IMG/VR virus record: IMGVR_UViG_3300024999_000164
Span: 1 to 46,636 of that record
Origin: a virus
DNA length: 46,636 nt
Strand: one strand, 5' to 3'
The notes under the pieces: generated by a model
Database searches by the model: none
The model's input: the letters and a program-made list of their open reading frames with translations, nothing else
What the model was told of the DNA's origin: nothing
Made by a program: the position numbers and the translations under genes
Shown here: piece after piece, positions 1 through 46,636 of the stretch
How the letters are laid out: the number at the start of each line of letters is the position of its first letter
Position numbering within the stretch: the first letter of the stretch is position 1

Positions 1-199
1 AATCATCTAAATTTTCATATGGTCTATTCTCAATTATTGCTTTTGCTATAGAATCTCCTATGCCACAAATTCCTTTTAATCCAAATATAATTTGATTATT
101 TTCTACATCTGGTTTAAATCCAAAAGTAGCAGTATTTATATTGGGAAGTGCTACTTTAATGCCTTTATATTGAATATCACCAATTGCTTTCGCTATTTT
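1..199 (-). CDS. dnaE: DnaE DNA polymerase III alpha, exon 2 (partial)
   Basis: This is the continuation of the replicative polymerase gene after removal of the intron at 200..1339. The first codons read KIAKAIGDIQYKG and continue as a typical bacterial DnaE segment with a helix-hairpin-helix-like GLKGICGIGDSIAKAI stretch. Joined to exon 1 it gives NYG-KIAKAIGD, an uninterrupted conserved DnaE sequence, and the reading frame is kept exactly. The gene runs off the left edge, so the C-terminal part, where beta-binding and OB domains normally lie, is outside the window. The exon boundary is inferred from frame, conservation and the group I rule of a G as last intron base. Confidence 0.88.
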
Positions 200-1339
200 C
201 AGTTATGTTATCGTAAGGCTTTTTATCCTTACTTCTAATCTATTATAGATTAGCTCGGCATACGTTTTTACCATATCTTTATTTTAGACTTAGGTAATGC
301 GGACTCTTGGGAATATTATATTCTACTTTTATTATAAGTAGTTTCAATTCCTATGCTCTGCCCCTGACTAAATTTTTAAATCTAGCCTTCGGTTCAAGTT
401 ATCCTGTACATTTTTTAAAATGAAGGGAGGACTTTCTTGCTTAATTCCGCATTTATAATTTAAAATGTTTCCATTTTAAACGGCAGTCATCTCTAGATAT
501 TTTTTATATTTTCTATCTAAGTATATGTGTGAGTTATCATAAAATAATTTTAAATATTGTTTAACTAATGTTTTGTGACCACTTCGCCAAGAAAATGCTT
601 TGCCTCTAGGATCTAATTTATATTGTCTCAAATTAAAATATTGACATGCCATATGTATAAATTCTTCTGTGCTAGTAAAACCAAAACAATATGTTTTTTC
701 AGTATTAACCAAAAAACCATCTCCATCAATATACCCTCGCATAAAATGTCTTTTTAAATCTGGTGGGACTATATCATCATTAGGAAATGTCAAGGTTAAA
801 CTTTTTGCTGTAGTACAACCTAAGTTAATTAAATCATTAAATAGTATTTTACTAGCAAAACTTAATCTAGCACTTTTATATATTTTATTTTTATATTTTT
901 TATTATTTTTTAATTTTAATTCTCTTAAAGTTATTTTTAAATTTATATTTAAAAATTTTTTTAGTTTTTCTAAGTGTGATAAATCATTTTCTTGTAAAGC
1001 TATTTCAATTTGATAATTTTTAGGATTTACATACCCATCCGCATATAAAAATCCTAGCCAATACGCTTTTTCTTCTGTATCAATTATTTTAAACATATTT
1101 TTATTTATTGTTTGTAAAGAAATATTGTTTTCTTTTAATCTTTTAAATATAACGTCTCTGCTTACTTTCAATATTTCAGCTATTTTTTCACTAGAAAAAC
1201 CTTTATTTTTTAATTCTATTACTTTATTTATATCAATAATTTTTTTTGGTTTTACGATACTTATTTCATCCTCCTTTATAATTATTTTATAATTTTATTC
1301 TCACACATTATATAATAAATTTCTAGAGATTAATTATCT
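200..1339 (-). ncRNA. group I intron in dnaE
   Basis: The dnaE frame hits a stop (AGA TAA) directly after GGT at 1340 and resumes at AAA ATA GCG at 199. The inferred intron of 1140 nt follows a U and ends in G, as group I introns do. After the endonuclease gene comes a ribozyme-like core: AATGCGGA (446-453 on the complement) pairs perfectly with TCCGCATT (296-303) as a candidate P3. A CTACTT/AAGTAG hairpin between them resembles the extra P7.1 stem of subgroup IA. P7 I can only pair in part (CATA with TATG). The endonuclease ORF lies 5' of P3. An RNA covariance search would settle the subgroup. Confidence 0.85.
476..1264 (-). CDS. LAGLIDADG homing endonuclease, intron-encoded
   Basis: The 262-residue frame has two LAGLIDADG motifs, WLGFLYADG and HFMRGYIDGDG, as in single-chain enzymes that cut the intronless allele and spread the intron. 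An N-terminal stretch (KNKGFSSEKIAEILKVSRD) looks like a helix-turn-helix. The first standard start is TTG at 1171, but it would cut through this helix and has no ribosome site. A strong AAAGGAGG lies at 1270-1277, followed in frame by ATA (1264) and ATC, with no ATG, GTG or TTG between. Initiation is therefore probably at ATA, or the ATG has been lost. It is clearly related to the endonuclease in the dnaB intron (both contain EEKAYWLGFLYADG). Confidence 0.85.
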   Translation of the reverse strand: MSIVKPKKIIDINKVIELKNKGFSSEKIAEILKVSRDVIFKRLKENNISLQTINKNMFKIIDTEEKAYWLGFLYADGYVNPKNYQIEIALQENDLSHLEKLKKFLNINLKITLRELKLKNNKKYKNKIYKSARLSFASKILFNDLINLGCTTAKSLTLTFPNDDIVPPDLKRHFMRGYIDGDGFLVNTEKTYCFGFTSTEEFIHMACQYFNLRQYKLDPRGKAFSWRSGHKTLVKQYLKLFYDNSHIYLDRKYKKYLEMTAV

Positions 1340-4003
1340 ACCATAATTAGTAGTCTTGTCATGGTCTTCATCGTCTGCTCCTGCATTTACTGTAAGACAT
1401 GCAGTATTCCAATAAATAGGTGAATAATTCTGATATAAATATAATTCTTGTAATGCTATAAATGTGTATGCTATGCAATGCAAAATTGAGAATGCGTAAC
1501 CTTTTTGTCTGGTTACTTGTACTTCCCATATATAATTTAAAGTATTAATATTTATATTATACTCTTTACCTTTTTCATAAAACATCACTCTTGTTTCTTC
1601 AAATACAGTCTCACTTTTTTTACCAATTGCTTTCCTTAATTTGTGACTGTCATTTACTGTAAAATTTGTTAATTCTGGTATTCTCACTAATGCCATAATT
1701 GCTTCTTGAGTATCTGCAACAAATTTAAAATCTCCCAATACTTTTTCAAGTATTTTCTGATCTTTTTTAGGTACTTTATATTCGTCCATTTCCTTGTATG
1801 CTTCATTAATATCATTTTTAAATCTTGCATAAGTTTCAGTAGGTGATTCTATCGCTCCAGGTTGTTGTTGCAATCTCATTAATGAATTAGTTTGTGCTAA
1901 TTCAATCATAGATTTAGGTTTAACCTTTGATAATGCATCAACAGATATATCAGTATCAAATTGAAATAAATCTATAATCTCATTATTACCTACTAACTCC
2001 CAAGTTTTTTCTGTATCATATTGCATATTCATAGGGTTTATATAATTATTATATGTATCTTTTAATGTTTCTCCTTGTTCTATTAAATTATCTTTAATTA
2101 AAAAATCTAATGTTTTCCTAATTTTAGTTAATGCTTTAGTTGTAAGAAGATCGTATTTAACTAAATAATACTCTTCTGAATCATGTAAATCCCATTGACT
2201 AGTTCTAACTAATTTAGCACTTCTCATAATAGCATTATATTTATGGAAATCATCATTTACAATAAATACTCCAGCAGCATGAATACTTCTATTAATTATT
2301 AAATCTTCTACTAGTAATGCGGTTTCCAATAACTTTTCATATTTATCTACTTCATTTTTAAACTCTTTAACAGGTGGTCTATTCTTATCTTCGTTACCAT
2401 AATAAGTATCATTTAATGACCATACAAAACCTCTTTCAATTGGAATCATTGAAGACATTAACTGTGCTGTGTCAGTGTCTATTTTTAATCCTCTACATGC
2501 AGTTTGTATTGCTGCCTTTGCTGAAAGTGTAGTATAAGTACAGCAATTTACTACATCTCCACCTATACTATTAAAATAATTCTTAACAGCATTAAATATT
2601 TGTTCTCTTTTATCACTTTGGGAATCTACATCTACATCTGCAAGCTCACTCCTGAATTCAGTAATAAAACGATAAAATGGCATATCTACAGGCATTTTTA
2701 AAGGATTAATTTGTGATATTTCAAGAAGGTAACTAATGATACTAGAAACTACGCTCCCTCTCCCGACACCAACAATACTATCTCCTTCATTCCATATAAT
2801 ATCTATTATTTTAGCAACAGTAATAAAATAACCATGCAATCTATCTTCTATTTTCTCTGATACTTTCCAAAATTGCTCTATCTCTTCTTCTAACCTATTA
2901 AATGTTTCTTCGTAATCTTCTTTAGGAATTAATTTTTCTATCCCTTTTTGAATTAAATACATTAAATATCTATCATCTTCAAATTTTGAATAAATAGTTT
3001 TTTGAATATACTCCATATCAGGGAATATTTTTTTATTAAATTTCTTTTCCCAATTTTCATCAAATTTAATTTTAGGAATGATTTGCTTTTTATTGAAAGT
3101 AAATCTTTCCCCTCTATCCCCTATCTTATTAGTATTCTCAATAGCAATAGCAATTTGTTTGTCTGTCCAGAAAGGTTTAAAGTATTCGTATACTTCTTCT
3201 TCTTTCATTAAATATGCAGTCGCATAAAATTTATCTACTTCTCTTTCTTTAGCATTATCATCACTATTTAAAAAAGAAGCATGAAGAGATAGCAACTCCT
3301 TAGATAGATAATGAGAATCAGTAGTGATAATATATGGAACATTATATTTTTCTGATAATTTTAAGATATAATTATTTACTGCCCATTGCTCTATATTATC
3401 TGAATATGCAGGTTGACACTCTAAATAGAAATTACCTTCTCCAAATGTATTAATTCCCCAATTAATATAATTTTCTATTTGTCTATCTCTTTTTATATTC
3501 CCATTTAATTCTCTATCTAAAATCCAACGATTTAATGAATTGCCCAAACATGCTGTCGAACCTACAACATGCCCCTTATTATTTCCTATAATTCTTTCTA
3601 CATCTTCCATTAGTGTTACTGTTCTAATCAATCCTTTTTGTGTGTATGCATTTTCCCATGCAATTGTAGATAATTCTCTTATTTGATCATTGCCAATCAT
3701 ATCCAAACCAATTAAAAGAAAGTGAGGGTAATACATTGTTTCACTATTATATTCTTCTTTTAATTGTTCAGATTGAATTTGACTAACTAAGTATATTTCA
3801 TTGCCTAGCAATACAGGAAAATCTAATTCTTTTTCTAATTTTTTTGCTTTAACAAATGAACCACAAATTTCATGGTCTGTGATGCAAACACCTTTTAAAT
3901 TATATTCTTTAGCAGTTTTAATTAAATCTTTTAGTTTTATACTAGAGTCTGCAAATCCTCTACTACCATTCGAGTATGATGTGTGATTATGTAATGAATA
4001 AAT
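1340..4003 (-). CDS. dnaE: DnaE DNA polymerase III alpha, exon 1
   Basis: Exon 1 encodes 888 residues of the replicative polymerase. It opens with a PHP domain (His5-Asn-His7-Thr, ITDHE near 41-45). The palm follows with GRGS near 414-417 and the catalytic ADVDVDS near 455-461, a variant of PDIDxDF. Later come HAAGVFI and a fingers region ending HCIAYTFIALQELYL. There is no inserted exonuclease domain, so it is DnaE-type rather than PolC-type. The N-terminal 64 residues have no ATG, GTG or TTG. The only plausible start is ATT at 4001-4003, seven bases after GGAGG; the next upstream in-frame stop is just before. Without these residues the PHP metal ligands would be missing. Confidence 0.93.
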
Positions 4004-4041
4004 ATAAAAACCTCCTTTCTTTATTATTATATTTATATTCT

Positions 4042-5865
4042 TTAAAATATATCGTCAATATCTATATCAATTTTACTTTTTCTTTCTTCTACATGATAAT
4101 ATTTAATCTTAACTTGTGGATGTTTAACTCCACTCCATTCATTAAAAACAAAATTGCCTATTACAGTTAATCTTAGTAATTTTAAATTTTCTCCTAACAT
4201 ATTTCTATCTCTTAATGACATTTCTGCATATTCACCTTTACTACAATATTTCTTTATAAATTCAATATCTCTATATGTAAATTTTATAAATATATTATTA
4301 TCTCCATATCCTACTATGTCTTTGCCTACTATATCTATATTAGTGATTGCAAATGTTGGTTCATTAACTTTGTTTCCCCATATTTGATATGCATTAGCTA
4401 CTTCTAAGATATTTTTAGGTGAAAGTTTATCAGCAGATATTTCATAATCAACATCATGTGTGGTAATAATTTCTTCATTTTTAAGCAATTCGTTACATTT
4501 GTCTCTTACAATTTGAACTCTATCTTGTTTTAATTCGACCCCAGCAGCGTTGCTATGTCCGGCCACCTTTTCAAATAATTTTGTATCTTCTAGAAATTGT
4601 CTAAAATCCTTAATACTTCCCTTTTCATATCCTCTAATAGAACCACCAAAGATTTCACTATTCTTCTTTTGTCTTTTTAATATTACAATAGGACGATTAT
4701 ATTTATAAACTAATTTATTAGCAACTAATCCACTAACAGATTTCTTTTCTAATATATCCGTTCCATCTAATATAATAATTTTATCATTCTCTAGTTTTTG
4801 TTCAATAATTTGTTTATCAATTTCCTCCATGAATGTTCTGACTTGTTTATCTTGTCTTGCTTTAACATTTCCTGCTACTCTTGCCATAGTTTTCTGCAAA
4901 GAATGGATTTCAATTAATGGTTTAGGATCATTCTTACTTTTTCTTCTTGGTTGATATTCTCTATCTTCTACTTCACCTATTAACGCTCTAAATAAATCTC
5001 TTTGCTCATCATCTTTTCCATACCGACATACACTATTTATCTTTGGGATTATTACCCATCCACAAGAAGTAATATTGAAACCTAACTTCATTTCTTCTTC
5101 GTATTTTCTTGCTATTTCTTTAATAAGTAAATTATATCTATTTTGTTCTTTTAATCCTTCTAATGTATAATATCTAGTTTCCAGATCTCTCATATCACAC
5201 ATATCACCTATCATACCCAAGGCAACTAAATCTAAATATTTATTTGCTATCTCCGTACTTATTTTGTATGTATTGCAATATAATAGGCAGAATTTATGAA
5301 CAATTCCGACACCAGAAAGATTAGAATTGGGATATTGACCATCCATACAATTTATTAAAGTTACATTTTCACAATTATAAATATCTTTACAAATCTCATG
5401 ATGATCTAAAATTAGGATATGTACATTCATATTATTTTTAATTTCTTCATATTCTTTAATACTTTCTTCACTTGATCCAGCGTCAGGCACTATAATTAAA
5501 CTTAAATTTTCAATATTTTTAACATCATCATATATTAATCCATGTTCTTTTTTAAAATTTAACCCATATATTATTTCAGTTTCTGGTGCGATATCTTTTA
5601 TAAATTGGTATATATAACTTGCTGAAGTGTACCCATCACAATCCGAATCAACTTTAATAAATATTTTCTTATTTAAATTATTATGGAATAATTTTATTCC
5701 TTCTTTTATATTTTTAAGTAAAAATGGATCATGTGTATGCTCTATATTTACATTAAGGAAACTATCTATATCTTCAATACCTGATGTTTTCAATATTTTT
5801 TCTAATAAATTATATTCTTTATTAAAATTACATAAATGTTTAACATTATATAATAATTTTTTCAT
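4042..5865 (-). CDS. recJ: RecJ-like single-strand DNA 5'-3' exonuclease
   Basis: The 607-residue protein has the DHH phosphoesterase motifs in order: KVDSDCDGYTS (about 71-81), VPDAGSS (126-132), LILDHHE (151-157) and LVALGMIGDMCDM. Near the C terminus is the DHHA1 signature VAGHSNAAGVEL. RecJ degrades 5'-ended single strands in recombination and repair using Mn or Mg ions. It follows the primase and precedes dnaE, so it belongs to the replication block. A C-terminal region after DHHA1 resembles the OB-type extension of bacterial RecJ. The ATG is about 14 bases from GGAGG, longer than usual. Confidence 0.92.
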   Translation of the reverse strand: MKKLLYNVKHLCNFNKEYNLLEKILKTSGIEDIDSFLNVNIEHTHDPFLLKNIKEGIKLFHNNLNKKIFIKVDSDCDGYTSASYIYQFIKDIAPETEIIYGLNFKKEHGLIYDDVKNIENLSLIIVPDAGSSEESIKEYEEIKNNMNVHILILDHHEICKDIYNCENVTLINCMDGQYPNSNLSGVGIVHKFCLLYCNTYKISTEIANKYLDLVALGMIGDMCDMRDLETRYYTLEGLKEQNRYNLLIKEIARKYEEEMKLGFNITSCGWVIIPKINSVCRYGKDDEQRDLFRALIGEVEDREYQPRRKSKNDPKPLIEIHSLQKTMARVAGNVKARQDKQVRTFMEEIDKQIIEQKLENDKIIILDGTDILEKKSVSGLVANKLVYKYNRPIVILKRQKKNSEIFGGSIRGYEKGSIKDFRQFLEDTKLFEKVAGHSNAAGVELKQDRVQIVRDKCNELLKNEEIITTHDVDYEISADKLSPKNILEVANAYQIWGNKVNEPTFAITNIDIVGKDIVGYGDNNIFIKFTYRDIEFIKKYCSKGEYAEMSLRDRNMLGENLKLLRLTVIGNFVFNEWSGVKHPQVKIKYYHVEERKSKIDIDIDDIF

Positions 5866-5921
5866 GTATTTTTTATATGTCCTCCTAATACTATTATTTT
5901 TATTTAATAATTATTTTAATT

Positions 5922-7289
5922 TTATTTATATGTCCATTTATATCCTCCTGCAGTTTTTTTGCTTCCCTTGCAACATCCAGTAATATGAGAATTATTTATA
6001 CCTAATTGTCTTCCAGCCTCTGTTGCACTTTCAAATTCTGATATATATTCATTATTCAATGATAATTGAATAATCTTTTTAATATTCCATGAAATTCTTT
6101 TATATGGCATAATATTATCATTGCATTTTTCCCAATCTTCTTTATACATCCATCTAAATCCATATGAAGTTCGTTGTTTTCCATTACAACAAAGAGATAT
6201 ACTTGAATTGTTTATTTTAATTAATTTTTTAATATCTGCAATACTTTCAAATTCAGCAATATATTTCCCATTTAAGTCTAATTGAATTACTGATCTTTTC
6301 TTCTTTTTCTCATTCGTTTGCTTCATATTTTTCTTTAATTCTTCTTTTGCATTATAACCACACCATTTTAATTCTGCACCTTGTTTCAAATACCTTGTGG
6401 CCGTTTTTCTATTTATATTTGTAATTTTACTAATTTCTAAAGTATTTCTAACACCAATATTCCATAAATCACATACTTCTTTAACTAAACTTTTACATGC
6501 ATATTCATGACATTTCAACCAGTCTATTTTTGTTAAATCAAATAATTTATTTAATTGACTATTTAATATATTATTTTTTATGTATTCTAATTCACTCTTA
6601 TCACAATCTATTCTAATTATTCCAATACCATGTTCTTTTGCTTTTATATCTTTATAATTATCTATTTCTTTAGATTTTTCTTTTGTTTGTTTAGACATTT
6701 TATTGTCTTTTTTGTGCCAACTACCATCCATTTCTAGTATATATTTTCCTATATTTAATTCAAAATAAAAATCATATCTTTTAGGTTTTATCCAATCTGG
6801 TGAATACTGATAATCATAATTATTTATTTCATATATATTTTTTAACTGATTAAATAAAGATAATCCGAATTTTTCTGGATATGACAACCCATCTGCACAA
6901 TTAGAACATGATACTATACCTTGATAAACATCTGGCCATTTTCTTTTAAATGTATTATTACATTCTAAACATTCCCATACAAGTTTTATATCTGTACCTT
7001 TATATTCGCCATTTAATCTAATTGATAAATTATTTATTTTGCAATAATTATTTATATTTTGTTTAGTATATGGATTGGATTTATGAAATTTACTAACAGA
7101 ATGATATTTTTTTATATTATGAATATAAATTTTACTATACTGATATCCTTCGTCATCTATTAAATCTAAATACGTTTTACCATTAATTATTTTTATATTT
7201 TCTATTGTCCATTTCATTCCTAAATTTTCATTAATAATTCTTCTAATTTCTTCATTTGATAATCTATTTTCTTTTGTTATTAACCCCAA
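5922..7289 (-). CDS. free-standing VSR-like (EDxHD-type) homing endonuclease
   Basis: The 455-residue protein has a zinc ribbon (CLEC...CSNC near 111-133), then SYPEKF and a nuclease core YDFYFELN...LEMDGSWHKKD with a downstream IIRID strand. This pattern recalls the very-short-patch-repair fold and the EDxHD homing endonucleases of Bacillus phages. Next is a helix-turn-helix (ISKITNINRKTATRYLKQG), then two NUMOD1-like repeats, IIQLSLNNEYISEFESA with GGYKWTYK and IQLDLNGKYIAEFESI with YGFRWMYK, which probably bind DNA. TTG start six bases after GGAGG. It sits between dnaG and recJ like a selfish insertion and has a paralogue at 15887. Activity is inferred. Confidence 0.75.
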   Translation of the reverse strand: MGLITKENRLSNEEIRRIINENLGMKWTIENIKIINGKTYLDLIDDEGYQYSKIYIHNIKKYHSVSKFHKSNPYTKQNINNYCKINNLSIRLNGEYKGTDIKLVWECLECNNTFKRKWPDVYQGIVSCSNCADGLSYPEKFGLSLFNQLKNIYEINNYDYQYSPDWIKPKRYDFYFELNIGKYILEMDGSWHKKDNKMSKQTKEKSKEIDNYKDIKAKEHGIGIIRIDCDKSELEYIKNNILNSQLNKLFDLTKIDWLKCHEYACKSLVKEVCDLWNIGVRNTLEISKITNINRKTATRYLKQGAELKWCGYNAKEELKKNMKQTNEKKKKRSVIQLDLNGKYIAEFESIADIKKLIKINNSSISLCCNGKQRTSYGFRWMYKEDWEKCNDNIMPYKRISWNIKKIIQLSLNNEYISEFESATEAGRQLGINNSHITGCCKGSKKTAGGYKWTYK

Positions 7290-7301
7290 ATTATTCCTCC
7301 T

Positions 7302-8423
7302 TTAATTTATATCATTTGTAGTTATTTCGATTTTATTTTTCATTAAATATTCTAAAACTTCTTTTCCTTGATCGAATGGTGAATCTTTTTTATTTAATAA
7401 TTTATTATCAGCATCCCATAATACATAAGTAGTAAAAAAGGGAGTAAATTTTTGTGCTAATGAATTAATTCGATTCACATATCTAGTAAATTTTAAATAC
7501 TCTGGATCGTTTTCATCGTACTCATTGAATTCTAAAAAATTAAAATCTTTATCAAAACCTAAAATAATTTCCTTAATTCCTAACTTCAATAGCACATCTC
7601 TATGCCAGTTCGATATATTAAATCCACATGTAGCAATAACAAAAGCATTTTCACCATAAAATTCTTGTGCTAACATACAACTTTTTTCAGATTCCACAAT
7701 TACAACTTTTTTAAATTTCTTTATCGCATCTAAATGTTCCCATAACCCATAAAAATTCATATTCAAAGAATGAGAATATATTTCTCCTTCTAATATTAAT
7801 GGCATATATTTATTATCTTTATCTTCTTCTAATAAACTTCTCCTTCTAATGCCTACTATTTCACCATTAATATTTTTATGAGGTATTATTATTGATTTAC
7901 CTGATTCGTACCATCTTATTCCGAATTTTTGCATTGTAGAAATAGATATACCTTCATCTATCCATCCTTGATAAAATATATCATCTTCAAAATAATTTAT
8001 AATATTTTGATTGTTTATTTTAGGTAAATGAATTAATTCTTTATGTTTTTTTCTTCTAATAGATAGATATTTATTAATTGTACTAAATTCACTTCTTATT
8101 TCTTTATTATAAATTTGGTTATTAAATCCTTGTCTATTGTTTATACCCAATTCTTTAGCAATGATTTTTAATACATCTGTAAAACTACCATGAATTATTT
8201 TCATTAAAAAAGAAAATATATTCATAAAACCACAATTAGTAAAACAATAAAAAGTTTTTGAATCTCTAAAATAACAAAGTTTATTACTCTCTCCACCATG
8301 ACAAACAGTTTTAAACCATATTTCATTATTTTTTGTTGTATGTGGTGCAATATTAAAATCTGCTAATATATTTAATACATTCTCTTCTGTGATATTTTCA
8401 AGAAGGTAATCTTTATCAATCAA
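7302..8423 (-). CDS. dnaG: DnaG-type primase
   Basis: The 373-residue protein has an N-terminal CHC2-type zinc site (Cys41-His42, Cys60, Cys64 in FKTVCHGG...FYCFTNCG). A toprim-like catalytic core follows: IIIPHKNINGEIVGIRRRS, VVIVESEKS with the toprim glutamate, and ILGFDKDFNF with the DxD metal site. It makes RNA primers at the fork. It is shorter than cellular DnaG (about 600 residues) and lacks the helicase-binding C-terminal domain, as in many phage primases. TTG start after AAAGGAAGGTG, 15 bases from the end of dnaB. Confidence 0.9.
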   Translation of the reverse strand: MIDKDYLLENITEENVLNILADFNIAPHTTKNNEIWFKTVCHGGESNKLCYFRDSKTFYCFTNCGFMNIFSFLMKIIHGSFTDVLKIIAKELGINNRQGFNNQIYNKEIRSEFSTINKYLSIRRKKHKELIHLPKINNQNIINYFEDDIFYQGWIDEGISISTMQKFGIRWYESGKSIIIPHKNINGEIVGIRRRSLLEEDKDNKYMPLILEGEIYSHSLNMNFYGLWEHLDAIKKFKKVVIVESEKSCMLAQEFYGENAFVIATCGFNISNWHRDVLLKLGIKEIILGFDKDFNFLEFNEYDENDPEYLKFTRYVNRINSLAQKFTPFFTTYVLWDADNKLLNKKDSPFDQGKEVLEYLMKNKIEITTNDIN

Positions 8424-8438
8424 TTGATCACCTTCCTT

Positions 8439-8795
8439 TTAAAAAATAGTGTTTATATTAGCAATTTGTGTTTCCTTTTTATCTACTATTTTAACAGTAG
8501 GAGTATTTGAAATTATTTCATCATCTTCAATATTTATGTATGTTTTATTCAATCCTTTAACCTTTTCACTATCTATTTTATATTCATAATCTGTTACAAA
8601 TAAATCATAAGTTCTCATAGTATCATAATCAATATACAACCATATTTTTACCTTATTCCATTTCCCACCCCTATTTTTATATATGGAATATACTAAATTA
8701 GGAGTAGGACAATTTAATAAATTTCTTAAAATAGGTTCGATTTTCTTTAATTCTTTTTCTGTTGGTGGCATTGCAATTATTGCACCATCTGATTT
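8439..8795 (-). CDS. dnaB: DnaB-like replicative helicase, exon 2
   Basis: This exon supplies the last 118 residues of the helicase, starting KSDGAIIAMPPT. Joined to exon 1 it reads RGSKALID-KSDGAII, the DnaB C-terminal motif equivalent to RGSGAIEQDAD. An ATG lies a few codons upstream inside the intron, so this piece could be mistaken for a separate 126-residue gene, but that ATG has no ribosome site. The tail (residues after about 60 of the exon) is acidic and poorly conserved. The boundary follows the group I rule: G at 8796 is the last intron base. Confidence 0.88.
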   Translation of the reverse strand, partial: KSDGAIIAMPPTEKELKKIEPILRNLLNCPTPNLVYSIYKNRGGKWNKVKIWLYIDYDTMRTYDLFVTDYEYKIDSEKVKGLNKTYINIEDDEIISNTPTVKIVDKKETQIANINTIF

Positions 8796-10006
8796 CGTTT
8801 GCACCCTGCTTTTCAGCATACTTTAACACTTATTTAAAAGTGGGACTAGACTATATCTTCATCCTATTAAATATAGGAGGGTGGCACTTCCAAAGTAGAA
8901 ATTTCATCTACAATGTACTTCCTTACGGAATAGTCGTTGCACCTTCAAGAATATCTCTATTCTAGTTTGGCACAGGATTATCATATCATTTCTGACTTAG
9001 ACTTCCCCTGTTAGCATGTCTGTTAACTATCATTTCCTATAGCACACTAAACGTCAGACATACACCCTAGATTTCTAGGTTCACCACCTAATTATTTACA
9101 AAATTACTTTCGTAAACGACTAGAAAATATACTTCTTTCTTTTATAATTTCTTCACTATATATACTTTTTAATTTTAAATACCGATTATATTTTCTATCT
9201 AAATATATTTTACTATTTTCATATAAACAAGATAATATTTCCAACACATGAAGATTACCACCAAAATTTAAATATGGATGACCATTTCTTTTGTCAAAAC
9301 CAATCTCATTATCAATTAGCAATTCTTCTTTCAATCCTTTTAAAAACAATTCTGTTCCAAGTATCCCTATACTCCATTGATTTTTACTTGAAATTATTAT
9401 ACTTCCATCTCCATCTAAATATCCTCTAATAAAATGATTAATTAAATATTTAGGAACTTGTTCTTCATTGGGATATTTTAATATTTGAGATTTTCTAGGG
9501 ATACATCCTAACTTAGTTAAGTCTCTTATCATTTCAATACTATTAATAGATACTCTACTATAATTAGTTATTGTTCCAAAAGAATTTTGAATTCCATCTT
9601 CAATTGTGTTGTTACCTTCTATTGATTGTAAAAATTTCTCAAGATGATTCCTATCTCTTGAATTTAAATTTATTCTAATTTCTCTATCACTAACATTCCC
9701 ATCTGCGTATAAGAACCCTAACCAATATGCTTTTTCTTCATTGTCTATTATTTTAAAAAATAGTTTATTATATTCATATTTTCTATATAATCGATCTGTT
9801 TCTATTGCTTTGCTTTCTCTTAAATATCTTAAAATTATACCTTCTGAATAATTTGGTTTTAATATTTTATGTATTATTCTATAGCCAAAACCTTGTGAAT
9901 ATAAAATTAATATTCTATCTTTCTCTTCATCTGGAATAATTATTTTTTTCAATAATTCTCCTTTCTTATTTTTTATTTTATAAAAGTGAAGAAGTATATT
10001 TCTTTA
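8796..10006 (-). ncRNA. group I intron in dnaB
   Basis: A 1211-nt intron splits the helicase gene after GAT (last base U at 10007); the frame meets TAA at once in the intron. The core is clear: CGACTAT (8930-8936 on the complement) pairs with AAGATATAGTC (8849-8859) as P7, matching the R and S elements of classical group I introns. The intron ends in G. The endonuclease ORF lies in the 5' part, and about 300 nt of ribozyme follow it. The layout is the same as in the dnaE intron, suggesting common descent. Confidence 0.92.
9104..9952 (-). CDS. LAGLIDADG homing endonuclease, intron-encoded
   Basis: The 282-residue protein carries two LAGLIDADG motifs, WLGFLYADG and HFIRGYLDGDG, separated by about 100 residues. 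The N-terminal part (KDRILILYSQGFGYRIIHKIL) looks like a helix-turn-helix. It should cut the intronless dnaB allele near the insertion site. The start is TTG at 9952 after AAAGGAG. It shares EEKAYWLGFLYADG and general layout with the dnaE-intron endonuclease. The gene is intact, unlike many intron endonucleases. Confidence 0.9.
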   Translation of the reverse strand: MKKIIIPDEEKDRILILYSQGFGYRIIHKILKPNYSEGIILRYLRESKAIETDRLYRKYEYNKLFFKIIDNEEKAYWLGFLYADGNVSDREIRINLNSRDRNHLEKFLQSIEGNNTIEDGIQNSFGTITNYSRVSINSIEMIRDLTKLGCIPRKSQILKYPNEEQVPKYLINHFIRGYLDGDGSIIISSKNQWSIGILGTELFLKGLKEELLIDNEIGFDKRNGHPYLNFGGNLHVLEILSCLYENSKIYLDRKYNRYLKLKSIYSEEIIKERSIFSSRLRK

Positions 10007-11284
10007 ATCAATAAGTGCTTTTGAACCACGAACAATTGTTTCATCTCTATTTTTTTCATCTTTAGATTTATCATTTACCTGTGTTCCAGCATCAATAGAT
10101 ACATCAAACTTTCGTGTATAATTTTTAAGTTTACTAGATAAATTAGCTAATATTTGATCTTCTCTAACTACCATCTTTACTTTTGATTCAGAACCAAATT
10201 CAGCAGTTAATTCAACAGTTGTATGTATATAATCAAACCAAACATATGAGATATTATGTTGTATTTTATGTTCTTCTATTACATCAGCAAGCATTTCAGA
10301 ATCATAATTTGGAAGATACTCAAACCATATATTTGCTTCTTCTTCTAAAATCCTAATTGCTTCATTAACTCTTTCTTCTTCATCATCCTCATACATATTA
10401 AATTCAATATGTTCCTGTGGGACATCTGCTATATATGCCCATAAAATAGGATCAATTTCTTCAAGTAATTCCATTTCTGTTCCTATATACAATGCTCCAT
10501 TATCTACCCCGTTTGGATTTTTTATCCATGCTTTTTTACTTTTGTCATAATAAGCAGGGGAACATGAATATCCTATATCTGCTATTGTTGTGCGAGTTTT
10601 GCCTGTACCTGTTCCGGCTGATTTAACAGTAAATCGTCTTTTTCTTAATCCATGAAAAACAGTAGTTAAATATGCACTTGAATACCCAATTCCCCATGCA
10701 GTATCTTTTTTCCATCTTTCCTTTTGTTCTAATCCTCCTACTCCTGCTTTTTTTGTATCCCTACCTTCTCCTATACTAAATGGTGCAATAACTTCTAAAT
10801 GTTTTCTTTTAAAATGATTAATTATATCTTGTATTGTGCTATTATCTAATTTTTCTTGTTGACTTTCAATTGTTACAGGGTCAATTTCATTAGGATTAAA
10901 AAAGTCTGATACATCAATACCATGTTCCATATATCTTCTTAATAACGAAAACTTTTTTAATTGTTCATAATAATATTTAATATTTGCTACACTTGCTAAT
11001 TCTTCTATATCAACGATAAACTCAATACCTTGATTTTTTTCAAATATTTTATATTGTGTTTCATAATGAGAAAGATATTCATCTATCGCTACTGCATCAA
11101 TATTTTCAATTCCATTTTTATATAGATTGTTAATTGCTGCAAATATTAATTTATGAAAATCTTCAGGAAAATCAGACTTTGATATTTTATATTCTCTTAA
11201 TAATTTTGGAGTTTGGATTAAACAACCTAACACTTCTCTAATTGCTTGTTTATTTACATAATTAGTTAATTTCTTTTTTGACAT
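10007..11284 (-). CDS. dnaB: DnaB-like replicative helicase, exon 1
   Basis: Exon 1 gives 426 residues; with exon 2 the protein is 544 residues. The first 120 residues resemble the DnaB N-terminal domain. The RecA-like motor has Walker A GTGTGKT (224-230), an acidic strand YVWFDYIH equivalent to the Walker B region, DAGTQVN as motif H3, and RGSKALID at the exon end. It unwinds the fork as a ring and probably works with DnaG encoded directly downstream. ATG follows GGAGG by six bases. Confidence 0.92.
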
Positions 11285-11304
11285 GAAAAACCTCCATGAT
11301 GGAA

Positions 11305-11808
11305 TTATATTTCATCAATATTAATTATTGCTATATTTTTATAATCTCTTTCTTTTTTTCTATCTGAATTTTTTATAGAAATAGTATTAACTTTATTAAT
11401 AATATCTTGAATATTAATACCTTCTAAATTCTTTTTTATATCTCTTGTTTCTATAAAGAATTTTTTTGCTTCTTCATAAATATAGGGAATAATACCTAAT
11501 CCTTTTTCTACTTCTGGTTTATTATTTGTTTTTATTTTATAAAAATAATCTAAAGTTAATTCCATCCCTTTATATGTATAATTATATTGCTCTTTAAAAT
11601 TTTTTAATTGTGTAAACATAAAACCTGTTGGTACATCAATCTCATATAATTCACAAATATATCGAACTAAATTCTTATAACCATCAGATTCCTTTGTTTT
11701 GTTTTCATAGCAAATTTTACAATAATATCTCTTTTGATGATATATTGTTTCTTCTTTATAATTAAGAGATTCACAAATTGGGCATTTTACCTTTTTTTCT
11801 TTTTTCAT
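11305..11808 (-). CDS. zinc-ribbon protein, possible replication accessory factor
   Basis: The 167-residue protein starts with a four-cysteine ribbon (CPICES...YYCKICYEN, residues 9-35), followed by a mainly helical region. I do not recognise the family. It ends 20 bases before dnaB, so it may act with the helicase, for example as a loader, but no ATPase motif is present and this is only context. The ATG follows a weak AGGATGATG site. Confidence 0.6.
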   Translation of the reverse strand: MKKEKKVKCPICESLNYKEETIYHQKRYYCKICYENKTKESDGYKNLVRYICELYEIDVPTGFMFTQLKNFKEQYNYTYKGMELTLDYFYKIKTNNKPEVEKGLGIIPYIYEEAKKFFIETRDIKKNLEGINIQDIINKVNTISIKNSDRKKERDYKNIAIINIDEI

Positions 11809-11835
11809 AACATCATCCTAAGTATTATAGTATAA

Positions 11836-11868
11836 AATAGAGAGGAATTATTATATTTCCTCTCTATT
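11836..11868 (-). terminator. stem-loop after the RecA-fold ATPase gene
   Basis: Perfect 12-bp inverted repeat AATAGAGAGGAA / TTCCTCTCTATT with a 9-base loop, just after the stop at 11881. On the transcribed strand it is followed by TTTATAC, a short U-run, so this is the most terminator-like stem in the window. Confidence 0.6.
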
Positions 11869-11880
11869 GAATAAATAAAT

Positions 11881-12894
11881 TTATTTTTGCAATTCTAATA
11901 CTTTTTCTTTTAATTCTTCTAACAATTCTTCTAATACTTCTTGATGTTTTCCAGTACAATCACTAACTTTCATACCTTCACCTAATCTGTTTTCAACGGC
12001 AGTAGTATAAATAGCATAATCACCAGTAATTTCTTTAATTTGCTTTGCTGTTTCTTTTAATTCATCACAAATTTCTTCAAACGTCATCACTTTAGTAGTT
12101 ATGACTGGTGCTTTTTCATCAACATAAAACTCACTACCATCTTCTTCTTCACTTTTTTTAATAGCTTCTACAAGTGCTTTTTCTACGCCTTTCATAGTAA
12201 AAGGAGTAACAGAATTTTGAATATTAATCCATCTTGATCTTGCTTTAAAATATTTGCCATCTTTTAAATAGATTGTAGATAATTCTTCTTCTCCACTTTC
12301 TTCATTGAAACCATTTGGTTGACAGTATCCGACAATATCAACTGCATCACAAATTGCAGCAATAACTCTTTTATTCCCTCTAGGTACATTTCTAGTGTAT
12401 TTTTTACCTAATGCATCTTTCATTTGTTTTTCAGTATCGTGACCAATAATGATTACTGTATACCCTTCATCTGTTAGACTATCAATAAATTCATTCACAT
12501 ATTTAGTTACTGCTAAATATCCTGCACCATTTTCTGTTTCACTTAAATCAGTCACACCGAATGTACTGCATATGTATTTTTCTAACATGTCACCCATTTT
12601 ATCAGCAGTATCAATTAAAATTGTATCATACAATGCTTTAACTTCTGGTCTTTTAAACTGCTTAGTAATTTTTTTAGTATCTGCCCATTTAGTAGGTTTA
12701 AAATATGGCAATCCTGCTATTGCATTCAAACCATTTTCAAAAGGGATAGCGAATGGCTTAGAAGACTTTACTGCATTAGCGGTTTTCCCTGTACCATTAT
12801 CCCCATAAATAAATAAACTCTTACCTTTTAAAGATTTTTCCACTACTGTAACACTTGGCTGTGTAAAATCTAACTCCATATTTGCTATTGTCAT
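11881..12894 (-). CDS. RecA-fold ATPase, Sak4-like phage recombination protein
   Basis: The 337-residue protein has Walker A YGDNGTGKTANA (30-41) and a Walker B strand DTILIDTAD, then IIIGHDTEKQ as sensor-like strand. This is the AAA_24 / Sak4 pattern of phage nucleotide-binding proteins, which act in single-strand annealing with a partner SSB. The SSB gene lies directly upstream, 112 bases away, which supports the pairing. The last 70 residues are helical and charged. ATG after AAAGGAG. Confidence 0.8.
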   Translation of the reverse strand: MTIANMELDFTQPSVTVVEKSLKGKSLFIYGDNGTGKTANAVKSSKPFAIPFENGLNAIAGLPYFKPTKWADTKKITKQFKRPEVKALYDTILIDTADKMGDMLEKYICSTFGVTDLSETENGAGYLAVTKYVNEFIDSLTDEGYTVIIIGHDTEKQMKDALGKKYTRNVPRGNKRVIAAICDAVDIVGYCQPNGFNEESGEEELSTIYLKDGKYFKARSRWINIQNSVTPFTMKGVEKALVEAIKKSEEEDGSEFYVDEKAPVITTKVMTFEEICDELKETAKQIKEITGDYAIYTTAVENRLGEGMKVSDCTGKHQEVLEELLEELKEKVLELQK

Positions 12895-12931
12895 ATAATA
12901 ATATTTCTCCTTTTAATTTTATATTTTTATT

Positions 12932-12969
12932 GTTTTCTATAGGATAAATAATAATATCCTATAGAAAAC
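12932..12969 (-). terminator. 15-bp stem-loop between ssb and the Sak4-like gene
   Basis: Perfect inverted repeat GTTTTCTATAGGATA / TATCCTATAGAAAAC with an 8-base loop. On the transcribed strand AATAAAAATA follows, not a U-tract, so intrinsic termination is doubtful. It could be a processing site or a transcript end stabiliser. Confidence 0.5.
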
Positions 12970-13006
12970 TAAATTATCCTCTTGGAATTTAATTTATAAT
13001 TCAATG

Positions 13007-13942
13007 CTAAAACGGTATATCTCCATCTTCCTCAATAGGTTTTGGTTTTCCATTTCCTAATCCTTTTCTATTATCTGATTTTCCTCCACCACTACTTTTC
13101 CCATCTTTTCCACCTTGATACCCTTTTGATTTTAAATCATCTAGTTTTGCTTTTCTTTCTGATAATGCAATTCTAATAGCCTCTGTACTAATACCCATTT
13201 CATCATCTTCATCGAATGCAGGATCAGCACCAGTTACGATCATCTCTACATATGATTTACCTTGCGTTACTCTTTGTTTTCCCAATCCACCAGCTTTAAC
13301 AGGTTTTCCTTCTGATTGATTAACAATAAAGTCAACAAATAATTTAGCAGTTTGACCTTCTTGATATCCTTCTTCAAATCCTTCTCTTAAATCTGCTGGT
13401 ACAATAATGTTTTTAACAGGAATAATATTACCAAAGAAATCTGTAGTAATAATAGTAACTCTTAATCTACCTGTTTCTTTTTCTTCTTCGCCTTTTACTT
13501 CTGGAGCAATAGTTTGAATATAACCCTCTACATCTGCAACACCTTTAAATTCTTCATCCACTTTAACATCATTGAAAAATTTAGCATTAATTTTTAATCC
13601 TTCAATAAGTTTATCTTTACTACTCATATAATCATTCGTACCAAATTCTCCTTGAATAGATACCATTGTTGCCTCATCTTCTCCTGCTTTAGCAACAGAT
13701 TTAACCGAATTTGCAAAAGTCAATATTTTGTCATACATTTTACTTTCTTTTCCTTCTGCATTGAATTCTGCTACATATGTTTCAAATTTTCTAGTATGTG
13801 CTTTAGTATCTCCAAATTGAATTTCACCTTTAATACTAATATCTGCTGATTTGTTTTTATTATTGCCTTTTCTAATTTCAATTTCAGTTACTTTGCCTGA
13901 TAGTGTAACCATATTTACTAAACTTCTAATTTTGTCACTCAT
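13007..13942 (-). CDS. ssb: single-stranded DNA-binding protein
   Basis: The 311-residue protein begins with an OB-fold-like region (LVNMVTLSGKVTEIEIRKG) and contains a second strand-rich segment. The C terminus is a low-complexity Gly/Ser/Lys linker ending EEDGDIPF, the acidic tail by which SSB recruits partners. It is much longer than cellular SSB (about 170), as in several large Gram-positive phages. It coats single strands at the fork and is the likely partner of the Sak4-like protein. ATG about 14 bases after AAAGGAG. Confidence 0.85.
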   Translation of the reverse strand: MSDKIRSLVNMVTLSGKVTEIEIRKGNNKNKSADISIKGEIQFGDTKAHTRKFETYVAEFNAEGKESKMYDKILTFANSVKSVAKAGEDEATMVSIQGEFGTNDYMSSKDKLIEGLKINAKFFNDVKVDEEFKGVADVEGYIQTIAPEVKGEEEKETGRLRVTIITTDFFGNIIPVKNIIVPADLREGFEEGYQEGQTAKLFVDFIVNQSEGKPVKAGGLGKQRVTQGKSYVEMIVTGADPAFDEDDEMGISTEAIRIALSERKAKLDDLKSKGYQGGKDGKSSGGGKSDNRKGLGNGKPKPIEEDGDIPF

Positions 13943-14032
13943 ATGTATAATCTAATCTCCTTTAAATTTTATATTTTTATTTTTACAATCTGTATGCTTA
14001 TTTAAATAATTAACTATTAAACTCACTAAATC

Positions 14033-14314
14033 CTATTCTTCATCTTCACCTTCACTATCATCATCTTCATTATATAATCTTAAACTGCCATCTGCGATCT
14101 GTAATATACTCCACAATTCCTCACACTCTTTACCTTCTGGCATTAACTGAATCTTAAGTTTATCTCCTTTTCCAATCAACTTCACCACAGAGCCAATTTT
14201 AACTTCACCAGACTCAGTTATAAATCTAACTTTGTCAGTTTCTGAAATAACAACATCACCATTAATAGAATCTACAACCATTTGTTTGTACGGATTAACT
14301 TTTATTTCTACCAT
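14033..14314 (-). CDS. small acidic protein, unknown function
   Basis: A 93-residue protein, mostly beta strand by eye (VVKLIGKGDKLKIQLMPEG) with an acidic tail EDDDSEGEDEE. The pattern recalls small beta-barrel domains, but I cannot name a family. It is the first gene after the promoter at 14545 and heads the ssb / Sak4-like / dnaB block. ATG after AAAGGAG. Confidence 0.65.
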   Translation of the reverse strand: MVEIKVNPYKQMVVDSINGDVVISETDKVRFITESGEVKIGSVVKLIGKGDKLKIQLMPEGKECEELWSILQIADGSLRLYNEDDDSEGEDEE

Positions 14315-14544
14315 AAATAAATCATTTCTCCTTTTCTTTTTAAATTTTATCTTAATTTTAACTTAAAACCCAAGTTTAAATAAAATATTCCATTGATGTT
14401 GTTTTTTAGAAAATTGACATGCTCTAAAGTATTGATTTATAAGGGTTTTAAAATTAGTATATTTTGTATATTTTGTATATTTTAATAATCACACCTTTCT
14501 GATTAGTTTTTTCTTACTTTTCTTAACTCTTCCCTGCTTTCACT
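14315..14544 (-). other. long untranslated leader with three 9-bp tandem repeats
   Basis: About 230 bases separate the promoter from the first gene. The stretch has three tandem copies of a 9-mer (AAAATATAC on the transcribed strand, about 14460-14486) and one copy of the dispersed CCCTTATAAATC element (14432-14448). A short open frame reads NFKTLINQYFRACQF but lacks a start codon, so I do not call it a gene. The leader may hold regulatory RNA structure. Confidence 0.4.
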
Positions 14545-14573
14545 ATTATATTCCTATTCTATGAAATTGTCAA
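14545..14573 (-). promoter_or_regulatory. SigA-type promoter, perfect consensus
   Basis: TTGACA (14568-14573), 17-bp spacer, TATAAT (14545-14550), firing leftward into the SSB and replication block. Its -35 box overlaps the end of the stem-loop that closes the PARP operon. Confidence 0.85.
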
Positions 14574-14619
14574 GAGAAAGTTTAAATTATTTTTTGTATT
14601 TGGTATAAACTTTCTCTTG
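14571..14619 (-). terminator. 14-bp stem-loop closing the PARP operon
   Basis: Perfect arms CAAGAGAAAGTTTA / TAAACTTTCTCTTG with a 21-base AT loop, about 40 bases after the PARP stop. The distal arm runs into the -35 box of the next promoter, so terminator and promoter are fused. There is no U-tract after the stem. Confidence 0.55.
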
Positions 14620-14656
14620 AATGGTAAACTTAATAATTAAAATTACTATATCAATA

Positions 14657-15886
14657 TTATCTCAGTTCTATCAAATATTTAATAGTCATTTGCTCTTCTT
14701 TATAAACAATAATCTCATCATTATATAACATACTACCTGCATGTGCATGAAGTGAATTAGCACCAGGACACATTTTTTGTAGATTCTCATAATTAAGATT
14801 ATAAAACTTACTATCAAATGAATATACATCATATGGTTTGCCATAAGCAACATTAAAAAGTGCCATGAATCCAGAATTAGAATTTCCATTAGACCATCTA
14901 GAACCAGATAAAGATGTGTAACCAAGCGATTTCATGGCTTTTGGAGCGAAGTAGCAACCAAAACCGAACATCTTTCCATTTATTACCACTTTTGAAGGTC
15001 TTAAAACTAATCCCAAATTAATAATACCCCAAATATTCTCTGAACGTGATCCATGGAATAATAATCTTTGGTCTTTTATTTTTTCAGTAGTAACAAACTT
15101 TTCATATCTTTCCTGTGTCTTCAAATTAATAACCTTCCATGCAGAGTAAAACTTATTACTAATTTCACCTAATTCTTTCTTAATCATTTTTAATTCTTCT
15201 TGTGTAACTTCTTCAAATTGTAATCCCATTGCATCTAATATTGTTTTATTATTTTCTACTTTTGTTACATTGTTTTCATTTTCGTCTTTTCCTTCAATAG
15301 AATGTTGAGTAACTTGGCCTTTCATTATATCAAGTAAATCTTGTTCTCTTTGAAGTATTTCAGAATAATCCTTATCTGTTTTTGCAAGATAATCTTTAAC
15401 TTTACCCATTTTTCTAGGAATAGTTTTAAACAAATCAACTAATATCTTATTAAATAATTCAACATCATCAGTGTTAATCAAATTATTTAGTATTAATTGT
15501 GCTTCATCGATCATTTTTACCGTAACTAAATTAGAATTTATCGTATAGTTATCTTTGATTGCTTGTCGTGCCATTGATTGAAGTCTTGCTACTATTTGTG
15601 CTATAGAAGGATTATTAATATCAAGATATTCTTTCTTTTTGTTTGGTGTAATAATAGTTTCTGCGACCAATTCAGTTTTATTTTCATACCCTTTTTTAAT
15701 TTTCTCTTTTAACTTCTTATCCCATTGTGACATAGAGTATCTTGCTGTCTGATAATTTGCTACTCCAATTCTGCCATATCTTACATCAAAATAATCACCA
15801 TCTGGAATTAGACGATAATATTTATTATTATTTGCATTAGGTTCTACCTTAACTAAATATAATGATTGTAAGTTATTATATTCCAT
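14657..15886 (-). CDS. WGR-PARP: poly/mono(ADP-ribose) polymerase
   Basis: The 409-residue protein has the domain order of DNA-dependent PARPs: a WGR domain (YYRLIPDGDYFDVRYGRIG, about 24-42), a helical regulatory-like region (about 100-240), and a catalytic domain. The triad is intact: His278 in LFHGS, Tyr312 in GCYFAP, Glu391 in LYNDEIIVY; the end TIKYLIEL matches the family. It should transfer ADP-ribose from NAD+, probably triggered by DNA ends through WGR. PARPs are rare in phages. The upstream nuclease gene ends right at its ATG and supplies its ribosome site, so translation is coupled. Together with the macrodomain gene and ligA it forms one operon. Target and chain length cannot be read from sequence. 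Confidence 0.9.
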   Translation of the reverse strand: MEYNNLQSLYLVKVEPNANNNKYYRLIPDGDYFDVRYGRIGVANYQTARYSMSQWDKKLKEKIKKGYENKTELVAETIITPNKKKEYLDINNPSIAQIVARLQSMARQAIKDNYTINSNLVTVKMIDEAQLILNNLINTDDVELFNKILVDLFKTIPRKMGKVKDYLAKTDKDYSEILQREQDLLDIMKGQVTQHSIEGKDENENNVTKVENNKTILDAMGLQFEEVTQEELKMIKKELGEISNKFYSAWKVINLKTQERYEKFVTTEKIKDQRLLFHGSRSENIWGIINLGLVLRPSKVVINGKMFGFGCYFAPKAMKSLGYTSLSGSRWSNGNSNSGFMALFNVAYGKPYDVYSFDSKFYNLNYENLQKMCPGANSLHAHAGSMLYNDEIIVYKEEQMTIKYLIELR

Positions 15887-17203
15887 TTATTTCTCCTTAT
15901 TTATATTTCTATTTTTATCCCTTGTTAAAATTCCACCCTTTCTTAATTCTTCTTTTGCATCATAATTGCACCAACCAAGTATAGTACCTTGTTTTAAATA
16001 TCTTGTAATTGTGCTTCTACTTAATTTTAATTTATTGGATATTAATAATACATTATCCATTCCTTTATTCCATAAATCACATGCTTCTTTTACTAAACTA
16101 CTTAATCCACACTCATGACATTTTAACCAATCTATATCTTCTTCTTTGAAATTTAATAATGTTGGTAATTCACTATTCATAATACTACTTTTAATCCATT
16201 CTAATTCACTATACCTACAATCAATAATTATGTAATTCTCAATATTATTGTCTTTTGCTAATTGTTTTTTTATTTTATCATTCTCTTGAATTTCTTTTAA
16301 TGATTGACTTCTATTAAATTCCTTATAATGTTGAATTCCATTTGTCTCAATAATCCCATTAATTAATTGGATGTAAAAATCATATTTATAATTATCACAC
16401 CAAATAAAAGTTGTTTTTGATAATTGTGCTTGAAAATTATCATTTAATAATTGCTCTAATAAACTAAACATAAATTTTTCAGGATAGCTAATTCCATCAC
16501 CACATTTAGGACAACTCATACCATGTTTTACTAAACTGCTGATATACATATTTTTTATATGTTTGCAATTTGGACAAATTATATTAACTTTTTCTTGTGA
16601 ACCATAAGAATATTTATATGTATCTTCTTTATTAACAAAATACCTAACTAATTCTGGATGAGTTGTTATAATTGCATTACATTGATTGCAATTCATAGAA
16701 CCTTCTTGTCCATGAGTAAAATCATTTATACTTTTTAATTCACTATTATGTAATTCTCTAGGACATTTAAAATACATATATTTATTTGCCGAATACAAAA
16801 TTTCACTAGGTTTTAAATCATTTAATTCATAGTCCCATCTTTCTAATACATTTTCTCTATTATTATCAATACACCATTGTTCAAATGATTTACCGTTTTT
16901 AAGTCTAGTTTTCTTTATTTTATCTCTTGCAAATAATTCTGTGGCACAATTTTTACAGTAATATTTGCCATGTTTATGTATACTATTTTTATAAATATAG
17001 TAGTTTATGAATTTTATATTTGGATTCTTACAATTTTCATAATCACATTTTACTTTTACTTTTATATTGTTATTATTATCTGATAAATCTTCTATCTTTA
17101 CTTCAAATTCATCACCTATTTTAGTAAAAATGTGTCCTTTATTCTCGTACCATTTTCTATTATTTCCATGCCATTTTACTTTAACTGAGGTGGATAATAA
17201 CAT
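15887..17203 (-). CDS. free-standing VSR-like homing endonuclease, paralogue
   Basis: The 438-residue protein shares the layout of the nuclease at 5922: zinc-binding segments (YYCKNC; CPNCKH and CPKCGD), SYPEKFMFSLLEQL, and core YDFYIQLINGIIETNGIQHYKE with a later IIIDCR strand. Then come IDWLKCHE and a helix-turn-helix SNKLKLSRSTITRYLKQG, almost the same as in the paralogue. The NUMOD1-like tail is absent. The active-site glutamate and histidine are present (IETNGIQHY). It is inserted between the macrodomain and PARP genes, and its last codons carry the AAGGAG site for PARP. Confidence 0.72.
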   Translation of the reverse strand: MLLSTSVKVKWHGNNRKWYENKGHIFTKIGDEFEVKIEDLSDNNNNIKVKVKCDYENCKNPNIKFINYYIYKNSIHKHGKYYCKNCATELFARDKIKKTRLKNGKSFEQWCIDNNRENVLERWDYELNDLKPSEILYSANKYMYFKCPRELHNSELKSINDFTHGQEGSMNCNQCNAIITTHPELVRYFVNKEDTYKYSYGSQEKVNIICPNCKHIKNMYISSLVKHGMSCPKCGDGISYPEKFMFSLLEQLLNDNFQAQLSKTTFIWCDNYKYDFYIQLINGIIETNGIQHYKEFNRSQSLKEIQENDKIKKQLAKDNNIENYIIIDCRYSELEWIKSSIMNSELPTLLNFKEEDIDWLKCHECGLSSLVKEACDLWNKGMDNVLLISNKLKLSRSTITRYLKQGTILGWCNYDAKEELRKGGILTRDKNRNINKEK

Positions 17204-17213
17204 ATCAACTCTC

Positions 17214-17633
17214 CTATAAATAACAAACTAAAATTTCAATATCAATATCCTCAAATACATCTTCAATAATTTCCTTAACAGTATCCCAATTTAATTTATT
17301 GTGACCACATCCTAATAATGGAATTGCTATTTTTTCAATTTCCAATGTTTCAATACTATCAATCATATCCTCTAAAGATTCCTTTAAACTTACATATGTA
17401 GGTTTATGATAATGTTTTCTTTTAATTACTAAATTAAATACATTATCAATTAAAATAGCACAATTTTCTGGTGTATAATCAACAGTATTCTTTAATTTTT
17501 TACCCATATTATACAATTCATCAAATTTTACTGCAATTTCTGTATCTAAAACAAAATCACCTGAAATACAATGTGCAAAGTAATAACCATGTGGTACAGA
17601 AAATAAATCTCTTTGTTCTTCTTTTAAAATCAT
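17214..17633 (-). CDS. macrodomain protein, probable ADP-ribose binder or hydrolase
   Basis: The 139-residue protein is a single macrodomain of the POA1/ALC1 type. The N-terminal AHCISGDFVLDTEIAVKF fits the ADP-ribose site that usually reads HCVSADLxMGxGIA, and IPLLGCGHNKLNW (about 104-116) fits the LGCGxGGLxW loop. Such domains remove ADP-ribose from protein, DNA or RNA ends, or process ADP-ribose 1''-phosphate. It is co-transcribed with the PARP, so a writer-eraser pair is likely. ATG after AAAGGAG. Confidence 0.88.
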   Translation of the reverse strand: MILKEEQRDLFSVPHGYYFAHCISGDFVLDTEIAVKFDELYNMGKKLKNTVDYTPENCAILIDNVFNLVIKRKHYHKPTYVSLKESLEDMIDSIETLEIEKIAIPLLGCGHNKLNWDTVKEIIEDVFEDIDIEILVCYL

Positions 17634-17688
17634 AATAACATTTCTCCTTTTTGTTTATTTTTATTTAATTATATTCATATTTTATTTG

Positions 17689-17719
17689 AATCAAGGGTAA
17701 ATACTTAATACCCTTGATT
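17689..17719 (-). other. 11-bp stem-loop across the ligA stop codon
   Basis: Perfect arms AATCAAGGGTA / TACCCTTGATT with a 9-base loop that holds the ligA TAA. No U-tract follows. It may tune passage from ligA to the macrodomain gene. Confidence 0.5.
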
Positions 17720-19663
17720 AATAATTCTAATAAATTCATCTTCACTTATAACTTGAATTCCATCTTTTTTAGCTTTATCTACTTTACTACTACTTTTCAG
17801 AGAACCTTCAATTAGATAGTCTAAAGATTTAGCATATCCATTTGCAAATTCTGCACCTAAACTTTCAAATAATGATTTTAATTCTTCTTTCTTATAATGT
17901 AAAAAACTTCCAGTTGCATAAATCTTCTTTCCTTTAAAGAAATTATCCTTAATTGTTGTTTCTTCTTTTTTAACTTCACTATCTGAAAAATTCATATATT
18001 CAACTAAATCAAGAATAATATCAATATTTTCTAATCTATACTGTACTATTGATTCAGCAGTAATATCACCTATCCCATCAATATTAAGCAATTCTACATT
18101 TTTAGCATTAATAAAATCATGAATAGTTTTAAACTTTTTAGCAATTAATTTAGCAGTAGAAGAACCTACTCCTTCAATACCCAATCCAACAATAAAATTA
18201 GCAAGTTTAACATTCTTAGAATTTTCTATCGAAGTTAACAATCTATTATAAGATTTAATTCCAAATCCTTCCAATTTGATAATTTTACTTTTATATTGTT
18301 CTAATCTATAAATATCCCCAAATGTTTTAATAAATTCTAACTTTAAAAATTTCTCTAATGTTGCTTCAGATAATCCTTCAATATTTATAGCATTACGTTT
18401 AACAAAGTTAACCATCTTGTCAAGTAATTGTGCTTGACAGTTTTTGTTTTTACAAAATAAAACATCTGCTGTCCCAGTATTTTTAACATATGTTTCTTCA
18501 CCACATGAAGGACAATGTTCAGGATATAACATAATACCATTGTCTCTATCTAAATTATCTTCTACATGAGGAATAATTAAATTGCGTTTACTTACTAATA
18601 TTTTACACCCAATATTAAGATTCAATCCTTCGATAAATGATAAATTGTGTAATGATGCTCTACTCACTTCTGTATTATCAATAATAACTGTATCAAAAAT
18701 AGCAGTAGGATTAATTAAACCTGTTCTTGTAGTATTCCATTCAACATCTCTTAAAGTTGATTCAAAGACATCATCATAAAACTTAAAAGACAAACTATGC
18801 AATGGATGATGTGAGGTCTCAGGTAATGAATTAGAATATTTTACTGAATTATAACTTACTACTAAGCCATCTATTGGTATCTTCTTTTCTTCTGCTAAAT
18901 TTTTAAATGAATCAATAATATCTTCAGTAATATCAGTAGAAAGTTTAATATGTTCAACTAAAGTAAATCCTAAATATTTTAACCATTGAAATTGTTCAAA
19001 TTTTGAATCAGACAATTCTTTATTGCATTCAATAATATTAAAAGCATGAAAATATACTTTTCTTTGTGAACATATTTCACTGTTTAATTGTCTTACTGAT
19101 CCTGAAACTAGATTTCTAGGTGTTGCATATTTCTCATCATCAGGCAATTTAGAATTAATTTCTTCAAAATCATCTTTATGAATAATTGCTTCACCACTTA
19201 ATCTTAACTTACCTTTAAATGGTACGAATAAAGGAAAATCATTAATTACTTTAACATTATGAGAAATTTCTTCTCCGATTTCACCATTGCCTCTGGTATA
19301 TCCACCCGTAAATTCACCATTTTCATAATTTACTTCTACTGTTAAACCATCATCTTTAAGCATAAGTAAAGTTTCTTTACCTTTTCTCCATTCGTTTAAT
19401 TCATCAATAGATTTAGTTTTATCTAATGATTTGAGTAAAGTAGGATGTGTACGTTTTTGTAGTTTACTTTTAACTTCATATCCTACTGTAATTGTTGGAG
19501 AATTAGAAAGAATATATCCAGTTTCTTGCTCAAGATTAAATAATTCTTCTACCATTTTATCATATTGTAAATCTGTAATAGTTGGTTTATTTAGATTGTA
19601 ATAATTATTTCTATGGACATTTAATTCTTTTACTAATTCTTGAATACTTTGAATCTTATCCAA
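17705..19663 (-). CDS. ligA: NAD+-dependent DNA ligase LigA
   Basis: The 652-residue protein has the full bacterial LigA layout: Ia helices, adenylation motif LKDDG with Lys103, OB domain, a four-cysteine zinc finger (CPSCGEE...CKNKNC near 400), helix-hairpin-helix repeats (GIEGVGSSTAKLI, LNIDGIGDITAESI) and a C-terminal BRCT domain (GKKIYATGSF). It seals nicks using NAD+, releasing NMN. The length is close to cellular LigA (about 670). TTG start after AAAGGAGG. It leads the operon with the macrodomain and PARP genes. Confidence 0.96.
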   Translation of the reverse strand: MDKIQSIQELVKELNVHRNNYYNLNKPTITDLQYDKMVEELFNLEQETGYILSNSPTITVGYEVKSKLQKRTHPTLLKSLDKTKSIDELNEWRKGKETLLMLKDDGLTVEVNYENGEFTGGYTRGNGEIGEEISHNVKVINDFPLFVPFKGKLRLSGEAIIHKDDFEEINSKLPDDEKYATPRNLVSGSVRQLNSEICSQRKVYFHAFNIIECNKELSDSKFEQFQWLKYLGFTLVEHIKLSTDITEDIIDSFKNLAEEKKIPIDGLVVSYNSVKYSNSLPETSHHPLHSLSFKFYDDVFESTLRDVEWNTTRTGLINPTAIFDTVIIDNTEVSRASLHNLSFIEGLNLNIGCKILVSKRNLIIPHVEDNLDRDNGIMLYPEHCPSCGEETYVKNTGTADVLFCKNKNCQAQLLDKMVNFVKRNAINIEGLSEATLEKFLKLEFIKTFGDIYRLEQYKSKIIKLEGFGIKSYNRLLTSIENSKNVKLANFIVGLGIEGVGSSTAKLIAKKFKTIHDFINAKNVELLNIDGIGDITAESIVQYRLENIDIILDLVEYMNFSDSEVKKEETTIKDNFFKGKKIYATGSFLHYKKEELKSLFESLGAEFANGYAKSLDYLIEGSLKSSSKVDKAKKDGIQVISEDEFIRIINQGY

Positions 19664-19706
19664 ATATGTAACCTCCTTTTCAATTATCCTTTACTACTAT
19701 ACCACA

Positions 19707-19970
19707 CTACTCAAATTTCATTTCCTTCAATTTCTCTAATTGTTTCTTCACATTAGCAATCTTATTAATTTTCATTTTCTCTGCACGTTTAATAGCAGAT
19801 TCTTTTGTCCTATGCCAATCCTTTCCCTCACCAAAATACATTTCACCTTGATTTTTTACTACTTTTACATAAGTTTTATCCTCATTATATGAAGGAAATT
19901 CAACTTCTACTTCAAATATACCCTGAGTTAACGAATATTTAGTAATTCATACTTTAAAACTATCACTCAT
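19707..19970 (-). pseudogene. small phage protein with an in-frame TGA at a Trp position
   Basis: The frame starts ATG after AAAGGAGG and reads MSDSFKV, then TGA (19947-19949), then ITKYSLTQGIFEVEVEF and on to TAG at 19707, 87 codons in all. From memory, related phage proteins read KVWITKYALTxGI, so TGG has become TGA. The rest of the frame is clean. The lesion is either real, a sequencing error, or read through. It is the first gene of the ligA operon. Confidence 0.75.
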
Positions 19971-20011
19971 AATTACTTCCTCCTTTATTAATAACCGTTT
20001 AATCTTTCTTC

Positions 20012-20040
20012 ATTATACAATTATTTTTCATATCTGTCAA
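20012..20040 (-). promoter_or_regulatory. SigA-type promoter for the ligA-macro-PARP operon
   Basis: TTGACA (20035-20040), 17-bp spacer, TATAAT (20012-20017), 42 bases ahead of the ATG at 19970. Confidence 0.85.
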
Positions 20041-20069
20041 GTAGCAAATTAACATTAAATCATTCCTAC

Positions 20070-20324
20070 TTACAAAATATACGCAATCCAATATTTCCCA
20101 TAATTATTTTCATTCCACATCCAAGGCAAATCTAGTTTTTTAGGAGATATTTTATTGCCAGAATTAATCACTCGATATTCTTCAATATATTTACATTGTT
20201 TATTTACATTTAACCATTCTGGTAATGATTTAATTAAAACACTTACACCTTTTAAATTTTTTAATTCACTTAGAGATAATTCAATTAGTTCTTTAGATTC
20301 AATAAATTCAAATTCTGTGTTCAA
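20070..20324 (-). CDS. hypothetical protein, 84 aa
   Basis: I do not recognise the family. The end is aromatic-rich (LPWMWNENNYGKYWIAYIL). TTG start eight bases after GGAG. It has its own promoter at 20362, so it appears to be a one-gene unit. Confidence 0.65.
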   Translation of the reverse strand: MNTEFEFIESKELIELSLSELKNLKGVSVLIKSLPEWLNVNKQCKYIEEYRVINSGNKISPKKLDLPWMWNENNYGKYWIAYIL

Positions 20325-20361
20325 TTAAATCTCTCCTTTTCTAACCGTTTAATCTTACCTA

Positions 20362-20390
20362 AGTATATCATTATATTTACCATTTGTCAA
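20362..20390 (-). promoter_or_regulatory. SigA-type promoter
   Basis: TTGACA (20385-20390), 17-bp spacer, TATACT (20362-20367), in front of the gene at 20324. Confidence 0.8.
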
Positions 20391-20403
20391 CCATTAATTT
20401 TAA

Positions 20404-20724
20404 TTAATTTTCTTCATTTTCACTATCTTCTCTAACTACAAAACTCATATGTTTTCCACTACAAAAATCAAATCCATCATCCCAAAATTCTTTACAAATT
20501 TCTATTGTTCTTTTCATAGTAAAATTAGCTGTTGCTTGAGTATTATCATGAAATACAACTACTGAAAATACATTGCCATCTTTCAATTGGAAAAATGTTA
20601 CTTCCGATTCTTCATCTTCTGGATCGTCCATTATAATTGTTTCTCCTATTAATAATCTTTTCTTAACTTCTATGAATTTTTCAATAGGAATAGTTGGACA
20701 TCCGCAGGGTAAGGTAGTTACCAT
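20404..20724 (-). CDS. hypothetical protein, 106 aa
   Basis: No family recognised. It begins with a cysteine pair (PCGCPTIP), has an acidic patch DDPEDEESE and an alternating strand pattern. It has its own promoter at 20770. ATG after AAAAGGAG. Confidence 0.65.
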   Translation of the reverse strand: MVTTLPCGCPTIPIEKFIEVKKRLLIGETIIMDDPEDEESEVTFFQLKDGNVFSVVVFHDNTQATANFTMKRTIEICKEFWDDGFDFCSGKHMSFVVREDSENEEN

Positions 20725-20769
20725 ATGTATTATATTTCTCCTTTTTTATTTTATTATCAATCATACCTA

Positions 20770-20798
20770 AGTATACAATTATTTTTCTTATCTGTCAA
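20770..20798 (-). promoter_or_regulatory. SigA-type promoter
   Basis: TTGACA (20793-20798), 17-bp spacer ending AATAATTG, TATACT (20770-20775). The spacer is nearly the same as that of the promoter at 20012. Confidence 0.82.
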
Positions 20799-20848
20799 TA
20801 GGTAAAACGACACCAAATGGATCTTTCATTCAAACTTTTATTTTGCAT

Positions 20849-22207
20849 TTATTTATCCATATATTCATTTTTAACAATTTCTAATAGCACATCTCTATTA
20901 TTCAATTTATAATTCTCCAAAACTTTCTCTAACAATTCATTTAGTATTTCCCCTATCATAAACCCTTGCTCAATACCTAATTCCATTAAATCATATCCAT
21001 TGATTTTTAAATCTTTAACTGTTAATGGTTGTTTTTCTGCAATAATTCTATGACATTCTCCTACTAAAAATGCAACATTATCTATTTTACTTTGATCTTT
21101 ATTCTTAGATCCTTTAATATCTGCAATCCGTAAACAAAACAAATTTTCTAAATTATCAATTCCTACTCTGTTTATGAATTTTTTAATAACAGATGTTTTT
21201 ATTTTATTTTTTTCATTAAAACTAAACATATGTTCTCTAACTAATATTTTTACATCATTGATAGTTTTATTATCAAATTTTAATCTAGTTAATATTTCTT
21301 CTGTTAATTTTTCTCCTTCTATATGATGGTAGTAGAAATGACCAATATTATTTTCATCTAAAGTAAAACACATAGGTTTAGCAATATCATGTAGTAATGC
21401 AGATAGTCTTATATTTAATACTTTTGGAGTATTGTCTACTACAGATAGAATATGCTCAAATACATCTTTATCGTGATTATAATTATGTTGCTCAAATCCT
21501 ACGCATTTACATAATTCAGGTATAATATATTGTAATAAACTAGTTTCTTGTAATAATCTAATTCCATAAGAAGGAATATTACTCATTAATATTTTACATA
21601 ATTCATCTCTAATTCTTTCTTTAGAAATCATTTGAATAAGATATGCGTTTTTAATAATAGATTTAAAAGTATTTTCTTCAATAGTGAAATTATGTTGTGT
21701 AGATAACCTAATCGCTCTCATCATCCTCAAAGAATCTTCATTAAAACGATCATTAGGATTGCCTACACAACGAATAATTTTATTTTCAATATCTTTCAAT
21801 CCACTAAAATAATCATATACATTTCTGTTTACATCAATGGCAATAGAATTCATTGTAAAATCTCTACGTGCAACATCTTCTTCTAATTTATCTGTGTAAA
21901 ATACTTCTTCAGGACTCCTATTATCTTTATATACACCCTCCCTTCTCATAGATGTTATTTCATAACTTACTTCTTCATAATTTTCATCTTTCAATATAAT
22001 AGTAACAGTGCCATGTTTAATTCCAGTATCATATGATTTAACAAATAATGATTTTACTTGTTCAGGTATTGCATCAGTACAAATATCATAATCTTTCGGA
22101 CATTTATAACTAAAAATATCTCTTGTACTGCCTCCAATTAGGTATCCTTGAAAACCATTATATTCTAAATGACTAAGTATATATTCTACTGCTCTTGGTA
22201 TTTCCAT
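20849..22207 (-). CDS. cca: CCA-adding enzyme / tRNA nucleotidyltransferase with HD domain
   Basis: The 452-residue protein is a class II nucleotidyltransferase: LIGGSTRDIF and KDYDICTDA give the metal aspartates, and ARRDFTMNSIA and RFNEDSLRMMRAIR are the CCA enzyme and poly(A) polymerase motifs. Residues about 240-340 form an HD domain (LSALLHDIAKP, HHIEGEKL). It rebuilds or repairs the 3' CCA of tRNA. The TGA of the preceding gene lies nine bases before its ATG, and GAGGTGAT is the ribosome site. Grouping with an RNA ligase suggests tRNA repair. Confidence 0.93.
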   Translation of the reverse strand: MEIPRAVEYILSHLEYNGFQGYLIGGSTRDIFSYKCPKDYDICTDAIPEQVKSLFVKSYDTGIKHGTVTIILKDENYEEVSYEITSMRREGVYKDNRSPEEVFYTDKLEEDVARRDFTMNSIAIDVNRNVYDYFSGLKDIENKIIRCVGNPNDRFNEDSLRMMRAIRLSTQHNFTIEENTFKSIIKNAYLIQMISKERIRDELCKILMSNIPSYGIRLLQETSLLQYIIPELCKCVGFEQHNYNHDKDVFEHILSVVDNTPKVLNIRLSALLHDIAKPMCFTLDENNIGHFYYHHIEGEKLTEEILTRLKFDNKTINDVKILVREHMFSFNEKNKIKTSVIKKFINRVGIDNLENLFCLRIADIKGSKNKDQSKIDNVAFLVGECHRIIAEKQPLTVKDLKINGYDLMELGIEQGFMIGEILNELLEKVLENYKLNNRDVLLEIVKNEYMDK

Positions 22208-22216
22208 ATTATCACC

Positions 22217-23218
22217 TCAATCTTTAAACTTACTAAAACTTTGTAATACCATATCACATAATAAATCATTAATCTTTTTTCTATCTGGTGAATGTGGTAA
22301 TTTAGATTTATCATATGTTTCGTCTAATTGAATAAATAATTTTTCTGCGTGTGATTTTACTTGTTCTAAAGTATATTCACCATTTCTAATTGCTAATAAA
22401 TAATCTTTTTCTGGTCTTAAAACTGTTAAATATCCTGTATTTAAAATTTCCAAACCCATTAATAATAATCTAATTAAATGCAATCCATGTTTCACATCAT
22501 AACCATATTGTTCTATTAAATCTTTATGTGAACCTATATGTTTATGTTGTCCCTTCCCCATTTCTTCTTCAACTTTACTAATTTCTTGATCAATATTAAC
22601 AATTCTATTCTCATAATCATTAATTTCATTAGTTATTTCAATGATTTTTTCTGCATCATTGTCTGTAATTTCATCAATATTTTTCTTTACAATTTCCAAT
22701 TTATAATTTAATTTTGTTAAATAAATATTATATTGTCTTTTATGTTCATTAAGATTTTTAATTCTTTGTTTTAATTCGTTAACAGGTAATTTATTAGTTA
22801 ATCTCTTCAATTGACTGTAAGCATATCCACCAAATGTATGTTTTGCACGTTTGGTTAAAAATAAATTACGATTATTTAAAAGTATTTCACCAAATTCATC
22901 ACAATGAATAATATGTTTTTCATCAACAAATAAATGTTCTACAATATTTGGATTACAATTTGAAGCAAGATTAATAAATTTATGCAAACTAAAAATTGTT
23001 GCTTCTGCTTTATTATTTTCTACTTTATAATTATGATAATTAATATAATCTTTACATTCATATTGTTCAAAATTTTCAAATCCAATAATATATTCTTTTG
23101 GAGGAATACAAATCCCTCCAAAATCTATATCACTGTTTTCATGATTTGTTCCATATGAATGACTTCCTCTATAGACTTTTAAAATAGTTCTATTATCAAT
23201 CCATTTTATTACATCCAT
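22217..23218 (-). CDS. predicted nucleotidyltransferase, COG3541-like
   Basis: The 333-residue protein starts with a polymerase-beta-type nucleotidyltransferase core: RGSHSYGTNHENSDIDFGG (about 18-36) with the two metal aspartates, then GFENFEQYECK. A charged coiled-coil segment spans about 160-225. Such proteins occur in large phages next to RNA-processing genes; the substrate is unknown. Here it sits between RNA ligase and the CCA enzyme, which points to an RNA end. ATG after AGAAGGA. Confidence 0.82.
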   Translation of the reverse strand: MDVIKWIDNRTILKVYRGSHSYGTNHENSDIDFGGICIPPKEYIIGFENFEQYECKDYINYHNYKVENNKAEATIFSLHKFINLASNCNPNIVEHLFVDEKHIIHCDEFGEILLNNRNLFLTKRAKHTFGGYAYSQLKRLTNKLPVNELKQRIKNLNEHKRQYNIYLTKLNYKLEIVKKNIDEITDNDAEKIIEITNEINDYENRIVNIDQEISKVEEEMGKGQHKHIGSHKDLIEQYGYDVKHGLHLIRLLLMGLEILNTGYLTVLRPEKDYLLAIRNGEYTLEQVKSHAEKLFIQLDETYDKSKLPHSPDRKKINDLLCDMVLQSFSKFKD

Positions 23219-23243
23219 AATTTAATTCCTTCTTTCTTAAATT

Positions 23244-24557
23244 TTATACTACTTCTTCTTCAACAATAGAATTTTCTTCTTCCATATCAAGTATATCATC
23301 TGCCTTAATAATCCCTTCAAGCAGTTTAAATGAAAACGATTTGTGTTTATATGCAGTAAATTTTTCTTTATTATCTACCCTTACAACCACACCTTCTTTA
23401 ATGTGTGTTTTACCTATTGGATCACTACCTTCAACACAATTATTTACTATTGTCATTAAATCATCAACATTAGTAAATAAATATTTGCCGAATTCAGGTA
23501 CATGTTTTACTCCCATTTTTTCACAATATATTTTTACAATTTCCCAAGGAATTTCAATAATATTACCATCTTCATCTGTTTTAGTCATTCTGTAAACATA
23601 AATATCATTTTGTCCTACTCCGCATCCGTATGTAAATCTTGTAGTTTCACCATATTGTTTAATGAATTCTTTATCTTTTGTTTTCTTATTATTACATTCT
23701 GGCATAATAAGTTGGTTTTCATTTACATATCCTACTATTTCATAATAAACAGTAATCCCTTTTTGCAATTTACCAACAAAGAAATCATGCCACTCTTTTC
23801 TAAAATTATCATTACCATAGAATCCATTATCATAATTTTTTAATACTACTCTTCTTGTACCAGAAATATAATCCCATGTCTTTTTAATAGGTAATTCTAT
23901 TTTTACAAATTTTAATATCCTATGCAACCAATAAGGTAATAATTTTTTCTTTTCTTTAATAGTATAAGAACTACGACCACTCGATCCATGCATCTTCAAA
24001 GTAACATAGCATAAATCACCTTCTTTAAATTGTGCAGTATTATAAGCAAGTTGTGATGTATCTCTGTGTTCTTCAAAGAATGGATAAGAAATAGTATCAG
24101 TTTTCTTCTTTCTTTTCTCTTTTTGCAATCCTTCTACTTTATTCTTCTTACCTTCAGGAATATATTTTTCGCATATTAATATCCCATTAAGAGTAGTAAT
24201 TACATCTCCTTCTTTTAAAGTATTAATATCAGTAAATTTTTCTAAACTTTTTAATGGCATTAGCAACCCATCGGACTTCTCTTTTCTTAGTTTAATGGTA
24301 GTGACATGGCATTTAGATTCGTCCATATAACCACCAACATTATTACCTTGTTCATCTTTCTCTCTTAAAAGTCTATTCTGTCTGCAATATTCTGTATTAA
24401 GACGACCATCTGTAGGAAAATAAATTGCTAAATCATTTATTTTTGCATCCAATCCTACAATAACATCATTCCCAAATACAGTTACTACTTGAAGTCTATC
24501 TGCATTTGAGTGTGGTCTAATTTCTTTAATTTTAACTATATATGCATTATAACTCAC
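23244..24557 (-). CDS. RNA ligase, DraRnl (Rnl5)-like
   Basis: The 437-residue protein has an N-terminal domain that looks like an OB fold (about 1-125) and then the ligase core: motif I LKMHGSSGRSS with Lys188 as the AMP-bound residue, motif IV KEGVVVRVD and motif V YKHKSFSFK near the C terminus. The N-terminal placement of an OB domain recalls the Deinococcus RNA ligase group, which seals 3'-OH/5'-P nicks. GTG start 11 bases after GGGAG. It is the second gene of the apparent RNA-repair operon. Confidence 0.85.
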   Translation of the reverse strand: MSYNAYIVKIKEIRPHSNADRLQVVTVFGNDVIVGLDAKINDLAIYFPTDGRLNTEYCRQNRLLREKDEQGNNVGGYMDESKCHVTTIKLRKEKSDGLLMPLKSLEKFTDINTLKEGDVITTLNGILICEKYIPEGKKNKVEGLQKEKRKKKTDTISYPFFEEHRDTSQLAYNTAQFKEGDLCYVTLKMHGSSGRSSYTIKEKKKLLPYWLHRILKFVKIELPIKKTWDYISGTRRVVLKNYDNGFYGNDNFRKEWHDFFVGKLQKGITVYYEIVGYVNENQLIMPECNNKKTKDKEFIKQYGETTRFTYGCGVGQNDIYVYRMTKTDEDGNIIEIPWEIVKIYCEKMGVKHVPEFGKYLFTNVDDLMTIVNNCVEGSDPIGKTHIKEGVVVRVDNKEKFTAYKHKSFSFKLLEGIIKADDILDMEEENSIVEEEVV

Positions 24558-24607
24558 TTATAATATTTCTCCCTTCATATTTATATTTTTATTTTGTAAA
24601 ATTAATC

Positions 24608-25348
24608 TTACAAACTATCTCCTTTTTTACTATTACATTTACTACACATAGTTTGATAATTAGTTAATTCATTTTTACCACCTTTACTTTTAGGTATGAT
24701 GTGATCCTTAGTTAGCATTATTTCTTTATTGTCATTATCAATCCCATATAGATTAAAATGAAATCTAGAAGATGTAGGATTCTTTTCTTTTGCAAAATAT
24801 TTTGCTTCTAATCCACAATATACACATTTAATTCCGCTAGTAATAAATGTTCTATATCTATCACTTACCATACTAATCATATCACCATTAAAATTAACTA
24901 AAACACATTTATTATCTGTATTATCAAGAATAGTTTTACTTAATATTTCTTCAATAGAGTAAATTTCTTTTCTAACATATCCTTTACGTGCTTTCTTTGG
25001 TAACGGATTTCTAATAAAATCTTCCGACCATTGATTAATGACATTACTAAAATCTTCAATATTATTAATGTCAATTGATTGAATATTATTATTTATACAT
25101 GGATTATTATTAATAAAATTTAATTGCAGATATTTATTACCGTCATTATTTTTCTTAATATGTATTACAATTACAGGTATTTCTTTAGATTTTAAACAAT
25201 ATACATTCTTAGATTCTTTATAAACACTTCCACCTAATCTATGTTTTAAAAATTTCTGAATAATTGTTTTTAATGTTTGCTTAACACCAGGAATTACTTG
25301 CTCAATATTCATCCATTGTTGACTCATTCCTTTAAATTTTAAAATCAT
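24608..25348 (-). CDS. HNH endonuclease
   Basis: The 246-residue protein has a C-terminal HNH module: CVYCGLEAK, then LTKDHIIPKSKGG with the DH pair, then MCSKCNSKKG; four cysteines hold a zinc. The first 170 residues are of unknown fold. It may be a homing enzyme or a phage DNA-processing nuclease. It is first behind the promoter at 25400 and 50 bases before the RNA ligase, so it shares the repair operon's transcript. Confidence 0.85.
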   Translation of the reverse strand: MILKFKGMSQQWMNIEQVIPGVKQTLKTIIQKFLKHRLGGSVYKESKNVYCLKSKEIPVIVIHIKKNNDGNKYLQLNFINNNPCINNNIQSIDINNIEDFSNVINQWSEDFIRNPLPKKARKGYVRKEIYSIEEILSKTILDNTDNKCVLVNFNGDMISMVSDRYRTFITSGIKCVYCGLEAKYFAKEKNPTSSRFHFNLYGIDNDNKEIMLTKDHIIPKSKGGKNELTNYQTMCSKCNSKKGDSL

Positions 25349-25399
25349 ATACTAACACTCCTTAATATTTATTAATTTTTTAATGTATTAACTAGTATT

Positions 25400-25428
25400 A
25401 GTATACAATTATATTTACTATTTGTCAA
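25400..25428 (-). promoter_or_regulatory. SigA-type promoter for the RNA-repair operon
   Basis: TTGACA (25423-25428), 17-bp spacer AATAGTAAATATAATTG, TATACT (25400-25405). The last ten spacer bases and the -10 equal those of the promoter at 43559. Confidence 0.85.
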
Positions 25429-25471
25429 GAAAAAATATCGAAACAAAATTTATGTTTGGTTATGTTTTTTT

Positions 25472-25518
25472 ATACTACATATAGTATTCATAATTTATAT
25501 CTATACTATATGTAGTAT
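25472..25518 (-). repeat. 16-bp perfect inverted repeat, 15-base loop
   Basis: Arms ATACTACATATAGTAT / ATACTATATGTAGTAT. It follows the stop at 25538 and precedes the promoter at 25400. The transcribed strand has an A-run, not a U-run, after the stem. Arm and loop lengths equal those of the repeat at 41079, though sequences differ. Confidence 0.7.
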
Positions 25519-25537
25519 CGTAGAAACATTAAATCTA

Positions 25538-25954
25538 CTAAATCATTGATTCTATTTCTTCAATTGCTAAAGATACCTGTCTTTCATTTGAGAGAAGAAC
25601 ATGAAGTTTACTTTCAAGTAATTTCAATTTCCTATCTTCTTCCTCATATTTCAATATCTCTAATTTTAATTTAATATCCGTAATCCATTGATCAATCAAA
25701 TAACCAGAAATAACATATTCTTCATCTAAACCCAAATCAACAGCAGACAATAGATATGAATTTAATTTAACCAATAAATGAGTTAAACCTTCTCTATTTA
25801 ATACTTGTAAATTTAATCTTACTCCATCTAATTCAATACTACAGTTTGTCAATGGTGAAAATTTCTTCTTACCTTTTAAACCTTTCTTCTTATCTGCAAT
25901 CTGAGATTTCAACAACATAATCTTATCATCATTTGTCATTTGTTTTTCACTCAT
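25538..25954 (-). CDS. helical protein of unknown function, 138 aa
   Basis: The C-terminal half is charged and helical (LKLEILKYEEEDRKLKLLES), likely a coiled coil. I chose ATG at 25954 because GGAGGG lies eight bases ahead; an ATG ten codons upstream lies inside the previous gene and has no such site. The gene directly follows the 365-residue gene, with the ribosome site inside that gene's end. Confidence 0.65.
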   Translation of the reverse strand: MSEKQMTNDDKIMLLKSQIADKKKGLKGKKKFSPLTNCSIELDGVRLNLQVLNREGLTHLLVKLNSYLLSAVDLGLDEEYVISGYLIDQWITDIKLKLEILKYEEEDRKLKLLESKLHVLLSNERQVSLAIEEIESMI

Positions 25955-25955
25955 A

Positions 25956-27053
25956 TTATTTTCCCTCCGAATATAGTTTTCCATTTGTTAAATATGTGTT
26001 TTTATACATTGGTTGTGTTTGATTGAATATTTCTTCAAAACTTAATTCTTGAGACCTTTCATAAGTGTTCCTATTTTGTAATAGGTATTTTTGTTCATCT
26101 TCTTTTGATTTTTTATATGCATAATCTACTGATAAATAATTTTTCTGTGAATCATAAAAATAAAAATACCACATTTTATTTTTTAATTTTTCAATAAACT
26201 CTTCAAATGTATATGCAATATATTCATCCTTACTTTCATCAATAGGTGAATAATGTGGATTACATTCAAGTTTGTCAAATAATTCTGCATAATTATCTAC
26301 ACATTCTGAAGATATAATTGAAATAAATCTTTCTCCTAAACTTTTTAGTGCTAATAAACTAAAATATTTATCATTCTCATACTTTTTAACAAAATAATGA
26401 TGTTTACCTTTGTTTACATTTTTCTTTACACTCTTATATCTTGTAGTTTTACCATAATAACTATTTGATTCATATGGAATACTCTCATATATATCATCGT
26501 AATAATCAAATCTTCCCATATAAATATATTCTTCATTTGATTTAGTTTTATATGTACCACCTAATGTCAAGTCTTTAACCTTTACATAATTTTTCTCATG
26601 AATTATTTCATTATATTGAACTAATTCTTTATAATCTGGTGATTCACAAGGTATTAATATTAAATCCTTGCCACTCCATCCGTAAATGAATTCTCCTTCT
26701 AATCCCTTTCCTTTCGTAGACGTTGCATTTTCAAGAATATAAAGTAGATTTTCAATTGTGATCTCAAATTCAAAATCGCCTCTTGAATCATACACTCTAC
26801 AATACGCATGTCGATGACTCCATCCAGAATCATAATCTCCTACTTTCTTATTCAAAACAAATCCTGATGTTGGTTCATTTGAAAATTCTTGTGGTTCAAT
26901 CTTGCTATCTCTCCAGCCTTCCCATGATTTTTGCTTACGTAATACATTTTTTTGATCATAATAGATAACGTATGCTAATTTCTTTGTATATGTATCATTA
27001 CGATTCTGATAACCTACCTTGATAGTTTTGGGAATAAAAATTGTTGTGTTCAA
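25956..27053 (-). CDS. hypothetical phage protein, 365 aa
   Basis: No domain recognised. The sequence is rich in tyrosine and other aromatic residues and contains repeated tyrosine-rich strands (FIYGWSGKDLILIP, YIYMGRFDYYDDIYE). I chose TTG at 27053 (protein begins MNTTIFIPKT), after AAAGGAG; an ATG 84 bases further upstream lies in the frameshifted body of the preceding gene. It resembles proteins of large Gram-positive phages only in a general way. Confidence 0.65.
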   Translation of the reverse strand: MNTTIFIPKTIKVGYQNRNDTYTKKLAYVIYYDQKNVLRKQKSWEGWRDSKIEPQEFSNEPTSGFVLNKKVGDYDSGWSHRHAYCRVYDSRGDFEFEITIENLLYILENATSTKGKGLEGEFIYGWSGKDLILIPCESPDYKELVQYNEIIHEKNYVKVKDLTLGGTYKTKSNEEYIYMGRFDYYDDIYESIPYESNSYYGKTTRYKSVKKNVNKGKHHYFVKKYENDKYFSLLALKSLGERFISIISSECVDNYAELFDKLECNPHYSPIDESKDEYIAYTFEEFIEKLKNKMWYFYFYDSQKNYLSVDYAYKKSKEDEQKYLLQNRNTYERSQELSFEEIFNQTQPMYKNTYLTNGKLYSEGK

Positions 27054-27057
27054 TAGA

Positions 27058-27368
27058 TTAATTTCTCCTTTCTTTATATTCTTTATACCTTTCCATTTTC
27101 TCTTCCCATTCGGGAACAGGTTCTTCATCAATTTCAATTAGTCTATTAAAATATTCAGAAACTCTTTCTTTTCCTTGAATAAAATATTTAAATTGTTCTT
27201 TTGCTTTATCTACTCCTATATCAGTTTTAATATATCTATATCAGTTTTAATATATCTATATAATTCAAAAAACCCATTCGCCATTCCTAATTCATATGCA
27301 CGATATTCTCTACTATCTTTAATAATTGTATCAAATTCTTTACAAATAAAATCACTTATTTTTGACAT
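27058..27368 (-). pseudogene. small gene broken by a 20-bp tandem duplication
   Basis: The frame starts ATG after AAAGGAGG (MSKISDFICKEFDTII). At 27218-27257 a 20-bp unit is present twice in direct tandem and shifts the frame into a TAG. Removing one copy restores 96 residues: ELYRYIKTDIGVDKAKEQ and on to KEYKERRN, ending TAA at 27058, just before the next gene. The repair is exact, so the second copy looks like a slippage event. Confidence 0.8.
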
Positions 27369-27405
27369 ATAATATTTCCTCCTTTATTTGAATGAAATGT
27401 TTCAT

Positions 27406-27663
27406 TTATTTTATTACTTCTAAGTCAACATCCTCAATTTCTGCACGTTCTATAAGAGAATTTTTATATGCTCCCATGTTAATAAGTTGCCCTCTTAAAA
27501 CTTCTATTGAGCATGATGGAATAAAATTAAGTGTACCTACCTCATATTTTTTAAGCATGGCACTAAGTCCATCCATTCTGATTTTTAATTGTAAATATTC
27601 TGCTTTAAACCTTTCTTTGTAATCAGCACTATTCATCATTTTTACCGTTTCATTTAGTTTCAT
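27406..27663 (-). CDS. phage protein, crAss001_48-like family
   Basis: The 85-residue protein MKLNETVKMMNSADYKERFKAE... is of a common phage family (MxSxDYKERFxAEYxQLxxR, GTLxFxPxC). From memory these are annotated as crAss001_48-related, function unknown. I chose the ATG at 27663 because GGAG lies six bases ahead; an upstream in-frame ATG overlaps that site. Confidence 0.72.
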   Translation of the reverse strand: MKLNETVKMMNSADYKERFKAEYLQLKIRMDGLSAMLKKYEVGTLNFIPSCSIEVLRGQLINMGAYKNSLIERAEIEDVDLEVIK

Positions 27664-27707
27664 AATTTTCTCCATTTCTGCACTTTATGTGCTTTATATT
27701 TTTAAAA

Positions 27708-28252
27708 TTAAAATATATTTATATCCTTCCTTTCGCAATAACAACATACAGGTTTGATAATACTTCCTAGTTCATTTAAAGTTAAATTCCTATCAATATA
27801 AACTTTATTCCTACATCTATAACCTCTTGAAGAATCTCTAGGTTTAATCCATATATAATTTATTCCATCTTTAAATAGTAAATCCATTTCATTTGTGTTA
27901 CTTCTGAAATTTTCAATATTATCTTTGTTTTCATTATATAATTTCATAAAAAATTCAGAAACTTTATAATAATTATTTGAAAATACTCCAATCATATTAC
28001 TTGTAAAATAATTATTATTATTCTCTGGAAACATCTCTAGTATGTAATCTGTAGATAATATATTATAATCATTATCTGTTACTTCGTAATCAGAATAACT
28101 ATCTTTTAATATATAACTATTACTATTTTTTCATCTGATATACTCATAGAACCATCATCTAAACCTGTTCCTGATATTTCATATTTATATTTATGTAGTA
28201 GTTCAATTAATTCTGTTCTAAAATTTAAAAAATTTATGTATTCTTTATTCAT
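27708..28252 (-). pseudogene. phage hypothetical broken by a one-base frameshift in an A-run
   Basis: The ATG at 28252 follows AAAAGGAG and reads MNKEYINFLNFRTELIELL...ISDEKIVIVIY, then stops. The other frame continues from NSNSYILKDSY to the end at 27708 (KPVCCYCERKDINIF) with no start. Adding one A in the run of six at 28126-28131 joins them into 181 clean residues (SDEKNSNSYILKD). The C-terminal CCYC could bind metal. Confidence 0.78.
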
Positions 28253-28302
28253 ATTTTATCTCCTTTTCTTAAAATATTCACACAAAACAGAGTTTTTGTC
28301 AT
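28249..28302 (-). CDS. possible 17-aa leader peptide
   Basis: ATG to TGA frame MTKTLFCVNILRKGDKI whose codons contain the AAAAGGAG site of the next gene and whose TGA overlaps that gene's ATG. It would couple translation. Support is arrangement only. Confidence 0.35.
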   Translation of the reverse strand: MTKTLFCVNILRKGDKI

Positions 28303-28305
28303 GTT

Positions 28306-28512
28306 TTACAAATAAACTTTACCTACTTTATTTTCATATAAATTATCTAATTCATTTTGCAATATCATCTTAAAAGAATTATCTCTTTCAAAATATCTTA
28401 TTCCCCATGTGCATTTTCTACATTGATATTCATATTGCATAGGATTTGATGCTAAATATATAATATCATAAAATTTATTACCACAATTAGGACAGGTTAA
28501 TCTATGTTTCAT
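28306..28512 (-). CDS. small zinc-ribbon protein, 68 aa
   Basis: Two CxxC pairs (CPNCGNKF and CRKCTW) make a four-cysteine zinc ribbon; the rest is a short charged helix. Function unknown. The ATG follows the 51-residue gene by seven bases with a weak GAAAGG site. Confidence 0.7.
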   Translation of the reverse strand: MKHRLTCPNCGNKFYDIIYLASNPMQYEYQCRKCTWGIRYFERDNSFKMILQNELDNLYENKVGKVYL

Positions 28513-28519
28513 TGTTGTT

Positions 28520-28675
28520 TTACCTTTCTAAAATCTCTAACACTTCAATTTTACTACTTAAAGAATCAACTTCTGTACCATTACTTATAACAATTTTAGT
28601 GATTTCTTCTACTTCTTTATCGGAAAGTTCATCTTCAAAATCACCATCTAAATCAAGAATAAGTTTAACTTTCAT
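28520..28675 (-). CDS. small acidic protein, 51 aa
   Basis: Reads MKVKLILDLDGDFEDELSDKEV and ends VLEILER. No family recognised. AAAGGAG lies ahead of the ATG, overlapping the end of the preceding reading frame. Confidence 0.65.
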   Translation of the reverse strand: MKVKLILDLDGDFEDELSDKEVEEITKIVISNGTEVDSLSSKIEVLEILER

Positions 28676-28688
28676 TAGTTATCTCCTT

Positions 28689-28862
28689 TCAATAATTTTC
28701 TAAATAATCAAGCAATTCCATAATAAATTTAGGATTTGATATATAACCATATTCTTTTATTCTTATTTTTGCACGTTCAATATCATTGTTATTAACTGAA
28801 TTAATTAAATCTCACAATAAATTAAGACTATCTTTTAAACTTGCCTTTTTACCTTCATCCAA
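28689..28862 (-). pseudogene. 57-codon gene with an in-frame TGA
   Basis: TTG start after GGAGG; reads MDEGKKASLKDSLNLL, TGA (28812-28814), DLINSVNNNDIERAKIRIKEYG and ends ENY-TGA. The second TGA, just before the next ribosome site, is the natural stop, which argues that TGA is not sense here. A single base change explains the break. Confidence 0.65.
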
Positions 28863-28864
28863 TT

Positions 28865-29041
28865 TTACTCCTCCATTTCTTGAGTATTGATTTCTAATTG
28901 CACACCAATAAAATTATTTTCTAAATCAGATAATAAAATTGTTTCTACATCAAATAATCCATGTTTAATCAAGACTCTTAATATATCACCTTGAATAAAA
29001 TCAAATTTATCTTTTGGAATATTACTAATATCAATGTCCAT
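28865..29041 (-). CDS. hypothetical protein, 58 aa
   Basis: Reads MDIDISNIPKDKFDFIQGDI and ends NTQEMEE; the last codons carry the GGAGG of the next gene. Acidic, no family recognised. ATG after AAAGGAG. Confidence 0.68.
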   Translation of the reverse strand: MDIDISNIPKDKFDFIQGDILRVLIKHGLFDVETILLSDLENNFIGVQLEINTQEMEE

Positions 29042-29056
29042 ATTTATTACTCCTTT

Positions 29057-29299
29057 CTATTCTTTTATATTAAATATTTTATTAATAAATTTTTTATTTT
29101 TATTACTATTTACAATAAATAACATATACATCATTACACCAAATAGCAAATTTACTATTGGAACAAACATTAAAATTATTATTATTATAGGCAATGGTGC
29201 AACTTCTTTTGCAACCTTATCCATATGAATAAAACAATATCTATAAAAGAAATAACTAATTGTTATAGATATAACATATAAAATAGTTTCTGTATACAT
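29057..29299 (-). CDS. small membrane protein, 80 aa
   Basis: Two hydrophobic segments (ILYVISITISYFFYRYCFI and PIIIIILMFVPIVNLLFGVM) separated by a short charged loop, then a lysine-rich tail. I chose the ATG at 29299, eight bases after GGAG. Function unknown. Confidence 0.7.
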   Translation of the reverse strand: MYTETILYVISITISYFFYRYCFIHMDKVAKEVAPLPIIIIILMFVPIVNLLFGVMMYMLFIVNSNKNKKFINKIFNIKE

Positions 29300-29313
29300 A
29301 ATCAATCTCCTTT

Positions 29314-29556
29314 TTAATTTATAGAATAATCTATTTTAACTTTCTTAACTGTATATTTATCTTCACTATTTCTATTTACCCATTCGTCCACATCTTCATT
29401 TGCTTCTTTCCTAGTGTCATAAGTAACTGCATTGCTAATTGATTCATCAAATTTGTATATTGTTTTGTAGATATTATAATTATCAATTCCTGAATAATAT
29501 TTATTTTTAGTTGTATTGAATATGACATAGTAATTTTTTGTTTCTACTATTTTTAT
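29314..29556 (-). CDS. hypothetical protein with apparent ATA start, 80 aa
   Basis: The clean frame reads (ATA)KIVETKNYYVIFNTT... to TAA at 29314. GGAGG at 29565-29569 is eight bases ahead of ATA 29554-29556. No ATG, GTG or TTG lies in frame between that site and the body, and TAA lies just upstream. A mutated ATG or AUA initiation are both possible. Content (DTRKEANEDVDEWVNRN) is protein-like; family unknown. Confidence 0.65.
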   Translation of the reverse strand: MKIVETKNYYVIFNTTKNKYYSGIDNYNIYKTIYKFDESISNAVTYDTRKEANEDVDEWVNRNSEDKYTVKKVKIDYSIN

Positions 29557-29602
29557 AGATTATTCCTCCTTTAAAATTTCATGACCAAATACAGGATTTA
29601 TT

Positions 29603-30169
29603 TTATTGCAAATCAATTTTATATTCTTTGATAATATAATTTTTAGGTAAATGCAATTCTTTCTTCTCAGAAAAACAATCCTTTTGATTATATTCATTTT
29701 TAAATGGTTTTAATAAACCACCATAAAAGAAATTATGATTATATTTAGTATCGTATATTTTATATAATTCAACATAATATGGTTGATTTGTTTCTTCTGG
29801 TATTAAATATACTTTATCTGAATCATATTTCTTTTTAATATATCCATCCTTATCATTTCCAACTAATGCATAATAATATAAATTAGTATCTATACTACCG
29901 CATCCTAAAATAAATTCACCATTAGTATTAATAATATTGTCCTTTAAAGAATAAATATCTTCTTTATCACCATACTCATGTCTAATATTAATATCCTCAT
30001 AATCACAAACTGAATAAATCCACATGATACCTGATACTACAAAATATAAAATAAATATAACAGGTATTATCATCAATGCAATTTCTTCTTTGTTTTTATT
30101 ATTGCATATAAAGTATATTGCAACACATATAACTATTAATATGAATAAAAAATTTAACCAACTAAACAT
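29603..30169 (-). CDS. membrane-anchored phage protein, 188 aa
   Basis: Two N-terminal membrane segments (FLFILIVICVAIYFIC and IIPVIFILYFVVSGIMWIY) are followed by a soluble domain of a type common in Gram-positive phages: DIYSLKDN, GEFILGCGSI, YYALVGNDKDGY, and a closing LPKNYIIKEYKIDL. Function unknown. ATG after AAAAGGAG, with its own promoter at 30229. Confidence 0.72.
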   Translation of the reverse strand: MFSWLNFLFILIVICVAIYFICNNKNKEEIALMIIPVIFILYFVVSGIMWIYSVCDYEDINIRHEYGDKEDIYSLKDNIINTNGEFILGCGSIDTNLYYYALVGNDKDGYIKKKYDSDKVYLIPEETNQPYYVELYKIYDTKYNHNFFYGGLLKPFKNEYNQKDCFSEKKELHLPKNYIIKEYKIDLQ

Positions 30170-30208
30170 TATTTTCTCCTTTTCTTTTCTTTTCTTTTAT
30201 TTTTATTT

Positions 30209-30265
30209 AATAACTCTTGACAATTATTATTTTACTATTATATTTATACTCTGTCAAGAGTTATT
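30209..30265 (-). promoter_or_regulatory. promoter inside a 14-bp inverted repeat
   Basis: TTGACA (30252-30257), 17 bp, TAAAAT (30229-30234) lies inside arms AATAACTCTTGACA / TGTCAAGAGTTATT (30209-30222 and 30252-30265). The -35 box is part of one arm; the other arm lies near the expected start site. Read-through transcripts would form the stem, transcripts from this promoter would not. Confidence 0.65.
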
Positions 30266-30473
30266 TTAAACTTTCTATTTCTATTTCTAAAATCATGATA
30301 AAAGGTTCATTTGATCACATTATTTTCTGTTACATCATAATATCACCTCTTAAAGTGCTTGAAAACCCTTAAATAACAATACTTTGTAGGTGTTAATATA
30401 GGTAAAGTCATAATTATTGCTAATATTAGTAATTTTACCTATATTGTGATAAAAGATAACTTTGATCATGTTT
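30266..30473 (-). other. gene-poor interval with a stem-loop and a degenerate leader
   Basis: Just after the stop at 30474 lies a 12-bp inverted repeat AATATAGGTAAA / TTTACCTATATT (30395-30445). Further on, a GAGGTGAT site precedes ATG ATG TAA, and another frame reads VTENNVIK-stop-TFYHDF, similar to the 20-aa leader at 43228. It looks like the remains of such a leader. No intact gene seen. Confidence 0.45.
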
Positions 30474-30782
30474 TTATTTCACTCTTAAATCTCTTATCTC
30501 AATCCCACTATCTAATAATCCTTCATAAAAACTATTACTACCAACATGATACCCAATCATCTCATAACTAGATACAAAAACACCATTGCCAGATGCAGAC
30601 CATACTCCATTCCTTGCTATTGTTACATAATCAATACTAGGATTATCTAGTTTTAAATTTAATCCTTCATTGTATCTTTTCTTAGCAATTTCTAAATACC
30701 TATCTCCTGCCATTATAGATAATGGTTCTGCAATTTGTAATAATCTTTCTTCTAATTTCTCTAATTGTAAATCTAATTGCAT
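30474..30782 (-). CDS. hypothetical protein, 102 aa
   Basis: An N-terminal amphipathic helix (LEKLEERLLQIAEPLSIM) is followed by a mixed region (YVTIARNGVWSASGNGVF). Family not recognised. ATG after AAAGGAG, with a promoter at 30841 of its own. Confidence 0.65.
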   Translation of the reverse strand: MQLDLQLEKLEERLLQIAEPLSIMAGDRYLEIAKKRYNEGLNLKLDNPSIDYVTIARNGVWSASGNGVFVSSYEMIGYHVGSNSFYEGLLDSGIEIRDLRVK

Positions 30783-30840
30783 AAAATATCACTCCTTTGA
30801 AATTTATTTTATCATTTATGTATTTATTGCTAATATTGAT

Positions 30841-30869
30841 ATTTTACACTATTATATTTACAATGTCAA
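30841..30869 (-). promoter_or_regulatory. SigA-type promoter
   Basis: TTGACA (30864-30869), 17-bp spacer containing AAATATAAT, TAAAAT (30841-30846), 59 bases ahead of the ATG at 30782. Confidence 0.75.
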
Positions 30870-30898
30870 GTATTATTTTTAAATTAATTTTAAATTTA

Positions 30899-33451
30899 CT
30901 AAACAACACCATCATTAATCTTCTTTCCAAACTTACTTGCTGTCCTAATTGAATCATCATTCTCTAATTGTACATTAAATTGTCCTACAATTGCCTTACT
31001 TTCTGCCATTTTCCTTTGATACCTTTTTATAATCCCATTCTCACAACTATTCTCATAGTATAAATGATAAATTCTATTTTCTACTGTACTTACCGCTCTA
31101 TATCCTCTTCTATTTGATTGATCAACTGTATTAACATGATATGATGGTATGTAATTTATATAGGTTGGAATATATACAGTATTAATACCTTCCTGAATCA
31201 CAATAGGATTGGTTATTAATACATTAAAATCATCTTTCTTTTTCTCTAATAATTCTCTTCTCTCAATCGATTTAATGGATGCCTTTAAAATAAATGTTTT
31301 AATACCATTTTTAAGAAGTAATTTTTCAATTCTTTTATCAATAGTATCACCATTCATATATTGTCCACCATTATTGAAATGAACATATAAGCAACATTTT
31401 CTATTTTCGGATATTTCTTTTTTAATTATATCTAATAATATTTGTTCTTTAGGCAATATAATATTATCAATACATTTTGGTTGAACAATATTTATAACAT
31501 CTTTACCTTCTATTGCAATATTATCCCAATCAAAAGGATTATTTACATAATGCTTTACAATTGAATCTTCATACATTTTTGCATTAAATGCATTTGCTGA
31601 TTTTATATCATCCCATAATTTTCTTTCATTTCTTTCCATTTCTTCTGATTGTTTTATAGGGATATAATATTCGTTTAAATCAAGCAAATCCTTTCCTAAA
31701 TCATCTAATGTAGCAAATATATAGTTTTCTACTAGATATTTTGTATAGACGATACTATTTATGCCCTCGATCTCAGAATAATCACTATCTTTAATCTCAC
31801 TTCTACCATACCTATAATAATCTCCATCTTTCTTTTTATTTACTGCCATTAATGTTCCGTATGTTTTTATAAATTGTTTGATATCCATCACATCATTTGC
31901 TTTAAGTTTGTTAGGAAATAATCCTAATAATATGTTATGGAAAGACGAACTGTATCCTGAATTACTAGTCCCTGTTAAAAGTAATATTTTTTTGCAAAAA
32001 TTAAATAATGTTCTGGTTGCATTTCCGATGATCGATTCTGAATTGTTACTTCTATGAATTTCATCAAAAATTACACTATTGAAATGAATATTTTTTGTTT
32101 TAATAAATCTAATCAAACTACTTTTCTTAGTTTTATCGTAGGTATTTTGCCACAAAACTGCATCACAATTAAAACATTTATAATTTGATTTTTTAGGATT
32201 TCCTTGAAAATCTTTCTCAGTAAAAAATACATCTTCTTTTTTCCTTAATTCATTTCTTAATGGCACACCACAATCTGGACAACAAGCAATAGTGATTTTT
32301 TCTTTAACTTCTTTTACTTCTTTATAATAATATGTGCTTTGTACCTCTTTTTTACGTTTTATTTCTCTAGTTTTTATATTTACTCCTGATACCTTTTTAG
32401 AATCAAGTTTAAAAGTTTCTTTTCCTATGATAAAATATGTTGGTCTATCAAATTTCATATTTGTTTTATTATATAGTTTAATAAAATCTGTAGTTTTCTT
32501 AATTATATGTATATCTACTTTATCTTTAATACTATTCTTTATTTCTTCTTTCCATTGTGTTAATGTAATAGATGGTGCAACAATAAGTGTAGAATAATAA
32601 TTATTATTTTCAAATAAATGACAATGATTTATTTTTATAGAAATATTGCTCTTACCAAAACCTTGCTGACATGCTAAATAAACAACTCTATCTCTCTTTA
32701 GAACTTCTAACCCTGCTTGAATCACAGGTACTTGCCCATCAAATGGTTTTAATTTTCCTTCAAATATCTTAGGATTAATATTATTCGGATTATACAAAAC
32801 TTTTATATTTTTCTTCAATTTTTCTTTAATTTGTTTTAAAAAAGTGAAGATATAACTCTCGATATTATCTATCTTACTCCAATCAAAATCATCCTTAAAT
32901 CCTTCTAATTTCAAATTATTTAACTTCTCTTTGAAGTAAGTTACATTAATTTTATATACTTTTAATTCTGTAAACATTGAGTTATTAGTGTAAACAGTAC
33001 ATTCAGAAATGCATTTACCATAATAATAACTACTTTTATTATTATCCTCTTCTTTAATAATAATATCAACAATTTCACTTGTTACAGGTAAATAATGAAT
33101 ATTTCTTAGATACTTTGTGATAATCTCACTCTTATCTTCATTATTCCAATTTATACAATACTGATTTATTTTAGTATTATAAATAACTGTATGAGTTAAA
33201 TTATTCTCCATTCTATCAGACTTATATCTATAATGATTTTCTCTACCATATAGATTTTTACTAAAATTAATATCTTCTCTATCTCTAATTGACATATTAT
33301 AAGAATGAGCAATTAAATCAGCACATATTTTTTTATTTTTAATATTTATATCACATAATGAAATTAATATTGGTTCGTTTTCATCCAAAATAATTAAATC
33401 AGAATTACAATTAATTTTATTTTTACCATCTGTTTGTATGTATGGAATCAT
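30899..33451 (-). CDS. SNF2/superfamily 2 DNA helicase-translocase
   Basis: The 850-residue protein has SF2 motifs: Q-like FDGQVPVIQAGLEVL, Walker A QQGFGKS (262-268), LIVAPSITLTQW (Ia), FDEIH (462-466) as Walker B, LLLTGTS (III), and a C-terminal half with CCLYVHFNNGG and VDQSNRRGYRAV like motifs IV to VI. A zinc finger is inserted between Ia and II (Cys391, 394, 426, 429). It should move on double-stranded DNA using ATP. Its ATG directly abuts the stop of the methyltransferase gene, so the two are a unit. No nuclease domain is seen. Confidence 0.85.
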   Translation of the reverse strand: MIPYIQTDGKNKINCNSDLIILDENEPILISLCDINIKNKKICADLIAHSYNMSIRDREDINFSKNLYGRENHYRYKSDRMENNLTHTVIYNTKINQYCINWNNEDKSEIITKYLRNIHYLPVTSEIVDIIIKEEDNNKSSYYYGKCISECTVYTNNSMFTELKVYKINVTYFKEKLNNLKLEGFKDDFDWSKIDNIESYIFTFLKQIKEKLKKNIKVLYNPNNINPKIFEGKLKPFDGQVPVIQAGLEVLKRDRVVYLACQQGFGKSNISIKINHCHLFENNNYYSTLIVAPSITLTQWKEEIKNSIKDKVDIHIIKKTTDFIKLYNKTNMKFDRPTYFIIGKETFKLDSKKVSGVNIKTREIKRKKEVQSTYYYKEVKEVKEKITIACCPDCGVPLRNELRKKEDVFFTEKDFQGNPKKSNYKCFNCDAVLWQNTYDKTKKSSLIRFIKTKNIHFNSVIFDEIHRSNNSESIIGNATRTLFNFCKKILLLTGTSNSGYSSSFHNILLGLFPNKLKANDVMDIKQFIKTYGTLMAVNKKKDGDYYRYGRSEIKDSDYSEIEGINSIVYTKYLVENYIFATLDDLGKDLLDLNEYYIPIKQSEEMERNERKLWDDIKSANAFNAKMYEDSIVKHYVNNPFDWDNIAIEGKDVINIVQPKCIDNIILPKEQILLDIIKKEISENRKCCLYVHFNNGGQYMNGDTIDKRIEKLLLKNGIKTFILKASIKSIERRELLEKKKDDFNVLITNPIVIQEGINTVYIPTYINYIPSYHVNTVDQSNRRGYRAVSTVENRIYHLYYENSCENGIIKRYQRKMAESKAIVGQFNVQLENDDSIRTASKFGKKINDGVV

Positions 33452-34801
33452 CTATTCCGATCCTCCAAATTCCTTGATTACCATTTGACCATTTTCTGAA
33501 CATAATATATTCAAATATGGTAAACTTAATCTAATTATTTTAGTCTCAGTAATCTTTTCTCCATTCTCATCTTTATATGAATTTACTTCTTTTCTTTCTA
33601 CTTTCTTTGTTCCACCTATAACAACGTGCTTGCCTTTTCCATCTAAATCCATATCTCCATTTACCATACCAGATGCCAATATGTTTGCTATTTCTCCTGG
33701 TTTTGGTGGTTTAGGAATAGTTAATGTTTCTTCACCTAAATTTTTTAATTCAGTAATATCTCTTACCCATTTCCAAACACTATCATTTTTACTTATATAG
33801 TTTTCAGAAACTTGAACATACTGATTATTTTCTTTTGCTGTTTCATAGTCTATGTAAGGATAATTCATCATCCTGTAAGTATCATACATATTTAATTCAA
33901 ACTCTGGTTCAGATTCAATTATCTTTTTTATATCATTATAATGTTTTTGATAATCCATTGCATCAGTAACATTACTTAAATTGAATGGATTATTTTTTAA
34001 TCTACCAATGAAAATATATTGCTTGTATTTTGCATATTCTTCTGCATTTACTTTATATATTGCATTTTTTAGGATGTCAAAATGTTGACAGATTATATCT
34101 AAACTGTCAATGAAATCATCTTTACGGATAACAAATACCATATAACCTGTTTTGTAGTCTTTTGAGTTTTGAGGGTTAAATAATATTTGTTTTTCTAGAA
34201 TTTGGATTAAGTAGTTTTTTACATTACGAATTTTATTAGTTTCTCCGTATGGAGGATTGAACAACATCAAAGATATTGAATTTTTGGCTAAATTCAATTC
34301 TTCAAATGAATTATTATATTTTTCATCAATATTTGGATTATCTTTAAATTCATTATAACGATTTTCCTCTAATTCATTGCCAATTAAAAATATATCACCA
34401 CTATATTTATCTTTTTGAATGAATGACTTAAAAGTGTCTAACCATTCTGCACAACCTGCAAATGGATCACAAATTGTAATAGGAAAATTTTCTTTTCTAT
34501 TATTATAACTATCACTACCGAATCTAATTGTAAAATATTCCTTAATCAAATCATATCTTTCTTCTTTTAACCATTTGTCAAAAATAACAAATCTTATGGG
34601 TATATTGTTGTTGGCCGACAATATAAATAATTCATTATACTCTTCTTTGGGGATTACTTGATATTCTCTTATGTATCTTTCTTTTATATAATCAATTTGC
34701 AAATCTCCTAATATTGCTAATAATCTATATGTTTCGTATTTTTCTGTAGGGAAATACATTAGTTTTTGATCAGAATAAATTGTATTACCTATATAAATCA
34801 T
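33452..34801 (-). CDS. DNA adenine methyltransferase-like protein, DUF6094-like
   Basis: The 449-residue protein has the SAM motif CDPFAG (111-116) and the catalytic motif FNPPYG (181-186) of N6-adenine methyltransferases, in alpha/beta order, with IGNELEE as motif II. It resembles DUF6094 proteins of large Gram-positive phages and plasmids. A C-terminal extension of about 190 residues is of unknown fold. It probably methylates DNA together with the adjoining helicase. The ATG lies directly at AAAGGA, unusually close. Confidence 0.82.
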   Translation of the reverse strand: MIYIGNTIYSDQKLMYFPTEKYETYRLLAILGDLQIDYIKERYIREYQVIPKEEYNELFILSANNNIPIRFVIFDKWLKEERYDLIKEYFTIRFGSDSYNNRKENFPITICDPFAGCAEWLDTFKSFIQKDKYSGDIFLIGNELEENRYNEFKDNPNIDEKYNNSFEELNLAKNSISLMLFNPPYGETNKIRNVKNYLIQILEKQILFNPQNSKDYKTGYMVFVIRKDDFIDSLDIICQHFDILKNAIYKVNAEEYAKYKQYIFIGRLKNNPFNLSNVTDAMDYQKHYNDIKKIIESEPEFELNMYDTYRMMNYPYIDYETAKENNQYVQVSENYISKNDSVWKWVRDITELKNLGEETLTIPKPPKPGEIANILASGMVNGDMDLDGKGKHVVIGGTKKVERKEVNSYKDENGEKITETKIIRLSLPYLNILCSENGQMVIKEFGGSE

Positions 34802-34827
34802 TCCTTTCTATAGTTTTTGATTGTAAT

Positions 34828-35478
34828 CTACTCACCATAAATAATTTTCCTATGATAATCAATCCAATCTTGATTTTCTAATTTCTTCTTCACTACAATA
34901 TCAAAATACTCTTTTCTCATTTCTTGCAAAGTAAATTTCTCAATTTTCTTTTTCTTTAAACTTTTATTAACCATCTTAATAATATCTGCATTATTCATAG
35001 GATATAGTTTAGTTAATCTTTCCTTCTCTGCTTTTTCTTCTTCCTTTAATCTCTTCTTTTCTAACTCTAATCTAATTCTCTCTTCTTCAATTTCATCTAC
35101 TACTTTACTCAAATCAATACTTAACTTATCCCATTTAGTTTCCATATGTGCAGGGATTATTACTTCAGGTATAATTACTTCTTTCAATTCAAAAAATTCA
35201 TATGGCTCATATTCATAATTATAATCAGTAAAATAACTTCCATTTCTTTGCACAGAACGAGAAACGCCAAAATTAAATTCTTGTATTTCATTATATTTAT
35301 CATCCATCTCAATTAACTGCCCTTGCTCGATTCTATATTGATATTTACCTTGATCATCCCATTCTTCATCTCCGATTTCTTTAAAACCATAAATTTTATT
35401 ATTGTATGTATATTCAAATTCCTCAAAATCTTGCTTTCCTAATTTTTTAACTATTTTTGAAAATAAATTAATATCCAT
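34828..35478 (-). CDS. coiled-coil protein next to the methyltransferase, 216 aa
   Basis: Residues 1-110 are strand-rich and acidic; 120-160 form a strongly charged coiled coil (LELEKKRLKEEEKAEKERL), followed by a helical tail. Not recognised. It sits 26 bases before the methyltransferase gene in the same direction, so it may be a third partner. ATG after AAAGGAG. Confidence 0.65.
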   Translation of the reverse strand: MDINLFSKIVKKLGKQDFEEFEYTYNNKIYGFKEIGDEEWDDQGKYQYRIEQGQLIEMDDKYNEIQEFNFGVSRSVQRNGSYFTDYNYEYEPYEFFELKEVIIPEVIIPAHMETKWDKLSIDLSKVVDEIEEERIRLELEKKRLKEEEKAEKERLTKLYPMNNADIIKMVNKSLKKKKIEKFTLQEMRKEYFDIVVKKKLENQDWIDYHRKIIYGE

Positions 35479-35496
35479 GTTTTTATTTATCTCCTT

Positions 35497-36003
35497 TTAT
35501 TTAGCAATTTTTAATTTTCTCTCAATATCTGTTGTTGATATTCCTTTAAATCTATCAGTATAAATAACCTTTATTCCTAATGTTTCTATGTATTTACCAA
35601 ATCCATTATGTCCTAATGTTTCCCATAAAGAAAATACTTTATTAGGTTTAATTTCTTCTATTATACTGATGTATTTATCCCATGACGATAATGATTTTTT
35701 ATCTAATTTCCTAGTTAATTTATTTTGATTGGTAAAATTATCACTTAAAATTGTATAATCAACACATTTTAAACTATCTATAATTTCCAATCTATTTTGT
35801 TGATTAATAATTGGTCTATTTTCACCTTTTATGTATTTACCATCAGTATCATTTCTTACAACTACAATTAAATAATCAGCTAATTTTTTAGCATTTTTTA
35901 AAAAATTTAAATGACCAATATGAAACAAATCAAACCAACCAGAACAAATAATAGTATCTTTATTCTTGATTTCACTTTTCAATTCTTCAATAGTTAAAAT
36001 CAA
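35497..36003 (-). CDS. HIGH-motif nucleotidyltransferase (cytidylyltransferase-like)
   Basis: The 168-residue protein has GWFDLFHIGHLNFLKNAK (22-39) with the HxGH signature, the dinucleotide-binding VVVRNDTDGKYIKG, and GISTTDIERKL near the end as the ISSTxxR motif. It belongs with TagD/HldE-type enzymes that make CDP- or ADP-linked products. The substrate cannot be told; a role in surface or nucleotide metabolism is possible. TTG start directly after the deaminase stop (TAATTG). Confidence 0.82.
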   Translation of the reverse strand: MILTIEELKSEIKNKDTIICSGWFDLFHIGHLNFLKNAKKLADYLIVVVRNDTDGKYIKGENRPIINQQNRLEIIDSLKCVDYTILSDNFTNQNKLTRKLDKKSLSSWDKYISIIEEIKPNKVFSLWETLGHNGFGKYIETLGIKVIYTDRFKGISTTDIERKLKIAK

Positions 36004-36474
36004 TTATTCCACAACCTTCAAATTAATTTCAACGTTCACATCTGATATTAATTGCCTATGCTTAACTCCTGCTGTATCTAACATAAATTTAGATGCTTTA
36101 AACTTATCATGATCTTTATATTTATCTTCTAAATATATTACTTCTTTTATACCTGATTGAATAATTGATTTAGTGCATTCATTACAAGGAAATAGTGTAG
36201 TATATAATTTACATCCTTCTAAATTTGTTTTACTATGTAGTATTGCATTTAATTCTGCATGAACAACATATAAATGTTTATCATTTAAACCTTCTGCACG
36301 TTCCCAAGGCATAATTGAATCATTACAATTATTTGGCATACCATTATATCCTGTACTAATAATTCTATTTTTATGATTTACAATACACGCACCAACTTGT
36401 GTTCGATTATCTTTACTTCTAAGAGATGCTATATATGCAACACTCATAAAATATTCATCCCAATTTAATATCAT
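36004..36474 (-). CDS. dCMP deaminase
   Basis: The 156-residue protein has the zinc motifs HAE (72-74) and PCNEC (96-100), plus the substrate segment STGYNGMPNNCND typical of dCMP deaminases such as ComEB and T4 gp cd. It converts dCMP to dUMP, feeding dTTP synthesis, sensible for an AT-rich phage. ATG at 36474 has AAAGGAG ahead; an in-frame ATG 66 bases upstream lies inside the hairpin at 36521 and is unlikely. Confidence 0.92.
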   Translation of the reverse strand: MILNWDEYFMSVAYIASLRSKDNRTQVGACIVNHKNRIISTGYNGMPNNCNDSIMPWERAEGLNDKHLYVVHAELNAILHSKTNLEGCKLYTTLFPCNECTKSIIQSGIKEVIYLEDKYKDHDKFKASKFMLDTAGVKHRQLISDVNVEINLKVVE

Positions 36475-36520
36475 ATTTAACTCCTTTCTAAAGTTTGAAT
36501 GAAATATTGCTTTGGTAACG

Positions 36521-36571
36521 ATTTCCAATCTCGCAAACATAGTATTTATAAGGGTTTGTGAGATTGGAAAT
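36521..36571 (-). repeat. 18-bp inverted repeat before the deaminase gene
   Basis: Arms ATTTCCAATCTCGCAAAC / GTTTGTGAGATTGGAAAT with one imperfect pair and a 15-base loop that holds a TATTTATAAGGG element shared with 14432, 38906 and 45531. No U-tract after the stem. It lies between two convergently packed leftward genes. Confidence 0.65.
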
Positions 36572-36587
36572 TTTCATTTTTATGTAT

Positions 36588-36875
36588 TTATTCTTCTTTT
36601 TCTTTATTCCATTCATTTAATAGAGTAGTAACTTCATTATATTGCTCATTAGTGATACCGTTAAATAAATTTTTAATTTCTAATAATTTATCATATTCAT
36701 TTTGTGTAATAATAATTGTTCCTTTCCTTTGAAAATCTCTGCATTTATGTAAACAATAATTTTCTTTACAATTATCATTACTTGTTTTTTCGCAATAACC
36801 TTCACATAATTCAGCATTAAATTGTTTTATACAATTAGCACAACAATCAATTTTATCAGGATCAAATTTATCCAT
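36588..36875 (-). CDS. cysteine-rich zinc-binding protein, 95 aa
   Basis: Ten cysteines in the first 50 residues (DCCANC, CEGYCEK, CKENYCLHKC) suggest one or two zinc sites; the C-terminal half is helical. Family not recognised. ATG after AAAGGAG, at a spacing of 11. Confidence 0.68.
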   Translation of the reverse strand: MDKFDPDKIDCCANCIKQFNAELCEGYCEKTSNDNCKENYCLHKCRDFQRKGTIIITQNEYDKLLEIKNLFNGITNEQYNEVTTLLNEWNKEKEE

Positions 36876-36907
36876 ATTTAATTTACTCCTTTTATATTAA
36901 TTATTTA

Positions 36908-37072
36908 CTATAAAACAATTATAGCAAAAACTATTAATCCTACTCCTACTAAACACAACGATTGAACACTAAATCTATAATTCCAGTTGTTTTGATTATG
37001 GCACTTGTCACAAGGAAATTTTTCTTTTGATGTATTATGACTTATGCAAGTATAACATGATTTTTTAATCAT
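36908..37072 (-). CDS. small zinc-finger membrane protein, 54 aa
   Basis: Reads MIKKSCYTCISHN, then FPCDKCHN, a zinc ribbon, and ends in one hydrophobic segment (SLCLVGVGLIVFAIIVL). A membrane anchor with a cytoplasmic zinc knuckle is likely. ATG seven bases after AGGAGG. Confidence 0.7.
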   Translation of the reverse strand: MIKKSCYTCISHNTSKEKFPCDKCHNQNNWNYRFSVQSLCLVGVGLIVFAIIVL

Positions 37073-37097
37073 AATATAATCCTCCTATGTATTAATT

Positions 37098-37661
37098 TTA
37101 TTCTCCTTTTAATTTAAAATTATCTTCTTCTAAGTATGAATACTCAATCAAAAATTCCTTCAATATTGTTCTCACATTTTCAATATTATCAAATCTTCCT
37201 GCATCAAAAACAGGTATTTTATATTCCTTTGCTATTCTAATTGTCTGACCAGTTCCACCTTTCCCTTTACCTTTTTCAGTCCAACATATTATGAATTTAG
37301 AAGGAGTATTTAAGTCCCATCCTAAAACCTGGTGACTATTACGAGATTGGAGTTTTTGAGCACCTTGTTTTAAATTATGCCAATAAGGATGAAATCTCTT
37401 TGCTATTTCAAATGCCTTTTCGTCACTAACAATCAATTTAGAATCTGAACCTTCAAAATTTCTCCAAGGTAAAAATATTTCTTTTTTACCTTTTACTTTA
37501 TCTGCACCACGTTCAAATGCCTGATCTGCTCCTCCTGCACCACCAGATCGCAATATAAAATTCTTTTTTGCTAAAAAATATCCTACCTTTTCAAATAGTT
37601 TTAATATTTCTGTAGGTGTTTCTCTTGAGCCAATTCCTGCATAATAATTTGAGTTTGTAAT
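37098..37661 (-). CDS. DprA/LOG-like Rossmann protein with apparent ATT start
   Basis: The 187-residue frame reads (ATT)TNSNYYAGIGSRETPTEIL and LRSGGAGGADQAFERGA (about 40-56), the phosphate-binding loop of DprA/SLOG-type Rossmann proteins; FIICWTEKGKGKGGTGQTIRIA follows. The YAGIGSR strand starts the fold, so a TTG start further in at 37553 would remove it. The only suitable codon after AAAGGAGG (37666-37670) is ATT 37659-37661. Such phage proteins are often called DNA-processing A family; substrate unknown. Confidence 0.78.
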   Translation of the reverse strand: MTNSNYYAGIGSRETPTEILKLFEKVGYFLAKKNFILRSGGAGGADQAFERGADKVKGKKEIFLPWRNFEGSDSKLIVSDEKAFEIAKRFHPYWHNLKQGAQKLQSRNSHQVLGWDLNTPSKFIICWTEKGKGKGGTGQTIRIAKEYKIPVFDAGRFDNIENVRTILKEFLIEYSYLEEDNFKLKGE

Positions 37662-37701
37662 TATTCCTCCTTTTATACATCATGACAAACGTAACTTTTG
37701 T

Positions 37702-37800
37702 TTAAATTTTAATTTTATTAAATTCTTTTTCAAATAAATTATTTATCTTTTTTTGCATTTTAGGATTTTTAAATATCAATAAATCAAAAAAATTTTGCAT
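37702..37800 (-). CDS. small lysine-rich protein, 32 aa
   Basis: Reads MQNFFDLLIFKNPKMQKKIN and ends EFNKIKI. Its ATG overlaps the TAA of the preceding gene (TAATG), a coupling arrangement. Too short to place; real expression uncertain. Confidence 0.5.
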   Translation of the reverse strand: MQNFFDLLIFKNPKMQKKINNLFEKEFNKIKI

Positions 37801-38021
37801 TACATCAGTTTGTGCATTTTTTCATATAATCCTGCTTGTGATTCTGCTTGTATTTGTATTTTTTCTATTTCGTTTTGACACAATTTTTTTACTTTTTCTA
37901 GTTCAGTATTATTTAATTCAGATTGTTTTCTAAGTTCAATTTTACTTTTATAAGTTGCACCAATAAAAGAAAGTAATGCAGTTAAAACAGGCACACCAAA
38001 ACTAATTGAAATATTTTCCAT
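37800..38021 (-). CDS. membrane-anchored coiled-coil protein, 73 aa
   Basis: One N-terminal hydrophobic segment (ISFGVPVLTALLSFIGATY) followed by a charged helix (ELEKVKKLCQNEIEKIQIQA). Size and layout recall holin-like phage proteins with a single membrane helix, but no lysis gene is near. ATG after AAAGGAG. Confidence 0.65.
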   Translation of the reverse strand: MENISISFGVPVLTALLSFIGATYKSKIELRKQSELNNTELEKVKKLCQNEIEKIQIQAESQAGLYEKMHKLM

Positions 38022-38119
38022 AATTTATCTCCTTTCGATGTTGGTCATCGCCCTAATTTTCTTATTTTTATGTTATTTATTTACATAATTTTAAATCATG
38101 ATAAATCATTCATTTGTAT

Positions 38120-38320
38120 TTAATTTTCTTCTTTCCAATCATGATATGGATTAAGATTTTTACTCATTTCCCAATTCATATGATTTTTTCTTGCTACTTC
38201 AACTGCTTCATAATTATTATTATTTACACCACTAGCACCTTCTGTAACTATAAAAAATGGTAAATCATATTTATTTGCTATTTCTCTTACTTCCTCTACA
38301 AATTTTCTTGCTTTTAACAA
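38120..38320 (-). CDS. small conserved phage protein, 66 aa
   Basis: Contains FFIVTEGASGVNNNNYEAV and ends NLNPYHDWKEEN. From memory this resembles short phage proteins with the same VTEGASG signature; function unknown. TTG start about ten bases after AAAGGAG. Confidence 0.7.
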   Translation of the reverse strand: MLKARKFVEEVREIANKYDLPFFIVTEGASGVNNNNYEAVEVARKNHMNWEMSKNLNPYHDWKEEN

Positions 38321-38342
38321 TATAAAATACTCCTTTACAGAA

Positions 38343-38780
38343 CTATCTTTTATTAAAACTTAATAATTCATTTTCTAACCATAGAACATAAGTCAATTCT
38401 GAACCACTTTCTTTATACTTATTAAACAATTCTATTTTGCTATTATCAATTAGTTTAAAATTATAAATATCACTATTTACATCTTCCCATATTTCATATT
38501 CAGTTTCTCCATATGTTGCATCTAATTCTGACCATTTTAAATCATATAAACCAGTTTTATTATTTAACCATATAGGTTTTTCAATATATTTATTATATTC
38601 TGAAAAATCTCTTTCCTCTGTTTTAAATACAATACAATCAATATCATCTTTAGATGCACTAATTATATATGCTCTCATGCCTTCTTCGTATCTCATTTCA
38701 CAATCTTCAATACACTTATTAAATTCTACTGGTAATACTTTACCTGAATTAACTAATTCCATTATATCATTTGTTTTCAT
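38343..38780 (-). CDS. hypothetical protein, 145 aa
   Basis: Acidic mixed alpha/beta protein (MRAYIISASKDDIDCIVFKT; ELDATYGETEYEIWED). Family not recognised. ATG after AAAGGAG, with a promoter at 38827. Confidence 0.65.
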   Translation of the reverse strand: MKTNDIMELVNSGKVLPVEFNKCIEDCEMRYEEGMRAYIISASKDDIDCIVFKTEERDFSEYNKYIEKPIWLNNKTGLYDLKWSELDATYGETEYEIWEDVNSDIYNFKLIDNSKIELFNKYKESGSELTYVLWLENELLSFNKR

Positions 38781-38826
38781 ATTAATTATCTCCTTTTTAA
38801 TGTATTTTTCATTTCACTTAACTATT

Positions 38827-38855
38827 ATATTACCATTCTATTACTCTCTTGTCAA
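38827..38855 (-). promoter_or_regulatory. SigA-type promoter
   Basis: TTGACA (38850-38855), 17-bp spacer, TAATAT (38827-38832), leading into the gene at 38780. Confidence 0.7.
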
Positions 38856-38905
38856 CACTTTATATCATAATCAATCTCATATTTGATCACAATATTCGAT
38901 CTTGT

Positions 38906-38993
38906 AAACCCTTGATTTATAAGGGTTTTAAAACTCATAATCTCTAAAAATCAGTAAAATTTAATAAAATTAATGAAATTTAGAGATTATGAG
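38906..38993 (-). repeat. two adjacent palindromes in a gene-free gap
   Basis: 38906-38928 is AAACCCTT-GATTTAT-AAGGGTTT, an 8-bp stem also found at 45531 and, as a half, at 14432. 38934-38993 is a 15-bp perfect repeat CTCATAATCTCTAAA / TTTAGAGATTATGAG with a 30-base loop. The 38781-39031 gap holds only these, the promoter and a startless frame TLINQGFTRSNIVIKYE. Confidence 0.65.
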
Positions 38994-39031
38994 AAAATTT
39001 AATTAGATATAATTAGATATACTTAGATAAA

Positions 39032-39355
39032 TTATTTATCCTTCTTTGCTTTACCTACACCTGATGCAAATTTACTAGCATTATTTTTCATATTTGTCAT
39101 ATCATTAAGCAAAAAAGTCATTGCTTGTTCTGGAGTGAAACCAACTTCAACATATGCATCGAATTGATTCTTTTTAACTTTTGCCATTGTTGCAAATATT
39201 TCTTTATTGTCTGCATAGTCTTTATAAATTTCTAATAATTCTCCACCAACAGCATAGACTAATGGTTTATATTTGTCTACCTGCGTCTTGATTAAAACTT
39301 TAAATACTTCTTGATTCTCTCCTAATTACTCCAACATTGCTAATAATTCTTCCAT
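39032..39355 (-). pseudogene. phage hypothetical with in-frame TAA at codon 10
   Basis: Reads MEELLAMLE, TAA (39326-39328), LGENQEVFKVLIKTQ... and on to GKAKKDK-TAA, 107 codons. Related phage proteins share FDAYVEVGFTPEQAM (from memory). A GAA to TAA or CAA to TAA change explains the break. Re-initiation further in has no ribosome site. Confidence 0.75.
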
Positions 39356-39396
39356 AATAACATTTCTCCTTTTCATTTTTAATTTTTATATTTATT

Positions 39397-39666
39397 TTAC
39401 TTGCCAAAACATTCTAAAATAACATCAATATTTTCTTCAATAATCTTAACAATTTCACCTAATTCACTTAACATACTACTTGTTAAATGGTTATTTATAC
39501 ATTCAGTATCAACATAAGCATATTTCTCTTCAGTATTAATACCTACTGCAATTTCAACATCATAAATATGAAAAAATATTTCATTAGGAGGATAGATGTT
39601 AAGAGTTAATTTACTACCTTCTTCATCTCCTATGATGTTTAGTATTTGTTTAATTACATTTTGCAA
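39397..39666 (-). CDS. hypothetical protein, 89 aa
   Basis: Mixed strand and helix protein ending VKIIEENIDVILECFGK. Family not recognised. TTG start eight bases after GGAG. Confidence 0.65.
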   Translation of the reverse strand: MQNVIKQILNIIGDEEGSKLTLNIYPPNEIFFHIYDVEIAVGINTEEKYAYVDTECINNHLTSSMLSELGEIVKIIEENIDVILECFGK

Positions 39667-39678
39667 ATTATATTCTCC

Positions 39679-39945
39679 TTAATCACATTCTTTTTCAATT
39701 TCAATAATATTATCTTTCAAATAATTGCTTAAATTTTTATATCCTAAATCATTATACTCCATTCCGAAACCTCTAAATTTAACTATACTTGCTTTTAATT
39801 CATCTGTATCAGGATTCCATGTAATTGCCATTCCGAATAAATGTAGAATAGAATTAACAAACCACAATGCACCTGATTCTCTGAATTCTTTACCTGTAAT
39901 TTCTTTTACATATTTTCCTTCTTTAAAATCTCTTTCTATTTGCAT
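39679..39945 (-). CDS. common phage protein, 88 aa
   Basis: Contains KEFRESGALWFVNSILHLFG and KFRGF, a pattern I know from many phage hypotheticals (FRESGxLWFxNxILHxFG, then KYLKENI). Function unknown. ATG after GGAG. Confidence 0.75.
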   Translation of the reverse strand: MQIERDFKEGKYVKEITGKEFRESGALWFVNSILHLFGMAITWNPDTDELKASIVKFRGFGMEYNDLGYKNLSNYLKDNIIEIEKECD

Positions 39946-39959
39946 ATTATTTCTCCTTC

Positions 39960-40205
39960 TTATATTAATTCATAATCATTTTCAAATTTACTTGATTTAC
40001 ATGTGTACTTCTTATTATCTTCAATAACAATATAATCATCTTTAGAAACATACACTTTACCTTCTAAGGTATTAATATATGGTATTTTATTACCTGGAAA
40101 ATACATGTCTCTATGTTCATAATCAAAACCGTCTTCTAATCCTTCACTGTATATTCCTGCGTAAACTATTGAATTTGATGTTTTATTTCTGTATTTTAAA
40201 AACAT
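39960..40205 (-). CDS. common phage protein, 81 aa
   Basis: Ends VSKDDYIVIEDNKKYTCKSS, matching a widespread small phage domain (DDxIIxGxxGExYPCKxDxFxxTY). Function unknown. ATG after AAAGGAG. Confidence 0.72.
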   Translation of the reverse strand: MFLKYRNKTSNSIVYAGIYSEGLEDGFDYEHRDMYFPGNKIPYINTLEGKVYVSKDDYIVIEDNKKYTCKSSKFENDYELI

Positions 40206-40231
40206 AATTATACTCCTTTACTATTTATAAT

Positions 40232-40381
40232 TTATTTTACATCTAAAACTGTAACAGTAGGTTTAATATCATTAGAATACGGTACTAATTCATTTCTAAT
40301 TGTATCTGTGATTCGTGTGAGAATTTCAAGTATATTCTCTGCATCACTAGAAAATTCTATTTTATATTCATATTTTGGCAT
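40232..40381 (-). CDS. small hypothetical protein, 49 aa
   Basis: Reads MPKYEYKIEFSSDAENILEI and ends KPTVTVLDVK. Clean frame with ATG after AAAGGAG, four bases after the preceding gene. No family recognised. Confidence 0.62.
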   Translation of the reverse strand: MPKYEYKIEFSSDAENILEILTRITDTIRNELVPYSNDIKPTVTVLDVK

Positions 40382-40385
40382 GTTA

Positions 40386-40775
40386 TTATTCTCCTTTTCC
40401 TTCAAATTCTTGTTTTAATTTTAAATATTGCTCTAACTTTGCCTTTTTCTGATATTCTTCTTGCCTTATATTATCTTCTCTTAACTTTTTATTATGTTCA
40501 TCAATCAATTCATCATATTCTTCTTTAGTAAACACATTATATTTAATTAAATCTTCATAAAGATATGGTCTAACTTTTTTACAATTTAGGATATAATATT
40601 TAGTGTTTGTTTTACTATAAACGGTAATTTCTGAATCATTATCATCTGAGTATTGTGTTACAGTTAGAATACCACCATCAGTAGTTGCAATTAGAATTCT
40701 TTCTGCAAATCTATTCATACTAACACAAGCAATAGTTTTACCAATTAATTCTTCTTTATTTTCAACAAAATACAT
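40386..40775 (-). CDS. hypothetical protein with charged coiled-coil tail, 129 aa
   Basis: Residues 1-75 are strand-rich (GKTIACVSMNRFAERILIAT; GGILTVTQY), the rest a lysine- and glutamate-rich helix (RQEEYQKKAKLEQYLKLKQ). Family not recognised. ATG after GGAG. Confidence 0.65.
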   Translation of the reverse strand: MYFVENKEELIGKTIACVSMNRFAERILIATTDGGILTVTQYSDDNDSEITVYSKTNTKYYILNCKKVRPYLYEDLIKYNVFTKEEYDELIDEHNKKLREDNIRQEEYQKKAKLEQYLKLKQEFEGKGE

Positions 40776-40800
40776 AATTATTCTCCTTTTTTAATTAATT

Positions 40801-41025
40801 TTAAATATTTACATGTGGTGCATCTATATAAAATTTCATTCCTTCTTCAGTGTTTAAATATTTCTCTGCTTTTCTAATGTCACTTATTCTATTAATAATA
40901 CCTTTTTCTTTTAATGGATTTATATTAATGATTTTACATCCAATTTTTTGTTTGCCTTCGTATTCATGACATTCAAATACTTTAAGTGAACCAAAACTAC
41001 CAGTGAATTCTACTTTAATTTGCAA
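40801..41025 (-). CDS. hypothetical protein, 74 aa
   Basis: Starts MQIKVEFTGSFGSLKVFECH with TTG seven bases after GGAG; the longer in-frame extension to 41055 runs through the ribosome site and is rejected. Family not recognised. Confidence 0.62.
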   Translation of the reverse strand: MQIKVEFTGSFGSLKVFECHEYEGKQKIGCKIININPLKEKGIINRISDIRKAEKYLNTEEGMKFYIDAPHVNI

Positions 41026-41071
41026 TAAAATTCTCCTTTCTAAAATCATCACCAAATTTGACTTTTATCAT
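41015..41071 (-). CDS. possible 18-aa leader peptide
   Basis: ATG frame MIKVKFGDDFRKENFIAN. The codons RKEN are the AGAAAGGAGAAT ribosome site of the next gene, and its end overlaps that gene's start. Its FGDDF recalls FDHDF in the leader at 43228. No clear ribosome site of its own. Confidence 0.35.
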   Translation of the reverse strand: MIKVKFGDDFRKENFIAN

Positions 41072-41078
41072 GATATTA

Positions 41079-41125
41079 ATACTAGATATAGTGTATTATT
41101 TTTATTTTAACACTATATCTAGTAT
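41079..41125 (-). repeat. 16-bp perfect inverted repeat, 15-base loop
   Basis: Arms ATACTAGATATAGTGT / ACACTATATCTAGTAT, between the stop at 41155 and the next start. Same dimensions as the repeat at 25472. No U-tract follows on the transcribed strand. Confidence 0.7.
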
Positions 41126-41154
41126 ATCTGTCACTATCTAGATACTATCTCCTA

Positions 41155-41403
41155 TTATATTATTACAATTTTAGATTTACGCAACAACCAAGTTCCATTA
41201 TTTAAATTATCATAAACAATTTTTTCTGTATAATCATTATTATATGTAATTCCATTATCAATAGCAGTTAATAAATATTTATCTTTATCTGAATTTTTTG
41301 AAATAATATAATGACTTTTGCGATCACAGTGAGTTATAATAAATGGTATTTCTGGTATTTCTATTTTTTGTTCATTATTATCTTCTATTTTAATTTTATA
41401 CAT
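41155..41403 (-). CDS. hypothetical protein, 82 aa
   Basis: Strand-rich protein (PFIITHCDRKSHYIISKNS; NGTWLLRKSKIVII). Family not recognised. ATG after GGAG. Confidence 0.62.
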   Translation of the reverse strand: MYKIKIEDNNEQKIEIPEIPFIITHCDRKSHYIISKNSDKDKYLLTAIDNGITYNNDYTEKIVYDNLNNGTWLLRKSKIVII

Positions 41404-41432
41404 ATTATATCTCCTTTTCTCCTTTTTATATA

Positions 41433-42416
41433 TTAAACTAAATCACTCTGTTTAATCTTTTTAACTTCATCAATATAACCTGTTCCATTACAATTCGGAC
41501 ATAATTGCATTGGTTTATTTATAATCTCAATTAAATTACTTAAAAATTCATCAATTTTATTTTTTAATTCTAATTCATTATCTGCGTTAATTGGTTGAAT
41601 AACAGTATAATCTCTATATCTTGATTGTTTATGTGTCATCTCAAATATTTCTACTTCTTTAAATGTTTTTGTACTATACTGAATTTTATTTCTTTCTTTT
41701 TTAGTTCTTGCAAATATATTTGTATATGATACTGTTTTTGGTTCTAATAATGGAATTATCTTTTTAACTGTAAAACAAAAATCATAATCTGAAGTTATTT
41801 TTGCTACCTTAGTATCTATATTATCTTTAATATGCTGTCTTACTAAAGAATATAGATTTTGTGAAGATATTGAACATGGCCTCGTATGTAACATTACTTC
41901 TGGGAATATAATTTTATCAAACAATTGATGTTTAATATCTGTATTGGTTATATTAAATTTTTTATCAGAAAAAGATTCTTTTTTAATTGCTTTATAATTT
42001 ATCACTGGAGGCAATTCAAAATTATCTACTTCCATTACTATTTGAATATCACATTCAACATCAACTAAAATTGGTTCTTGTTCATCTTTTTTATATGAAT
42101 ACAAAGAAAATATACCTTCGTCATATTTGTCATAATCTTCTTCTTTAATAACTAATGGTAGTTTTTCTGAAGTTAAATCCTTATCTTTTAATTCATATCT
42201 GCGATTAATAGAAGGTGGTGTTTGCATTTGTTGAATAGATAAAGGATATTGTTTAATCTTTAGCCAATTAGGATAAAATGTATATTCTGGTTTTTCTCCA
42301 TCAAAGAATAAATCTTTTAATCTACTTTTATGATAATTATAATCATAACCACTTATTGCTATACAATCTGTAATAAAACATCCTATATTTGTTTTAACCA
42401 TGTGTATGTTTAACAT
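41433..42416 (-). CDS. hypothetical protein with C-terminal zinc knuckle, 327 aa
   Basis: A long strand-rich region with two prolyl patches ends in LCPNCNGTGYIDE, a DnaJ-type CxxCxGxG half-knuckle. Likely nucleic acid or metal binding, but the family is unknown. ATG after AGAAAGGA. Confidence 0.65.
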   Translation of the reverse strand: MLNIHMVKTNIGCFITDCIAISGYDYNYHKSRLKDLFFDGEKPEYTFYPNWLKIKQYPLSIQQMQTPPSINRRYELKDKDLTSEKLPLVIKEEDYDKYDEGIFSLYSYKKDEQEPILVDVECDIQIVMEVDNFELPPVINYKAIKKESFSDKKFNITNTDIKHQLFDKIIFPEVMLHTRPCSISSQNLYSLVRQHIKDNIDTKVAKITSDYDFCFTVKKIIPLLEPKTVSYTNIFARTKKERNKIQYSTKTFKEVEIFEMTHKQSRYRDYTVIQPINADNELELKNKIDEFLSNLIEIINKPMQLCPNCNGTGYIDEVKKIKQSDLV

Positions 42417-42428
42417 ATTTTTTCCTTT

Positions 42429-42647
42429 CTATACCACTTTACTTTCAATAGTATCAACTTGATAAACCCTTAACTTACATTTTTCACAAACTTTAAGTTG
42501 CTTAACGATCTCTGTACCTTCTGATAATTTTACATTACCTTCATTATCCTTATTTCGATATGTAACATAACGTGTTTCGATAACAATATTATTAGGTTTA
42601 CTTCCTGCATCTTGTGCTTTTCCACATACTTGACATTTAAAACTCAT
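42429..42647 (-). CDS. zinc-ribbon protein, 72 aa
   Basis: CQVCGKAQ at the start and CEKCKLR near the end form a four-cysteine ribbon around a strand pair. It lies 12 bases before the 327-residue gene. ATG after GGAG. Confidence 0.7.
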   Translation of the reverse strand: MSFKCQVCGKAQDAGSKPNNIVIETRYVTYRNKDNEGNVKLSEGTEIVKQLKVCEKCKLRVYQVDTIESKVV

Positions 42648-42696
42648 AATTATAATCTCCTTTTATATGTATTTTTATATTTATAACATAAATAAT

Positions 42697-42984
42697 TTAA
42701 TCGTTCTCAACTAAAACATAAGACATTTTTCTTTGATATTTTTCTTCGACTTTAATCCCATATTCAATTTTATGAATCTCAAAATCTTCTATATCTATAC
42801 CATGTTCATTTTCAATTGCTTCTTGTGCGTCCTCAATATCATTGTAAACATATGGCAATTCATATTCATCACAAGAAGAAAAATATTCATCTACATATAC
42901 TTCATTTTCTGTATTGAAAAAAGCATAACCTTTAACAGTATTTACTGTGCTTTCATTATTTAATGTATTTTTAGATTTTTTCAT
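42697..42984 (-). CDS. hypothetical acidic protein, 95 aa
   Basis: Tyrosine- and glutamate-rich (YAFFNTENEVYVDEYFSSCD; NEHGIDIEDFEIHKIEYG). Family not recognised. ATG after GGAG. Confidence 0.62.
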   Translation of the reverse strand: MKKSKNTLNNESTVNTVKGYAFFNTENEVYVDEYFSSCDEYELPYVYNDIEDAQEAIENEHGIDIEDFEIHKIEYGIKVEEKYQRKMSYVLVEND

Positions 42985-43021
42985 AATCTAATCTCCTTTT
43001 TATTTTATTATTTTTATTATT

Positions 43022-43231
43022 TTATTTTAGTCTCATAACCATACCATTTTTTAATTCACATCCACATTTAAAGCAATTCTTAGGTTTGCCTAAAAATGAA
43101 TAATCTTCTGTAAATATTTCAGAATAAACTAAATTTCTACAATGACAACAAATTATATTTGACACACTATAATTATAAAATATTGAGGGTATATTTACCT
43201 TTATTATAAAATTTATATAATCTAGTATCAT
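43022..43231 (-). CDS. zinc-ribbon protein, 69 aa
   Basis: CCHCRNLVYS and CFKCGCEL give two cysteine pairs for a zinc ribbon in the C-terminal half. The ATG overlaps the TGA of a 20-aa leader frame (ATGA). Confidence 0.68.
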   Translation of the reverse strand: MILDYINFIIKVNIPSIFYNYSVSNIICCHCRNLVYSEIFTEDYSFLGKPKNCFKCGCELKNGMVMRLK

Positions 43232-43290
43232 TTTATAATTCTCCTTACAAAATCATGATCAAAGAAAGGTTTTATTACATTATTTTCCAT
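43228..43290 (-). CDS. possible 20-aa leader peptide
   Basis: Frame MENNVIKPFFDHDFVRRIIK begins three bases after the previous stop and ends in TGA overlapping the next ATG. The codons VRRI carry that gene's GTAAGGAGAATT ribosome site. A degenerate copy of ENNVIK..HDF lies at 30290-30345. Confidence 0.4.
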   Translation of the reverse strand: MENNVIKPFFDHDFVRRIIK

Positions 43291-43292
43291 AA

Positions 43293-43511
43293 TTACTCTT
43301 CAATAATTTGAATCTTACTAACAGTTTTTTGCGAAAATCCAGCACCTAACATAAAATGTTTAAATTCATCAACTAAAAATTCTAAATAACTTCCATGTTC
43401 CAATACTGCATCTGTAAATGTTTTAGTTAATCTTGATTCCTGACCGAATTCATCTGTAAAAGCAAAATCAATTTTTAACATTTGTTCGTTTTCATTCTCC
43501 ATGTCGATCAT
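43293..43511 (-). CDS. hypothetical protein, 72 aa
   Basis: Reads LKIDFAFTDEFGQESRLTKT with a helical centre. Family not recognised. First gene behind the promoter at 43559. ATG nine bases after GGAG. Confidence 0.65.
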   Translation of the reverse strand: MIDMENENEQMLKIDFAFTDEFGQESRLTKTFTDAVLEHGSYLEFLVDEFKHFMLGAGFSQKTVSKIQIIEE

Positions 43512-43558
43512 ATGTATTTTCTCCTTTGTATATTTTATTTATTTATTTAACTATTGTT

Positions 43559-43587
43559 AGTATACAATTATATTTATATTTTGTCAA
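43559..43587 (-). promoter_or_regulatory. SigA-type promoter
   Basis: TTGACA (43582-43587), 17-bp spacer ending AAATATAATTG, TATACT (43559-43564). Confidence 0.85.
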
Positions 43588-43624
43588 GAACTATTTTTCA
43601 ATTAATTAATCAATTTAATTTATT

Positions 43625-43843
43625 CTAATACAAATCTCTTGACAACAATTCTAATAAATTTTTCGCATCATCAATCATCTCTATGCCTTTAATTGGTTCT
43701 AAAATTTCTTTAATTGCATTAACTCTATTTCTAATTTCATTTAATATATTTATTGCCTCGTCTTTCGTTGTATATACAAAATCATATTCTATTGTTTCTT
43801 GTGAAGTATACAAATTATTGTTTAAATCATTCCTATATCCCAT
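43625..43843 (-). CDS. small helical protein, 72 aa
   Basis: Contains YTTKDEAINILNEIRNRVNA and ends LLELLSRDLY; largely helical. Unknown function. ATG follows GGAGGTG. Confidence 0.65.
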   Translation of the reverse strand: MGYRNDLNNNLYTSQETIEYDFVYTTKDEAINILNEIRNRVNAIKEILEPIKGIEMIDDAKNLLELLSRDLY

Positions 43844-43886
43844 AAAATTTCACCTCCTTCAATATTTAAATAAAATAGATGTTTTA

Positions 43887-44177
43887 TTAACTTTTATCTC
43901 TTTCCCAAATTAATTCCCATCCACAACTTTCATAAAATATATCATAAGGATGGTTAGGTTTATATACTTTCACAATATTACTTAAACCATATTTATTATT
44001 ACTTAAATCATCATCAAAATAATCTAGGTCATCCCATATAAAATTTAACTTTGGATTAATTAATACATTTACTGTTTGATTATTTTTATAATTATGTTCT
44101 ACATTTAATAATACAATATACTCATCTTTATTTTCTAATATTATTTTCATACCAGTTCTTAAATCTAACTTTTTCAT
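43887..44177 (-). CDS. hypothetical protein, 96 aa
   Basis: Starts MKKLDLRTGMKIILENKDEY and ends CGWELIWERDKS; a small strand-rich fold is likely. The ATG at 44177 is 12 bases after GGAGG; the longer frame to 44210 runs across that site. Family not recognised. Confidence 0.62.
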   Translation of the reverse strand: MKKLDLRTGMKIILENKDEYIVLLNVEHNYKNNQTVNVLINPKLNFIWDDLDYFDDDLSNNKYGLSNIVKVYKPNHPYDIFYESCGWELIWERDKS

Positions 44178-44206
44178 TATATTAATAATCCTCCTTTTAT
44201 TTTTAA

Positions 44207-44419
44207 TCATATTCCCAATATACTACATATTTTCATTGTGGCATCTTCAACATTTAAACTATGTAACTTTTTATGTTTTTTAAGTTTCTGTATACTCTTA
44301 TGTAGGCTTTCATCTTGCTTCATTTCTGTTAAAATATTTCTTGCATTTTTATTTTCTTTTAGACTCCTATAGTGCTTTCTAAATTTTGTATTATATTTAA
44401 TATTGCTAAAAATCTCAAT
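44207..44419 (-). CDS. basic protein with apparent ATT start, 70 aa
   Basis: The clean frame reads (ATT)EIFSNIKYNTKFRKHYRSLK... and ends SILGI-TGA. AAAGGAGG at 44423-44430 is just ahead; ATT lies at 44417-44419, and a second ATT six bases further. A TTG there is in another frame and stops after 19 codons. Lysine-rich and helical, perhaps nucleic acid binding. Confidence 0.6.
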   Translation of the reverse strand: MEIFSNIKYNTKFRKHYRSLKENKNARNILTEMKQDESLHKSIQKLKKHKKLHSLNVEDATMKICSILGI

Positions 44420-44445
44420 CTTCCTCCTTTTATATTATTATATTA

Positions 44446-44613
44446 TTAATCTATTTCTATTAATTCTAACCATTCTACTTTAATTCTTTTAGGTTTCCAA
44501 TTATAAACCTTATCACCATTTTCATCTTTAACTTTTACTGCCCATATCCATTCTTCGTCAATATCATATCTAACCTTACTCCATACACAACCTTTCTTAT
44601 CTTTATATTGCAT
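44446..44613 (-). CDS. small tryptophan-rich protein, 55 aa
   Basis: Reads MQYKDKKGCVWSKVRYDIDE, with EEWIWAVKVKD and KVEWLELIEID; five tryptophans. ATG after GAGGTGAT. Family not recognised. Confidence 0.65.
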   Translation of the reverse strand: MQYKDKKGCVWSKVRYDIDEEWIWAVKVKDENGDKVYNWKPKRIKVEWLELIEID

Positions 44614-44635
44614 ATAGTATCACCTCAATTTTAAA

Positions 44636-44851
44636 TTAACTTTCATTTGCTTGGTGTTTTAACTTTTTAGCATATTTTTCTAATGATATTTTAATTCTTA
44701 TCATAATATTGATTCTCTCATTGTAATCTGTAGTATCATCATACCAAAACAATGAACGATTTTGCTGTTCTTGTTCTAATTTAATTTGCTCAACTAACCA
44801 TTTAACACAATCCTTTACACCTTCTGATTTATAAAGTAATTCTCTATTCAT
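44636..44851 (-). CDS. small helical protein, 71 aa
   Basis: Largely helical and charged (CVKWLVEQIKLEQEQQNRS). Unknown. ATG after AAGGTGAAAC. Confidence 0.62.
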   Translation of the reverse strand: MNRELLYKSEGVKDCVKWLVEQIKLEQEQQNRSLFWYDDTTDYNERINIMIRIKISLEKYAKKLKHQANES

Positions 44852-44859
44852 AGTTTCAC

Positions 44860-45168
44860 CTACCTTATATCACCTTTTCTAATCCTTCTTGCTAACTCTT
44901 CAAGCAAATCTTCATTGCTAACTTTAGTAATATCAAATTGGTCTACAAATTCATCTACTTCAATTTCTTCATCTTCTATTTTTTCTGTTTCTATAAATTC
45001 TAGATACTTTTCATACAATCTAAATTCTTCTTTACCCATCCATTTAATCCATCTACCACAACTAGAACAATAAAGTCCTGTTTGAATACCATTGTTTATT
45101 TTAGTATTCTGTTTTGTATGAAATTCTTCAAAACCGCATACACATTTATATTCATTTTTTAATTTCAT
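44860..45168 (-). CDS. zinc-ribbon protein, 102 aa
   Basis: YKCVCGFEEF and YCSSCGRW form a four-cysteine ribbon in residues 8-40; an acidic helical tail follows. Function unknown. ATG after GAGGAG. Confidence 0.68.
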   Translation of the reverse strand: MKLKNEYKCVCGFEEFHTKQNTKINNGIQTGLYCSSCGRWIKWMGKEEFRLYEKYLEFIETEKIEDEEIEVDEFVDQFDITKVSNEDLLEELARRIRKGDIR

Positions 45169-45188
45169 GCTATTAATTTCTCCTCATT

Positions 45189-45470
45189 TTAAATATAATT
45201 ATTTAACTTAGAATTAATAAATTCTATTTCATTATCTATAATTTTGTTAATTTGATTTATTGCAAAATTAGGCATATTAACTTTAAATTCAATACTATGA
45301 TTATAAGAAACTTCTATATTTATTTTTCTACAATTAATAGATAAACTTTTTATTTTTATTAAGTGTTCTTTTTGATCTATTAAATAATTATATTCCTTTA
45401 ATATTTCTTTTGCTGCATTTCCTTGTTCTACTTTATCTTTTAATTCTTTAATTTTTGTTTCACTTAACAT
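45189..45470 (-). CDS. hypothetical protein, 93 aa
   Basis: MLSETKIKELKDKVEQGNAA begins a coiled coil, followed by strands. ATG at 45470 follows AAGGAGG; an in-frame ATG 45 bases upstream lies before that site and is rejected. Family not recognised. Confidence 0.62.
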   Translation of the reverse strand: MLSETKIKELKDKVEQGNAAKEILKEYNYLIDQKEHLIKIKSLSINCRKINIEVSYNHSIEFKVNMPNFAINQINKIIDNEIEFINSKLNNYI

Positions 45471-45530
45471 AATTAATTTCCTCCTTGTTAAATTATAACA
45501 AATTGCAAATTTCATTCAAATATTCGTTTT

Positions 45531-45559
45531 TCTAAACCCTTGATTTATAAGGGTTTAGA
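45531..45559 (-). repeat. 11-bp inverted repeat with CCCTTATAAATC loop element
   Basis: Arms TCTAAACCCTT / AAGGGTTTAGA around GATTTAT. The inner 23 bases equal 38906-38928. It lies between two genes. Confidence 0.65.
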
Positions 45560-45578
45560 GGGTATGCCATTTTTAGTT

Positions 45579-46233
45579 TTATTCATTTTTATATGATTCA
45601 ACGCAATTTTTCAATATTTCTTTAAATTCATCTAAATTAATATTCTGATTCATATAACTGTCCCTTAAAAAATATTTATAGCACATAATTTGAAATCCTG
45701 TAGGCTTATATAAGAAATTAGGTTGAATTAATCTACAATTATTTTTGTGTTCTTTGTCTTTTACCCACTCTTCAAAACTTTCATCTAATCCACAAGTACA
45801 ATGTACTGCACAACCATTTGGAAAAGAAAGATTGAACATTTTACAATATTTTTTTCTTATTTTATTTTCTATTTTATCACATATCTTATAATCTAATTCT
45901 TTAGGAGAATCCAAATGACCATATCTATTAATCTTCCATCCTTTTTCTATCAAATCTTTCTCAATCAATTTCTGATAGCAATTATCTTTATGTACTTTAC
46001 CTTCCCACCATTTATCAATCATATCTTCTAAACCACATGTACATTCACTATCCCAATCATAAGGCATTAATTTAAATGTATCATTTTTCATATCCTCTTT
46101 CACCATTCACACATCCATAAGCATCTGCATTAATTTCATATATAAAATTATTAAAAAATACATTACTCCAAGATTCTCTATCAATAGGATAATTACCTCT
46201 TGAATGTCCAAAAATTGCATTTCCTAATTCCAT
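45579..46233 (-). pseudogene. phage hypothetical broken by a one-base insertion in an A-run
   Basis: ATG at 46233 (after AAAGGAGG) reads MELGNAIFGHSRGNYPIDRE to GYEK-TGA at 46081. The other frame goes on from NDTFKLMPYDWDSECTCGLED to ESYKNE at 45579. Removing one A from the run at 46084-46088 joins them as GYENDTFKL. From memory, a single phage family has this N terminus, a CTCG motif twice and the closing RDSYMNQ, so this is one gene of about 217 residues. Confidence 0.82.
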
Positions 46234-46260
46234 AATTTTTATTCCTCCTTTATATTTACT

Positions 46261-46446
46261 TTATTTATTAATTCTAAAATCAGTATAATTAATTTTATAT
46301 TTTACTTCAACATTATCATTATAATCTTGAATTATTCTTTTAATACTATCAAGAATATTATTATAACTAGAATCATTTTGACTACCATTATAAAGTATAT
46401 TACTAAGTCCTTGCATTGTATTTTTGAGATAATTAAATGCTGACAT
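46261..46446 (-). CDS. small hypothetical protein, 61 aa
   Basis: Helical start MSAFNYLKNTMQGLSNILYN and strand-like end YKINYTDFRINK. Family not recognised. ATG after AGGAGA. Confidence 0.6.
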   Translation of the reverse strand: MSAFNYLKNTMQGLSNILYNGSQNDSSYNNILDSIKRIIQDYNDNVEVKYKINYTDFRINK

Positions 46447-46485
46447 TATATCTTCTCCTTTTAATTGTATTTTAATATTATTTTA

Positions 46486-46636
46486 TTAATCTATCAATTC
46501 ACAAACAGTATCATTATCACCATAATAATATTTGTTTACCTTTGATGAATGTAATTTATTACAATAATAACAATGCCAATAACCAAAATATTTTAATACT
46601 CTATATTTCTTACCATAAGGATGATATTTGAATAAA
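46486..46636 (-). CDS. partial protein with CxxC site
   Basis: The gene enters from the right edge. Visible residues include YWHCYYCNKLHSSKV and end NDTVCELID. The HCYYCNKLH segment suggests one half of a zinc site. Its start is outside the window. Confidence 0.6.
   Translation of the reverse strand, partial: LFKYHPYGKKYRVLKYFGYWHCYYCNKLHSSKVNKYYYGDNDTVCELID

Follow-up and report, generated by a model that had tools for sequence, protein, structure and literature searches.

Surveys have recorded PARPs in prokaryotes and phages and have proposed, by analogy, a part in host takeover. Another setting for such an enzyme is offered by a 46.6-kb IMG/VR virus record (IMGVR_UViG_3300024999_000164, positions 1-46,636; this whole stretch is called the window here), on whose minus strand genes for the DNA ligase LigA, a macrodomain protein, an endonuclease and a PARP follow one another in that order, with intergenic gaps of 71, 10 and 0 bp (Table 1). 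A preliminary description had located these four reading frames, all of which are present on that strand at the coordinates it gave, and had read them either as a break-repair system or as a tool against a host ADP-ribosylation defence such as DarTG. What follows favours break repair, or replication, over the action against DarTG, which leaves the PARP unexplained.

Table 1. Coordinates of the locus and its residues in the window, with the basis of each assignment.
Feature	Position	Strand	Basis
WGR-HD-ART PARP, PARP2/3-like architecture, 409 aa	14657..15886	-	Pfam, PDB match, model, Foldseek
Catalytic (ART) domain, PARP residues 229-407	14666..15202	-	PF00644, 9.3e-24
Glu391, H-Y-E triad	14714..14716	-	invariant among full-length members
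Tyr312, H-Y-E triad	14951..14953	-	invariant
His278, H-Y-E triad	15053..15055	-	invariant
Helical block, PARP residues 93-199, at the PARP autoinhibitory HD position	15290..15610	-	AlphaFold2 model, Foldseek
WGR (YGR) domain, PARP residues 7-70, predicted DNA-end-binding	15677..15868	-	PF05406, 4.8e-6 (above cut-off); G38, R39 invariant
Homing-type endonuclease, zinc fingers + VSR-like nuclease, 438 aa	15887..17203	-	PHROG; presence/absence
TARG1-like (ALC1-class) macrodomain, predicted ADP-ribosyl hydrolase in family, 139 aa	17214..17633	-	Pfam, PHROG, PDB, Foldseek
Macrodomain Asn112, replacing TARG1 catalytic Asp125	17298..17300	-	alignment
Macrodomain Lys71 = TARG1 catalytic Lys84, retained	17421..17423	-	alignment
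Macrodomain residues 30-32 = DTE, replacing the ADP-ribose-binding GAG loop	17538..17546	-	alignment
NAD-dependent DNA ligase LigA, 652 aa, TTG start	17705..19663	-	Pfam/PHROG
Small leader gene, in-frame TGA at codon 8	19707..19971	-	sequence; relatives compared
Predicted sigma-70-type promoter, TTGACA-17-TATAAT, into unit	20012..20040	-	12/12 consensus, spacer 17

The promoter reported earlier at 20012 does match the sigma-70-type consensus at every position (12/12). A second predicted promoter of equal quality (12/12, 14573-14545) lies only past the PARP gene, and no minus-strand terminator is predicted between the two (20040-20012 and 14573-14545), so that a single transcription unit from LigA to PARP is plausible on these predictions. 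The small leader gene carries TGA at codon 8 in the window and in its twin contig L005, where the relatives L011 and L012 have TGG; as no more than this one small gene is affected, the codon is best taken as a nonsense change, and a reading of TGA as Trp was ruled out. Directly upstream (20849-24557, minus strand) lies an RNA-repair-like block with a CCA/poly(A) polymerase, an RlaP nucleotidyltransferase and a putative RNA-ligase-like reading frame; in phage phi4:1, a tRNA nucleotidyltransferase abuts the PARP.

The PARP had been described as retaining His278, Tyr312 and Glu391; the positions are right, and all three are invariant among full-length relatives in a 55-sequence alignment, as are the Gly and Arg of the YGR motif and K319, which we take to be the equivalent of PARP1 K903. 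Its closest PDB sequence relatives are PARP1, PARP2 and PARP3. The HD domain has no Pfam match and is supported by the modelled helices 93-199 together with a full-length Foldseek alignment to PARP1/PARP2: in an AlphaFold2 model built with 52 relatives (mean pLDDT 82) the helical block sits between WGR and ART, and the best Foldseek matches are PARP1 and PARP2 on double-strand breaks, over the whole length and at E ~2e-20, with a TM of only about 0.5-0.65 because domain placement, which is uncertain in the model, differs. By its H-Y-E triad, WGR and HD features, as judged from sequence and model, the protein classes as a predicted DNA-dependent PARP (ARTD1-3 clade). Human PARP2, PARP3 and the C-terminal half of PARP1 share the WGR-HD-ART order, the triad and the K903 equivalent, whereas the phage protein is only ~20% identical to them, has YGR for WGR and lacks the PARP zinc fingers and BRCT. 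The Tyr that takes the place of Trp in its Y37-G38-R39 motif is the norm for bacterial PARPs (PMC5966428), and bacterial WGR-PARPs such as those of Herpetosiphon and C. difficile CD160 have the same domain order, YGR and a helical domain likewise missed by Pfam (PMC5966428). Several relatives carry a broken PARP, with nonsense codons in L019 (~6246), L020 (~10300) and L207 (~6853), L026 being the intact twin, and with the PARP of L025 (10992-11104) ending before the catalytic Glu; the gene is thus accessory.

Co-occurrence of macrodomain and PARP in related genomes had been put forward as a test of the original proposal. It was run on 22 close viral contigs in a first scan, on 195 contigs in an alignment scan, of which 80 were kept, and on 17 loci from bacterial or archaeal genome sets; clustering of the PARPs at 85% identity gave 61 clusters. 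The proposal survived: the two genes are adjacent in most phage relatives, with a macrodomain within 1.5 kb of the PARP in 43 clusters, directly adjacent in 35, and a spacing of roughly -15 to 25 bp. The 18 clusters without a nearby macrodomain include several cellular Bacteroidota or rumen/gut loci. When 16 whole PARP records were searched, 15 had a clear macrodomain somewhere, the exception being phi4:1, whose gp030 was considered as a hidden macrodomain and ruled out (no Pfam match, and a PHROG of its own only). From the macrodomain side, a PARP lies next door or within about one gene in 23 of 36 clusters. Related metagenomes are the source of many of the close contigs, which have common ancestry, and these counts therefore do not represent independent events. 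The association is beyond chance, given its recurrence across many phage contigs that have diverged from one another.

The pair also keeps company with replication genes, sharing its neighbourhood with a DNA ligase or a DNA polymerase. A replication/repair gene (polymerase, ligase, primase, helicase or Sak4) occurs within 4 kb of 40 of the 55 phage-like PARP clusters, compared with 4 of 13 macrodomains without a PARP (Fisher p 0.008, a statistic that ignores phylogeny). Where the ligase is far away, macrodomain and PARP commonly follow DnaG, a PD-(D/E)XK nuclease and DNA polymerase III alpha, in that order.

Within the window's own clade the gene ahead of the macrodomain encodes a DNA ligase; this order is constant while the types of both ligase and macrodomain vary. 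LigA of the window is complete (domains Ia, adenylation (KxDG), OB, Zn, HHH and BRCT, with KDDG at residue 103), and rare: used as a query it matched the twin contig alone among the sampled virus contigs. Its use of NAD had been thought meaningful in itself, an idea that finds no support here, as an ATP-dependent ligase (PF01068) fills the slot in most close relatives; the NAD-dependent type occurs there in the window, L006, L025, L044 and L076, with no macrodomain at that place in L025. The ATP ligases of the slot fall into lineages only ~30-37% alike, beside PARPs that are far more alike, and next to one and the same ligase lineage the macrodomain slot holds either a TARG1-like or an SCO6735/BT1257-like protein. 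Mapped on a quick tree of the PARPs, the ligase state (where a ligase is near) changes 7 times and the macrodomain type 4 times. A further contig, L007, has an HNH endonuclease reading frame followed by the last 25 LigA residues (39-1077), which suggests a ligase gene interrupted by an intron- or intein-like element.

The macrodomain matches Pfam Macro (1.6e-5) and a PHROG family (7e-16), is closest in sequence to TARG1 (PDB match 2e-18), and gives a model of pLDDT 93 with TARG1 as the Foldseek match (4j5s, E 4e-15, TM 0.89, range 0.89-0.92). The suggestion of a possible eraser stands for the family, and is doubtful for the window copy, in which the GAG loop and the catalytic Asp are replaced. 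The Lys71 position is invariant across TARG1-like relatives, and the GAG loop, Lys84 and Asp125 of TARG1 are kept in all close ones; the window and L005 share the DTE and Asn substitutions and retain the Lys, departing from TARG1 at the catalytic Asp125 and the GxG loop. Another group of PARP-linked macrodomains keeps the Lys and lacks the Asp, and DarG likewise has no catalytic Asp (PMC9411070). Along the window branch, G>A/C>T accounts for 8 of 13 changes in the macrodomain gene and 9 of 45 in the PARP gene (Fisher p 0.012, post hoc). The idea of a dead gene was not supported: the frame is open and dN/dS against relatives is ~0.2, so that the protein appears altered in function or at an early stage of loss; the changes are, however, concentrated at active-site codons. 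Having lost the catalytic Asp and the GAG loop that its relatives keep, the eraser is probably impaired, weakened or altered in the window.

The VSR-like gene between macrodomain and PARP, originally counted as a member of the unit, proved to be a homing-type mobile insert that nearly all relatives lack, and it was accordingly ruled out as a repair component. Its PHROG matches (phrog_9084 and phrog_559) are to homing/HNH families (5e-24 and 1e-23), and it occupies this junction only in the window and L005, being missing from all other close relatives; on this distribution it is a passenger outside the functional unit. A 47% paralogue at 5922-7289 (minus strand) is the window's second homing-type gene. 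The same junction bears other inserts elsewhere, an HNH-type gene in L018 (3923-4720) and another homing endonuclease family in L033 (4516-5397), L061, L070, L078 and L080, and looks like an insertion hotspot.

We consider it reasonably probable that the unit works in phage replication or repair, as a cassette that reversibly places ADP-ribose at DNA breaks. In this scheme the WGR domain of the PARP would bind nicks or double-strand ends, upon which the helical domain would free the catalytic domain and NAD+ would be used to ADP-ribosylate the PARP itself, a protein of the repair machinery or the end of the DNA. This ADP-ribose may mark or protect breaks that stem from phage DNA replication or host nuclease attack, until the macrodomain takes off the (last) ADP-ribose so that the site can be completed and the phage DNA ligase can seal it. 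In phages whose ligase gene lies elsewhere, macrodomain and PARP have the DNA polymerase gene as their neighbour. The reading rests on gene content, catalytic residues, predicted fold, gene order, the exchange of ligase and macrodomain types and the replication context: a break-activated writer is suggested by the PARP architecture, an eraser by the neighbouring gene, and replication or repair by the context. From these we infer catalysis, activation by breaks, a target (the PARP itself, another protein or a DNA end) and a functional tie to the ligase. Against the cassette reading, in-place recombination of an essential ligase could maintain the slot with no link to the PARP, and phi4:1 has a PARP and no convincing macrodomain; the broken PARPs of some relatives and the altered active site of the window's own macrodomain also count against it.

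A quite conceivable alternative, though one we lean against, follows from the first of these points and is itself compatible with repair: macrodomain and PARP would form the functional pair, and the ligase would be a mere neighbour swapped in place, since each phage needs exactly one. Recombination through flanking homology could achieve such swaps, and none of 20 records holds both ligase types, large records having one or the other; a survey describes mutual exclusion of ATP- and NAD-ligases as general in viruses (PMC9503650). In more than half of the clusters, moreover, the ligase is no direct neighbour and lies tens of kb off. On the other side, macrodomain and PARP are retained downstream of the ligase in 15 of 16 close members of one lineage, and the ligase occurs in two independent arrangements, upstream of the macrodomain or downstream of the PARP, the latter order (PARP-x-ATP ligase) being that of phi4:1, L043, L106 and L040. 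L106 (8001-10940) is binned as Nanoarchaeia; archaea are reported to have no PARPs (PMC4245714), and this may be a misbinned phage contig.

A toxin-antitoxin or superinfection-exclusion system, with the PARP as a DNA-end-triggered toxin acting by NAD+ drain or by damaging ADP-ribosylation, for example of incoming phage DNA, and the macrodomain just upstream as its antitoxin, seems unlikely. It stays alive through the tight coupling of the two genes, through their order, which resembles that of an antitoxin and its toxin, and through L025, where the PARP is broken and no macrodomain is adjacent, although one is present elsewhere in that contig. A Lacrimispora genome contig (L100, 7549-10583) adds a second eraser, with macrodomain, PARP and ADP-ribosylglycohydrolase in series as a cellular three-gene ADP-ribosylation set, and ART-ARG and sirtuin-Macro writer-eraser pairs are on record in phages, with other transferase families and no described linkage to a ligase or polymerase (PMC9503650). 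Such a system sits poorly with the intact PARPs that have no macrodomain neighbour (L003, L042, L043, L098, L099 and L106), with the location in a replication block next to polymerase or ligase, and with the negative PADLOC result for the PARP. DarTG, which likewise joins an ADP-ribosyltransferase to an ALC1-class macrodomain, differs in this context too, and in its transferase: that of the phage is a WGR PARP, not DarT, and PADLOC gave no PARP match. PADLOC did match the macrodomain to that of DarG, over profile positions 71-142 of 329 only, and since the slot types TARG1 and SCO6735, like DarG, all reverse the thymidine-linked ADP-ribose of DarT (PMC9411070), and phages with a TARG1-like macrodomain and no PARP exist, the macrodomain might clear host DarT-type ADP-ribose from phage DNA whilst the PARP serves a separate role. 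We judge this less likely still: it accounts for the macrodomain only, leaving unexplained both the strict pairing with PARP and a slot that keeps a macrodomain through changes of type, and the 139-aa protein lacks the C-terminal, DarT-binding part of DarG and, in the window, active-site residues. Least probable of all is modification of host proteins by the PARP, as by T4 Alt/Mod, with the macrodomain limiting it; this is the view of phage PARPs taken in surveys (PMC7824862, PMC9503650), whereas the WGR and helical domains imply DNA dependence and the neighbours are replication genes, not head or packaging genes.

A narrower version of the cassette, which we regard as rather a long shot, makes DNA ends the PARP's true substrate, their 5' phosphates being capped with ADP-ribose against host exonucleases and the cap being resolved by macrodomain or ligase. 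PARP3 attaches ADP-ribose to 5' phosphates in gapped DNA, and the resulting product can be joined by T4, Pfu, Mth and human ligases (PMC5843604); TARG1 and SCO6735 strip ADP-ribose from DNA and protein (PMC9411070), so a relative of theirs could act as cap remover. Were this true, the cassette would be a viral end-capping and sealing pathway.

Parts of this picture have precedents. Human break repair by PARP, TARG1 and ligase uses the same type of eraser and a DNA ligase as finishing enzyme, unlike the phage in that its genes do not form one unit; the phage activities are predicted from the genes. Cellulophaga phage phi4:1 (AGO49444) and Xanthomonas phage XacN1 (BBA65562) have PARPs of the same family, ~26-33% identical to that of the window and without an adjoining TARG1-like macrodomain, although an ATP-dependent DNA ligase is encoded two genes away from that of phi4:1; both are catalogued as viral PARPs in two sources (PMC4245714, PMC7824862), and a third places PARTs among the common viral ARTs (PMC9503650). 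The cellular Bacteroidota PARP loci examined, in contrast to the phage unit, have neither ligase nor macrodomain as a neighbour. No phage unit of PARP, macrodomain and ligase or polymerase was found in the passages of the literature covered, which was mostly open-access. Phage PARPs, writer-eraser pairs and the logic of PARP repair are thus already known, and the cassette is apparently new.

Dozens of phage lineages carry a PARP and an eraser within the replication block, with ligase and eraser types interchangeable, which suggests that the logic of PARP, TARG1 and ligase is in use by bacterial viruses, in the form of a small, expressible three-protein set for break-dependent writing, erasing and sealing.
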